DNA from: Daucus carota subsp. sativus
Taxonomy: Eukaryota; Streptophyta; Magnoliopsida; Apiales; Apiaceae
DNA: 64,000 bases
Direction: 5' to 3'
Assembly: GCF_001625215.2 (NCBI RefSeq)
Contig: NC_030387.2
Location: 38,277,606-38,341,605, forward strand
The notes beneath the pieces are model-generated. The model was not told the DNA's origin and searched no databases. It worked only from the letters and a program-made list of their open reading frames with translations. Shown in pieces: positions 1-64,000 of the stretch. The stretch's first letter is position 1; the number at the start of each line of letters is the position of its first letter. The position numbers and the translations under genes were made by a program.

Positions 1-401
1 TATCAAATTTCAAAAGATATCATATTTCATTTCTTAAATAGTACTTGGTAGTTGGTACAGGTCTATATGGCATTTTTAAAAAAATTCTAAAACCCTTAAG
101 AACACAAGCAATGAGCACTTTCCTTGAAACCGACTGATAAACACAAAAGAGAAACTACTAATATTCAGCCTACTTTTCAACTTCAACCCACTTCGGATTA
201 CACTCATTACAGGTTCCTACAACATGTCTAAATTTTTCTGACAAGATTAAATATCCCATTCACACAAATCATCAAAACAGTTTTCATAAAATTGATCGTC
301 GCTTGCAGGTTCTTAACTCATAGCACTAACCCATCTGTAACTCAATTATAGGGTGCAATGTATAGCACTTAAAAGAGGGCCATCTAATCAGACCAACCCA
401 C

Positions 402-3400
402 CATAAGTCTATACCGCGCTTCAAATATGTTGAGTTGCAGCTTCTGGCATGGTAAAACAACATCCATGACAAACAGAGGGATCAAATTAACACCCATGTT
501 TGTCAAATTGTCATTCTCTAATTTCCTTTCAGCATATTCTTCAGGAAAGTTCTTCTGTATGATGTTGTTAAGTGTGACACTGTATATGAGAAAAGCAATA
601 TGTTATATATAGAAAAAATTCAGAATAGAGAAACAACTAATGAAACACATAAAAATACTGATAACACTGGAGATATTTAAACTTAAAAGAAGAGGTTTTC
701 AGTGCCGATGGTAATCCCAATAGCAACTACAGCACAGATCCAATAATAATAACAGAGTACCTTTCTGTCAAAGCATAGTTGCCAACTATGGCCAAAAAAA
801 AAAAAGAATGTCTAGTGCAGTAATAGGGATCAGCTCTGGTTTACATTATTATTAGTATTATGGACTGTTCACATAGTTACGTTTTGTTTATCTCATTTGC
901 CACCTGTTTTGGGCTTACACCACTAGGGTTTTACTTCCCTGTATCTACGCATTACTCTATATAATTATCTATTTGTCTACAAATTTCTCTGAATATCGAT
1001 TTTGATCAATTTTAAAAGTAACTTGAAGCAAGAACTTATCAGCAGTTCAATAACTAGAGGTGTTTGGTATCTTCAAATAGTTCCTCCATGCTATTATATA
1101 AGTTGTATTTGCTATTCAAACACAAGGATTGAGCGCAGCATGTATGTGGAGAAGTTTATCATGTATAGCAGTTCAAAGAGCAAATATGTCATTCATTAGC
1201 ATAAAACCATAAAATATCACTCACCTGATTGAACATGTTCTGGGACTAATAAAAAGAACTGTACGACATAACGGGCATCGGTTGCCTAGCATTTACAATA
1301 AAGTGTTAGAGGGACGTCGACTATCAACATGCTTAATAGTAATATAATGGAGTGACGGGAAAGCTATAGAACTCACATCTGTCCATTGCTTGGAACAGGC
1401 AAGAACGACAAAAAGAGTGTCCGCAAGGAGTTGTAAGTGGTTCATATAGCAACTTTAAGCAAAGAGTGCAATCAAAATCATCACTGCGTGAGGTTATCCC
1501 ATGACTTCTCCTCCCAATCGTACTAACAGTCTTTCTTGCTAGATTCTGAAGAGGAATGCTAATTTCACCAAACAAAAAAAGTTTAAGGAAATAGCCAATA
1601 CTCGAAGAATACATAGATTTCGCACTCAAATTGCAGAAGTATAGACTATATAATATAAGTTCCATCTACTTTCAAACTTCCAATACAAAAGCAACAACCA
1701 AAGATACCTTTGTGGATCAAGCTGGAGTCCTGACAAGATTACATCATGGGCCTGCTCAAACCTTTCTAACTGCCAAATTGTACGAGAGTAATGGTTAGCT
1801 TATTAATAATCATTGAATAAAAAATCAACAAATTAGCTATGAGCCTATCAGTCAGGTATTCGGGAATAGATAATCGAGCACATACTTTGGCACCAAATAA
1901 AAGGGGATAAACATAAACCTGAATTATGTAAACAGACAAACAGATGAAACAAATGAAACAAATGTGAAAGCTTTCTGAGGATGTTTATCGCGGTGTTCAG
2001 TCTAAAATTCAAACTACAACATTGACTCCATGTTTGTGAAACAACAGTAGCTCTGCATACCTCATCATACAAATACCAAGGTTCATAAAAGAACAATATC
2101 TAAATTACAAGGCCATGATACAAGTGATTAACTCACCAATATGAGTGCATCGGCCTTCAAAATATATGAGATTAATGAATTGTTCCGTAAGTTCATCACC
2201 TTCTCAGCATCCTTCAGTGCAAGCTGAAACAAGTTACCACTAAATTTAATCAGTATTCGTTGCATTACTATTGTTGGAACCTTTATTCATTAAAACAAAC
2301 AGAATACATACTCCAGCATGTATTGTAGGATCAAGGCCACTTAATGGTCTATTTTCAGAATCTGATGATTGTCTTTGTACCAAGAATTGGCAGATTCTGT
2401 GAAAAGTATAAATTAGATTTATGTTAACAGCGTTAGAATATCCATGAGAAAGGCATTGAATATAAAACAAATTATGAGAAAAACATATAGCAGCGATGCA
2501 TGTGAACTTCTTATGATAAGACTCTACCTGATGTAACCCGTGCATCGATTACGGAGGATAACAGGATCATTTGGTTTGATATTATAGGCTTTTGAGTAGC
2601 AATTGATTGCCTGACATGAAGGAAAGTCGATCAGCAATAAATATAAGATAGAGGTAATACACACAGAATCGGCCATCATTTAAGTTGCGGAGCTTATATC
2701 CTTGTCAGAATGAATATTAATTAAGACAACCAACCATTGTAGCATCACTACACAGCTTGAATCACCAATAAACAATGACCTACATAATATTCAGATTCCA
2801 TATATTGTAATTGTTTACCACTCAAGCAAAATTCAAAAGCAGTATAATTACAGTTGCATGACGCAGCTGCCAGCAGGAAACATTCAATGCCTATACATAG
2901 TGAAACACATACAGAAACTGTAATTATAAAAGTATCGATCACCTCTCTATATCGAATTTAGAACATTAATACATAAGCGCTCGCAAACTGCAAACCATTA
3001 ACATCAATTTTATAACATGAACACATTAATACAAGAATTTTAACATCATAATGACTACGAAATAATCAAGAAAACACAATAATTAGAACTACTAGGCTAA
3101 TAATCCCAACTCCGAACTATAAATACAAGTAATTAGCGGTTGAAATAGCAAACTAGGGAAAAATATGCGACCTCTTCAAAGCGATTAGCACAGAATGCTT
3201 TGTTCCCCATCTGCATAAGATCATAAAGATGACTAAATCTCTCCCACGACATATTCTCTTCTTCATTTTCCTGCACAAATACAAACGCACAAATTCATCG
3301 ACTAAAATTCAAGAATCCTACCAAATCAACATTTTGAAACAGCAAATCACACAAACTGTCACCAAACCGCCATTAAAATACAGTTAAAAAACATGAATAT

Positions 3401-3553
3401 ATGATGATGAAGATGATTATATGGTAAATAAAAGTAAATAATTCAATTAATATTTAAATTAAATTAATATATGAGAGTATTTACCCATATGAAGTCTTCG
3501 ACATCGTTAACTCCTTCCAAGCTGAATCCAGAAGAAGAAGCTTCACTTGACAT
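402..3553 (-). CDS. LON-domain and RING-finger protein with TPR-like N-terminus (3' end beyond window)
   Basis: Nine exons join in one frame (302 codons): 3553-3485, 3270-3172, 2610-2528, 2396-2312, 2223-2137, 1769-1708, 1558-1377, 1285-1225 and 579-402. The start ATG at 3553 opens MSSEASSSGFSLEGV. Residues about 24-160 look like TPR helices (MGNKAFCANRFEEAINCYSKA). A C3HC4 RING follows: C192, C195, C207, H209, C212, C215, C226 and C229. The last exon enters a LON N-terminal substrate-binding domain (LIPLFVMDVVLPCQKLQLNI). The order TPR-RING-LON matches the LONRF family, so a RING E3 ubiquitin ligase role is likely but inferred. The donor after codon 302 leads into an intron that runs off the left edge, so the rest of the LON domain is missing here. 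The acceptor of exon 7 was chosen at 1558 because it alone preserves the frame; the nearer AG at 1546 would give a stop. Confidence 0.85.
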
Positions 3554-4141
3554 TATTTTGTGTTGGAGAGAGATGAAGAAAACAAAAGAAAGTAAGAAGA
3601 TGAAGGAGAGTTTATAAGGTGGAAAGAGGAAACGACGCCGTAATTAGAAGAGAGAGCGGCTGGGATGAGTCGTGTGCTGCCCTGTATCCTTCATTGTTTA
3701 TACGGACCTTATTCGTTTACGTGGTGGTTTTAGTTTTTGTTAGTTTCAGTTTACCCCCTCAATCTCTCTCGTCTCTCTCTCTTTATTATCTCTCTGTGTT
3801 TCTCTCTCGCTTATCTCTCTGGAGAGATTTTTGTTTGGAGAGCTTTCGTTCTCAAACGCAGGGCCGGGGATGTGGGTCCTATCTAACTCTTTAAACCCTC
3901 GTCTAATCTTCTTGAAATGCACACATGAGTCAACTTCCGACTGTATGTATTGATAATTACTGCCAGTACAGCTGTCCGTGTTTAGCATGTAGTAAACGTA
4001 ATTTTTATTATATTATTATTTTATTTTATCTTAAAAAAACATAAGTTTTATTATTTTAGATGTGTCTTTATTATATTTAACAACTATTTTATCTATTCAC
4101 AGATGACTGTAATTTTGAATGCATTTTTATCATGTTTAATA
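3554..4141. other. 5' flank of the LON/RING gene
   Basis: Region upstream of the minus-strand LON/RING gene. It holds a CT-rich (plus-strand) tract at about 3765-3835, which reads GA-rich on the gene strand, as is common near plant 5' UTRs. No TATA box can be assigned with confidence and no other gene is seen. Confidence 0.4.
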
Positions 4142-4376
4142 CTACCTTCGTCCCTTTTTACTTGTCACTTTGACTTTTTGCACGTAGTTTAAGGTGATTC
4201 AAAAACATACTTCTACTTATTATTTTTAAAATTTTCTTTTTTTGAATTAAAATTTGGAGTTTATATTTTTATTCACAAAAAGAAAATTTAAAAAATAATG
4301 AGCGGAACTATGTTTTTCAATCACCTTAAGTTACGTGCAAAAAATCAAAGTGACAAGTAAAAAGTGACGGAGGTAG
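4142..4376. mobile_element. Stowaway-like MITE
   Basis: A 235-bp inverted repeat. The left end CTACCTTCGTCCCTTTTTAC pairs with the right end, which reads GACGGAGGTAG. A TA dinucleotide flanks both sides (4140-4141 and 4377-4378), the target duplication of Tc1/mariner-type Stowaway MITEs. The long arms (about 90 nt each) can fold into one hairpin. No coding capacity. Confidence 0.8.
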
Positions 4377-4378
4377 TA

Positions 4379-6291
4379 CTTAATCAGAAAATCTTGTGGT
4401 CTAACCTTCAGAAAACTTGTAATCCGACAAAATTCTTACTGAACGGTAATCTGACAAATCTGTAAACACACAGTCAATAATAATCAGACACAACTTATAC
4501 TTATAAACTGACACACTTATAATCTGACACAATCTGTAATCTGCAGCTTGACTAGCTACCTGAAGAATCTGTAAACTGCTACATAACCCTGACAGAGTCT
4601 GAATAATCTGTGACAGAATCCCAGAAAAAAACCTGCAATCTGACAAAACCCCACAAACCTGGAAAGACCTGCAATCTGATAAAAATGACAAACATGTAAA
4701 CTAATCAATACAAAAAAAGATGAATTTTATGATAAAAATTTATAATTTATTTTTATAATAAAAATTCTAATCTTGACTGACTATAATTTTGTAGTCATAA
4801 TATCATAATATTCTATTCATGTATATAAAGATTATATAAAATATACACACATACAAACATATACACATATTTACATAAATGTGTGTGTCTATATGTATAT
4901 ATGTATATATGCATCCTATGTATATCACTCAACTTCATGTTTATACATATATAAATATGTTGTTATTTATATTTTAATAATTTATAAGAAATATATTACA
5001 CTAACATATTTTAGATTTTTTAATATTATAAATCAATATGTCAACCATTTAAAGTTTTTTTAAATAATTTATTTCAGTTTATATATATATATATATATAC
5101 TTTTAATATATTATTTTTATAGTATTCATTCAATACATATAAGCACCTATTATGTATTTGAGGGTTTGTTTTTAGATGTTGTTTCTTGGTTAATTTCTGA
5201 CTTATAAATTTATTTATATTATTTTTATAATATAAGAACTTACTTATTCTAAAAAAAAAAGAACTTACTTATAGTTGAAACATGAGATGTTAAAAATATA
5301 ATTTTCTATAATGGTTTACTATATGTAAATCCTAAGAAAAGTATATAATCATTAAAAAATATTTTAAGATATATTATTATTATATTTTTAATTTATATTT
5401 AATAAATTTAGAATTATCAAAAGAATTATTAATTTTCACTTTCAAGTAACTTTTCACATATAATATAGGAGAAATTTGGACAGTAAATTATCTTTTTGAA
5501 TTATCAGTTTTGGAGAAATTTATTAATATAAAAATGGGTAAGATAATAATAAATTAATATAAATTATTTTTATAATAATTATATATATTGATGAAATTAA
5601 ATTTTAAAAATTAAAATAAATCATCAAGAGATGTTATTTTTTTAAATTTCTCATATTTCAACTTGTAAATCAAAATTGATTTATAAGTCATCAAAATATG
5701 ACACAAATAAGTTATTCGTCATTTAGTGACTAAAGCACAAAAAGATTGTCTCAACGTCAAGTATATATATATGTATTTGTAAAATTTCATTTCATGTCAT
5801 TTGATAGAATCTATTTCACTTATTTAAGTTATTTTAAACCTTTATATTTTATAATATTTTTAATAATCTTATGATGTGAAGAGTAAACTTTAAATAAATG
5901 ATAATTATTTTGTATTTCATAAAAATATAGCCCATAACATTGAGTAAAATCTCTATAAGTTAATGACGTTTTAGACCACCTAGTCTAACTAATATATCAA
6001 TATTATTATTAATCAAAATTAAATATGTATGACCGCTATTATGTTGGGATTTATATTCTGTTATCTAAATATTAAGTAGAATAATGATTTTAATAATTTT
6101 TAATATTAAATTTTAGTGATTAAGTGATAATTAAATTAGAATTACTTATAAATAATAAATAATATTTAAATAATAAATATAAGGCACTATATAAATTAAT
6201 GTAATTCGGTCCACAAGTCTTTAATTTAACACTTATCCTAATTAGATCCAATTATATAATTAATTAATATATATATATATATATGAATTAT
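4379..6291. other. Gene-free AT-rich intergenic DNA
   Basis: Very AT-rich spacer. It has a CTGA/CTGACA-rich stretch at 4385-4700 (repeated 'aatctgaca' motifs) and a short (TA)n run near 5082-5099. No coding exon, RNA gene or bounded repeat could be supported. Confidence 0.5.
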
Positions 6292-6300
6292 TATTAAAAA

Positions 6301-6539
6301 GGGAAATCTACAAAACTACCTACCTTTTCTTTAATTATTTACAAAAATACTACCTTCCAGAATTATTTTTAAAAATACCTTTTCATAAAATTGTTTTTTC
6401 AAAAATACTGTTTGCAACTTTTGCAACCTCATTTGCAACTAGCCAGCCGTGTTGCAACCTCTTTTGCAACTTCATCTGCAACTGAATTTCTGATTTCAAG
6501 TTCCAGTTTTCAAATGTCGTTTTCGACCTCATTTTCGGA

Positions 6540-6579
<40 letters not shown>

Positions 6580-7236
6580 TCCGAAAATGAGGTCGAAAAC
6601 GACATTTGAAAACTGGAACTTGAAATCAGGATTTGTAATTGCATATATGGTTGCATATGGTTGTATTCAGTTGCATATGGTTGCATTCAGTTGATTCTAT
6701 TGTAATCTAATGGCCCCGCCAGGGGCACACCATACATCTGTTGTTACTTACAGTTTTCAGTTGCATTTAGTTGCAACTGAGGTTGCAAAAGTTGCAACTG
6801 CAGTTGCAACCTCATTTGCAACTTTTGCAACCTCATTTGCAACTTTTGCAACCTCATTTGCAACTTACAGTTTTCAGTTGAACTAGTTGCAATTGCAGTT
6901 GCAACAGTTGCAACAGTTGCAACTTTCCATTTTTATTTGCAACTTTTGCAACCTCATTTGCAACTTTTGCAACCTCATTTGCAACTTTTACGGCTGCGCC
7001 GCCCAAGGTTGCAACAGTTGCAACAGTTGCAACTTTCCATTTTTATTTGCAACTTTTGCAACCTCATTTGCAACTTTTACGGCTGCGCCGCCCAAGGTTG
7101 CAAATGAGGTTGCAAAAGTTGCAAATCGTATTTTTGAAAAAAAAATTTTATGAAAAGGTATTTTTAAAAACAATGAAAAAGATGGTAGTATTTTTAAAAA
7201 AATGATTTTACAGATGGGTATTTTTAAAAAGATCCC
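6301..7236. mobile_element. Non-autonomous Mutator-like element, copy 1
   Basis: A 936-bp element with imperfect terminal inverted repeats of about 100 bp (GGGAAATCTACAAAACTACC at the left; the right end reads back GGGATCTTTTTAAAAATACC). It is flanked by a perfect 9-bp target duplication TATTAAAAA (6292-6300 and 7237-7245), the size expected for Mutator-like elements. The interior has many copies of a TTGCAACTTTTGCAACCTCA motif and a large perfect palindrome at 6490-6629. No transposase is present. Open frames inside are repeat translations, not genes. A second copy lies at 54951-57008. Confidence 0.8.
6490..6629. repeat. Perfect palindrome with (TA)15 centre
   Basis: Two 55-bp arms (6490-6544 and 6575-6629) are exact reverse complements, separated by a 30-bp (TA)n spacer. 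On either strand it could fold into a long hairpin, or into a cruciform in duplex DNA. It sits inside Mutator-like copy 1. Confidence 0.9.
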
Positions 7237-7245
7237 TATTAAAAA

Positions 7246-9882
7246 CTAATAAATTAAGATGTGTGTTATAATTTTATTTTTTTAATATTTTTATCATTAA
7301 TCAAATACATCATTTTAATTTAAATAATAAAATTTTATTCTTTTTGTATAATATTAATAAATTAAAAACAACGTAACTCTATGTTTCACTAAAGTACATG
7401 TCACTTTGGCGTTATTCTGTAAATGAGAAGGTCCGTTTTGAGAAAAGTGGATATTTCCAATTTACTTGTTTTTATTGACTAATATGATTTATAATTTTAT
7501 AAAATTAGTATTTGTTCTAAGATTTGAGATGAGCTAGAGTCAAAGTACTCATGAGTGAGATGACAGAGGATAAGCCCAACCAGCTACTAAATCGTGATAA
7601 TTTACTTGTTACAGTACCGTTTACTCATCCTGATTGTGGGATTCGAGAATATTATATTTCAAAAGCACAAATTTAATGATGCCTAGACCGTTTAGGAATT
7701 TACATGTACGTACAGACCTATGAACCATAAGACAAAAGTGAGGTGGCCGTCTAGATCCCACGAAAACGGCAACTCTGACTGTCAAAACATGAGCAAAACA
7801 TATGAAAATGCATATTCATATGCTTACTTATAACTTTAGTTGTGAAATTAAACCAAATGATCATCTAAAGTTTAATTATTTGTTTCAAAAAAATAATTTA
7901 ATTAGTGTTCAAAATTACTTTCTTCGTCTCTTTTTAGTTGTCATATTTATATTTTTGTTGGTCAAATTGACTAATTTTTGACCAAAAACATTATTTCAAA
8001 AATCCGAAAATTACATCTTAAAGTAGAATAAAAGTTTTTTCCTATGACATATTTTTTTAATTTTTTCAATTAATAAAACATTAATAAATTTCAACCAAAT
8101 TTTGGTCAATTTAACCCGCCAAAAACAAAATGTGACAACTAAATTTTGAGCATATTCAGTCTAAGTTTATAAGTGTATAGCAATATTTTTATTGATTAAA
8201 ATTAGTCGCCATTATATATAGAAAGACCGGTATAATTTTTAACGCGTCCAGAATTTTGGCGGCATAACCATAAGTACAAAATGAACCGGATAGGAAGCAA
8301 GGAAGCAGGAGTGATCCGAAGACAGCCAAAAAAACTTTTGATTACTATAACTTGTAATGGAGCCACGTTCCATGCATTAAATCCACAATTTCAACCCTTT
8401 GTTTAGTCCTAGTGTTTTGGCAGTTAGGTTAAGACAAAACATGCTACAAGTCCCCGACTCCATATCTTTTGTTGTTCATGATCTTTCTTCTAGGATCATG
8501 CAAGAATATATGTGCAGACACAGCACCGATTAAGGTTGTTGCCACCTTATTTGTGTCAATATGTTGGTGATGAATAGTTTGTTTGGTAGGCAAAGTCTAT
8601 GCATAAGATTTTGTGGAAGAGTTTTTTCCTATGCGATAGATGGTAGGTTAGGGCTGGAACCAACCGTTTGATGATTAGTGACTGCTCACTCCATTGTTTC
8701 CTCCTTTGCAGTCTAGTTGTCTGCTTTGTTTCGAGCTAAGTTTTATGTAAGTCGGCTACTTAGCTTAGCATGCATGGTCGACTACGTAGAAATTGTATCG
8801 CTAATATTAGGGGAGGGAGTAATAGGCTCTAATTTTCTAATTTTTGGTTCATAACTGCACCAAACCCAGCCACCCTCATCCCTGACTATAACCATGTACT
8901 TTATTTGTTGTACGTGGAACTCTATGAACCGAACCGTTTATTAAATGAACTTGTATCTATCTGATGAGTTCGACTCGTATAAATGAGTTCGAGTTGGAAA
9001 CATATATACTTCACGTTGGACGATCCTCTGAACAGATAATGTGCAAGGCAGATCTAGAAATATTTTCTTAAGAGAGTATCAAGTAAATTTTAAAAAATTA
9101 TTTATATAATTTCAGATCAGGAGGACATTTATATAATTTTATAAAATTTAGAATGATGAAAAAATGTCAAAATTTTTTTTAGAGAGGGCAGGCCGCACGT
9201 GTCCTCATGCCTCTTATTAGATCCGAGCTATGTATAGAGATAACTATTTGATTTATGTAATTGATGTCAATAACTATCATCAGTGTTACCAGTTATTATT
9301 GTAGATTAAATTAACTTATAACTCATAATTTTTATAAAATTACATGAACCTCTAATTATTTTATAATATACTATAATACTAATTAATATTGCATGAATAT
9401 AGAGATTATTATATTATTGAGATTCTGCTGCATAGAATTTAGTGAAGTTCCGTTTCTAAGTTCTTTTATGCTTAATTATTTAACATGTGCTGCTCAACCA
9501 AAATTCTCAGCAGATACATTTTCACTTATTTTTCTTGAACACAAGGTGCACGGCCGGTTGCGCCACGTTTTTCAAACTATCTGAGGGAGGCGAACTGCAG
9601 CATAATTTGGAAGGATTGTTCTTTCTGATTTAAATAATAATTTTAGTCAGTTAAATACTCTCAAATTTAGAATAATACTCCGGCAAAGCGAATCTAACAT
9701 GATGCACCAACATAACGGGACACATGTCAAACGGCTAAGCATTATAAAATGGCGGCCGAATCTACGACTAACTAAGCCTCAAAGAGCACCAGATAATGCT
9801 ACTTTGTTTAGTTAAAATATAAAAATAAATAATAATTAAAGTTTATTTTGTTTTTGGAAGATATAAAGGTACATACAATGTG
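7246..9882. other. Gene-free intergenic DNA with a degraded MITE at about 7917-8165
   Basis: No exon was found. At about 7917-8165 there is a Stowaway-like remnant: left TTTCTTCGTCTCTTTTTAGT and a right arm with TGTGACAACTAAATTTTGAG, with inner inverted repeats around TTGGTCAAATTGACT and TTTTGGTCAATTTAAC. Its ends are too worn to fix the target duplication. The rest is AT-rich sequence without recognisable structure. Confidence 0.45.
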
Positions 9883-10110
9883 CTCCCCCGTCCCGGCCAT
9901 TTATATACGTTCACTGTTTGCACGTATTTTGAGACTCTAATAAAATATAGTTTTATAATATTTTTCAAAAAAAATAATTCGAATAACAATTTTAATCTCC
10001 AATTTTTTTCGTGAAAAAAAAATAAAAAAAATATTATGAAACTATATTTTAAACGAATTTTAAAAAAATACCAAAAAGTACCATATACAATTGAATGAGA
10101 CGGAGAGAGT
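9883..10110. mobile_element. Stowaway-like MITE, diverged
   Basis: The left end CTCCCCCGTCCCGGCCATTT and the right end, reading back ACTCTCTCCGTCTCATTCAA, are diverged versions of the CTCCCTCCGTCCC terminus of Stowaway MITEs. The inner arms also pair (the TATGAAACTATATTTTA region). The TA duplication is intact only on the right. No coding capacity. Confidence 0.6.
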
Positions 10111-10810
10111 AATACTTTACGGCTGATCACTTTTACGGTGCATGCATAGAAACAAAGAAAAAACAAAGATTATCGAATTATTTAATATTTAGTTTTCTTG
10201 AGAAAATTATTTAATATTTAGTTGTTTTTAAAATATAATTTATGTTAATGCGGCACGTTAATTGTGTAACAGTAACAGTGGACGAGATTTGTCTTTAGTC
10301 CCAACTCCCAACCGCTTCGGATCAAATTATGCAAACACAAAGACTGATGCCGTACGATAATTATACATACTGTATGTATTTTCCCGTGTTTATTTAATCG
10401 AATCAGTTAATTACTTGATTACGTATATTTTGCCGTTACCAGATTCGAGCTGATGACAAATATCTGTGATAGCAATCATAGGCTCGTAGCATAGCAGGCA
10501 TCTTTCATTTGTATTCGGGGTCGAAATAATCGAATAACATGTTTGATAATGTTAATCTATTTTCTTAATCACGTGAAAATTATAAAAATTCATTCCATTT
10601 TTTCCCAGGAAAGTAGACAAGTGAAGATGTTTCAAAGCAGTAACGACTAACGAGCATGTAAGAGTACTCTACAAAAGTTTTAGCTGAAAATCGAACAGGG
10701 CATATTAAAATAATGAAATATATTAAATTTTGAAGATAAATATAAATATTTTGTGTGTTGTGAAAAATAAATGTTGAATTCCATTTTGTTTGTTGGTAAA
10801 TAAGATGAGC
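10111..10810. other. Intergenic spacer
   Basis: AT-rich spacer up to the retrotransposon target site TGAGC (10806-10810). No gene or bounded repeat seen. Confidence 0.4.
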
Positions 10811-11037
10811 TGTTATATAATATATACTATAAAGAGAGCAAATAGAAGAACAAAATGACTAAGAGAATGGTGAGGATTTTCATATGATTTCAAGCAATAC
10901 AAAATGCCTTTATATAGGCCATGAGATATAGGTTACAAGTATAATGGAGGGTCAAGAGTCTCCTATTAATGAGAGTAAGTTAAAGGACAAAGTCATCCAC
11001 AAGCCAAAGGTCAACTAAATAAACTAATTACATAACA
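10811..11037 (-). repeat. 3' LTR of the copia element
   Basis: 227 bp, starting TGTTATATAATATATACT and ending ATTACATAACA in plus-strand reading. Nearly identical to 16661-16887. The adjacent polypurine tract places it at the 3' end of the minus-strand element. Confidence 0.93.
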
Positions 11038-11052
11038 CTCCCCCTTGGATGA
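11038..11052 (-). other. Polypurine tract of the copia element
   Basis: Minus-strand reading CCAAGGGGGAG ends directly at the LTR, the expected start site for plus-strand DNA synthesis in an LTR element. Confidence 0.75.
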
Positions 11053-11181
11053 CTTGTACTAACATCATGCCTCATTAAAACCTTACTAGGAAAAACCCGG
11101 TGGGAAAAACCCTAGTGAAGGAAAAAGAGTACATGTGTTCTACATAGTTTAAAATAATGTCTCCCCCTCATTTTAACATAA

Positions 11182-14100
11182 CTACAAGATGTCCCGAAGT
11201 TTGCGCATTCCAATCTTGTGTACTAACTTCTCGAAAGAAGATGTTGGAAGTGCTTTTGTAAACAAATCTGCTGGATTTTCACATGAGCGAATTTGACAAA
11301 CATTAATATCTCCCCTCTGCTGAAGTTCGTGAGTGAAGAAGAATTTCGGATCAATGTGCTTTGTTCGATCTCCTTTAATGTAGCCTTCCCTGGTCTGAGT
11401 GATACATGCTTCATTATCTTCGTAAAGAATAGTAGGAGTTCCTTTATTAACTGAAAGACCACATGATTCTCGAATATGATGGACCAAAGACCTTAGCCAC
11501 ACACATTCCCGGCTAGTTTCATGTAGTGCCAATAATTCAGCATGATTCGAAGAAGTTGCTGCAAGAGTCTGCTTTGTAGACCTCCAAGATATTGCGGTAT
11601 CACCATATGTGAATACATAACCTGTTTGAGATCTACCTTTGTGGGGATCAGACCGATATCCAGCATCTGCATAACCAACTAATTCAATTTTTGAGTCTTT
11701 AGAATAAAACAAACCCATATCCATTGTTCCTCGAAGATATCTAAATATTTGTTTCACGCCAGTCCAATGTCTTCGAGTTGGAGCAGAACTATGTCTTGCC
11801 AAAAGGTTAACAGAAAATGCAATATCGGGACGTGTACAATTGGCAAGATACATTAGTGCACCAATGGCACTAAGATATGGTACTTCAGGACCAAGAAGTT
11901 CTTCTCTCTTTTCTCTTGGGCGAAATGGATCCTTATTCTTTTCTAAGGATCGTACAACCATAGGTGTACTCACAGGATATGCCTTATCCATAATAAACCG
12001 TTTCAGAATCTTTTCAATATATGAAGACCGGTGGATAAAGATTCCTTTAGATAAATGTTCAACTTGAAAACCAAGACAGAGTTTTGTTTTACCCAAGTCT
12101 TTCATTTCAAACTCTCTTTTCAAATATCCAATTGTCTCATGAAGTTCATTTGGGGTTCCAATGATGTTTAAATCATCAACATATACTGCGATGATAGTAA
12201 ACCCCAATTTTGTCCTTTTAATAAAAACACATGGACATATTACATTATTGGTATATCCATCTTTCAAGAGATATTCACTGAGACGATTGTACCACATACG
12301 ACCCGACTGTTTCAATCCGTATAATGATCTCTGTAATTTAATTGAGTAAATCTCTCGGGGTCTTGAACTATATGTTTCGGGCATTTTTAACCCATCAGGG
12401 ATTTTCATGTAAATGTCACTATCGAGTGATCCATACAAGTAGGCAGTTACAACATCCATTAAATTCATTCGGAGCCCTTCTAGAATTTATAAACTTATTA
12501 AAAATCTGAATGTTGTTGCATCCATTACCGGGGAATAAGTTTCTTCGTAATCGATTCCCGGTCTTTGTGAGAAGCCTTGAGCAACAAGGCGTGCCTTGTA
12601 TCTCACAATTTCACTTTTCTCATTTCTTTTACGCACAAATACCCATCTATATCCGACGGGTTTTATACCTGCAGGTGTTTGGACAATAGGTCCAAAAACT
12701 TGGCGTTTTTCAAGTGATTTCAGTTCAGCTTCAATAGCTTCTTTCCATTTTGGCCAATCATTTCTTCTTTTACATTCATAGATTGATCTAGGTTCATGAT
12801 CCTCGATTTCCTCAGAAATGTCAAGTGCAGCTGCATATGCAAATATATCATCCATGACAATTTCTTTTCTGTTCCACCTCTTTCCTGAAATGACATAATT
12901 TATCGAGATCTCTTCATTGTCAACAATTTCAGGTGTTTGATCATCTTTGGAAGACGTCTCTTCAGTGATCAATTCTACGATGTCATTTGATGTTCCAACT
13001 TTATTATCAAGTCTCCTTGTTTTTCTTGGAGTTTTATCCTTGGATCCAATAGGTCTACCACGCTTCTGGCGTGCTTTAGACTCATTTGCTAGCATGATTT
13101 TATTATCTTCTTCAGGAAGTTTAATCTTACAAGGAACATTAACAGCTGGTATATGTGACTTTGTCACATTTTTGACATCAGTAAATGAATCAGGCAATCT
13201 ATTTGCGACTTCTTGTAGGTGGATAATCTTTTGAACTTCAAGTTCACATTGATTTGTACGAGGATCATAATGAGACAGGGATACTGCATTCCACAAATTT
13301 CTTGCTTTTCTTTTTCAAATTTTGTCTTATCTCCCCCTAATGCAGGAAAAACTGTCTCATCAAATTGACAATCGGCAAATCTTGCCGTGAATAAATCACC
13401 AGTCTTGGGCTCCAAATATTTAATAATTGAGGGAGAATCAAATCCAATATATACCCCTAATCTTCTTTGGGGTCCCATTTTTGTTCGTTGGGGAGGGGAT
13501 ATTGGAACATAAACAGCACACCCAAAAATTTTCAAGTGAGAGATATTTGGTTCTTGACCATTTACCAGTTGTAGTGGGGAATATTTATGATAAGAAGTCG
13601 GTCTTAACCGAACTAAAGAAGCCGCATGTAATATTGCATGTCCCCAGGCAGTAGTTGGTAAATTTGTTCTCATAAGTAATGGTCTCGCAATTAGTTGTAG
13701 CCTTTTAATGAAAGACTCTGCAAGACCATTTTGAGTGTGTGTGTGGGCAACAGAATGCTCCACTTCAATCCCAATAGACATACAATAATCTTTAAAAGAT
13801 TGGGATGTAAATTCTCCTGCATTGTCCAATCGTATTTTCTTTATATTATAATCAGGAAATTGTGCTCGTAATCGAATTATTTGAGCAAGGAGTCGTGCAA
13901 AAGCAACATTACGAGTGGACAATAAACTAACGTGTGACCATCTTGTTGATGCATCAATGAGTACCATAAAGTACTGAAATGGCCCACTAGATGGGGTAAT
14001 TGGTCCACATATATCTCCTTGAATTCGCTCCAAAAATTTTGGGCATTCAATGGCAACTTTCACAGGAGATGGTTTTGTTATCAATTTTCCTTGAATACAA

Positions 14101-14693
14101 GCAACACATGAAAAATCTTTGGACAATGGAACAATTTTATTTTTGAGCGGATGTCCATTTGAATTTTCAATAATTCTTCGCATCATTGTTGAACCCGGAT
14201 GGCCTAAACGATCATGCCATATAATAAAATTTCTTGGGTCAACAGAACTTTTATTAATAGTCATATGTGACTCAACTGGATTTATGAAAGTATAATATAA
14301 TCCAGAATTATATGATGGGAGTTTTTCTATCACATGTTTTCTCCCTGAGACTATAGTTGTGATACATAAATATTCATTATCACGTTCATTTGTCGTCTCA
14401 ATATGATAGCCATTGTGGCGTATATCTTTAAAGCTCAGAAGATTTCTTTTTGACCGGGGGGAAAACATTGCATTTTCAATCAATAAACATGCACCATTAG
14501 GTAGCATTATACTTGCTCTTCCGGAGCCTTCAATTATATCTGATGCACCCGATATTGTATTAACATTAGCTTTGGCTAATGTTAGATGCGAAAAATATGC
14601 TTTATTTTTCAAAATTGTATGTGTTGTTGCACTATCCGCCAAACAAAATGATTCTTCATCTTTCATGTCACATAATGAAAGGCTACCGGCCAT
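11182..14693 (-). pseudogene. copia pol polyprotein (protease-integrase-RT-RNase H), disrupted
   Basis: Pol reading in three open segments. Segment 1 (14693 to about 13290) has a protease-like ADSATTHTI where copia elements usually have DSGAT, the integrase zinc region WHDRLGHPG...CVACIQGK, and the DDE core (DICGP, LDNAGEF, NGLAESFIKR). A one-base frameshift near 13290 leads to segment 2 (to 12490), containing the start of reverse transcriptase (RWVFVRKRN...RLVAQGFSQ). An in-frame TAA at 12487-12489 interrupts RT. Segment 3 (12486-11182) continues in the same frame with the catalytic YVDDLNIIG and an RNase H domain (VGYADAGYRSD). Two lesions mean no intact polyprotein can be made by normal translation. 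Confidence 0.9.
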
Positions 14694-14849
14694 ATTTCTT
14701 CAAAAGAAAAATATATAAATATTTTAGAAAATAAAATATTTGAAATAATTTAAACAGAAGGAGATTTTATAATATATACTCAAGCAATCATTTCAGAGTT
14801 CGAATGTAAATATCTTTATATTCAATAAGCAAAGCAAGGCTTTTAAATA

Positions 14850-15650
14850 TATGATTTAATTATCGCCACCATCAAATTCGGTCATCTCCACATTCACATT
14901 TTCAAAGAAATCACTAATTCTGATGTGATCCTTTAAGGCATCACATTTTTCTTTGGTTTCTCCTCATTTTTCCTCCAATTCTAGAGGTGAGCATTTTTTT
15001 TTTAATTTTATTAAAAATGGAGAAACTGTGGTAATCATGACCTCGACCATGCCCAAAACCACAATCACGGGCATGTCCATGACCACGTCAAAAGGTCTTA
15101 TTATTATTATTATTATTATTATTACAGTCATGAATAGACACAACATTCACTTCAGGGAATGGTGTTGAACCAATCGGGTTCATGGTTTTGTTCATCAAGG
15201 AGCAATACTTAAAATAAGCTCAGAATATTTTATGAATCCACGTTCACGATATTGTTGATGAAAGAGCATGTGACGGGGAATGTGGAGTTTGTTTTCTCCA
15301 ACATATCTTTATCAGTGATATTCTCGCCACACAACTTTAGTGGGGATGTAATTTTAAACATTGCAAAGTTATACTTGCTCTCACTTTTATAGTCTTGCAA
15401 GCGCAAGTGATGCCAATCATAGCGAGCCTCGGGAAGTATCACTTCCGGTTTTTTTTTTTTTTTTTTTGTGTTGTCATATTTTTCTTTCAGATCCATCCAA
15501 AGAGTGTGGATCTTTTCAAAAAAAAAATCATAGCCTTTGCTTTATCTTACTCAGAGGCCTTATTATCCTCATTTATTGTGTCACCAAGGCTCATGGCACT
15601 TAGATGGATTTCCACATCCAAAATTTATGTCAAGTAATATTTTTTTTCTT
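14850..15650 (-). pseudogene. copia gag remnant
   Basis: The clearest piece is 15496-15230: DLKEKYDN...RYDWHHLRLQDYKS...FAMFKITSPLKLCGENITD, the usual copia gag core. Upstream (about 15645-15500) another gag stretch (VEIHLSAMSLGDTI, NKASE) is broken by stop codons and appears to have lost residues. Downstream at about 15100-14870 are an RG/HG-rich stretch and a KEKCDALKDHI...FFENVNVEMTEFDGGDN tail, in other frames. The normal zinc knuckle is not recognisable. Gag is more damaged than pol. Confidence 0.8.
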
Positions 15651-15699
15651 TTTTTTTTCGGGTGACATAAAGTACATTGAACTCAAGTTTTATAAGATT

Positions 15700-16660
15700 T
15701 GATATTTCAAATACTAAAACAAATTATCTAGAGAGTAAACATCAAGGTAAGATTTTAATAAATTTATTATGTATATCACAAATAGGTCTATACTAACCAA
15801 ACATCCTATTTGTGTTAAATACCAAAAACACATACTCAAAAATCACATGCTCAAATATCTTAAATCTCCCAAATTAAGAATAATATCAAGAATAACCTCA
15901 AAACATATTAATCCAATATCATAAATCAAAGAATAGCAATTTACTCTATGATAAGGCATAATTCTATGATAAAATCAAATCTGATCAGTTTCAAAGAATG
16001 TCAATTTACTCTATGAAGACGATTTTATCTGGAAAAGTATAAAACACGAAAAACGTAGAATATTCCGAGATCTTTTCAGAATGGTAAGGCTCGTTAAAAA
16101 CGAACAAGTAACGAATTCAGAAAACGAATATTTGTGGACTGCAGATGCAAAATCAGCTTCTGATTATGATAGTATTTTGATATTTAAGACATCGAAATCA
16201 CAGAAGATCGAAATGGAGTGTAAAGACAAAACGTAGATATCGAAAAGAGGTTTCCAGAATGGTATTGCTCATGATATTTGGAAAAATATTCAATTTACTA
16301 TGAATTTTAGAAGTGACAGCATATCAACTTGAATCATACAATCAGATTACACAAAATGCAGATTTTGACATACTTACGAGCATATTTTAGAAATATGCGA
16401 AGAAGAAAAATTGTAGAGGATCAAAAGACCTTTGCAACGAATATAAGATCAATGTATTCCGATGAACAATGAACCAAATACGAAATTTATAAGACTCAAA
16501 CACATAATAAGCACATAAAAATCATACTATTTGCAAGCAAAACAAAGTAAACTACAAGAAGTGTACTTACTTGATGGGCAAAACGAAATAACAAGATTTT
16601 CGTAGAATCCTTCCACTTCTTGGATTTCCAATACCTATTTACACTATCGTGCTGATAACG
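15700..16660 (-). other. Non-coding leader between 5' LTR and gag remnant
   Basis: About 960 bp with no copia coding sequence, longer than a typical copia leader. It may be lineage-specific leader sequence or an insertion that displaced the 5' part of gag; the sequence alone does not decide. Confidence 0.4.
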
Positions 16661-16887
16661 TGTTATATAATATATACTATAAAGAGAGCAAATAGAAGAA
16701 CAAAATGACTAAGAGAATGGTGAGGATTTTCATATGATTTCAAGCAATACAAAATGCCTTTATATAGGCCCTGAGATATAGGTTACAAGTATAATGGAGG
16801 GTCAAGAGTCTCCTATTAATGAGAGTAAGTTAAAGGACAAAGTGATCCACAAGCCAAAGGTCACCTAAATAAACTAATTACATAACA
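16661..16887 (-). repeat. 5' LTR of the copia element
   Basis: 227 bp, paired with 10811-11037. The three differences noticed are A/C at the GGCCATGAG/GGCCCTGAG site, C/G in AAAGTCATCC/AAAGTGATCC, and A/C in GGTCAACTA/GGTCACCTA. High identity points to a fairly recent insertion. Confidence 0.93.
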
Positions 16888-16892
16888 TGAGC

Positions 16893-18092
16893 AGGTTTTT
16901 TATGATAAAATGAAATTTCTGGCAGCTGGCCCAGCAGGCAGGCCCAATCAACTGATCTACATTTGTGTGATGTGTAGTGGTAAAGGGAAATTATTTGTTC
17001 CTCCCACTCCCACCCTCCGAAATCATGAATTAAATTTAATAATTTATATCATAAATAAAAATTATAAATAATATATAAATTTTGGTAAATTAAATCGTGC
17101 AACGTTGTTATGAAAATATAATCAAATCATTTGTGCTGATTATATTTGACATATAAATTTTATTAATTACAATCATGCATTATTTTTTCTAAAAATATAA
17201 TAAGTATTGAAGTCACCGGTAATGACTATATTTGACATGTAAATTTTGTTAATTACAATCATGTATTATTCTTCAAAAATATAATAAATAGCGGTATTTG
17301 ACTATTTCTAGAGACCGCCAACAATATTCAACTTTATCTGTTATCATAAGAAGCCATTTTAATATATTTGCATTAACTTCATAAAATTAAAACACAACAT
17401 TTTAAAAATACAGGCAATTGTCGAAGTGAAATGTCGTACAAATTTAAAAAAATTTACATAATATTTCAGAATATTTCGTGTTGGTTTAAAATTGATGGCT
17501 AAAATGAACCTTAATATATTATGTAAGATTTGTTGAACATTTGAGACATTTTGTTTTGATATCACTGGCTATATGTTTATATTTTATAAATAACATGCTG
17601 TTATTATTTTAAATTTTAATAAATACAATATATTATTTTAATATGATAATAAATGATCTGCATCATTTTTTGATTATTTAATGTAATAAGTAGAATATAT
17701 TATTTTAATATGATATTGGCTATATTTTTTATTATCAAATTAAGTTGATCCGTTTTATTGGAAGATAATAATCATGCAAGTTTGATTAGTATATACTGTA
17801 TAATAATATTGAACATTAAATTTTCTTCCAATAAAGTCCTCTGTCGTATAAGAAAAATAAGAAGAATTACATTTCAAAATATAAGAAACGTAGAACGGAA
17901 ATTTGATGACGCACAAAATTAAGAAGAGTGGGACGGCTTTGCAGCTCAGCCCTTTGTTTGATTTATTCTGCAAAATTAGTACAACAAATTATAGCAACCC
18001 TAATTTCTTTTCCTTCATGTTTTTGGAAAGTGTTTTATTTTTAACAATCATTAGTTAAGGAATAAATAAATAAATAGAGTAAATGAAAGAAA
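16893..18092. other. AT-rich 5' flank of the 18.1 kb gene
   Basis: Spacer with two related stretches at about 17135-17195 and 17225-17290 (TATATTTGACATRTAAATTTT...AATTACAATCATG...), a local duplication. No gene seen. Confidence 0.4.
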
Positions 18093-18822
18093 ATGGCAAC
18101 ATTTGAAAATCAGGAGGGAGAAGACGATGATGAAGAAGAAAAGCAAGTAACTGAAATACCCCTTGTACCCCAAAGCTTAATCAAATCAAACCCCTCAACT
18201 CCTGATCATAATCATAATTATAATCTTAACCTTGATCTTAATCTTAATTACGTTCCTCCGGGTGAGCCTGGCAGCTCCAGCGCAATGATTAACATTTTCC
18301 CTCCGGTTAATCACGAGAATCTGCGTCCAGAATCTCCTGATCAGGCGCAGACTGATCAGGATTCCGAGGTGTCTCCGTCGTTTAGAGCTGAATTGGCTGC
18401 AGATGAAATACCGAATACCTGGAGGGATTTTGGGTTTAATTATTTGCGGTGTAAGGTTTATTGCCTTGTTTCGGGTTGGCGTATCCACTCTACGGGCTTT
18501 TGCTCTCGGGCGCTGACTGTCGGCGCGGCTGCAATGCTGGCATTGTGGTATTTTAGGGTGCAGAAGCAGCGGAGAAGGCGGATGGTCATGGTTAAAGAGA
18601 GTAGGGATCAATTGATTCGTGTGATCAAGGAGAAAGATGAGGTTTGTTTGTGTTTGGTTTAAGTTTAGAACATTGACGTGGAGGTGTTTGTTGAAATGTC
18701 ACAACTAACTAACTTATTTATAATTGGTTTTGCAGAAGATAAGCACATTGTTACGGCAAGTTGCCCAGATGAATGAGATTTTGCTGGGGTTATACACCAC
18801 CAAAGGACGGCCATCAACATAA
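18093..18822 (+). CDS. Uncharacterised plant protein with one membrane segment and coiled-coil tail
   Basis: Two exons, 18093-18641 and 18736-18822, give 211 residues. The donor GAG|GTTTGT and acceptor TTTTGCAG|AAG keep the frame. The N-terminal half is acidic and low in complexity (GEDDDEEEKQVTEIP; an N/L-rich DLNLNYVPP stretch). Near residues 141-156 a hydrophobic segment (ALTVGAAAMLALWYFRV) is followed at once by a basic run KQRRRR, fitting a cytosol-facing anchor. The C-terminal part (KESRDQLIRVIKEKDE joined to KISTLLRQVAQMNEILLG) is heptad-like and probably a short coiled coil spanning the splice junction. I do not recognise a named family; function unknown. Confidence 0.8.
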
Positions 18823-19920
18823 GCATTGCAGGATTCTGTTATTCAGCTGTTGGGGTACGCGATTCGCTTGTGTTTGAGCATGTATTAATTTTGTGCATAA
18901 TTTATATATTTGCTAAATCGCAACAAGAAGGTGAATGCAATGTGTCTGCTTTGTTGATTAATTCTTTTGTAATGCACAACTACTTGTTAGCTCAACATTT
19001 TGCTCCATTTCTCTGTATATTAGGACCCCCAATTCCGGGGGAAGTTTCAAAGATCACAATCTTGCTATTACTAATTCTCGACCTTTCAGTTGTTCCTAAA
19101 ACCCCGTATGATTGTTATAAGTAAGCAACTTTGGTTTGATATATCAGCATCATAAACCGATCAAGCTTGGTTTGATAATCATATCAGTATCGACAAGTTG
19201 AACCCTTGCCAACTAATACAAGTATATTGTATATAGCATTGTACTATAAGCATGAACACTGCAACTTTATCCATTGATGTCCCTGTGCTCGGTTTAAATA
19301 TGTATGCATCATATTCCACATGGAGAGGTTGGTTTAACACCTCCATGGTTTAATGCCTTGGGACCTTAGATAATAGCTGGTAAAACTAATTGTCTGGGAC
19401 CTTGTTGGCTTGTTGGTATGTACACTAATACTGTGAGCAATCAAACAAAATAAGAAATGTTATCTTGGTGCTCAGTTTGAGAAACTGATGTTACAAGTAA
19501 TTAAGATGTTCAAATAAATCAAAAACACTTATGAATACCGGTACCGTGTTGCAGGGTATATGAGAATTTACACCAACAACGTACTAGTATAGTTGCAAGA
19601 ACTGGTCTGTAGTTGGATGAAAATTGCTAAAAGAGATGCCAACTACGACAATGCATAATCTGTTCTAGCTACTTGAAAGAATAACTGATTCACTGAAAAT
19701 TGCTAATTGATATACAGGTATCACAACTCATATGCCGATGAGTGAATGAAAGGTTGCTCATTTCTTTGCTCATCAATAGATTAGGTCATCGTACAGTCCT
19801 GTTGCTTACACAAGAATCTCAATTTCCTAAAATTTGATGGACACATTACACGCTCTTTTTGTGCACCCATTGCTCCTATAGGCTATAGCTGACCAGAAAC
19901 ATAATACTAAAACCAAGGGT
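18823..19920. other. 3' region and intergenic spacer
   Basis: Probably includes the 3' UTR of the preceding gene. No exon, RNA gene or bounded repeat could be supported. Confidence 0.35.
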
Positions 19921-19923
19921 TTT

Positions 19924-20196
19924 GGTCCATGACAATCGATTGTCATGGAGCTCTTATGTAACACACAGCTCCATTACCATCAGATCTGTATTTCAAGGGT
20001 TGGGATTGAAACCTGTTTTCCGCGGACAGGGACTTTCCCTGTCCGCGGAAAAGAGTCCCTGTCCGCGGAAAATTACAGCGGATACTTAAAAAAACGAAGT
20101 TTTAATCTGGACCCTTGAAATAGAGATCCGACGGCCCTGGAAGTGTGTGTTAAACAACCTGTTCCTGGCAACCAATTGCCAGGGACCAGGACGCAA
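19924..20196. mobile_element. Fold-back MITE-like element with nested hairpins
   Basis: Outer arms pair imperfectly: GGTCCATGACAATCGATTG at the left against a right end reading back GGTCCCTGGCAATTGGTTGC, then ACACACAG..., GATCTGTATTTCAAGGGT against GATCTCTATTTCAAGGGT. At the centre, 20016-20052 is a perfect hairpin with 17-bp arms (TTTTCCGCGGACAGGGA) and a CTT loop, and a third copy of one arm follows at 20056-20072. Family and target duplication are not certain. Confidence 0.55.
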
Positions 20197-20696
20197 CGTA
20201 CAAAAGTATAAATGCAACAAACAAGAGTTTATGAATTGATGCTCAGAAACTTTTTAGGATGGGTGAAGGAAAAAAAGGAAAGAAGCCTGCAGTAAAGAAA
20301 GATCCCAAAATTGGCTGCCTTCCCTGCTGTTTTTTTAAAGTTGAAGCCCTGCTGTTTTTTTTAAAGTTGAAGGGGAGGATGCATGGTGGCAATTTCGGGT
20401 TTGGGTCGGGTTGTCTTACCCTGGTCCAGTTTTTGGATCAACCCGAAGCTGACCTGTTTAGTTACGGAATAATCCGAAAATGATCCAAAATTTATTAAAA
20501 ATTATATATATATATACACATATATATAATAACTTTATGAGATTGTATATGAATAAATTTATTTAAATAATATATAAATATATCATAAAATGTATGTAAT
20601 TTTTTATATAAATTTATATAATTAACATAATATCACATGTGTGTCTGTTTTCGGGTCGGGTTTCGAACCTGACGTAAAATATAAAATCCCCGATCA
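20197..20696. other. Intergenic spacer
   Basis: Contains an open stretch from 20259 (MGEGKKGKKPAVKKDPK...) with no recognisable domain, and a GGGTCGGGTT-rich piece at about 20397-20460 that looks like worn inverted-repeat DNA. No gene supported. Confidence 0.35.
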
Positions 20697-21602
20697 TCTA
20701 TACTATCTATACTATTCTATACTATAATATAATAAGCCAACATAGGTTTAATTTGTAGTCGTACAAAATTTTGGTTTGGTCATCTGTTTTATAACTACAA
20801 GTCGGTCACGTGTAGACTTCTCTTGCTCTTACAATATTAAAGAGTTTTATACCGTTCAAATTACAAACACTTGTGATGTCATACAAGATAAAAACTCCAC
20901 CATTATTCTTTTAAATATAATTTATATATAATTTATATACTATATTATAATAAACCGATATTGGTATAATTCGTAATCGTCCAAAAAATGTAATCAATTG
21001 GTAAATATAATCTGGTTAAAATCTAATTCATTAATACTATAATACTAATAAGAATTCTTTTAAATATAATTTATATATAATTTATATACTATATTATAAT
21101 AAACCGATATTGGTATAATTCGTAATCGTCCAAAAAATGTAATCAATTGGTAAATATAATCTGGTTGAAATCTAATTTATTAATACTATAATACTAATAA
21201 GATTAATCCAACATAGGTTTAATTTGTAGTCGTACAAAATTTTGGTTTGATCATCTGTTTTATAACTACAAGTCGGTCACGTGTAAACTTCTCTTACTCT
21301 TACAATATTAAAGAGTTTTATACCGTTCAAATTACAAACACTTGTGATGTCATACAAGATAAAAACTCCATCATTATTCTTTTAAATATAATTTATATAT
21401 TATTTATATACTATATTATAATAAACCGATATTGGTATAATTCGTAATCATCCAAAAAATGTAATCAGTTGGTAAATATAATCTGGTTAAAATCTAATTC
21501 ATTAATACTAAAATACTAATAAGATTATGTTAAAATTTAAATTATAATTAATAAATTACGAATTTTCATACCCGCCCGTGCTTCGCACGGGTTAAAGGCT
21601 AG
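20697..21602 (+). mobile_element. Non-autonomous Helitron with internal tandem duplication
   Basis: The 3' end has the Helitron signature: a 17-nt hairpin CCCGTGCTTCGCACGGG (21575-21591, 7-bp stem) followed by TTAAAGG and CTAG, with host T after it. The 5' end is proposed at TCTATACTATCTATAC (20697), preceded by host A, giving insertion between A and T. Inside, a stretch of about 145 bp (CTTTTAAATATAATTTATAT...) occurs three times, near 20908, 21056 and 21380. The part beginning CCAACATAGGTTTAATTTGT occurs twice, 471 bp apart. No helicase gene. Confidence 0.7.
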
Positions 21603-22701
21603 TAATTCATAATTTTTCAAGTCAGGTTCCTGTTGGGTTTCGGGTCGTGTCGGATTTTATCAGCCGCAGGAGTATTAGGCATGGATATAAAATTTGTTAT
21701 AAAACAGAAAATGACATTATATAGGAAGATCATGATGCATGAGATGGGATTTGAAAGGAATCTTATGCAAATTGCTCATCTCTCTCAAAATATCAGGGAA
21801 CATGACATGAAGAACTGTAGTTACACTCTTTTCCCTTTTTCCCCACTCTCCGTTCCAAGACTCAGAAACATATTAAGTTAATGGCACTATATAAAATAAA
21901 CAAAACTGCTCATGTTCACTCCTGCCACACACAGTCAACACCGAACACTGAAAGACTACAGTGGAAGAGCAAAAAAGAACTACAGTCACTGCTGCCTGTT
22001 CTCAAACTAACTAAAACCAATCAATGTGGAACAACGAAATGCAAATCAATTTGATCATATAGACATTTTGAGGAAACATGTGATTAAGCAATAAAGGATT
22101 GACATACAGTGAGAAAACCATGCCCAATGCATCATTTTCATTCAGTTACGCTTCTATTCATCTACTAGTCCCTGTTCAAAGAATCGATGACTAGCGGGAG
22201 AGAAATGTTACATACTATCACTATGCAATTAGTGAGAGCGAGTCATTGGCAGATACATAACTTTGACATACTAAATTACTAATGATGCACTAAAGAGCTG
22301 AAATTCATGGAAAACCTGTAGTTTAAGTTATGTACTCTCTTCATATACAATATACAGGTTCAAAGTTATTTCCTACTAAATGACGCTAGAATGACTTCTG
22401 TACAACAATTGAAGAGTAGGCTGACATCAGACGCCTTTAACAGGAAAATGCTATTAATGTAATATCTAGAAACAATTTGAGCCAAACTGATGAACGTAAT
22501 TTCTTTCTATACATTTCTCATTACGTTTTATTAACAAATATTTCTATATAAGCTAATTTGTAAACAAACAATTACTTATATCCTTAATTCAAAGCAAAAA
22601 AACATAAAGAACAAACTTTGACTGTATTAAAAGTAAATTCTGAAGGTGAATAAATGTAATAGATTACCTAAGATAATCTTTGGTCGAAGATAGCTTACAA
22701 G
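21603..22701. other. Intergenic spacer and probable 3' UTR of the XXT5-like gene
   Basis: No exon detected. The right-hand part just before 22702 is likely 3' UTR of the minus-strand glycosyltransferase. Confidence 0.4.
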
Positions 22702-24072
22702 CTAGCCTTTTGATCCCCTATGTTTAATTTTATGTGCTGAATGTCGAATATCAAATTCATCTACATACTTCAATGGAGTAACTGACTCGTTTCTACTTCT
22801 CTTGATCTTTGGGCTCAACAAACCCCTATGCCTAAAACCATAAAGCTTGATAACCTGGTTGTCAGCAAAATTAAACGCCCTCTCCATACTTTTCAAGCAC
22901 TTCTCAGCCGCGTAATCTCCATAGCTCCCACAAGGTTTGCAACCCACAAAATGCGTCACAAATGGCCACCTCTCATCCCCCAACCCCGGATGATACTTCT
23001 CCATCATCTCCTCATACCTATCAACCAACCCTTGCCAAAACCCATGCAAATAATACGTATTCTCAACAAACACTTTCTTCATCCACTTATCCTTTTGCGA
23101 AATCAACAAGTATATCAGGGCAGACTGATCATCCGCCTCAAACGCCGGCCTCCCTTTCAAATTTGCTGTCAAAACCCTCCCAGCCTCGTCACGAATCGGC
23201 CCTTTCGGCCCCATTGGAGCCCAAACATCCAACAAATCCAAAGACCACTGACAGTTCCTAAACAAAAAACTCCCCGTGTTCAACGCAATCCACGACTTCT
23301 GATTAAACAACAAGTCAGGATACCCATGAATCACCATATTATACCGATCATACTTCCCATACGGAATCTCAAACACCATATCAGTAAACCAAGCATCACT
23401 ATCCATCCACCAAATCCACTCCACCTCAGGATGAGACAACATTAGTTTCCGAATCAAAGGCAATTTCGCCCAATACCCCGATAGCTCCCTGTCCAAATGT
23501 GCCATATTATACACAATCTCAATCCCATGTATCCTACAATAATCAATCTTATTCTTAACTGCTTTCAACAAATAATGATCCCCAATTGGGTTATCACAAG
23601 GCCCTGGTGGTGAACCAGTCACCAGCATCACTCTCGGCTTCCCATTAATCGACGCCGAAAAACCCGGGTTTTTCCTCAACCACATTCTCCTACTAGCATC
23701 CCAGGACCTAATTTTCGGGCCAAGACTATAAGTCTCATTAACACTCATCTCTCGTTCTTGATCACCCGGGTCGGTGGCATCACCCGGGTCATACCCGGAC
23801 CGGATCTCCGCCAGGATCCGATTCGTCTCCTCAACGAGACTCTGGTTATCCAATTCACTGTCGGCGACGAGGTTGCCGAGGCCAATGGTGCCACGGAGGA
23901 CGAGGATGGTGACGAAGCCGCAGAGGATGGTGATTTTAATGTTGTTGAAGGTCTTGTGGATCTGGCGGTTACGAGGATTGGCGGGGCGGCGGGCGGCGGC
24001 GGCATGAGTGGCGGCGGTGGGTAAGTGAGTTGAACTCGCTCGTTTCTGAGCTGCGAACGATTCACCCACCAT
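22702..24072 (-). CDS. XXT5: Xyloglucan 6-xylosyltransferase, GT34 family, XXT5-like
   Basis: Single exon, 456 residues, the length of Arabidopsis XXT5 (457). XXT enzymes transfer xylose from UDP-xylose to the glucan backbone of xyloglucan in the Golgi; XXT5 acts with XXT1/XXT2. The start at 24072 (MVGESFAAQKR) was chosen over an upstream in-frame Met at 24225 because MVG..F.AQKR matches the family N-terminus. Type II topology: basic cytosolic tail, membrane segment about residues 46-64 (IKITILCGFVTILVLRGTIG), then the lumenal catalytic domain. The metal-binding DSD motif lies in WWMDSDAWFTD (221-231). Also seen: TGSPPGPCDNPIGDHYLLK (152-170) and THFVGCKPCGSYGDY. Coding GC content is high compared with the flanks. 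Confidence 0.93.
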   Translation of the reverse strand: MVGESFAAQKRASSTHLPTAATHAAAARRPANPRNRQIHKTFNNIKITILCGFVTILVLRGTIGLGNLVADSELDNQSLVEETNRILAEIRSGYDPGDATDPGDQEREMSVNETYSLGPKIRSWDASRRMWLRKNPGFSASINGKPRVMLVTGSPPGPCDNPIGDHYLLKAVKNKIDYCRIHGIEIVYNMAHLDRELSGYWAKLPLIRKLMLSHPEVEWIWWMDSDAWFTDMVFEIPYGKYDRYNMVIHGYPDLLFNQKSWIALNTGSFLFRNCQWSLDLLDVWAPMGPKGPIRDEAGRVLTANLKGRPAFEADDQSALIYLLISQKDKWMKKVFVENTYYLHGFWQGLVDRYEEMMEKYHPGLGDERWPFVTHFVGCKPCGSYGDYAAEKCLKSMERAFNFADNQVIKLYGFRHRGLLSPKIKRSRNESVTPLKYVDEFDIRHSAHKIKHRGSKG

Positions 24073-24477
24073 AGTAATAAAATAAAGAAATGGATTAAAG
24101 GGAATGAATGAATATATTAGAGTGTGAAATTTGAGCGGTGAAAAGAGTGAGGAGTGGACACTCCCGCCGTTTACGCACTTCTCGTTATGTGTATGATGGA
24201 GATAGATACATGTATATACACACACTGTCTGTGCAGCGTATAGTCTATTTTATTTTTGTTTCGGGAAAATAGAATGAGGGACAAAGCCGGTATAAATTTG
24301 AATGCAAGAATAAGAATGGAACAAGATTTGATTAAAAAAGAAGAATGGAATCAGATATTCCATAACGGTTTTTCCTGTATGTCCATAGCACACAATAAGC
24401 ACAAAATTTGATAATTTTTTAATATTTTAATTGGCTTACATTCTTTTAATAATGATGGTTCTCCTACATTCACACCA
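24073..24477 (-). promoter_or_regulatory. 5' UTR and promoter region of the XXT5-like gene
   Basis: Upstream region of the single-exon gene. Minus-strand TATATACA at about 24209-24216 is a plausible TATA box, which would put transcription start near 24180. Two short upstream ATGs would then fall in or before the leader. Inferred from sequence only. Confidence 0.4.
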
Positions 24478-24680
24478 ATCACATCTAGAGGTGTACACGG
24501 TTCGGGTTGGTCAGTTTACCGGAATTTAACAACCCAACCCAATTAAATCGGGTTATCAAAATTTCAAATCAACCCAAATCGTGTAAACCCAAATCGTGTA
24601 AACCCTAAAACCAAACCAATTTGTAGTGTTTCGGTTTTGATCAATTTGGATCGGTTAGGATCGGTTAGTCGGTTTACTAA

Positions 24681-25488
24681 TTATATACTTATATATAATA
24701 AGCGCAAGGGAGATAATTTGGTCGCATGGTCCTATGGTCCAAAGGTCCAAAAGCTTATCATCCGTTGGATCATATATTGAACAGATAAGCACCGTTAGAT
24801 TAGAACAAAATTAACTTCTGTTTTATAAGGCAATTGATATCTACTTACATGTTTATAATTCTTTTTCTGAGTCCAAAACGAATTCTGTCTTTCACGTGTT
24901 TATGATTTTTTCAATCCAAAATAAATATTTTCTACCAGTTTTATTTGCAGAATCATATAAATCGCATCGTCACAATTTTTTTATAATATATTTTAAAATT
25001 AATAAGCCGGATTTATGTGAGGAACGAATACAATTTTTTTTAATTCAAAATAGATTCTACCTTCTTACTGCATGTTTATGATTCCTTTTCTTAATTCAAA
25101 ACAAATTATGTTTATCAATTTTAATCTAGAACCATATAAATTTTTTGAAAAATATAAAATACATTTATAAATATAATCTAATAGGAGTTGGTGTAACGTA
25201 TTCTACTCAAAATATATTAAAATTTGATAGAAAGAAATTAATACTTTGCCATGATACATACGAGAAAAGGAATGACTTGATTACAATAATTTATTTGAAG
25301 CCGTTAATGACTGTGATGATGTATTTACAACAATTCTAACTTACAAACAAATCATAATTTCAAATTTTATTTTATTGAAAATTTTAATTTATTATTTATA
25401 AATTAAATTTTTTAATACCATTTAAAACATATTTAAAAAGTTTATAAATAATTAAAAAGCTCCCGTGCCTTGCACGGGCTATAAGCTA

Positions 25489-25489
<1 letters not shown>
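24681..25489 (+). mobile_element. Helitron-like element (3' end clear, 5' end uncertain)
   Basis: The 3' terminus has hairpin CCCGTGCCTTGCACGGG (25462-25478, 7-bp stem) then CTATAAG and CTAG (25486-25489) followed by T. The hairpin stem is the same as in the Helitron ending at 21602. The 5' end is placed only roughly, near TATACTTATATATAATAAGC; it lacks the usual TC start. Confidence 0.5.

Positions 25490-25561
<72 letters not shown>
25490..25561. repeat. (TA)n microsatellite
   Basis: About 72 bp of pure TA dinucleotide directly after the Helitron 3' end. Predicted (IY)n peptides here are artefacts. Confidence 0.95.
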
Positions 25562-26649
<1,088 letters not shown>

Positions 26650-27199
26650 GAACAGATGCTTAACTCTCCTATGCATACTAGTATAATCATATCCGATTAC
26701 TATGTAAAACTGAAACATGTACGGCTAATAATTTAAATATTTCATAATAAATTTTTTGATATATACAGGTTAAGAAACTTTACCTCTGTATGTCCCTTTG
26801 GATGTTTCAGTATGTGTGTTAGGTTGTTCTGGTAGTAGTATGCAGGGTCTTTGTAATAAACTAATAGGTTATAGTAATGGCTCCTATGTTTGGTCGTTGA
26901 TGTAGCTACTCTCTTCTAACAGATGGTTTTAATAAATAAATTTTGCTTATAAAAAAATATATTCGAGGTGCTGAGCTATGCATATATATAATATTTAAAA
27001 TATTTTATTTTTTATTCGGGTTGGTTTGGTTCGGCCAAAAAAAACTCAAGCCCGTAACCAACCCAATTAAATCGGGTTTATATTTTTTTAAACCAAATAC
27101 ATATCGGGTTCAAAATATTCGGGTTGGTTCGGTCGAAAAGTGATCGGTTCGGATTGGTTTGGTCGGTTTTACCAAATCATGTACACCCCTAATCACACC

Positions 27200-27671
27200 A
27201 ATGAAAACACACCAAATTTATGAGTTTCTGTGCTTAGCATGTCCACACTAGACAAACCCATTCCATAAACGTTACTTACTACTATTTCTTTGAATTTTTG
27301 TATGTATTCGTCTGAGACTCAGCGAGTCTGGTGGTTTAATCGTGATGATCTGTAACTCGCTGGAGTCGCTGCTAAACTGATTAAATTCTCTATTATGTAA
27401 TTAATTATTTCTTTAATTTTCAATCAATCCAGTTAATCTCTATTTAATTTTTTTTTCATGTCTTTATCGAAAAAATTTGAATCCCATTTTTTATAATATT
27501 GATATTAAATTTTAAAAAAATATATTTCTGATTATTAGTTTTGGATTCTATTTCTGACTAAAGAAATGAATAATGGATATTTACTTATCTAAAATTTAAA
27601 ATTAATAATCAAAAATACTTTTTTATATTTTAATATGCATGTGAAAATTAAACAAAAAACATGTAAGATGA
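27200..27671. other. AT-rich intergenic spacer
   Basis: No gene or bounded repeat seen between the two hAT-type elements. Confidence 0.4.
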
Positions 27672-27679
27672 GAGGGGAA

Positions 27680-28098
27680 TAGGGTACATGTGTCACGGCA
27701 GTTCTCACTGGCATGCCTATAGGCATGTATTTTACAAAAAGGCATGTCCAAATGGCATGCCATTTTCCATTAAATATAGCAAAAATTGCCACATCATTAT
27801 AGGATTGATACGGATTGATACTAAAGTGCACTTACAAATATAACAAAATTTAGTAAATATTGAGAACAGAACTTAGTACAGTACTAACTTATATTAGTAG
27901 TTTATCTAATATTTAACTATGAAGTTGGACAATATTTAAAATTTTCAATATCTATAAGATATAATATTTATATAAATTTTATTATTTATATAAAAAACTA
28001 GTAAAAACGCATGCAAAATGGACAAAAGGCATGCTTAGGGCATGCCCAGTATGGCATGCCCAATCTGGCATGCCCGTGCCGCTGTGACATGAACCCTA
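27680..28098. mobile_element. hAT-type MITE with GGCATGCC subterminal repeats
   Basis: A 419-bp element with perfect 8-bp target duplication GAGGGGAA (27672-27679 and 28099-28106). Terminal repeats TAGGGTACATGTGTCACGGC and, read back, TAGGGTTCATGTCACAGCGG are imperfect inverts. Several GGCATGCC/AGGCATG motifs cluster near both ends, as expected for subterminal transposase-binding repeats. No coding capacity. Confidence 0.85.
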
Positions 28099-28106
28099 GA
28101 GGGGAA

Positions 28107-29243
28107 GAAGGTATTTGGTCATGGGAGGAGGAGGAAAAAGATTTTAAACGTAAATGATTAACGTTAGCTAGATATTTATAGTTAATAAGTTGAAATAATA
28201 GTCTGCTTAATTAATTTATTACTTTAATATTTATTATATAATTAAAAGAAATTGATAATAAAAAATCATATTTTTTAATCTAATATTATTATTAAAGACC
28301 GGAAGTTCAAACTCAAACCTTATCAATGATATATTATAATTAAAATTTTTATATCACTGGTTTCAAATATATATCTTTTATTATCATTATGATATATATG
28401 TCATTCTAATAGAATCACAAAGTACAAACTACAAGTCACTGCTGCTAGAATCAAGAAGCCAGAAGAGTTCCTCAAATGCCTCATCAAAATTGGGTGATGT
28501 TTTGTCCAGTACCCCAAATAATTAAGCTGTTACAAACACTGAGTTTAAATTTGTTAAGTTGCTACAAGGTATCTTCTGTAATTCTGTCAGCACTTCGCAT
28601 TAACCAACTAGTGTTGTGTGCGCACAAATTTAAGATGCACACTTGTATGAACGAAAATGAACCTTTCTATTTTTGTTGTAAATTTAAGAATCTTGTTCGA
28701 ATTGAACTAGATTGTGAAATTAATGAATGAGTAGAGCCTTATGGAAGAGCCAAGAATTGCAAAGAGCCATGGTGCATGTATATACTACAGCAGATTGAGA
28801 CCTCCAACTCTGTTTTCCAGAGAGAAAGACCACCCATAAAAAAATACTTTGCCATGTTAATGACATACGTGACCCATTTGGTAAAGTTTCGTATCAAGCA
28901 CTTTGAAGTTTTGAAAGAGCCTGTCACTAATATTTTATCGTGAAGGAGCAGAACTTGCCCAAAACAGATTATCTCACCGATCAATAACTTTAAAAATTTA
29001 AAAGAGTCCATCACTAATATTTTACCGTGAAAAAGCAAAACTTGCCTAAAATAGATAATCTCACCGATAAACATAAAACCAGTGCTTCATATATATGACA
29101 GAATCTCTCTATTTCGAGGAACAAATTCTGCCAGTCTTGCAGTACTTCTACATAGATCTTTTAATAAATCTAAATTACATCTTGCAGCACAGAATGTTAT
29201 TCAATATTGATCTGGGCAGTAATTAACTAGGTTCTAAATAAGT
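28107..29243. other. Intergenic spacer with a tandem duplication at about 28910-29070
   Basis: At about 28910-29070 a unit of roughly 90 bp occurs twice (CACTAATATTTTAYCGTGAA...GCAAAACTTGCC...AGATAATCTCACCGAT). The stretch at about 28735-28805 (GAGCCTTATGGAAGA...GCAGATTGAGAC) resembles 32600-32660 near the PRE gene, so flanks in this cluster have been copied. No gene supported. Confidence 0.5.
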
Positions 29244-29891
29244 TTACAAATCACTGGTAGCACAAATATACTTAAACAAACATGCCCTACGCTTAAAGGC
29301 CTTAAATGTCAGAGGATATTTTTCAGTAAATATTGCCGAGCTGTTGCTGGTGCATTCTCTGGATCTCTGCACCTTCACTCTAAAATCATTAAGAACCGTC
29401 GATCCGATCTTTTCCAGCCCCTCCAAGCACTTCTCCTGGGAAGCTAAGGAAGCTTTTATCAACAAATTCACAGCTAACATATCAGGCGCAATAAAAGCCT
29501 CATGATCTCCCTGGCCTACTGTTAGCAATTTGATTGATTCATGGAGCTGACTCGTCGCAACTTGCAACAAAAAATTGCAGTCGCGCAGTGTTGGCAGGCC
29601 TTTTGAGTCGTCGCTCAGGGTTTGGACTAGTGAAGAGATGTTCTGGAGTTCTGCAAAGGAGATATGAAGTGATAGGAGTACAGGGTCGTCTCGTGGGATA
29701 ACCTCAGTTGGTCTTTCGAGTGTGTATTCGTAGGAATAGGTAACGTAAGTTAGGAGGACAGTATAGGTAGTGTAATTTAAGAGGATGGCAAAGCAAGTTA
29801 AGCTGAAGACGAGGAAGAAAGGGCTTTGGACAAATTTTGATTGGTGAATGAACTTGAAATTGTTGGGAAATAGATCATGTTTAGATGCCAT
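29244..29891 (-). CDS. PMEI-like domain protein, short subclass, membrane anchored
   Basis: Single exon, 215 residues. The start at 29891 (MASKHDLF) was chosen because a TATA-like TATATATAA on the minus strand (about 29937-29945) lies between it and the upstream in-frame Met at 29996. A hydrophobic segment at about residues 24-52 precedes a partial plant invertase/pectin methylesterase inhibitor fold: LRDCNFLLQVATSQLHESI (C105) and IKASLASQEKCLEGLEKIG (C155), the second cysteine pair of PMEIs. The first CX8C hairpin typical of PMEIs is absent. This resembles the pro-region of type I pectin methylesterases without the enzyme. Whether it inhibits PME is unknown. Close relative of the broken copy at 30681. 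Confidence 0.75.
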   Translation of the reverse strand: MASKHDLFPNNFKFIHQSKFVQSPFFLVFSLTCFAILLNYTTYTVLLTYVTYSYEYTLERPTEVIPRDDPVLLSLHISFAELQNISSLVQTLSDDSKGLPTLRDCNFLLQVATSQLHESIKLLTVGQGDHEAFIAPDMLAVNLLIKASLASQEKCLEGLEKIGSTVLNDFRVKVQRSRECTSNSSAIFTEKYPLTFKAFKRRACLFKYICATSDL

Positions 29892-30680
29892 GTTGCTAAT
29901 TTGTAATGCTCTTGATATGCACCAATAGACAATAGAGTTATATATAGTAGTGGCTGGATGATGAGGGGGCAAGTTTGTAAAATTCTTAAAATGCAATATA
30001 GTAATTGTTGAAAGTGAAAGTATGGTGAGTTGAGAAGAAATTTGAAAACCTTCTATAAAAGCTCAAAGTACTTTGTATGCACACCTATCCACATTTTCCT
30101 TAAAGAGTGGCCTGGAGTGGGCACATTGAATTATTTTGTAGGTGTCTGCATCACAATTTAAACGGTTAGCAGAAGCCGAGAGCTTAAATTATTGGCCATG
30201 GCTGACGATATGCGTATGTGCATAGATCCTAGCTGAAAAATATCTGATCATGTTGAGTTTATAATTCAGTTTGAAAATTTGCTATTGAGTTCAGAGCTTC
30301 AGGCAATAAATAAGTATCTGCACCCTAATTAGCTTCTCTGTATTATAAGTTAGTCACTGTTAGCTATCTGCACCCTAATTGACTTGACAAGTTTTAGGTT
30401 GATTAAAAGTCTCCATGAAAATGCATGGTTAAGGAGTGATTAGTAATCTGCTGCATATTGGGCACCGTAAAGCTGGAGCAAAATTTTCCCAAAACAGACA
30501 ACCGCGACTATAAATAATCTCATGATCAAATGGTTCAAACATATGACTGAGTATCTCTCTGAGGAACAAATTCTGCCAGTCTTGCAGTACTTTTACATAA
30601 CTTTTTTGATAAGTCTAACTTACTATTAAACACGAAACAGGATGTTATTCATATAGCAGACTGATTAGCTAAATTAGGTT
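29892..30680. other. Promoter of the 29.2 kb PMEI-like gene and spacer
   Basis: Holds the minus-strand TATA-like box near 29937-29945. The stretch at about 30535-30620 (ATGACTGAGTATCTCTCTGAGGAACAAATTCTGCCAGTCTTGC) is a diverged copy of 29095-29160, that is, the duplicated 3' flank of the neighbouring PMEI gene. Confidence 0.5.
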
Positions 30681-31070
30681 CTAATTACTTTTACAAATTA
30701 ATATCTCTGAGCTGTTGATCATGCATTGCTTGGATCTTTGTACCCTCACTCTAAAATCATCAAGAACCGTCGATCCCTTATATTCCAGCCCATCCAGACA
30801 CCTCTCCTGGAAATCCAAGGACGCTTTTATCAACAGATACACAGATAAAATATCAGGCGCTCCAGACGCCTCATGATCTCCTTGGCCTACTGTCAGCAAG
30901 TTGATTGATTCGTTAAGTTGACTCTTTGCAACTAGCAATAGAACATTGCAGTCCTGCAATTCTTGAGGGTTGTTTGAGTCATCAGCGAGGGTTTGAGCTA
31001 GTGAAGTGACTTTTTGGAGCTTGGAAAATGAGATACAAAATGATAAGAGTACGGTGTCTGGCTGGATGGG
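30681..31070 (-). pseudogene. PMEI-like domain gene remnant
   Basis: Open frame of about 130 codons with LQDCNVLLLVAKSQLNESIN and IKASLDFQERCLDGLEYKG, very close to the 29.2 kb gene. Upstream the frame meets TAG at 31071-31073, and no start codon or membrane segment is found before it in any frame. The C-terminus stops early (SEILICKSN). The first in-frame Met is inside the domain. This fits a tandem duplicate that lost its 5' part; a missed upstream exon cannot be excluded. Confidence 0.65.
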
Positions 31071-31834
31071 CTAGTTTTTACTTTAAACAAATGAAGTAAT
31101 GTATTCATCACAGAGAACTTATCCAATTCTAGCATCAGAATAAGTAACAGTAGTATAGAGATTTAATATATAGTTCAAGCCTCGAAAAAAGTAGCTACAC
31201 GAGAAATGATGATTGAACATCAATGGAGGGGAGTGACCTTGATCTTAATTATTTCATAATTGGGTCAATCATTAATACTACCACTGGTAATTGTTAAAAG
31301 TGAAAATATACTGAGTTTTAGAAAAATCCGAAAATATTCCAGAAAAGCTCAAAGCACTTTGTGAGCACACATATCTACATTTTCCTTAAAAAGGGCCCTG
31401 GAAAATAACATTAGATCGTTTTCTGGCGTTGACATCACGGTATAAATGGTTAGTAGAACTTAGACGCCAGAAACTTTAATTATTGGCCGTGGCTCTGCAA
31501 TTTGTTTGGCAATGAGATTCTCATCTAGGGAAAGACTATTGAAACTTAGCTAATGCTATCATTCACTCAAATGCATTTGATGAAGCCAAGAGGGGTCTTC
31601 AAATGCATCCTGCACCCGAGACTGTTTCGTTGTCTCCATTCATTTTGGCTCATGATAATTTCTTTAGTATCAAGTTTCACCATATGCAAATGTTGGAATA
31701 ACATAATAAAAGTACGCGTTATCTAAACTGGAGACAGAGCTGTCCAGATCCAGACCCAGCGTGCTAAGGTTCTTACAAACACTGTTGATAAGTCACACCA
31801 TGCTGGCTGCTGCCATCAATGAAGGAACAGAAGT

Positions 31835-32069
31835 CTAAGCTTCAAGGGCCACTACCATCAGCATCAGGGTGTTAAATTGCCAATTTCCGACAGCTAAGGC
31901 TGTCGCTTCCCTGGCATCCATTTCTTGCAAGTCAAAATTAAATAGATAATCAGATATTTCCTTCAGCATCGGTGCTGAACTAAAAACAAAGATATCAGGT
32001 GAAATCCCGGTACTTATTGTTTCATTAGACCGATTACATAATAATTCTTTTACTGCGTTCTCCAGGTAT
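31835..32069 (-). pseudogene. Unidentified coding-like remnant (possible terminal exon)
   Basis: An open stretch of about 78 codons ends at TAG (31835-31837) and begins after a CAG acceptor-like site (32072-32070). It reads NAVKELLCNRSNETISTG...VFSSAPMLKEISDYLFNF...EATALAVGNWQFNTLMLM. Its composition looks protein-like, but no start codon fits and no family is recognised. It may be a last exon of an unseen gene or a gene fragment left in the cluster. Confidence 0.35.
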
Positions 32070-32853
32070 CTGACGTATTTTCAATAGCTTATCAATATAC
32101 ATGGCAAATGATTAATCAATTAAGCTCCTAACAACTGAAATCAGGACTCAGAGACAGTGAGGCCCTGCGTTAGATTAAGCTGAAGTTCATATAATAATAA
32201 ATTAAGCAGTCGCGACATATTGTCAGAGCTGCAAATGCTTAATAACAAACCAAAATAGATTGGAGCAGACAAATTGCAGCCCAAATACATCACAGGCTTA
32301 AAATATCAGTTTGGTGGGACAAAACTCAGAAGTCCAGTTTAGACGGATACGCGACAAAATGTATATTATATGCATTTGAAAGCCAAGAACCTGAAGGTAT
32401 TCTACTATGAATTATGAATAAAGAAACTACTTGTGCAACAAGGTATCAGTAGGATGTAAACATCCATATAAGTAACTCTCTCGACACATCTGCAATCGTA
32501 CACTTGTATGACAGAAAACCCGCTTTACTATTTCTGTATTAAGAAAATTGCTCAGTGATTGAAACTCAAACCAGATATGTGAAACTAATTAATCAGCAGG
32601 GCCTTATTAGAAGACTAAAGTCTCCATGAACCATGGCCCATGTACTAGAGCAGATTGAGACAACTGGGGCCTGCAAAATAATTTCTAGGTTCTAACTTCT
32701 AATCTATCGCGATTAATGTCATCTTAAAACCAATTACTATGCCACCTAACGCTACCCTGCTCTTTTTAAGCAGCTCATTCCCCCCATCAACCTCCTGCTC
32801 AGTAGACTTGTTCAAGAGACGCGACAGGTTGAGAGAAACCACCTAGTTAAGGC

Positions 32854-33372
32854 ATGTCTAAAAGAATAACAGGAGCCACCCGAATCACAGATGATGAACT
32901 TAAGGAACTTGTCCTGAAATTACAAGCACTCGTACCTGCAGAGTCTAGCTCAAGGAGCACTACAAGGGTAAGTTGTGCGGTATCTTCATTATTAATTCAA
33001 GTTCCTTTTATCTGATACATAATGAATATGCATGACAATTGCTATATATTTCTAATAGTCATACTCAATATTTCAAATTAGAGATTCGCGACAAGGACTA
33101 ATGCTCTGTAAGACCTTACTGGAGTGAAGTACGGTCTTACAGAGTATTCGACTCAAGTGTGCTAATCAACACTGACAAATACAAGTGCATGTAATGTATG
33201 TGACCAGGTATCATCATCAAAGATTCTCAAAGAGACATGCAATTACATCAAGAAGTTGCACAAAGAGGTAGATGATTTAAGCACCAGACTTACTTATTTA
33301 CTAGACTCCATGGATAGTAACAGTGTGGATGTGGAGACTCTCCGAAGCCTTTTGCAACAATCTTACATTTAG
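32854..33372 (+). CDS. Atypical (non-basic) bHLH protein, PRE / ILI1 family
   Basis: Two exons, 32854-32967 and 33208-33372, encode 92 residues, the usual PRE length. The helix-loop-helix is clear: [20 protein letters not shown], then [20 protein letters not shown] and [18 protein letters not shown]. There is no basic DNA-binding region, as in Arabidopsis PRE1-6/KIDARI, which act by binding and sequestering inhibitory HLH partners and promote cell elongation downstream of gibberellin, brassinosteroid and auxin. The intron sits inside the HLH between ...STTR and VSSSK, the conserved PRE position. It lies on the plus strand inside a minus-strand PMEI cluster. Which PRE paralogue it corresponds to cannot be told. 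Confidence 0.9.
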
Positions 33373-35213
33373 GTCTGGAACTCCCGGTCTCCTCAAGAAC
33401 AGAACTCTATGGTCATTGTAACATGAAAATATAACATATCTTACTTAGCACTCTATCCGGAAACTAGCTTTGTTTCCCCTGGTTTTGTTGGATTTATAAT
33501 AGAGAAACATGGTACGAGTGGCACCATTTCATACAAGGCTTTGAGAATCTGAATTTTTGGTGAAATGAAGGAAATTATATGTACTTCTTTTTTTTTTGAA
33601 TAAAAAATTATATGTACTTCTAGTTTCGTTCTTTTCAGTGGATGAAATGCAAATCTTTAATAAGAATGTCAAAGCTGTTCTGCATAGCTTTGCCTGTGTA
33701 CTACCACCTAACGATCTTCAATATCTATAATACTGATAATGATCAAGAGCGAAGCAAAAATTTGATCTTGGAAACAAATACTACCTCCAGGCTCCATCCT
33801 AATTTGCATGAGTCTTTTGACTAGCACGGTTTTAAAAAAAAATGAACATTTAACTTAATATATCACAAAAAATTAAAATATTAGTGAGTGTTAGATAGGT
33901 ATAGTTTATGAATGTGTGACTAAAGATATTATAAATGAAGTTATTTAAAAAAAAGATATTATAAATGAAAATTTCATTCTTTTGAAATATTGAGAAAAAA
34001 ATTAATATAAAATGAGGAAAGAGCCTATGATCTTAAATGAATAATTACATTGGGTAGTGCCTATGATCTTAAATGAATAATTACATTGGGTAGTGTTATC
34101 GATTCTTAAGTTTGTTTTGCATTTGGTATCGATACACGACTGACTAGCAGTACTCTTAGTAAAAACAAAGCACATCGATCGCTCAAACGGTTTATAAAAT
34201 AGGTAGATATGTCAAATTTACGTTTTTTTGAAATAATTAGTAAATATCACTAATTGGATGTTTATGTGCCTAGCCACTATCCTGGCCCACCGAACAAAAT
34301 GGTTTTTTATAACTAATATATTTAAAATTTGATTATTGTGTATGCAGATCACATCATCCGATTCGTCCTCCAGATAATAATTTTTTTTTAGTTTCTGAAA
34401 TTTGTAATGATTAAAAATCACAGAAATCCTTTAGATAATCAGATTAGTTTAGTTTACGTCAAAAAAATTTAATGATAAAAATTCACGGAAAGATCGGTTG
34501 AACAATCTTGTAAGAAAGATCTCACTCGCAAGCCTTATCAGTGCATCCAATTAGAACAAGATACGTTGCAAAAGACCGTATACTTTGCCGCCATGCAGAA
34601 AATAAGCTCTGGATCACTCTGTTTAAGCTAACATGCTTATTTCGAAACATACTTTCATTATCATACCAAGATATTTTTTAGCACAAAAAATGCAGAATAT
34701 CTTATACATGTAGAAACTTAGGTACATATAAGCCAGGCCATGGGTTCAGAAAATTCAGACTCTGATCAGAGCCAGTCTTAAAATTTTGGATGTCCAGACT
34801 AATTTTGAAAGTGATATCTCTATTTTCAAGATCGTAAACGAAAAATTTAATACATTGAAATTAATATATAATGACATAATCAAAATTTTCATTTTAAAAT
34901 TAATAATATAATCAATTCAAATACATGTAAATATATAAATACATAAATTTATCATTATATATATAGAGTTTTTAATGTTTCGGATAATGATATTCTACAC
35001 ATTCGTCTTGATCGCCTTACTCAAACGCAGTATAAATATTCACATAAAATACACATAAACATGCAACGTAAAAAAAAATCACACCAATACAACAGCACTC
35101 GAACTGGTTCGTAACTCGCATTTATATCATACGAAAGATGATATTTATTCATGACCCAGTAAACGCAGAAAATCCACCGCAACCTCCCGGACCCAGCTGA
35201 TAATGCATGCAAC
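33373..35213. other. Intergenic spacer
   Basis: AT-rich. A direct repeat of about 45 bp occurs at 34022-34047 and 34056-34097 (GCCTATGATCTTAAATGAATAATTACATTGGGTAGTG, twice in tandem). No gene supported. Confidence 0.45.
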
Positions 35214-35771
35214 TTATTGCAGATAACGACCAAACATCCCCACAGCCTGGATGCTCGCAAGTATTGCTAGGCTGTAACTCATGCATTGTCTCGACACCTG
35301 CACCTTCGCTCTTACCTCATCGCACACCGTCGATCCCATCTCCTCTAGCCCATCGAGACACGTCTCCTGATCCGTCATGGCGGCGCTTATCCACGCATTC
35401 AGAGCCCTGATCTCGGCTCTGGTGAGCACAGCCAGCTCTCCGGGTGGTACTGTTGTTAAGGTTATGGATTTGTTGAGCTGAGCCACCGCGTCGTCGAAGA
35501 GGACCGCGCAGTCTTGGAGGGCGGAGATGGTTGGGGTGTCGGTGGAGGAGGTGATTAGGGTTTGGGGGAGGGAGGAGATGAGTTTGAGTTGGGAGAGGGA
35601 GGTGTAGAGAGATGTGTTGAAGAGGATTGTGGGGTCCAGTTGGGTGGAGAGTGAGGGAGTGTGTGGTGGTTTGGTGGCGGAGATGTAGGTTATGGCGGCG
35701 ATGGTGAGGAGGGTTAGGAGGGTGATTGCGGTGGCTTGGTGGCCGTTGATGAAATTTGTTTTGGATTCCAT
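35214..35771 (-). CDS. PMEI-like domain protein, short subclass, GC-rich
   Basis: Single exon, 185 residues, ATG at 35771. Membrane anchor about residues 12-31 (QATAITLLTLLTIAAITYIS). The domain carries LQDCAVLFDDAVAQLNKSI (C88) and WISAAMTDQETCLDGLEEMG (C138), the pattern of the pectin methylesterase pro-region and PMEIs. Like the 29.2 kb gene it lacks the N-terminal CX8C pair, so only the later part of the four-helix bundle is present. Codon use is far more GC-rich than in neighbouring genes. Possible roles are PME regulation in the wall or secretory path, or a derived function; not decidable here. Confidence 0.78.
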   Translation of the reverse strand: MESKTNFINGHQATAITLLTLLTIAAITYISATKPPHTPSLSTQLDPTILFNTSLYTSLSQLKLISSLPQTLITSSTDTPTISALQDCAVLFDDAVAQLNKSITLTTVPPGELAVLTRAEIRALNAWISAAMTDQETCLDGLEEMGSTVCDEVRAKVQVSRQCMSYSLAILASIQAVGMFGRYLQ

Positions 35772-35951
35772 GTGTTTCTTTCACTTGTTGAGAGTTTTGA
35801 TTGATATAAAGAGAGTCGAACTTGAGACCTTCCCAAACCAAAGTTTTAATACCAATATCGATAACCAGTCCATCTAAAATCTTAATGTGCAGAGAAAGAC
35901 AGCTTTTATGCTATATTTCGACAAGGTGATCTTACAATTAACAGATCTGGA
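35772..35951. other. Short spacer between adjacent PMEI-like genes
   Basis: 180 bp between the start of one minus-strand gene and the stop of the next. It must contain both the promoter of the 35.2 kb gene and the 3' UTR of the 36 kb gene. No separate feature seen. Confidence 0.4.
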
Positions 35952-36758
35952 TCAATACAGTTTTAACATCAAAACAAGCAACACAACCAAGAATACATAC
36001 TGTGGAACATAAATGATTACAAACTCATAGCTCAACCAATCAAAATATTCACGAAAATAATCGACACGAGAAGACGTGGAGCGCCCATAAATACTATCTG
36101 AAATAGTGTCTTTATTTAGCAGAATAGCTTTGCTGTTCGACATGTATTTTCTCGCATTTTGCACATTCAATCTGATTTCATCGATCACCGTTGATCCACT
36201 CTCCTCCAATCTGTCCAAACAAGCCTGTTGATATGTTACCATCTTCTTAAATACCTCCAGATATTCATCGACCTCAAGGCCTGTAAAGAAGTACAGATTC
36301 TTGGAAGAAGCCGCTGAGTCGTTAAGTCCACTCACTTCATTGTTCAACAAGGCTTGACACTCCTGCAGCTCCCGGATGTTGTCGGGGTTGGAGATATTAG
36401 CGAGATGGATGAGTTGGTAGACACTTAGTTGGAACGAGTAAAATATGATGTTTGCGGGGAAGATATGAGTATCAGAATCATCACCGGAGGCTTTAGTGGA
36501 GACGGAGGATGATAGGGTTGAAATGCAGAGGTCTTTGTATGGCGCGAAAGAACAGATGACTTGGATATATTTGGACGGTGTGTAATTATTTGGACTCAAC
36601 TGCTGGATGATTCCAACAGTGGTCACTGTGACTATTCCTGCAATTAAGAGAGTGATTATGAATATTGAAGTGAGGATGCAGGGCTTTTGAATGTTCTTCA
36701 CTGGAAATGCCGATGAGAACTGGCTTTCCAGGAGGGTTGTTTCGGTTGAAGAATCCAT
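35952..36758 (-). CDS. PMEI-like domain protein with N- and C-terminal membrane segments
   Basis: Single exon, 268 residues, ATG at 36758 (MDSSTETTLLESQ). Segment 1: signal-anchor-like residues about 28-52 (ILTSIFIITLLIAGIVTVTT). Domain: CSFAPYKDLC (C69, C78), LQECQALLNNEVSGLNDS (C134), YQQACLDRLEESGS (C180), the four cysteines of PMEI folds with CX8C spacing. Segment 2: residues about 245-266, ending VPQYVFLVVLLVLMLKLY. Closest relatives are the genes at 40.1, 41.2 and 42.3 kb. The predicted topology (domain between two membrane segments) is an inference. Confidence 0.8.
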   Translation of the reverse strand: MDSSTETTLLESQFSSAFPVKNIQKPCILTSIFIITLLIAGIVTVTTVGIIQQLSPNNYTPSKYIQVICSFAPYKDLCISTLSSSVSTKASGDDSDTHIFPANIIFYSFQLSVYQLIHLANISNPDNIRELQECQALLNNEVSGLNDSAASSKNLYFFTGLEVDEYLEVFKKMVTYQQACLDRLEESGSTVIDEIRLNVQNARKYMSNSKAILLNKDTISDSIYGRSTSSRVDYFREYFDWLSYEFVIIYVPQYVFLVVLLVLMLKLY

Positions 36759-37137
36759 ATTTCCGGGTTTGATTGGATCGGATGTTTGGAAAAATCGTAG
36801 TTTACAATTTATTGTGCTTCTGATCCCAGTCGTCTTGAGTAGTTGAAGTCAACGGATGGTGGATGCATAATGATCCAAACTATGAGAAGTTTCCTCTCTT
36901 GTCCGGAAGTCTTGAGTTAGACTCTGGCTCATCTCAAGAATTATTATTATGAATTATTATTATGACAAATACTGATATGTAAGATTATAAGCCTACTGAA
37001 GTTCATTCAACTTGGCATTCTAAAATGTATAGCTAGCAGAATAGAGTTGATCAACATCTCGCGAAACTGAATATATATTTCTGTAAAACTGTAATACGAC
37101 ATTATTTCCACTGAGGATAACTTATCTGACTTTCGAT
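36759..37137. promoter_or_regulatory. Upstream region of the 36 kb PMEI-like gene
   Basis: About 380 bp of ancestral upstream sequence before the CACTA insertion. No clear TATA box chosen. Confidence 0.35.
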
Positions 37138-37140
37138 TAT

Positions 37141-40052
37141 CACTACTAGAAAAAAGCCCTTAGACATCGGCTAAAAACCGATGTCTATGTAAAAAGAGAG
37201 CGATGTCTTCGCGTGTGATGTTAAAGATATATGTGCAAAGACATCGGGTAAAACCCGATGTCTAAAATAGACTTGCACAACGCTTCTAGGATGTACGTGA
37301 TATCTATCCCATTTTAGACATCGGTTATGTTTCATTAAACTATTGTAATTTCAAGATTTTTAACATCAGTTAATTTAATATACAAGCGATGTGTTTTGAA
37401 TTGAATTAAAATGGGCACCCCTGAATTAAAATATATATACCAAATCAAATACAAACAAGCCATATACAATCATCATATCACAACATTATATATATTCACT
37501 TCTCCAATTTCAATCCAGAAAACCAAGTACCTACTAACTACAATCCAACTTTCATCCAACCAAGCAAAACATATTTAAATTAAATACATAACAGCTTGAG
37601 AAATAAACTGCTAAGAATGACTCTAAACTATGCTTCATTTCCTTCGAGGCTTGCATCGTCTGCCTCAGCATGTTTTTCAGCTCTCTCATCTTTTGGAAAT
37701 CATCCTCAACCTTGGTTATTCTATTCATAGTTGCATGAAATATTTGGGCAATGAGAAGCGTAATTACAAGGATCCCATATGAAGTTGTCATTGCTAGCCA
37801 CGGCCAAGGGCATTTCTGCTTTAATCTGCACTAAAAGAATTTACTAAGGTAATGTAATAATAGTTGCATGAATATTTGTGTGAAATACTGAACACACTGG
37901 TGGTTCTCATATATACAATAGCTGTTAATTATCTTAGTTCAGAATTGAAGATAGTAAGTAGATAGGTGAGTGTAGATTATACCCTCCAGGCTGTTGAGAA
38001 CGAGTGGAAAATGCTGATACTTAAGTGATTTTCCAGGTCCTCAAATTTGTCCATGCAGCAGTTGATATGTAGCAGACCAGTTATTCCTGGAGCCCTGTTG
38101 AGCCCTGTTCACAACTTCTAATTCACACACAAAACTCAAAATTAAGCAAAATCACAGGCATCGAGTCGAAAGTGGTTGCCAGGAAGAAGAAAATGTCTAA
38201 AGATTAGTTATTGACTCAAAGTTAATCTTAACCTAAATTCTCCATTCATGGTTTTTCTAGACATGTAACAGCGGGTATAGTACCACCCCAAACAAATGTA
38301 CAGACCAATCAAATTGCATCCATGACAACTATTAACACAATTACCACAGATCGTTTATAAAAACTAAATCAATATACATTTTCAAGGGACACAACAACAA
38401 TTCCAAAAAATATTAAAAACTTCAATTAAAGACCATCCACACAAATACATGAATATAGTTTCAGGAGGGCTCATGTATTTCTCATTTTACATATCACTAA
38501 AAGAGACGCAACATAAATAAACCTCAAGTTCCAAGATACCGACTCCAGTAAGAAGACTAAACCCACAAGCAGTAAAAAATCGAATAATTTACCGCCTAAA
38601 ACAGAGTACATATAACTCTTGTTTAAAGCTTGTCTCACCATTTTTTGAGAGGGCTCTCCGCAATTGCTCAGGCATTTAGTCTCACTGTAAATGTCAGTGA
38701 AGAACTCCTGCAATCATAATCAAATTTGGTTTATTAATTACTTGTAACAATTCATCGACCATTGTTTCTTGTAATTGAGCATATAGAACATATTCACGAC
38801 ATACACAAGTATAAAGAAAATTTTCTACAGAGGAATCATTTGCAACAAGAGAAGCATAATTAAGCTGAAGAATATATACCATATTTGGTCAGTCTTCAGC
38901 TTAAATTTGGTACCCTGAATCACAATCTTTAACATAAATGAGCGATGCAATGCGTCCATTGTGTGTCCACACCTTGAATTCCCATCAAGGTCAGTCACAT
39001 GGAAAACTGCAGTTTTATCAAATAACATATATTAGGGCCATACTTTCAGCGTTAAAACCATAATAATGCTAGTATCAATCTTAAACAAAATCCAATCAAA
39101 TTAAATCACCATATAAAACAACATGTATAACCAAACTCAGGTCCTTACAATTATAGATACACAAACATAATCTTTTATAATATCCAATTTCCACAAAACA
39201 AATACAATTTAAATTACAAAGACCCTCGAAAAGTAGGTTTCAACTTAGGAAGATACATCTTCTATAACCTCAGGTTTGATATGCACTGAACAAAAGCTTA
39301 TAACAGAGCTATACACAAACAAAATAAGACAAACCTCTTCCAGTTCAGTGTAAACTCTTCAAGTTCAGTAAAACTTCTTCAAGCCTTCAAACCTCCAGAT
39401 CTGTTCAAAAATGAAAAACCCAAAAATTAGTGAAAACAAAACTTAATCGAAATAAACCTAATTAGAGAGAAATTAGGTGCTTCAGGTTGAGAAATTAGGT
39501 GATTCTCGAAGCACCAATTTGGGGTTAAATTGAAACCCTAATTTGATACGACGAAGATGTGAGAGACACCAGTGAAATGTGAGAGATGCGGAGGTGACAG
39601 CGAGGCGACAGAGTGGGGGAGTGAGAGGTGAGAAGTGTAGGGAGGGAGGAGGGAGAGGGAGATGTGTCGGGATGGAGGAGGGAGATGGAATATTTCGGGA
39701 GGGAGGAGGTATTTGGTTAAAGTGTCGGGAGGGAAAAGAGGGGCGGGTTTTGATTTTTGTTAAGTGAGGGAAATAAACGGGGCAAAAGTAATAAGCTGTT
39801 GTTTTTTAATTTTTTAAAAATATGATTTAATAACGGTCAGATATCTACATCGGTTATGCCTTGAACCGATGTCTACTTCACGATTCTCATTTTTTGAAAA
39901 TAACTATTGACATTGGTTATTTTCTCAACCGATGTCTAAATTTCACAGTAACATCGTTTAAAAAAATACTGATGTGTTTAATGATGTTAACATCGGTCGT
40001 CTGACCAACCGATGTCTAAGCACCGATGTCGTAGGCACTAATTCTAGTAGTG
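37141..40052. mobile_element. Non-autonomous CACTA (En/Spm) element
   Basis: 2912 bp. The ends are CACTACTAGAAAAAA (left) and ...ATTCTAGTAGTG (right), inverted repeats of the CACTA superfamily, flanked by the 3-bp target duplication TAT (37138-37140 and 40053-40055). Subterminal regions carry many ACATCGGTT/AACCGATGT motifs in both orientations (left about 37160-37400, right about 39840-40030), expected transposase-binding sites. No TNP2-like transposase is visible. The interior has gene-like sequence on the minus strand (see 37552-39720). It separates two PMEI-like genes that would otherwise be about 430 bp apart. Confidence 0.92.
37552..39720 (-). other. Gene-like sequence inside the CACTA element (possible captured gene fragment)
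   Basis: At the minus-strand 5' side (about 39720-39540) lies a C/T-rich stretch followed by TTAGGGTTTCAATTTAACCCC, resembling a plant promoter and leader. Downstream are short open pieces: 39028-38825 (TAVFHVTDLDGNSRCGHTMD), 38713-38471 (QEFFTDIYSETKCLSNCGEP) and 37791-37552 (SYGILVITLLIAQIFHATMN, then a charged helix). None matches a family I know. They could be exons of a captured host gene or of an element-encoded protein. Confidence 0.4.
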
Positions 40053-40096
40053 TATGTCACAACTTACAACATGATGACGGAATTGTAGCTTCTAAA

Positions 40097-40933
40097 TCAG
40101 TACTGTTTTAGCATCAAAATAAAGAGCAAGATCAAGAACACATACTGCGGAACAAAGATAACCATATACTCATAGCTCAGCCCATCGAAATAAAAGCTAT
40201 AATAATCAGCAGTATCGGCTGATGGGAAATTACCATATATGCTATCCAAAATGGGTTCGAATTTCACTAGAATAGCTCGGGTGTTGCTCATGTATCGTCT
40301 CGTTTTCTCCACATTGAATCGAATTTCATCAATCACCGTTGATCCATTAGTACTCTCCTCCAATCTATCCAAACAGGATTGTTGATTAGTCTCCGTTTTG
40401 TTGAATACCTCCACATATTCGTCCCTTTCAATCTTCGTAAAATAGTAAAAATTCCTGGAGGAGGACACCGAGTTGTTGAGGCCAGCCAAATCCTTGTTAA
40501 ACAATACTTGGCACTCGAGCAAGACGGGCTCTGCAACGTCGTTTGGCTTGGAAATGTTATGGAACGAAGCGAGATGAGTCAGCTGGATGACGCTGACTTG
40601 GAACGAGTAGAAGATCATATTTAGTGGAGAGGGTTGAGATTCGAGGTTATCATCAGAGGTACTATTGGTGGAGACAAAAGATAATAGGGCGGAGCGGCAG
40701 AGGTGTTTGTATGGTGCAAAAGAACAGATGATTTGGATGGACTTAGATGGCGCGGGGTCAACATATATGTCGATACTGCCTGGACTGGCCTGCCGGATGA
40801 CTATGACCGTGGTGACAGTGAGTATTCCGGCAACTATTAGAGTGAGTACGAATATTGAAGACAGAATGTAGGGCTTTTGGCTGTTCTTCTTTGGAACTTG
40901 TTGTTGCAGGAGGTTTGTTTTCAGGGAATCCAT
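40097..40933 (-). CDS. PMEI-like domain protein with N- and C-terminal membrane segments
   Basis: Single exon, 278 residues, ATG at 40933 (MDSLKTNLLQQQ). Anchor about residues 22-46 (YILSSIFVLTLIVAGILTVT). Domain cysteines C70, C79 (CSFAPYKHLC), C141 (LLECQVLFNKDLAGLNNS) and C187 (NQQSCLDRLEES). C-terminal hydrophobic segment about 256-275 ending ILLFILMLKQY. Several N-x-S/T sites suggest a lumenal or apoplastic domain. The stop lies only 44 bp from the CACTA end; the next gene upstream starts 233 bp beyond its ATG. Confidence 0.8.
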   Translation of the reverse strand: MDSLKTNLLQQQVPKKNSQKPYILSSIFVLTLIVAGILTVTTVIVIRQASPGSIDIYVDPAPSKSIQIICSFAPYKHLCRSALLSFVSTNSTSDDNLESQPSPLNMIFYSFQVSVIQLTHLASFHNISKPNDVAEPVLLECQVLFNKDLAGLNNSVSSSRNFYYFTKIERDEYVEVFNKTETNQQSCLDRLEESTNGSTVIDEIRFNVEKTRRYMSNTRAILVKFEPILDSIYGNFPSADTADYYSFYFDGLSYEYMVIFVPQYVFLILLFILMLKQY

Positions 40934-41166
40934 ATTCTCTAGTTTGATTTACGGATATATAAGATTATAATCAGTTTGTGCATTTTTATCTAGCCTGCGT
41001 AATCCAAGTCAACTGTAATGGAAGGTTCCGTTCTTTCGGGTCTTCTTGACTAACAACAATATGTCTGCATTATTTGGAAACGCCTACTTGCAAGTCGAAA
41101 ATATTTAAAATCTCTTTCTGGCCTATTGCATTATTAGAATTTCACCAAACCAGATGAATCTGAGGA
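40934..41166. other. 233-bp spacer between PMEI-like genes
   Basis: Must contain the promoter of the 40.1 kb gene and the 3' UTR of the 41.2 kb gene. Minus-strand TATATAT-like sequence near 40955 is a candidate TATA box, though close to the ATG. Confidence 0.35.
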
Positions 41167-42009
41167 CTACAATTTTAACATCAGAACAAGTATACAAAGT
41201 AAGAACACGTATTGCAAAAGAAAGACAATCATGTAGTCATAGCCCACGCCTCGAAAGAAGAAAGCATACGAGCGGATCGGGTTATGATCGATTATTTGTA
41301 CTGAGCTGGGGAATGAGCCATACATTTTATTGATAATCGGATCGATGTTTAACAGAACCGCTCTGCTGTTACTCATCACTCTTCTCATTATTCTCACGTT
41401 CGAGCCAACGACTTGAATCGCTGTTGATCCACTCTCCTGTAACTTATCCAAACAGGACTGCTGATTTGCCTTCATCCTCTTGAACCGATCCAAGTATTCG
41501 TTGACTTCGTGTCTGAAGGCGTCGAGGTTCTGAGAAGTTGCTATTGAGTTGTTGAGTACATTCAATTCCTTGTTCAACAACAATTGGCACTCTTCTAACT
41601 TGTAGTCGTCTTTTGAGACATCCGCGAGACGGATGAGCTGATTGACCGCAAGTTGGAAGAAACGAAAAATAATATCTTCTGGCGGAGGATTGTCACCGGA
41701 TATATTGGTGGAGATGGAAGAGGCCAGGGTGTTGTGGCACAACCGTTTGTATATTACAAAAGAACAGACGGCTCGGATGGATTGGACGGGTGTGGGTACG
41801 AGTACGGGAGTGAGGTCTATAAATTGAATCATGTCGACGTTTGGATTAGGAGTGTCGCGGAGATTAATTACAGTAGTTATGAACAGCACTCCCGCGATCA
41901 CCAGAGAGAGTAAAATTACCAGAGACAGGATGCAGAGCTTCCCGGTGTTCGTCTTTGGAAATTCCGCCGAGGCTTCTTTCTCCAGGAGGTTTGTTTTCGT
42001 CGAATCCAT
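41167..42009 (-). CDS. PMEI-like domain protein with N- and C-terminal membrane segments
   Basis: Single exon, 280 residues. The start at 42009 (MDSTKTNLLEKE) was chosen by alignment with paralogues; the same frame stays open upstream to a Met at 42186, but that extension has no counterpart in them. Anchor about residues 26-50. Cysteines C82, C91 (CSFVIYKRLC), C141 (LEECQLLLNKELNVLNNS) and C186 (NQQSCLDKLQESGS). A longer proline-rich linker (residues 51-76) separates anchor and domain. The C-terminal segment about 258-278 ends LLCILVLMLKL, lacking the final Tyr of the paralogues. Confidence 0.8.
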   Translation of the reverse strand: MDSTKTNLLEKEASAEFPKTNTGKLCILSLVILLSLVIAGVLFITTVINLRDTPNPNVDMIQFIDLTPVLVPTPVQSIRAVCSFVIYKRLCHNTLASSISTNISGDNPPPEDIIFRFFQLAVNQLIRLADVSKDDYKLEECQLLLNKELNVLNNSIATSQNLDAFRHEVNEYLDRFKRMKANQQSCLDKLQESGSTAIQVVGSNVRIMRRVMSNSRAVLLNIDPIINKMYGSFPSSVQIIDHNPIRSYAFFFRGVGYDYMIVFLLQYVFLLCILVLMLKL

Positions 42010-42297
42010 CGGAAGCAACTCGATCTGAGACTTGATGTGTGGACGTACTCTTTTTATATTGCGCATTTGAAATTTAATATTCAGACTACGCGATATTCTG
42101 CAAGTCATGGTTGTCGCCATCTGCTTTCGGTTGTGACGTACCAATTGATAAATAAGTTTAATTGTAAATTGTGTCGATAATATCAAATAATGATCGATAG
42201 AATATGAAAATTTTGGATTATATATCTGTGGTGTGAATACATCGCCTTCATCTCAGACAATTTATCGGATAATAGTACTAACTGTTAAAGTTTTTTA

Positions 42298-43134
42298 TCA
42301 ATACAGTTTCAACATGAGAATAAGCAACGCCATCAAGAAAGTATACTGTGAAACACAAACAATCATATACTCGTAGCTCAGGCCATCAAAATAGTAGCTG
42401 TAGTACGAATACTGATCAACACTAAAGGAGGGAGCGCCATAGATTTCGTCGAGAATGGAGTCGATGTTTAGCAAAATGGCTCTGGTGTTCCTAGTGTATC
42501 TTCTCATTTTGCGTACATTCAATTTAATCATCTCGGTCACCCGTGATTCTGCAGTCGCGTCGAGTTTATCCAAACAGGCCTGTTGATGTCTCTCCATCCT
42601 GTTGAATCGCGCTACATTTTCTTCGAGTTCGAGTCTTAATGAGTAAAAATTGTTCGCTAAGGCTGCTGAGACGTTGAGTCCAGGTACCTCTTTTTTCAAC
42701 AAGACTTGACATTCACGCAACACTGATGCTGACTCCGAGATGTTATGAAGCGAAGAGAGATGGACTAGTTGCTTGACACCGAGTTGGTATGAGTGGACAA
42801 TTATGTTTTCCGGGGAGAGACGAGTGTCCTGTTCTCGTTCATCCCGAGATTTGTTATTAAAGACGGATGATGATATGGTATATCGGCACAAACGTTTGTA
42901 TGGCGTGAAAGAGCATACGGCTCGAATGGAGCGGGTGGGAGTGGGCGCGACAAATGCGTAACTAGTGCTCGGACTGGACTCGTCAATGATTAATACAGTA
43001 GTGACGGTGAGTATTCCAGCGACTATGAGAATGAGCAAGACTATTAAAGAGAGGATGTAGGGCTTTTCGGTGTTCTTTTTGGGGAATTCCGGTGAGGATT
43101 GTCGATGGAGAAGGTTTGTTTTCATTGAGTTCAT
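42298..43134 (-). CDS. PMEI-like domain protein with N- and C-terminal membrane segments
   Basis: Single exon, 278 residues, ATG at 43134 (MNSMKTNLLHRQ). Anchor about residues 26-50 (YILSLIVLLILIVAGILTVT). Cysteines C74, C83 (CSFTPYKRLC), C142 (LRECQVLLKKEVPGLNVS) and C187 (HQQACLDKLDATA). C-terminal segment ends MALLILMLKLY after YYFDGLSYEYMIVCVSQYTF. It is the last member at this end of the cluster, 288 bp upstream of the 41.2 kb gene's start. The domain is more basic than in its paralogues. Confidence 0.8.
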   Translation of the reverse strand: MNSMKTNLLHRQSSPEFPKKNTEKPYILSLIVLLILIVAGILTVTTVLIIDESSPSTSYAFVAPTPTRSIRAVCSFTPYKRLCRYTISSSVFNNKSRDEREQDTRLSPENIIVHSYQLGVKQLVHLSSLHNISESASVLRECQVLLKKEVPGLNVSAALANNFYSLRLELEENVARFNRMERHQQACLDKLDATAESRVTEMIKLNVRKMRRYTRNTRAILLNIDSILDEIYGAPSFSVDQYSYYSYYFDGLSYEYMIVCVSQYTFLMALLILMLKLY

Positions 43135-44860
43135 ATCTGTGAATTTGATTTGGGTTGATTTGGATCAAAGAGCTCCTTAAGTTTATGTAGTTTTTCTACC
43201 ATGAATTGATGTAATTAGAGTGAATGTGACAATGACAAGTTTTAAGTGTCATCTTGACCTTGTCTTGCCACTACTTTTCATATAGAAGACTGACTAGTAT
43301 GGTCGTCGCAAGCAACTACTACTTTCAACTTTCAAGCTTGCTAAGGTCTAATAATTTCGTATATGAATATTAGAAAATTATTTATATATAGATAACAATA
43401 ATATTTATTGCTTATATTATAATTTTTTTTATAAATGTTATACTTTAATAGAAAAATATATTAATCAGTTCATATGATATATTAAATAAAATTTTAATAT
43501 ATTGTTATAAAATTGCCCAATGTGAGAAAACAATGAAATCCAACAATATCAACAAAATAATAAAGTTGCACCAAAAAGAAAACAAAATAATAAAATCATG
43601 TTAAAATTAAATTATAAATATCATATTTTTTTACATTATATTTGTATGTGCTTCGCATGAGGTTAAGACTAATTAGTAATTTATATTATAATTATAAAAC
43701 CAAAACATAATATATATTCAAATTTTACTTACGAATCAAAATTTAAATAAAGTTCAACACCGTTCACCGTAATTCTGATCATTCGTAAATGAGCAGACTC
43801 TCTGATTATTCTAAAATTATTTTAATTATATTTATTATTGATTTTACATTGTACTATTTTTTTATAGTTGTCTAAAAGCAATTATACTAGAAAATTCAGT
43901 GTTAGGAATTACCGGTGGCACTCACCGGCCTCTATAATTTTTAAAATAAATTTCATATAATATTATTTATGTTATCTCAAATATTAATTATATTAAACTT
44001 CCTTCTACAATTTCGGAGAGGGAAAGTCAAATTTATATAATATTATTTATGTTATCTCAAATATTACTTATATTAACTCTAAATAATAAATAATAAATAT
44101 TGGTAGGATTAGAAAAAATAAATTATTTTCTTACAATCACAATAATAATAATTATTCTGAAATATTTTAGTAAGACGAAATAGGACGATGATTAAGCATG
44201 TATGACAGATTGACAATCATGACAAAAGCAAGAAAAATGCTGAAAAAGCTGAGGACTACATGACAAAGCGTGGCCCTGGAATATCCAACTTGCATATGGA
44301 CTCGATGAGTCAATAGTAGATGAATTTTTCGAGCATAGACGTATAAAACGAGTCGGAATAGTTCGGATATCATATTCTAATTCAAATTTAAATTATTTTT
44401 TTAAATTTAAATTTAATCAGATTTCATATATCAAATCAAAATTCAAATTATTATTGAAAAATATCTTATCAATTTTTAGATTATATTTCGATTTGATCAA
44501 AAAAATTAATCTATCGAACTGATAAATTTTAAATTAATATATCAACTAACTACTTCCCATTACCAATTTCTATGTAATTTCCGTGCTTGTTTTTCTGGCC
44601 GTTGGTCGTTAAAAATTAGATTTGATGAGAATCTCTGTCTTTCCTGTATAGTTGCGCCTTTTTAAACGTTAAAAAATAAATTATGCTGCCATTGATTGAC
44701 TGACTGACATGTTTAAATTAGGCTCACAGCCAGAAATGGTGTACTAATGATGATTACGTGCCTACATTAACATCTAAACATGTGGCACGATACAGAGAGC
44801 TTCTGCCTTTAACTTTAAACAAAACAGCTCAACATAGAGAGACACAAAGCCCCTGCTTCA
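43135..44860. other. AT-rich intergenic spacer
   Basis: Contains a duplicated stretch (TTTATATAATATTATTTATGTTATCTCAAATATT at about 43952-43985 and 44032-44067) and a possible decayed Helitron 3' end near 43651-43675 (ATGTGCTTCGCATGAGGTTAAG then ACTAAT). No gene supported. Confidence 0.45.
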
Positions 44861-44930
44861 TTCATTCACTTGCCGGCTGTTGCACTTTTACTTCACTTGG
44901 CCTGCCCCTCTTTCTGTTTTCATAAGACCT

Positions 44931-45032
44931 CTCTCTCTGACTCTCTCTCTTTCTCTCTCCCTCTCGCTCGCTCACTCTCTCTCTCCCTCTCTCCCCGTCT
45001 CTCTCTCTCTCTCTCTCTCTCCCTCTCTCCCC

Positions 45033-45078
<46 letters not shown>

Positions 45079-45090
45079 TTCTCTCTCTAT
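44931..45090 (+). repeat. (CT)n-rich leader of the EB1 gene
   Basis: About 160 bp of CTCTCT repeats with C-rich interruptions, ending only a few bases before the EB1 ATG at 45097. Pyrimidine tracts of this kind are common in plant 5' UTRs and core promoters. Serine/leucine peptides predicted from it are artefacts. Confidence 0.85.
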
Positions 45091-45096
45091 TTCTCT

Positions 45097-48000
45097 ATGG
45101 CTATGAATATAGGGATGATGGACGGTGCTTACTTTGTTGGAAGGAATGAGATCCTTTCATGGGTCAATACTAGACTTCACCTCAATCTCTCTCGCATTGA
45201 GGAGGTACCCTTTTTAATCTCTTGACTTTCTTGATGATTTCTTGTTTTATAGATCCATGTTACTCAATTTAAAATTTATAACTGCCCATTATGTTGCAAT
45301 TTAGTGTCCTTGTGCTTAGGGCATTTTATGATAAAATTAGTCTTTTAGTTGTTTTTTTTTTAAAAAAAAATCTAAAGATTCCTACTATGTGTATGGTTGT
45401 TACCATAGTATGTTCGCTGTAATGTACAAATTGAGAATGTCACAATGGCAGAAACGCTTTAATGGATGTATTCGATTTTTAAGCAGAATTGAGCTCTAGA
45501 CTTTTCCCAGACTCGAGACAGTTTTGTCACCTCTTGGACACTACTTGATTCTAAATATTTCGTTAGCTTTAGATTTGACATGATTGCAAACTTTTTCAAA
45601 CATTCTACTGAAACCAATCGCTCATTGACAAGATTTTTAGGTGCAACTGCCGAGTTGTACTTGTAGCTGTGATCCTTAATTTTATTTGTAATTGTAGAAC
45701 TTATGAGTCATTTTCGACATTTGGCTACCAGTGATGCTACTATGATTAAGAGAAAGAACAACTCACTTCTAATTACTGTTGTTCCCCATATAGTAAGTTG
45801 ACACATGTAGTGATAGCATTAATAAATTATGTTCACAAGTACAAATTATCTTTCCAATCCTGAATGTGGTATTCTAGCTTAAAGTGCATGTTATATTTCT
45901 AGGACTCACAAATATTGACAGTAATGTACATAGTTTAAACCTTAAACTCATGCACTTTGTTATGGTAACTTTCAAATTCATGTACTTCGAATCCCGACAG
46001 ATGCACCATTCAAATTCAAATTATAGATAATATTGATAGGGGCATATGTATAATTTTGATAGGGGCATAATGCAACTACCTTAAAGCTCCAACTCCACTA
46101 AATCTCAATTGAACATATAATAAAACTCTGCAAAAACTCTTATGAAAGTTCTATAGTTTCACAAAAACCTATTCATTAAAACTCAAACTCAAATCACAAA
46201 TTTGAAACTCCATTAGAACTTTATTAAAGTTATGATAAGCTTTCAAAAACTTAACTAAGTTCCATATAAACACATTCCAAATGAAATGGAGTATTTACAG
46301 AATTAATTGGATTCAAATTGGTATTATTCTTATTTTCCCAATATGCCTTGGGCAAAGTTGACCATAACTTTGAGATTAATTGAAAACTTGTCAAGGAATG
46401 CTAAGTGCGTCTAGTTTGAAACTTGCGCGACCATATTGCATGACTGAAGCAGCGTGATTTAATTGTTCGAGTATGTATACTAATGTCAATGTCTGTCAAT
46501 TATAGGGATGCAACATGCAGTTTACTTCCTCTTATATAATTTCTGCTATCTTACGTCACAACTCAGAAACTTTTTATGCTTCTCCATATCTTATTCTTAC
46601 AAAATTCAGGAAATAGTTCTACTATACTCAGTGACAGGCCCTGATCAATATATGCATACCTTTTACAATTGCATGAAATCATTTTTTTTACATGCTGGTG
46701 ATGGTATCTAAAATGCATAAAATTTTCTCCTCACCCCCACACAAAATCAAGTGAAATGTCGAATTTTCTTATGTTGACAAGAGCTATTATACTAGGCTGC
46801 CTCAGGTGCTGCTCAATGCCAGATGATGGATATGACCCATCCTGGAGTTGTTCCAATGCACAAGGTACTTTCACAATGGATTTCCTCCTTATGTATGCTA
46901 TATTTTAGTGCTACTCAGCATTTCGAATGGAGCTTGCATACTTATGCTTCTTGTTTTTTAGGTGAACTTTAACGCGAAGTCAGAATATGATATGATCCAA
47001 AACTACAAGGTGCTTCAAGATGTTTTCAACAAACTTAAAATTGACAAGGTAAAGTTATAATCCCCAGGTCCTCAACAAAATATATTAGGAAGAAAGAGCA
47101 CTGAACTTATCATTTCTTTGTAGTCTATTGTTAATTGAAACAGATTTTGTTCCTGCCAATTGATGATCTATTTCATGTGACAGCATGTTGAAGTGAACAG
47201 ACTAATCAAAGGTCGGCCACTGGATAATCTGGAGTTTCTACAGTGGCTAAAGCGTTACTGCGACTCTGTAACTGGTGGCATAATGAATGAGTACATTGCA
47301 TCCTTCAAAAGATAGGATACCAACTAATTTCAAAAAAGATATTTCCAACAGAGGTCTAATATTGATATATAAATGCCATACAGGAACTACAATCCTGTTG
47401 AGCGCAGAAGTAAGTTAGGGAAGGAAAAAAGTTTAAAAAGTTTTAACAAGAACTATAAGTCACTACAAGCAAACAACTCACATAACTCTGACTTGTGGGA
47501 TGGAGTGGGTGCCGATAAAATATCTGGTTAGCTCAAATCATGTTCTTCTGAGGTGGCTGCACTTTGTAATTCATTCTCTTTTTCTAATTCTTACTTTTGA
47601 ATTTACTGCCAGGACACAAGCAAGGAAAAGCAACTTCTCCAACGACTGGGACTAATTTTGTTGGCGAGCGAGAGCATTTGATGAAGGAGGTAGTTGTTGA
47701 ATAATTTTGAGTTATACTACAGGGTTTTAGGTTGACAGAGAAATAGGTCATATACGTTATATTAGCTTATTAAATATGATCGAAGCCTTCTTCTCTTCTT
47801 GGTGCCTACCAACTGATAAGAATCAAACATTTTTGAATTTATCAGTGATTTCTTATCTGCTTTTTTTTACCATCGTAAATGGTAATTATATTCATAAATC
47901 ATCCAGATTGCAGAACTGAAGATTTCTGTGGACCTTTTGGAAAAGGAGAGAGATTTCTATTTCACAAAATTACGTGATATTGAAGTATTTTGTCAGACTC

Positions 48001-48994
48001 CTGAAGTAGAAAATCTTCCGGTAAATTCTTGTCGTGGTCTTTCTCCTTATGCAGGTCCTTGTTTTCCATTATGGTTTTATTATCCATGTTTGCATGATCT
48101 GTTGTCATGTTGAAGTTTGTTTTTGTTGTTTTTAGTTCCCTTATAATGAGCTGTATTATCTCTAAGGAAAAACCTTTTCTCTGCCTAGTATGTGGCCTGT
48201 GGGTACACATCTCACAGAAAATTTTAACATCGAGGGACAGAATAACTACGAAAGAAAGTATTGGAGCTAAATTTAAACTGCTAGAATGATTTTTATATAT
48301 GTCAGTTGATTATTTTTGGTTGCATATATCTGACGTGTTCGTAGTTTTAGTTATTTTATTATTTTTTTTGGTTCGGTTTGGTGTTTTATTTTTGGTTGCA
48401 TATAACTGACCACCATCTTTTAGAAGTATTTGATCATAATAGTTTACTTGAAGTTGAAATATCTTTTTTGATAAAAAATATATACTGTTACCATCACCAA
48501 AACAAGTACAATTCTAATGGCATATATTTGGACGGTTATATAAAACCAATTCTATTTATATTGTAAAAGATTATTGCATTATTTTCCTGTTTATAATATA
48601 AAACTGGTGATAGTTAAAAATTTCTTGAATTAAATCTTGAACCAAAAAGTCTCGTTTCTCTTTTTATATTCACCAGAACATTGATACTAAGTTGAAAATG
48701 AAACTTGCACAACTTTTAAATGCAATCACAAACCTGAAAACATCTCCTCAACGGATGCTTTTGTAAACATGGTTTAGTAGATGAATTAGTGCCTTTCCTA
48801 GTTCTGGAGTTGCAGGCAGTTAAGTCATCTTGCTTAAACTGTTGCAGATGTCGCTGGCAGTCAAGAAGATACTATATGCCTCTGATGCGAAGGAGTCTGA
48901 ACTTGCAGAAGCTCAAGAAGACCTGCAAAGTTCGGATGTTGAAGGTGGTAGTGATGAAGAAAAAGTTAAAGACTACTTACCCCAAGAAACATAG
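45097..48994 (+). CDS. EB1: EB1-type microtubule plus-end-binding protein
   Basis: Eight exons in one frame: 45097-45204, 46796-46864, 46962-47048, 47184-47290, 47384-47526, 47613-47689, 47907-48020 and 48848-48994; 283 residues. EB1 tracks growing microtubule plus ends. The N-terminal calponin-homology domain (residues about 1-130) shows [40 protein letters not shown] and [21 protein letters not shown] basic linker follows ([19 protein letters not shown]). The EB1 dimerisation coiled coil lies at about 198-250 ([20 protein letters not shown]). The tail is acidic ([18 protein letters not shown]) and lacks the EEY/F end of animal EB1. It resembles plant EB1a/b more than the basic-tailed EB1c. 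Introns 1 (1.6 kb) and 7 (0.8 kb) are long. Confidence 0.93.
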
Positions 48995-49936
48995 TTCTTG
49001 AATGCAAGGTCCTAGTAAAGCATTATGACTGACTTTGACATCATCTAGGAGTCTATCTTGCTATATTTTCACGAGTTCCTGAGGTGAAAATCATTCAATG
49101 AAAGAGGGTGCATATCGCATCAGATGAGAATCTATTATAAATCCTACCGACATTTGTAACAATTTGTACACTCTTAATGCTTCTTTAGGTAATGAACAAA
49201 CCCCGAGGTCTGTTCTATGTGAAATTGAAGTTTTACTTCCAATATCATCCCCTCAATTTACAAAAACAATCATTTGAGATGGCAAAAAATGGTGTAGACC
49301 ATTTTAATGAATCTCCACAAGGGAGAGTCATGTCTGCTAAAATTTGGAGGGTAGACCATTTTAACGAATCTCCACAAAAAAGAGTCATGTACTCATGTCT
49401 GCTAAAATTTGGGGTGTTGACCATTTTAATGAGTCTCCGCAAGAGTCATGTTTGGTAAAATTTGGAGTTTTTTCAAACATCTACGACTCTAGACTATTTT
49501 TCACATAACCATATAAATCAAATATTGCAGTAATAGCACTACTTCCAAAATCAACACAAACAAAGGAATTGGCTTAGAAAACAAGGATCAACAAAATTTC
49601 GAATTCTCAACCGTTTAATATCAAATTAAATGGCTGAGTTTTAAGTTTTCCTAAACTGGCCGGAGGCAAAGTTTTCTTTCTAGACTTGCTCTCATACATA
49701 TAATCAGGACTTCTACCTAAAAAAACCACTTCCACGTATCAGCAAAACAGTATTTATAGATAAAGAACAATAATTTGACAAACGGTTAAAAGAACTCTGC
49801 TAAGAGCAAACATGGTATTTGATTCCAATCCTATCCCTTTAGCCAAATAACTGCAACTTTAGGTACCACTTTACACATTCCATTACCCAAGTAGCAAACC
49901 TAAGATAATTTTCAGCTAAATTAAGGTGAACAGGAT
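48995..49936. other. Spacer between convergent genes with a short tandem repeat
   Basis: Downstream ends of the EB1 (plus) and NRP (minus) genes meet here. At about 49285-49465 a unit of roughly 60-70 bp occurs three times (GTAGACCATTTTAAYGAATC...AGTCATGT...CTAAAATTTGG), with small indels. No gene seen. Confidence 0.6.
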
Positions 49937-52900
49937 TTAATTGTCTTCATCTTCGTCAACATCCTCTTCGTCGCCATCTTCGTCGTCATCTTCAGAGCCA
50001 TCACTGCCATTTTCCTGCCAGAGAACATATTGATTCAGTCGCCATATACAAACTGACAGAAGAAGTGAATAAGCATATGTGAAACCTATTTGTAGGGGAA
50101 AACTGAAGCAGCTGACTGGAAGCTTAGGAAAAGATTAAAAAAAAAAAACTTACGGCACCAAAAGTAACAGAGTCTGTGCTAGCAATATACTAATTTCAAA
50201 CAATAATAACTACCAAGAAACACAGATTTGATTATAGGCAACATTACAGACAGACACATTTAGAGAAAAGTTTGCATCCAGCGCAAAATGTTCCCGACAT
50301 ACACCCAATTTTAAAGATCTTAACTAACAATCTATAATGCATATATAATGACAAACCGATCTCTCCTGACAGTGTACAAATCTGCTGACTACTAGTTATC
50401 CAGCACTTCTGTTTTAAACCTGTACTTTTCCTAAAACTTCCATATATTTGTCTATATTTCATAGTGTGATGATAAAAAAAACTGAGAAAAACCGTAACAG
50501 CATTTGTAATTGTATTTTACCTCTTCATCACCTTCAAACTCTACTTGATCAGCTTCCTGTTAAAAGTAACAGCATTAGGTGAAATCATATAGCTTGCCAT
50601 ATCCCAAAAAAAAAAATGCGGAAGGCAACAAAGTTAAAGCACTTACTTGGTTAAAGTAATTCAGAGGATTGGGCCACAAATCTTCCCTAATTAAATCTGC
50701 AATCTGCAGAAAGAAAGAACTTCATCTTTATAATGACTACTAACAAAACAGTTTTACTTCAAAAAAGATGATCAACTTCATTATGTAAGAATATCTCCAA
50801 TGCACACTATTACCTCATCAGGAACCTCATTCATATTATCTCTGTGCTCGGTTTCACTAAACCAGGTAAAGAAGCTGCATTTCCATATCACGAAGAATTA
50901 GAACTAAAATGGGGCCCGTAACTGTTTGTGGTCATTCTAAAAAAAAAATTAACCAAGAAAAAGAGTTCATAAATTTGTACAGATTAATTATGAGCATGCA
51001 CAGTTTTACACAAAATTATTACATGGATATGATCTGAAAAAGATGAGTATATCAAATAGATACTTAAAGTAAAAACCAAGCACATAGAATATCTTAAATT
51101 AAAAGGGAACACAAAAGAAAATATATGCAACAGCACCAGCCACAAAGTTCGAATCTCATAATTCAATCAATCAATAAAAAGCTAATAAGATATGTTCTAG
51201 ATATAAATAAGCTTTTAGTACAAGAATACTCAAATCCCAGAACAAAATAAAGAGGAACTACTGTTGTCGTCCTGTCGAAGGCAAGCACTGCATAGCGCGA
51301 ATAATTGTGTACACACTTAATGTAACAAATTTTGTATTAACAGTCACTATCTTCATAGTATGTCACATAGTTTTAAGCACAGCAACAATACGTGACTAGA
51401 GAATCACAAGTATTACCGCTTCTAACAAGCGAAGGAAGCTAAGGAACCAATGTAACATAGACAAATTCTAAACATTGAATTTTTAGTATATAATGATATA
51501 AGCTGTGCCAAAAGAAACAAGAATGCAATACTAACCTTTCATCATCATGAGGTCGTTTGTTCCCGTTCTTATCATGAGCAACTCCATTTGAAAGGCCCTA
51601 AAGAATTAAAAAAAAGTAAATTTGCTGATAATAAAAATAAGAGGTCGGATAAAATATCTGTGCAAGTAAAGGAAGACATACCATTCCCTCTTTCCACTCA
51701 ATTGGTGTAGCAGCAATTTTTGTTGATCCCTCATCGAGGAAGGTCAAAGTCTTCGTAAGCTTTGAGTTCTCAAAGTAGGGATTTGGATTGAAGATCTTAT
51801 GAAGGGAGGAGAAAAGGCACATGAATCAATAATGTAAGAAAAAGAAAACAGGGTCGAGAGAAATAATGCTATTGGAGACTCACGAATGAAATAGAGTAGC
51901 CCGATTTCACATCTTTAGAATCTTCTACTTCAATGGAGCTCAGATATTTGAAGATCTGAGATAACATAACAATCAGTATAGTCATCTTACCAATTTATAA
52001 TATAATTCATCCGGTGAAGGGAATAGAATAGATAAGCAACTTAATTCAAGAGAGAATTATAAAAAACCAATAATTGCGGAAGGGGTTGATAGACAATAAA
52101 AAAATTGAACCTTTTCGTCTTCTTCATTCAGAAGATCGCAGAGAGTAGGATGACTCTGAAACTGCATGAAAGAAAAGAGATAAATTAGACAGCAAGATTG
52201 TAGTCAATAATAAAGAAATTCAACACAACTACAGTAATTTATTCTATAACATGTTTATATAAGGAAACGGTAAAGGAGTGGGTAGGTTTACGAACAGCTG
52301 TGAGCCAGAAATCAGGAATGCCTTTAATGACATCATGACGCTTATCATAGACGGGTTTACGAACTTCATTATACTTCTGTTCAATTTCCAAGACTTTATC
52401 ACTCTGTTCATCATTGATCTGAAAAGGAGACAGCAAAATAGCAACGACATTAAAGTTCATATTCCAATTGCAGCAGAGTTGAAGTACAGTTAAGTTGACA
52501 TCTGAGCTTCACACACTAATTAAATAGTATGGAAAACATTCTTTTAATGCGACAGAGACACATCTATGTTAAGATTTGTATCAATCTGGGGCAGAGCAAA
52601 GTATTCTCATGAATAAATATATACATAACACAACATTGTATTTTACATATAACGGCAGTTTGGTAATGCCTAGCCATCTTGGTCATTCAAGATTACTTGG
52701 GCATGAAAAGAAGGTATTCACTATGGCCTATAAACAAATTTGATCCTCGTAGCAATGTTTACTACAAAGCTTTCAACATTGTCAGAAAATTAACATTTAA
52801 TTGAGAATCGGGATGCTACAAAAAAAAATACTAATATATATAGTATCAAAAAAGTAGGATGGTAGTAAAAAAAAAGTGTGCAATGGCAAATGATGTATCA

Positions 52901-53765
52901 ACAATAACTTGCTGTTCAACATATATTTCAACTTCCCTAGTGACATGATATCGAAAAATCATATTCACATACCACACAAAAATCTCTTTATTCCCCAGGT
53001 TCTTACATGAATTATAATTATGTTATATATAGCAAATTTGGAAACAAAGCAAAAGGGATATGAAGCGCAAAACAAAAGAAAATTCCAACTATATATTCTT
53101 ATTCGAGCTCATCTCAAATAACAAAGCAACATAGTATCTAATTATAAAGCGAAGCAGGGAAGTATTCACATCAATAAATAAACCACACCACATTATATAT
53201 TCCAACATCAAATTATTAATCTCTGCTTAGCCACTTCGATAACTCAACATCATCTAGCTACTAAAAGAAAGTAATAACTCCGCCCTCTAAACAAACTTGA
53301 CTTTCGTACCTAAATATGTCAATTAAACAACTCCCAACTCCTTGAATAAGGATGCAACACAGTATCTAATTATAATCATAAATTGGAGCAGGGAATTTTA
53401 ACATTAACATATAAATCACAGAACATTACATTAAAACAGCAATTAAGTAATAACAAATTCAATCTTCATACCCCAAAATTAAATTCCACCCATGAAATCA
53501 AATACCAAACAACAAACAAACCTAGCACACAATTCATACCACAACCAGCAGTCCAGCACACACCACCTCAACTTCACCATCATTTCAAAACTCCAAAACT
53601 CGAAAAATAACCAAAAGGGGTTGCCAAGAACGGCTCAAATTGTACCTTTTCGAGCTCATCTTGGATCTCCTGCAACTTCTCGATAGAAAGCACAAGCTCA
53701 GCATCAAGATGCTCCGGAATTTCATCATCACCAAGCTTCACTTTCTTGCCCTTGTCAGCCACCAT
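49937..53765 (-). CDS. NRP1: SET/NAP1-related histone chaperone (NRP)
   Basis: Ten exons in one frame: 53765-53646, 52418-52296, 52161-52111, 51955-51884, 51795-51682, 51597-51536, 50874-50814, 50703-50647, 50556-50521 and 50014-49937; 257 residues, matching Arabidopsis NRP1/NRP2. NRPs bind histones H2A/H2B and act in nucleosome assembly in nucleus and cytoplasm. The N-terminal dimerisation helix spans about residues 20-60 ([39 protein letters not shown]). The earmuff domain includes [33 protein letters not shown] and [11 protein letters not shown]. The C-terminus is a strongly acidic tail ([18 protein letters not shown]). Intron 1 is long (1.2 kb). Paralogue choice (NRP1 or NRP2) is not certain. 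Confidence 0.93.
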
Positions 53766-54941
53766 TTTGATTGAATTGAGCTTGAATTCAGTGATGCTAA
53801 GTGGGTTTTCAAGGAAAAGAGATGTGGGGTGGATATAAAGATGAAGAGTTTTTAGGGTTTTAAGGGGATAATAAAACAAAGGAGTTAGGGTTTTGGGGAG
53901 ACTCACTCGATCCACTAACTATCTACTTTCTGTTTATATTTTAGCCCAACTGCCCCCTTTTTTATTGTCAGAAAATTTGACTTATTAAAATAATATTATT
54001 TAATTATTTTTCGAATTTATTTCAAAAATCTGCAAAAAATTATAATTACTTCAGTAAGTACAAATTCAGATTTTTCGAAGATAGAAAAATGAAAATACGT
54101 TCCACTATATCAAATTTGGGTTAATATCGTTTATAACTCAATAAAAGGAATTCAATAGTTTTAAAATGTTCTTTCATATATGTCGAGTGATTATTATTTA
54201 ATTTTATTTTGTTATTTATTTTTAAATAAGTATTATTTTTACATAATTTTTATAAGAAGAATTTTTTGGTTGCAATATGTTAGATTATTATTGGTATAAC
54301 TTAAAGACTTAGACATTATTTTATTATTTTAGGGGCGAAAAATTAGAACCACATACATCTAAATCTGGCGCGCAAGAGTTGGTTCGGCCGGTTAAAGAGG
54401 GGGTTAAAGAGGGGACGTGTATTTTTTTATTACACGTTCGACTCGCGAAGGCAGAAGTACTGTGATTATGCCTCTTGCATGAGAGCCGGTCAACGCTTGT
54501 GACAGTTTTCATTAAAATTAAAATTATAAATAATAGACTCATATAGTCTGAAATAGCCGAAAGCTTGAAATATTTCCAGGTTAGCCCACACATAATAAGC
54601 CCAAATCATAACAGCCCAAACGAACTAAAGCCCTGGGAAGCATCTTTACATTAAAAATAGATTCCTCGATAAGATAGCATTTATGGCTGATGCCGACAGT
54701 TTATAATTTATTTTTGAAATTTTTTACGAACAAAAATTTAAACACTATATCATTTTTTAGAAGGGAAAAATTTAAAATAATATATAAAATTATATTTAAT
54801 AAGAATTTTAAAATAAACATCGAGTCCTGTCACGTAATAAAAATATTTCCTCCGTCCTAATTCTTGTCTTGTTTAACTTTTTATGATTAAATTGATACAT
54901 TTTAGTACTGTAGACGAACATGAGCATAATAATTACAAGAA
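53766..54941. other. NRP promoter and intergenic spacer
   Basis: The minus-strand leader includes CCTAAAAACTCTTCATC-type sequence near 53840; the stretch 53860-53900 contains AACCCTAA/TTAGGGTTT motifs often seen upstream of plant housekeeping genes. Beyond about 53930 the DNA is AT-rich, without gene or bounded repeat. Confidence 0.4.
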
Positions 54942-55196
54942 TATTTTTTTGGGAAATCTACAAAACTACCTACCTTTTCTTTTATTGTTTTCAAAAATAC
55001 TACCTTCCAGAATTATTTTTAAAAATACCTTTTCATAAATTTTTTTTTTCAAAAATACTATTTGCAACTTTTGCAACCTCATTTGCAACTACAGGCGGCG
55101 CAGCCGTGTTTCAACCTCTTTTGCAACTTCATATGCAGCTGAATTCCTGATTTCAAGTTCCAGTTTTCAAATGTCATTTTCGACCTCATTTTCGGA

Positions 55197-55201
<5 letters not shown>

Positions 55202-55265
<64 letters not shown>
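55202..55265. repeat. (TA)n microsatellite at left edge of the captured DNA
   Basis: About 64 bp of TA repeats directly after the left palindrome arm, the counterpart of the copy-1 spacer. Confidence 0.9.
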
Positions 55266-55267
<2 letters not shown>

Positions 55268-55896
55268 ATTGATATTCATCATATTATCATCCTTTTATCA
55301 TGCATCTGGACGTTTAACATTAACCAGTATAGTCTTCACTCAGCTAATACTTTCTATGGCTTGTTCCTAAAGTTTAGGAGGTAGAATCCGTGCACAACTG
55401 TAATTCTGGGAGAGTTGCCGTGCCTTAGACTTGTTTTGGGTAAACTGGACCCGTGTTGCTGTCCTAAGGCTCCTTAAAGGAGGTCTATCAATACTCTAAG
55501 GTACCTGATTCACTGGTACCTAAGCTTATCTTCATGGTTGCTGATCATAAAACCTCTTCTACTGGCTACACTTTTCCTCTAACAGGCTGTGGGACCTTAT
55601 AGCTATCCTATAACCAATCATTATCTATTGACTGATCATATGGCTATTTTAATGGGAAAACCCTATCCAAAGCTATATTACCTATCCATTCTCAACCTCT
55701 AAGTCGAATGGGCCTTGACCTTACCCACTTAAATTTTGGGGACAAAGGGAAAGTATGAAAGATGGTTTTTAAGGAATTTTATCCCTAATAAAATTAATTC
55801 CCTTTACCTCAAGTTGTTTAATATAGACGACAAGAGGGAAGGGAAGTTACAAAATCTTACGCTTTGCTCTCAAATTTTATGATGGGAGGCGATCAT
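55266..55896. other. Captured DNA of unknown, possibly organellar, origin
   Basis: About 630 bp between the left (TA)n and the psaA fragment, absent from copy 1. Base composition is more balanced than the surrounding DNA. It contains purine blocks (GACGACAAGAGGGAAGGGAAG at about 55826). It has no long open frame and no tRNA or rRNA that I can identify. A mitochondrial source is possible but unproven. Confidence 0.45.
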
Positions 55897-56317
55897 AAAT
55901 AGAGATCCACCAATCCACATGTGATGTGTGAACAATGACAGTTGTGTACCATAGTCAGTAGCTAGATACGGATAAGGCGGCATAGAATACATATGGTGAG
56001 CTACAATAATGGTTAAAGAGCCTAACATAGCTAGGTTAAGAGATAATTGAGCATGCCATGATGTTGTTAGGATTTCATATAGGCCTTTATGGCCCTGACC
56101 CGTAAATGGACCTTTATGAGCTTCTAAAATATCTTTTAGGCCATGACCAATGCCCCAGTTAGTTTTATACATATGACCCGCTATCAGGAAAAGAATTGCA
56201 ATAGCTAAATGATGGTGTGCGATATCGGTCAGCCATAGACCCCCAGTTACTGGATCTAATCCTCCACGAAAAGTAAGAAAGTCTGAATATTTTGACCAAT
56301 CCAAGGTAAAAAAGGGA

Positions 56318-56319
<2 letters not shown>
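55897..56319 (-). pseudogene. psaA: Plastid psaA fragment in the nucleus (NUPT)
   Basis: The minus strand encodes an internal part of the photosystem I P700 apoprotein A1: [79 protein letters not shown]. The match begins right at the (TA)n boundary and ends at about 55897, where the frame turns into unrelated [12 protein letters not shown] and stops. About 140 of roughly 750 residues remain, with no start or regulatory sequence. The frame is still open, so transfer is probably not very old. It is a plastid-to-nucleus DNA insertion, possibly through a mitochondrial intermediate. Confidence 0.9.

Positions 56320-56352
<33 letters not shown>
56320..56352. repeat. (TA)n microsatellite at right edge of the captured DNA
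   Basis: About 33 bp of TA repeats between the psaA fragment and the right palindrome arm. Confidence 0.9.
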
Positions 56353-56357
<5 letters not shown>

Positions 56358-57017
56358 TCCGAAAATGAGGTCGAAAATGACATTTGAAAACTGGAACTTG
56401 AAATCAGGATTTGTAATTGCATATATGGTTGTATTCAGTTGCATATGGTAGCATTCAGTTGATTCTATTGTAATCTAATGGCCCCGCCAGGGGCACACCA
56501 TACATCTGTTGTTACTTACAGTTTTCAGTTGCATTTAGTTGCAACTGAGGTTGCAAATGAAGTTTCAAAAGTTGCAACTGCAGTTGCAACCTCATTTGCA
56601 ACTTTTGCAACCTCATTTACAACTATATATAGTTTTCAGTTGCATTTAGTTGCAACTGAGGTTGCAAATGAAGTTGCAACTGCATTTGCAAAAGTTGCAA
56701 CTGCATTTGCAACCTCATTTGCAACTTTTGCAACTTACAGTTTTCAGTTGAACTAGTTGCAATTGCAGTTGCAACAGTTGCAACTTTCCATTTTTATTTG
56801 CAACTTTTGCAACCTCATTTGCAACTTTTGCAACCTCATTTGCAACTTTTACGGCTGCGCCGCCCAAGGTTGCAAATGAGGTTGCAAAAGTTGCAAATCG
56901 TATTTTTGAAGAAAAAAATTTATGAAAAGGTATTTTTAAAAACAATGAAAAAGATGGTAGTATTTTTAAAAAAATAATTTTACAGATAGGTATTTTTAAA
57001 AAGATCCCTATTTTTTT

Positions 57018-57691
57018 TCTCTTCCTGAAACAGTAACAGGATATTTGTAGGGCTGAGTCTGGCTATGAGATACATACCTAACTAAACTACAGAGAATTGT
57101 AGGCTTTTAAGTAAGGCAAGATTGGCTTTCTTAAAGCAAATTGCATGTTCCTAAAACAGGGTGACCCATAAAAGTTGAAGAATCATGATAAAATAATTTA
57201 ACTTATAAAAGAGTGTTGTTACTTGTTAGACAAGAGGGGTCATGTTCTTGGTTGCCACTTTATTAGGAGGGTCTATATCTCTAATCACTTGTGGGATGCA
57301 GGTTCAATTCTTGATGAGACAAAAGTAACACATATTCAACTTTCATCTGGATAAAAAGGCAAGTACAGAATGGTAAGAAAATGGATCATGCAAGACTAAT
57401 CAGATTGAATATTACTCGAAAAACAGAGAGAGCGTTTCCGTGACTAATGAGATTGAATATTACTTGAGAGATTGTCTCCGTGAAGACCTCAGCTTGTAAA
57501 TCCGTTCACTATTGACTTATATTGTTATAGCTACATACATAGTTAATTAAGAGAGATTGAATATTACTCGGAAGCAGAGTCCAGAGAGACTGTTTTCGTG
57601 AAGATCTCAGCTTGGAAATCCATTCATTATTGACTTATTGTTATAGTGCAAGTCAGCAGAGGACTTGCTTGAAATAGGAAGATAAAGACAG
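57018..57691. other. Spacer and probable 3' UTR of the 57.7 kb gene
   Basis: Contains related stretches at about 57402-57515 and 57548-57640 (AGATTGAATATTACTYG...GAGAGNNTGT...CGTGAAGAYCTCAGCTTG...AAATCC), a local duplication. No gene seen. Confidence 0.45.
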
Positions 57692-58540
57692 TTACTTTCT
57701 GCCACCTTTTGCACTCTCCCTGATTCTGACAGTATTTTCTTCAATTCTAACTGCATGGCTACTCTTGCAACCCAACAGCCAAAGGGCTCCACTTCTTAAC
57801 TTGCATGAATCTTTTGGCTTGGTGGTTCTACTGGTGGAGCTCGTTTCGACAGTTAATGGCTTATCAGCAGAATTTTGGGTCTTGCTTAATGCAGAAGGTT
57901 CTTGCCTTGACAACATGGAACATCTGGTGCTCGGGGTGTTCTCGATCTCAAACAAATCTGAACTATCATCACTTGCAGTGTCATCACACCAGGAACTGCT
58001 CCCAGAGGAAGCTGGTATGAGGCTCCTGCTCTGAGTATTTGGAATTGCATCCCATGTCAGCCTGGAGAGCTTTCTTGCCAATTTCACTGCTATATCATCC
58101 TTTTTGGTCATTCCAGAGCCAACTGAGTTCTGTGTGGCTCCTTGAAGTCCTATTTCTGCAATAACATGCTTCTTCCCTTTCGGATTTTCTTTCCTCAAGT
58201 TGAGAACAGGAAATGAAAATTGTTCTGCATTCTTTTTTCCAGGTTGAGGCTGAATCATTCCATGTAAGCCCCGATCAGCTTGCTTCTCTAGACAAGTCCC
58301 TTCACAAGCCAAAATGGTGGAACACCTCGTGCAAACTCCATTCTTGTCATTTGAGTCATTATGAGACTCTACAGGAGAAAATGGAACTGGAAATTCTTCA
58401 GTGAGCTCGGGCACAAAACTTTCTTCTGCAGAATCAAGGTAACAAGAGAACGAGGCAACACGTAGATGACTATATATATCTTCACCATCCATGTAGTTGG
58501 GATTCAGAGGTTGAATAAAGCCTGGAAGATAAAGCATCAT
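57692..58540 (-). CDS. Uncharacterised protein with PHYTOCHROME KINASE SUBSTRATE-like motifs
   Basis: Open frame of up to 282 residues ending at 57692. The start is unsure: Met at 58540, or Met17 at 58492 (MDGEDIYSHLR). TATCTTCCAG just after the first Met looks like a splice acceptor, so an upstream 5' exon may exist. The protein is Ser-rich and hydrophilic, with no membrane segment. Features: CTRCSTILACEGTCLEKQ (a Cys cluster), WDAIPNTQSRSLIPASSG, SDDSSDLFEIEN and, near the end, LLGCKSSHAVRI. The DSSDLFEIE and LLGCKS.KAV-type pieces recall PKS proteins (phytochrome/phototropin signalling at the plasma membrane), but the match is from memory and partial. Function is unassigned. Confidence 0.6.
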   Translation of the reverse strand: MMLYLPGFIQPLNPNYMDGEDIYSHLRVASFSCYLDSAEESFVPELTEEFPVPFSPVESHNDSNDKNGVCTRCSTILACEGTCLEKQADRGLHGMIQPQPGKKNAEQFSFPVLNLRKENPKGKKHVIAEIGLQGATQNSVGSGMTKKDDIAVKLARKLSRLTWDAIPNTQSRSLIPASSGSSSWCDDTASDDSSDLFEIENTPSTRCSMLSRQEPSALSKTQNSADKPLTVETSSTSRTTKPKDSCKLRSGALWLLGCKSSHAVRIEENTVRIRESAKGGRK

Positions 58541-59381
58541 ATTAAATTGTCACAATTGATGCGAACTAGAACTTTATAAAACAGCTGAGCCACTTTCCAA
58601 TTTATTTCACATGCGAATAAACGAAGTGGCAAACACAACAAGCAAGCACAAGATTTTTATGTTCAGAAGAAGACTATTGCATGATAACTGTTGGGAGCTT
58701 TATTATGAGACATCAATCATAAACATCAATGTAGATAACGAGCCTTTTACAAAGAATGTTGTGTTCTGTCATCAGCTTTGGGTGATGTTTACTTCCTAAG
58801 AAGAGTTCAACTAGAGCAGACAAATGGAAGGGACAGATCTAGCAAAAATAATGGAACCTACCACAGATAACCGCTTTAAAGCTTATCGCCTTTTATACTT
58901 GCAACATTGAAACATGTTATAAGATTATACTTTGAAACAGATAAGCGACTATTACAGTTAAGCTCCATCTAGGACATCTTCAAATAAAGTTGCTGATGAA
59001 CTTAAAAATCCGAGAACACCAGATCACAACATCGAGGGAATTCAACAGACTTTGGATTCGAATGCACCATTGTCCATTGATCTTGTTAACATCAGAAAAG
59101 TTTACATTACACAACTTGGCGTCTCATTGAAGAGCTACAGAAGAGGGAAATGAAGAGAAATTACAGAAACTAAGGAAATAGCAAAATATAAATGACCTTT
59201 AGCTTAAAGTAAAACTTATACAATGAACAAGGGCCCGAAAAGACAAGGGCACTAGCTTCACTCTAGTTGCTACATCTATGTTCTTTTCAGTGTTAATGTT
59301 TAGCCAGTCCTCTTGTGGATCTCACAGAGCAGTGTTGCCCGCTGCTGATAACAATCGGCAAAATAATTTCCGATTTATTAC
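58541..59381. other. Spacer between same-strand genes
   Basis: Upstream of the 57.7 kb gene and downstream of the PMT2-like gene. It may contain a 5' non-coding exon of the former and holds the 3' UTR of the latter. No convincing exon seen. Confidence 0.4.
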
Positions 59382-62300
59382 TTACTTTGTTGGGGTGGTA
59401 GTATTGTTTTCACCAGCAACCCAGTAACGTTTAACTGCCAATATTATTTTCTCAGAGAGAAGAGGACCTCCCTCGTTATCAGCCATTTTCGTGTTCCACC
59501 TCATGCCATCTGCAATTCTTTTCACATTGTTTAGAACGTTCACGTCGTCACGAATTATAACCGCTCCTTCAGGTCGTAGAATCCTATCCATCTCTATGAG
59601 AATGTCTTCTGTACTACACCTGTATGGTCTTATGTTAAACACAAATATATGCTGTATGCAGAGTAAGCAGTAAAATGGACAATCGTATTTTGGAAGGCAA
59701 ATGTTTACCAATAAACTACAGAACTACACCAGGGATATAGTTTTTCATTATTAAGGAATTTAACAACTGGAATGGTGAAATCTTACTAACTATTCAGTCA
59801 TCCTAATTCCTACCAAAATGAAGGTGTACATCAAGTATCATAATAAGTGGTGCACGAAAGAGTAAAGCAAAATTGAGAAGATACTTGTCTTTGTATAAGC
59901 TGAAAAGACCGTTGGCATGAATAAGGTCGTATGTTCTGGGGTATGTAGAGAAGGCTTCACACCTGAAAAAGAGAAATGTGAATTGCATATTAAAGTTGGA
60001 TATAAGGAAGGTAATCAAATGGAACAAGAAAAAGAAACCCTCTGGAGTTAACGGCCAATTGAACCAATATGTTTAAAAGACTAGTAGCAAGATAAGCTAA
60101 TAGTTCACATTTAGTAGCAACATGAGCTATAGTCCACAGAAAAAATGCTAGTTAAAAAGAGTACCATACTCCAAAATAGAAGCTGATGTTTCAGATGCAG
60201 ACTATTAAATTTGACAGATGAATGGCTAGACAGAGGAGTATTTATAGGAAATTACCAGTCATGATATATACCAATGAGGCCTCGCTCAAATACTGCAACT
60301 AGAGTGTCTTTCTCGGCTATTGTTGGCATCACATTCATAACCCACAATTTATGAGAATGAATTGCAGCGGCAAAACTTCCTAGTCCAGCATTCATATCCA
60401 AGATATTACGATACCTTCCAGAGTCAATGAGCTTATTGAACCTTTTATAAGCTTTCACATGATTCTGCCACTCTTTGTTGTCCTCCTGGAATGACTCCAC
60501 GGAAACTCCTTGAATGGCTCCTCTAGCTATAGTCGGAGGAATTGCATTCAGTCTTTCTGGGAATGGCTTTACTTCATTTGAATCTGTAGAATCTGGAATA
60601 GGAGTTATACAGGCCTCCATCTTTTTGTACCTAAGTGAAGATAAAATAAACTATTTTTTCATCGACTAAACCTTAATAAATACTTCTAAAAACCTTCAAG
60701 ACTCATTAGATACTATGTGTCTCAACCAAAACATATTTGCTTGAGGCCTGGGACGATATCACACTAACTAGTTTTGAAAGGCCGAGCTCCTAAATGGCTC
60801 AGCGCCACTTATTAACTTTGAAAGTTTAGAGTCTAAACGCATGTGGAAAGAAAACCTCAATGTGTACTTGACTCATATATTCTAGTGTTCAAGTTGGTAT
60901 ATATTTACCAGACATCATTCGGATTTTTGTCTTTACACATGGGAGCACCAGAATTTTTTCCAAGACAGTTTTGCCTATTTACTGGTTTCCTCCAGATGGC
61001 TATATCGTCTTTCTCAGATATCTTTTCCCAGCAAAGAAGTTTGGCAACATCTTCAATCTTCCTCTGTTCCTCTTCGAGTTGATCCTTGGGACGCAACCAT
61101 GCAGTAAAGTGGGTCCTCCAATTGATGGGAGGGCCTGAAAGAATCCAATAGCCACCAGGCCTAAGAACTCTGTCAACTTCCATCATGTACATCCCCCCTA
61201 CAAATACATGTTAGATACCATTACTTGAGAGATATTAATGTTATAATTATGTTTATTGTGTGTTAGTTTCGGAAATTGTTGCACATGTCTCACAGCTCAC
61301 CATTTCCTCCCCATGGAATTAAGCAGCGAGAACAATGGGCCATGTCAAAAGCCATGGCTGGATAAGGCATCTTTATGGTTCCAAGAACACCAATAACTGC
61401 AGGCACACCTCTTTCCAAAGCAAATTGAACTTGTGCTTCATGTGAGTCTCGTGGTGCAAATGACATGGCGATGACATTTTTCTTGAACAGATATGCACCC
61501 CAACTTGCAACCTTAAGTACAAACGCAAACAAACCAATATCATAATGAATAAATCAAAAGGCAGCAACGTATACACTCAAATGACTGGCAAGAGACCCAC
61601 CTGCAAAGACATAGTTACAGATACTCGACAAGAAGAGGTCATGCTATTCAACATGATTAACCAATTTGTAACATAGTGACATTGTGCTAGTGAGCTGGAA
61701 AACAATTATGTTCATCTAAAAACAAGAATACAGGTCCATAATGCAGTGTAGATATGTTATCATGACAGACTATTAAAGATATAATTACACGTCCATCTTA
61801 CCCCACAGCCAGTATCTAGTGCAGTTCTAACAGTTCCATTGTCTATCGGGATCACGTTAGCAAGTTGATCAATATATGTATCTGCCCCCTGAGGAAACTG
61901 TGTACCGCCACCAGGGAACCTAAACACATTGCCTTCATACTGAATCCAGTTCTGAATCGCCTTTTCAACAGTCAAGCTTTTGTACGGTGCATTTGCATAA
62001 GGTACATAATCACGGCTTTTGGGCCACAGAAAGGGAGTTACATATCCATTTGGCGCTGGAATAAGGCAATGCAGCTTCTCATTATCTGGAGGGCAATGTC
62101 TCTCCCTATAATTCATATTCTCTCGAGGGAAGGTCATAGCACGCCCTTGATCTTGACAAGGTGTGTAGTCAATAAACCGATCATCACAAGGGGGGATTTC
62201 CTTGGCTTTAAAGTCATCAAGTGGCTGAGTTTCACGGCCATGATGAGTCTCCACATTCAAATGAGGAACAGATGTGCAATCCGCCTTTCGCATTATTTCT

Positions 62301-62437
62301 TGAGCTATGCTATCCCCCTTACCGAAACCACTTCTTTGCCATATACCAAGAACATAAAAACAAAGACACAATCCAGCTACAATCAAAATAGAAGACAATT
62401 GGCCCTTTGCTCTACGATCTCCGCCTTTATTCCCCAT
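59382..62437 (-). CDS. PMT2: Golgi S-adenosylmethionine-dependent methyltransferase, PMT2-like (DUF248 family)
   Basis: Six exons in one frame: 62437-61802, 61511-61301, 61197-60909, 60630-60256, 59962-59885 and 59619-59382; 608 residues, the family's normal length. Plant PMT/QUASIMODO2-type proteins are type II Golgi membrane proteins thought to methylate wall polysaccharides such as homogalacturonan; the exact substrate of PMT2-like members is not settled. A short cytosolic tail is followed by a membrane segment about residues 15-34 ([20 protein letters not shown]). Family blocks: [40 protein letters not shown], the SAM-binding motif [15 protein letters not shown] across the exon 1/2 junction, [51 protein letters not shown] and [20 protein letters not shown]. 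Closest by memory to Arabidopsis PMT2. Confidence 0.93.
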
Positions 62438-63003
62438 AATTCGCCTACAATTTCATCACAACATTTCTTAAACAACTCTATACAATGCATGCAATCAACA
62501 AACACTACTACTAGAATAATCGCGTATTGCAACAGAATTTAGCAACGAAAACATATCCGTCGTTAAAGAAACATTCATAGTTGCACAAAAACCCAATCAT
62601 AACAAACAAAAAACAAGAAATCTTACAAATTTATAGATGGAGATCCAAATCAAGAAAATGCTGCTTCCCTAATCATCTTCCAAAATTAAATTAAAATGAT
62701 TATAATGATCCAAGAGAAACTAAAGAGATGGGGTCTCTGTTGGTCTGTTTAAGACAGTTTTGGTGATGATAAAAATCTGTGTTAATGTCTGATAATGATG
62801 TAATGATGAAGCTTGTACTTAAATTAGCGTAATGGTAGATGATAGATAGAGACAATACTGACTATAACTACGGAGGAGTGTTTGTCTGAGCACCAAGTGT
62901 GGGGGATGTCTTCACGTATTTTTCTGTTTCGGTGAAGACTGTTAACTGCATTTTTTTTGTGATTTTCGTTACGTGCAATTTTTCTTATAATGAGTATTGA
63001 TAG
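62438..63003 (-). promoter_or_regulatory. 5' UTR and upstream region of the PMT2-like gene
   Basis: Minus-strand upstream region. Sequence near 62625-62640 may be the edge of a 5' UTR intron. No TATA box assigned. The hAT MITE begins about 570 bp upstream of the ATG. Confidence 0.35.
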
Positions 63004-63380
63004 CAGTGTTACAGAAATCGGTAATCGGACCTAATCGGTTGAGCTACTGATTGAAGGATTAATCGGAAATCGGGGATTAATCGGAAGGATTAATCGGAGT
63101 TAAAATCGAGTTTACTTTAATATTAAAATGTTATTTAATATTTAGCTATTATTATATTAACTATTTAGTAACTAATATATTTACTATATTCATAAACTCT
63201 ATAATTATTCATATTTAAAGTAATATAGTATTTTAATTTTAATAATTTATCACATATGCTTCGATTATGAAATATATATATATAAGGATTAATCGGATTT
63301 CAAAAATCGGATCGGTGGCTGACCTTGCATAGGATTAATCGGAAATTTATCGGTTAAATCGGGGGATTTCTAGAACACTG
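63004..63380. mobile_element. hAT-type MITE
   Basis: 377 bp with a perfect 8-bp target duplication ATTGATAG (62996-63003 and 63381-63388). Terminal repeats CAGTGTTACAGAAATCGG and, read back, CAGTGTTCTAGAAATCCC have the CA-start form of hAT elements. Both ends are dense in GGATTAATCGG/AATCGGA motifs. No coding capacity. Confidence 0.9.
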
Positions 63381-63388
63381 ATTGATAG

Positions 63389-64000
63389 TAATAAAATTGG
63401 CATCCGAGAATTTTAATGGTTTCTTTTATGATTATATTGATTTTTTTTCTTTTTTATTCAACATTTTCATGCTTCTAATTTTTAAATTCTTTTTACACAT
63501 ATTCTATTAAATTTTATTCATCCAACCGGTTTTTGTACAATGGGTTTGATTAAATATACAAAAAATATTAAAAACACAATCAGGTTAAAAAGATCGATAT
63601 TTTTGAAATTATGGTTAGAAATGTATATAAGAAGTCTGATAGTATTAAAATTTTATTCATCCAATCAATTTTTGGGTTACGAATCTAACTAAATATACAA
63701 AAAAAATTAAAAATATAATTAGAATATTTTAAGAAGATCAATATTTTTGAAAATATGATTAAAATTATATATGTAATTGTAAAGCAGGTATAAAATGATT
63801 ATTTTCAATTTTTTAATTATAATAATAACAATTGAGATTTTATGTGAAATTATAATGTATCAAAAAAAATATTTTGAAACTAGGAAATTTCGGAAAAGCC
63901 AAAAATAATTTTAGAATACATGGATAGATTTATTGTTTTAACGCTATTTTTTTTTATGATACTAAAATCGGAATAGGCTGTGAAAGTGCACCTAACTGCT
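63389..64000. other. AT-rich intergenic spacer to window end
   Basis: Contains two related stretches (ATTTTATTCATCCAAYC...TTTTTG...ATTAAATATACAAAAAA at about 63510-63570 and 63650-63705), a diverged tandem duplication. No gene seen. Confidence 0.4.

What the first reader, a model, noticed from the sequence alone, without database searches (positions are those of the whole stretch)
54951..57008. Foreign DNA captured exactly at the centre of a transposon palindrome
Two copies of one Mutator-like element share 55-bp palindrome arms. In copy 1 the arms are split only by a 30-bp (TA)n. In copy 2 the (TA)n is split by about 1.05 kb that includes a plastid psaA piece. The junctions lie inside the TA repeat. 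The simplest reading is a double-strand break at an extruded (TA)n cruciform, healed by copying or ligating organellar DNA. The pair gives a before/after comparison of a fragile site.
Basis: partly seen in the sequence, partly recalled or inferred. Interest (0 to 1): 0.75.

Follow-up and report, generated by a model that had tools for sequence, protein, structure and literature searches.

The report
Foreign DNA in transposon palindrome centre
A plant (carrot-like) jumping gene carries a mirror-image DNA stretch whose TA-rich middle is often found trimmed or filled; in this copy it holds a piece of chromosome 5 joined to a piece of chloroplast DNA, and sister copies show other outcomes at the same spot.

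Summary
Two Mutator-like copies lie in the window, each within a perfect 9-bp target duplication. Copy 1 has 54-bp palindrome arms around 32 bp of (TA)n. Copy 2 has 56-bp arms, and its (TA)n is split by 1,053 bp: about 640 bp 99% identical to a place on chromosome 5, joined to about 415 bp of plastid psaA. The three joints share 4, 2 and 1 bp, and the insert has no terminal inverted repeats, so it looks like end-joining filler, not transposition.

Among 83 copies with an exact 66-base right arm, 50 centres are symmetric, 11 hold inserts with TA-targeting-element ends (MuTAnT-like), 2 hold non-element captures (copy 2; a copia gag fragment), 12 have left-arm deletions, 5 small trims and 3 are other. 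No large insert was seen elsewhere in the element (30 of 30 right halves; 49 of 50 left halves, one end truncated or lost). So the centre is a hotspot, mostly through targeted transposition; captures are rare.

Cruciform extrusion is not shown: (TA)n breakage by other means, or excision of a TA-targeting element, fits as well. The parts are known (filler DNA, NUPTs, MuTAnT, PATRRs); the replicated series is the value.

The parts
54942..54950 (+). left target-site duplication of copy 2 (TATTTTTTT)
   Evidence: identical to 57009-57017
54951..57008 (+). copy 2 of a non-autonomous Mutator-like element, with the captured DNA inside
   Evidence: ends GGGAAATCTA / AAAAGATCCC; inverted repeats 54962-55107 / 56851-56997 84% alike; 9-bp duplication
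55145..55200 (+). left palindrome arm, 56 bp perfect
55201..55265 (+). left part of the (TA)n centre, 65 bp
55266..55904 (-). captured piece 1, matching C5:19726165-19726805
   Evidence: 99% identity; a 2.2-kb query around the C5 place matches only itself, copy 2 and one weak short stretch
55903..56319 (-). captured piece 2, antisense fragment of plastid psaA
   Evidence: open frame and PsaA match; differs at 7 positions (one at the join) from the majority of other nuclear psaA pieces, 408 of 431 positions being covered by 3 or more of them
56319..56353 (+). right part of the (TA)n centre, 35 bp (its first T can also belong to psaA)
56354..56409 (+). right palindrome arm, 56 bp perfect
57009..57017 (+). 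right target-site duplication of copy 2
6301..7236 (+). copy 1 of the same element with unfilled centre (AT run 6544-6575); duplications 6292-6300 and 7237-7245

Best explanation
A non-autonomous Mutator-like element inserted here with a palindromic (TA)n centre. Later the centre suffered a double-strand break. End joining with 1-4 bp of shared sequence healed it, and two unrelated fragments served as filler: one matching chromosome 5 and one of plastid origin. Shown: element boundaries, uniqueness and mosaic make-up of the insert, junction overlaps, absence of terminal inverted repeats, and the centre as an insertion hotspot in sister copies. Inferred: that a double-strand break occurred, that it came after insertion at this site, and that fragility of the palindromic (TA)n made it.
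For: The 9-bp duplication is perfect across the 2,058-bp element, so both halves belong to one insertion. Joints: TATA (4 bp) at TA|C5, AT (2 bp) at C5|psaA, T (1 bp) at psaA|TA, with source flanks read in L010, L003, L004 and L008. Its two ends score 7.0 in a gapped comparison, reached by 56 of 300 shuffles; the ends of four element inserts score 18-29, reached by 0 of 300 each. A second capture of the same form is L040 (C4:33596197): a copia gag fragment (PF14223, E 1.1e-18) inside (TA)n. All 40 scored genomic matches, itself included, cover its 442 bp at 98-100% (447 candidates), and its joints share AT and TA with one source copy. In the 83-copy census 33 centres are not plainly symmetric. 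Control: right end 560-796 bp from the arm in 30 of 30 loci, left half 218-252 bp in 49 of 50 symmetric copies. The 13 clear large inserts all lie in the TA tract, 8.3% of the sequence compared (binomial 9e-15; 2 captures alone 0.007).
Against: Captures proper are 2 of 83, and copy 2 is the case that prompted the search; without it there are 12 inserts (about 1e-13 on the same share) but only one capture (0.083, not significant). The other capture, L040, has no matching target duplication (5 of 9 flank bases agree), so its two halves may have been rearranged. Of the 13 inserts, 11 are TA-targeted transpositions that need no prior breakage. The length of sequence compared was taken from assumed means (650 and 235 bp). 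The right-half loci were picked for a good match to the arm and the next 130 bp; the left-half control used symmetric copies only. No (TA)n tracts without palindrome arms were measured, so the role of the palindrome is untested. Centre states may be inherited among related copies. No reads were available.
Confidence: 0.7

Rival explanations
1. A TA-targeting element (MuTAnT-like) first sat in the centre and then excised; the excision break was healed with filler DNA. The palindrome plays no part.
For: 11 of 83 centres hold inserts whose ends abut TA; the 3' end of each scores 12.5 or more with some other terminus in the set (its own other end included) against a shuffled maximum of 11. MuTAnT, a Mutator-like family targeting TA microsatellites, is described in Medicago (PMC4486113, abstract and first of four parts read).
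Against: No excision footprint is visible at the joints of copy 2 or L040, where source sequence runs straight into TA; footprints can be absent, so this is weak. It does not by itself explain the arm deletions.
Confidence: 0.2
2. Pack-MULE style acquisition: the element took up the DNA at a donor site and arrived here already loaded.
For: Mutator-like elements are known to capture host fragments (passages read: PMC4858842; PMC6446971). The perfect duplication encloses the whole loaded element.
Against: No second copy of the loaded element was found; the full insert matches one place, with 23 of 23 candidates scored.
Confidence: 0.15
3. Assembly chimera at a hard-to-sequence TA palindrome.
For: TA palindromes are hard to read, and no reads were available here. 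The second capture, L040, lacks a target duplication.
Against: Copy 2 has perfect matching duplications on both sides and the window has no N. If the genome is carrot DH1 v3, it was assembled from PacBio and Nanopore reads (PMC10581907, passages read).
Confidence: 0.06
4. Replication-based template switching (slippage out of the hairpin and copying of ectopic templates) without a double-strand break.
For: Same junction signature: short overlaps and mosaic templates.
Against: Nothing here tells it from end joining; plant organelle filler is usually ascribed to end joining with 1-7 bp overlaps (PMC7037861, passages read).
Confidence: 0.2

Closest known systems
NUPT / organelle DNA used as filler in break repair in plants
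   Same: plastid fragment, short overlaps at joints, mosaic with other DNA
   Different: the acceptor is the TA centre of a repeated transposon palindrome, so many unfilled sister sites exist; the other part of the mosaic matches nuclear chromosome 5
Pack-MULE (Mutator-like elements carrying host fragments)
   Same: non-autonomous element with long inverted repeats and a 9-bp duplication carrying foreign DNA
   Different: a single loaded copy was found, with the DNA placed in the TA tract of the palindrome; no sign that the loaded form moved
MuTAnT elements (TA-microsatellite-targeting Mutator-like elements)
   Same: elements with such ends occupy the same TA centre in sister copies
   Different: the copy 2 insert lacks terminal inverted repeats and was found once
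Human palindromic AT-rich repeats (PATRR)
   Same: AT-rich centre, breakage at the centre, symmetric and asymmetrically deleted alleles (PMC4255720, passages read)
   Different: short arms (54-56 bp) with (TA)n, dispersed in hundreds of transposon copies; filler instead of translocation

Membership tests
Mutator-like element (non-autonomous) | 8-11 bp target-site duplication (range from PMC6446971) | tested here: met
   of 31 copies examined both ends were found in 28; 9 of 9 bases agree in 24 and 8 or more in 27; mispaired flanks reach 8 in 2.2%. L040 is the exception (5 of 9)
Mutator-like element (non-autonomous) | long terminal inverted repeats | tested here: met
   84% over 148 bp in copy 2, starting 11 bp inside the ends
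Mutator-like element (non-autonomous) | mobilised by a mudrA-type transposase | not tested
   no autonomous partner was sought
Pack-MULE | host fragment carried between Mutator-like ends | tested here: met
   chromosome 5 and psaA pieces inside the element
Pack-MULE | loaded element has transposed or multiplied | tested here: inconclusive
   one loaded copy found
NUPT filler | plastid-derived sequence | tested here: met
   PsaA match; the plastid genome itself could not be compared: the first 10 kb of contig C11 and half of the first 10 kb of C10 read N
NUPT filler | joints with 0-7 bp overlap | tested here: met
   4, 2 and 1 bp
TA-targeting transposon insertion (MuTAnT-like) | terminal inverted repeats abutting TA | tested here: not met
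   ends of the copy 2 insert score 7.0, reached by 56 of 300 shuffles; L051, L057, L058 and L141 score 18-29, reached by 0 of 300. An earlier ungapped test did not separate them (6 of 30 against 7-19 of 30)
Cruciform-induced break (PATRR-like) | breakage depends on the palindrome, not on (TA)n alone | not tested
   no arm-less (TA)n control set was collected

The most novel reading that the evidence does not exclude
The TA-filled palindrome is the element's own acquisition port: its recurrent breakage is how this Mutator-like family picks up foreign DNA, which would give one concrete route for how Pack-MULE-like elements are loaded.
Probability: 0.15. Interest if true: 0.75.

Novelty: new variant of a known kind. 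Interest (0 to 1): 0.5.

Why it matters
Hundreds of similar palindromes with (TA)n centres (716 arm matches) scattered through one genome form a natural replicate experiment. They show how often a TA palindrome stays intact, loses an arm, receives a TA-targeting transposon, or is filled with stray DNA, with the unfilled state known from sister copies. That makes rates of palindrome breakage and of organelle-DNA capture measurable in a plant, and it bears on how Mutator-like elements acquire host DNA.

Tried and rejected
Rejected: that the copy 2 insert is a terminal-repeat transposon (the ungapped test could not decide); that it is ancestral; that the chromosome 5 piece is a repeat. A mitochondrial origin of that piece was not excluded: half of the first 10 kb of contig C10 and all of the first 10 kb of C11 read N. 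One search also printed a base-by-base comparison of this piece that was out of register and is disregarded; the identity used is BLAST's. Rfam gave no match at gathering score in the window and four loci. The literature searches listed no title or abstract start describing capture in the palindrome of a Mutator-like element. Only listings were seen, plus passages of seven papers and part of one. Age was not estimated beyond the 0.93% difference from the chromosome 5 place.

L127 (C4:49539533) has unrelated DNA beside the right arm without a TA tract and is counted in no class of inserts. The classes within the 33 non-symmetric copies were set by me from the printouts. Deletion lengths are against the better-scoring of two reference left halves that differ by 31 bp, so some could be longer by that much. 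Loci L057-L087 come from a second, overlapping sample (65 copies with 0-mismatch arms on C1-C3: 33 pairs with 4-106 bp between arm patterns, 2 with 396 and 949 bp, 30 single arms) and are not added to the 83. Of the 11 element-like inserts both ends were seen in 4 (L051, L057/L117, L058/L123, L141); the other 7 rest on one end, which in each case resembles another. In the left-half control the missing end (L038) is a truncated or replaced terminus.

Full report
What is there. The window lies at C7:38277606-38341605 of a 441-Mb plant genome in 11 contigs. Nine contigs sum to 440.7 Mb (lengths printed); the largest is 64.56 Mb. That fits carrot DH1 v3 (440.7 Mb in nine sequences, longest 64.5 Mb, N50 51.1 Mb; PMC10581907, passages read). 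The match is by size only.

Two copies of one element lie 48 kb apart. Each begins GGGAAATCTA, ends AAAAGATCCC, and sits in a perfect 9-bp duplication. Of 31 copies examined for duplications, both ends were found in 28; 24 agree at 9 of 9 and 27 at 8 or more. Mispaired flanks reach 8 in 2.2%. With inverted repeats 84% alike over 148 bp, this supports a non-autonomous Mutator-like element. The transposase was not sought.

Copy 1 has 54-bp perfect arms around 32 bp of (TA)n. Copy 2 has 56-bp arms, 65 bp of (TA)n, 1,053 bp of other DNA, then 35 bp of (TA)n.

The insert. Window 55259-55906 matches contig C5 (19726165-19726812, minus) at 99.07% over 648 bp. A 2.2-kb query around that place matches only itself, copy 2, and one weak stretch of about 72 bp on C4. 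The rest is antisense psaA: 143 codons without a stop, 1-141 aligned to PsaA residues 259-399. Other nuclear pieces of psaA match it at 73-100% over shorter stretches. The joints share TATA, AT and T with the neighbouring source. There are no terminal inverted repeats: score 7.0, reached by 56 of 300 shuffles, against 18-29 and 0 of 300 for four element inserts. The insert as a whole was found once (23 of 23 candidates scored).

Sister copies. A 26-base arm pattern occurs 716 times with up to 3 mismatches, the reversed control 0 times. As a defined sample I took every copy with an exact 66-base right arm: 34 with one variant and 49 with the other, 83 in all. Up to 620 bp inward from each were read for all 83.

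The centre is symmetric in 50, with AT runs of 6-94 bp. The other 33 are: 11 inserts with element-like ends abutting TA (L032, L033, L044, L051, L112, L117, L123, L132, L138, L140, L141); 2 captures (copy 2 and L040); 12 left-arm deletions of 25-82 bp reaching the centre (L026, L035, L037, L043, L045, L090, L094, L095, L115, L116, L129, L131; L116 and L131 keep no TA tract); 5 trims of 2-16 bp (L030, L113, L122, L142, L143); one double centre (L105); one interrupted TA (L121); and one unresolved (L127).

Because the sample requires an intact right arm, right-arm losses are not counted. The overlapping C1-C3 sample shows such losses too, for example L060, L067, L069, L071 and L076.

Control. 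In 30 of 30 loci (L023-L052, copy 2 among them) the right end lies 560-796 bp from the arm. In 49 of 50 symmetric copies the left half is 218-252 bp long; in the fiftieth, L038, the terminus is truncated or replaced. So no large insert was seen outside the centre. With 2,832 AT-run bases against about 31 kb of element (assumed means of 650 and 235 bp), 13 of 13 large inserts in the TA tract has binomial probability 9e-15, and 2 of 2 captures 0.007. Copy 2 was the case that prompted the test; without it the figures are about 1e-13 for 12 inserts and 0.083 for one capture, by the same share. So the hotspot for inserts is firm, while the excess of captures is not proven. These figures treat copies as independent and the controls as representative, which is only partly true.

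The element-like inserts. The 3' end of each of the 11 scores at least 12.5 with another terminus in the set, its own other end included, against a shuffled maximum of 11. The ends of copy 2, L040 and L127 score at most 7.5. Mutator-like elements that target TA microsatellites are known (MuTAnT; PMC4486113, first of four parts read). So most large inserts at the centre are ordinary targeted transposition.

The second capture. L040 holds a fragment of copia-type gag (PF14223, E 1.1e-18) in its TA tract. All 40 scored genomic matches, itself included, cover its 442 bp at 98-100% (447 candidates). Its joints share AT and TA with the flanks of one source copy. This is the same form of event with a different donor. 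Against it: the flanks of L040 agree at only 5 of 9 bases, so this copy has no recognisable duplication and may have been rearranged.

Mechanism. The most economical account is a break in the (TA)n centre healed by end joining, sometimes with stray fragments as filler, sometimes with loss of one arm. Filler use of organelle DNA with 1-7 bp overlaps is described for plants (PMC7037861, passages read). What makes the break is open. A cruciform, a stalled fork at (TA)n, or excision of a TA-targeting element would all leave what is seen. Breakage at the centre of AT-rich palindromes, with symmetric and asymmetrically deleted alleles, is known from human PATRRs (PMC4255720, passages read).

Assessment. 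The claims of an organellar insert and of a cruciform need cutting back. All ingredients are known; their combination in a large replicated family is useful.

Noticed in passing
G000:C2:39840454-39840513 and G000:C3:61015995-61016034: TA centres with symmetric interruptions, as if one arm had been copied from the other; other copies in the same list have one-sided interruptions.
   Followed up: no
window 6490-6629 and 55145-56409: The C/T variant inside the arm agrees between the two arms of each copy (copy 1 both C, copy 2 both T), which may be subfamily descent or arm-to-arm correction.
   Followed up: partly
L105 (G000:C5:32456203-32456889): A copy whose inner end shows a second TA palindrome centre, as if the centre had been duplicated.
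   Followed up: no
L127 (G000:C4:49538913-49539599): Right arm joined directly to unrelated DNA without a TA tract; either a truncation or another capture.
   Followed up: no
window 25489-25561 and 26505-26651: Long (TA)n arrays elsewhere in the window, outside this element.
   Followed up: no
L033 (G000:C6:5015881-5019076): A copy with a repeated internal part and, at its centre, an insert whose end resembles that of L123.
   Followed up: no
L040 (G000:C4:33594697-33597892): The copy with the copia capture has no matching 9-bp flanks (5 of 9), unlike the other 27 measured copies.
   Followed up: partly
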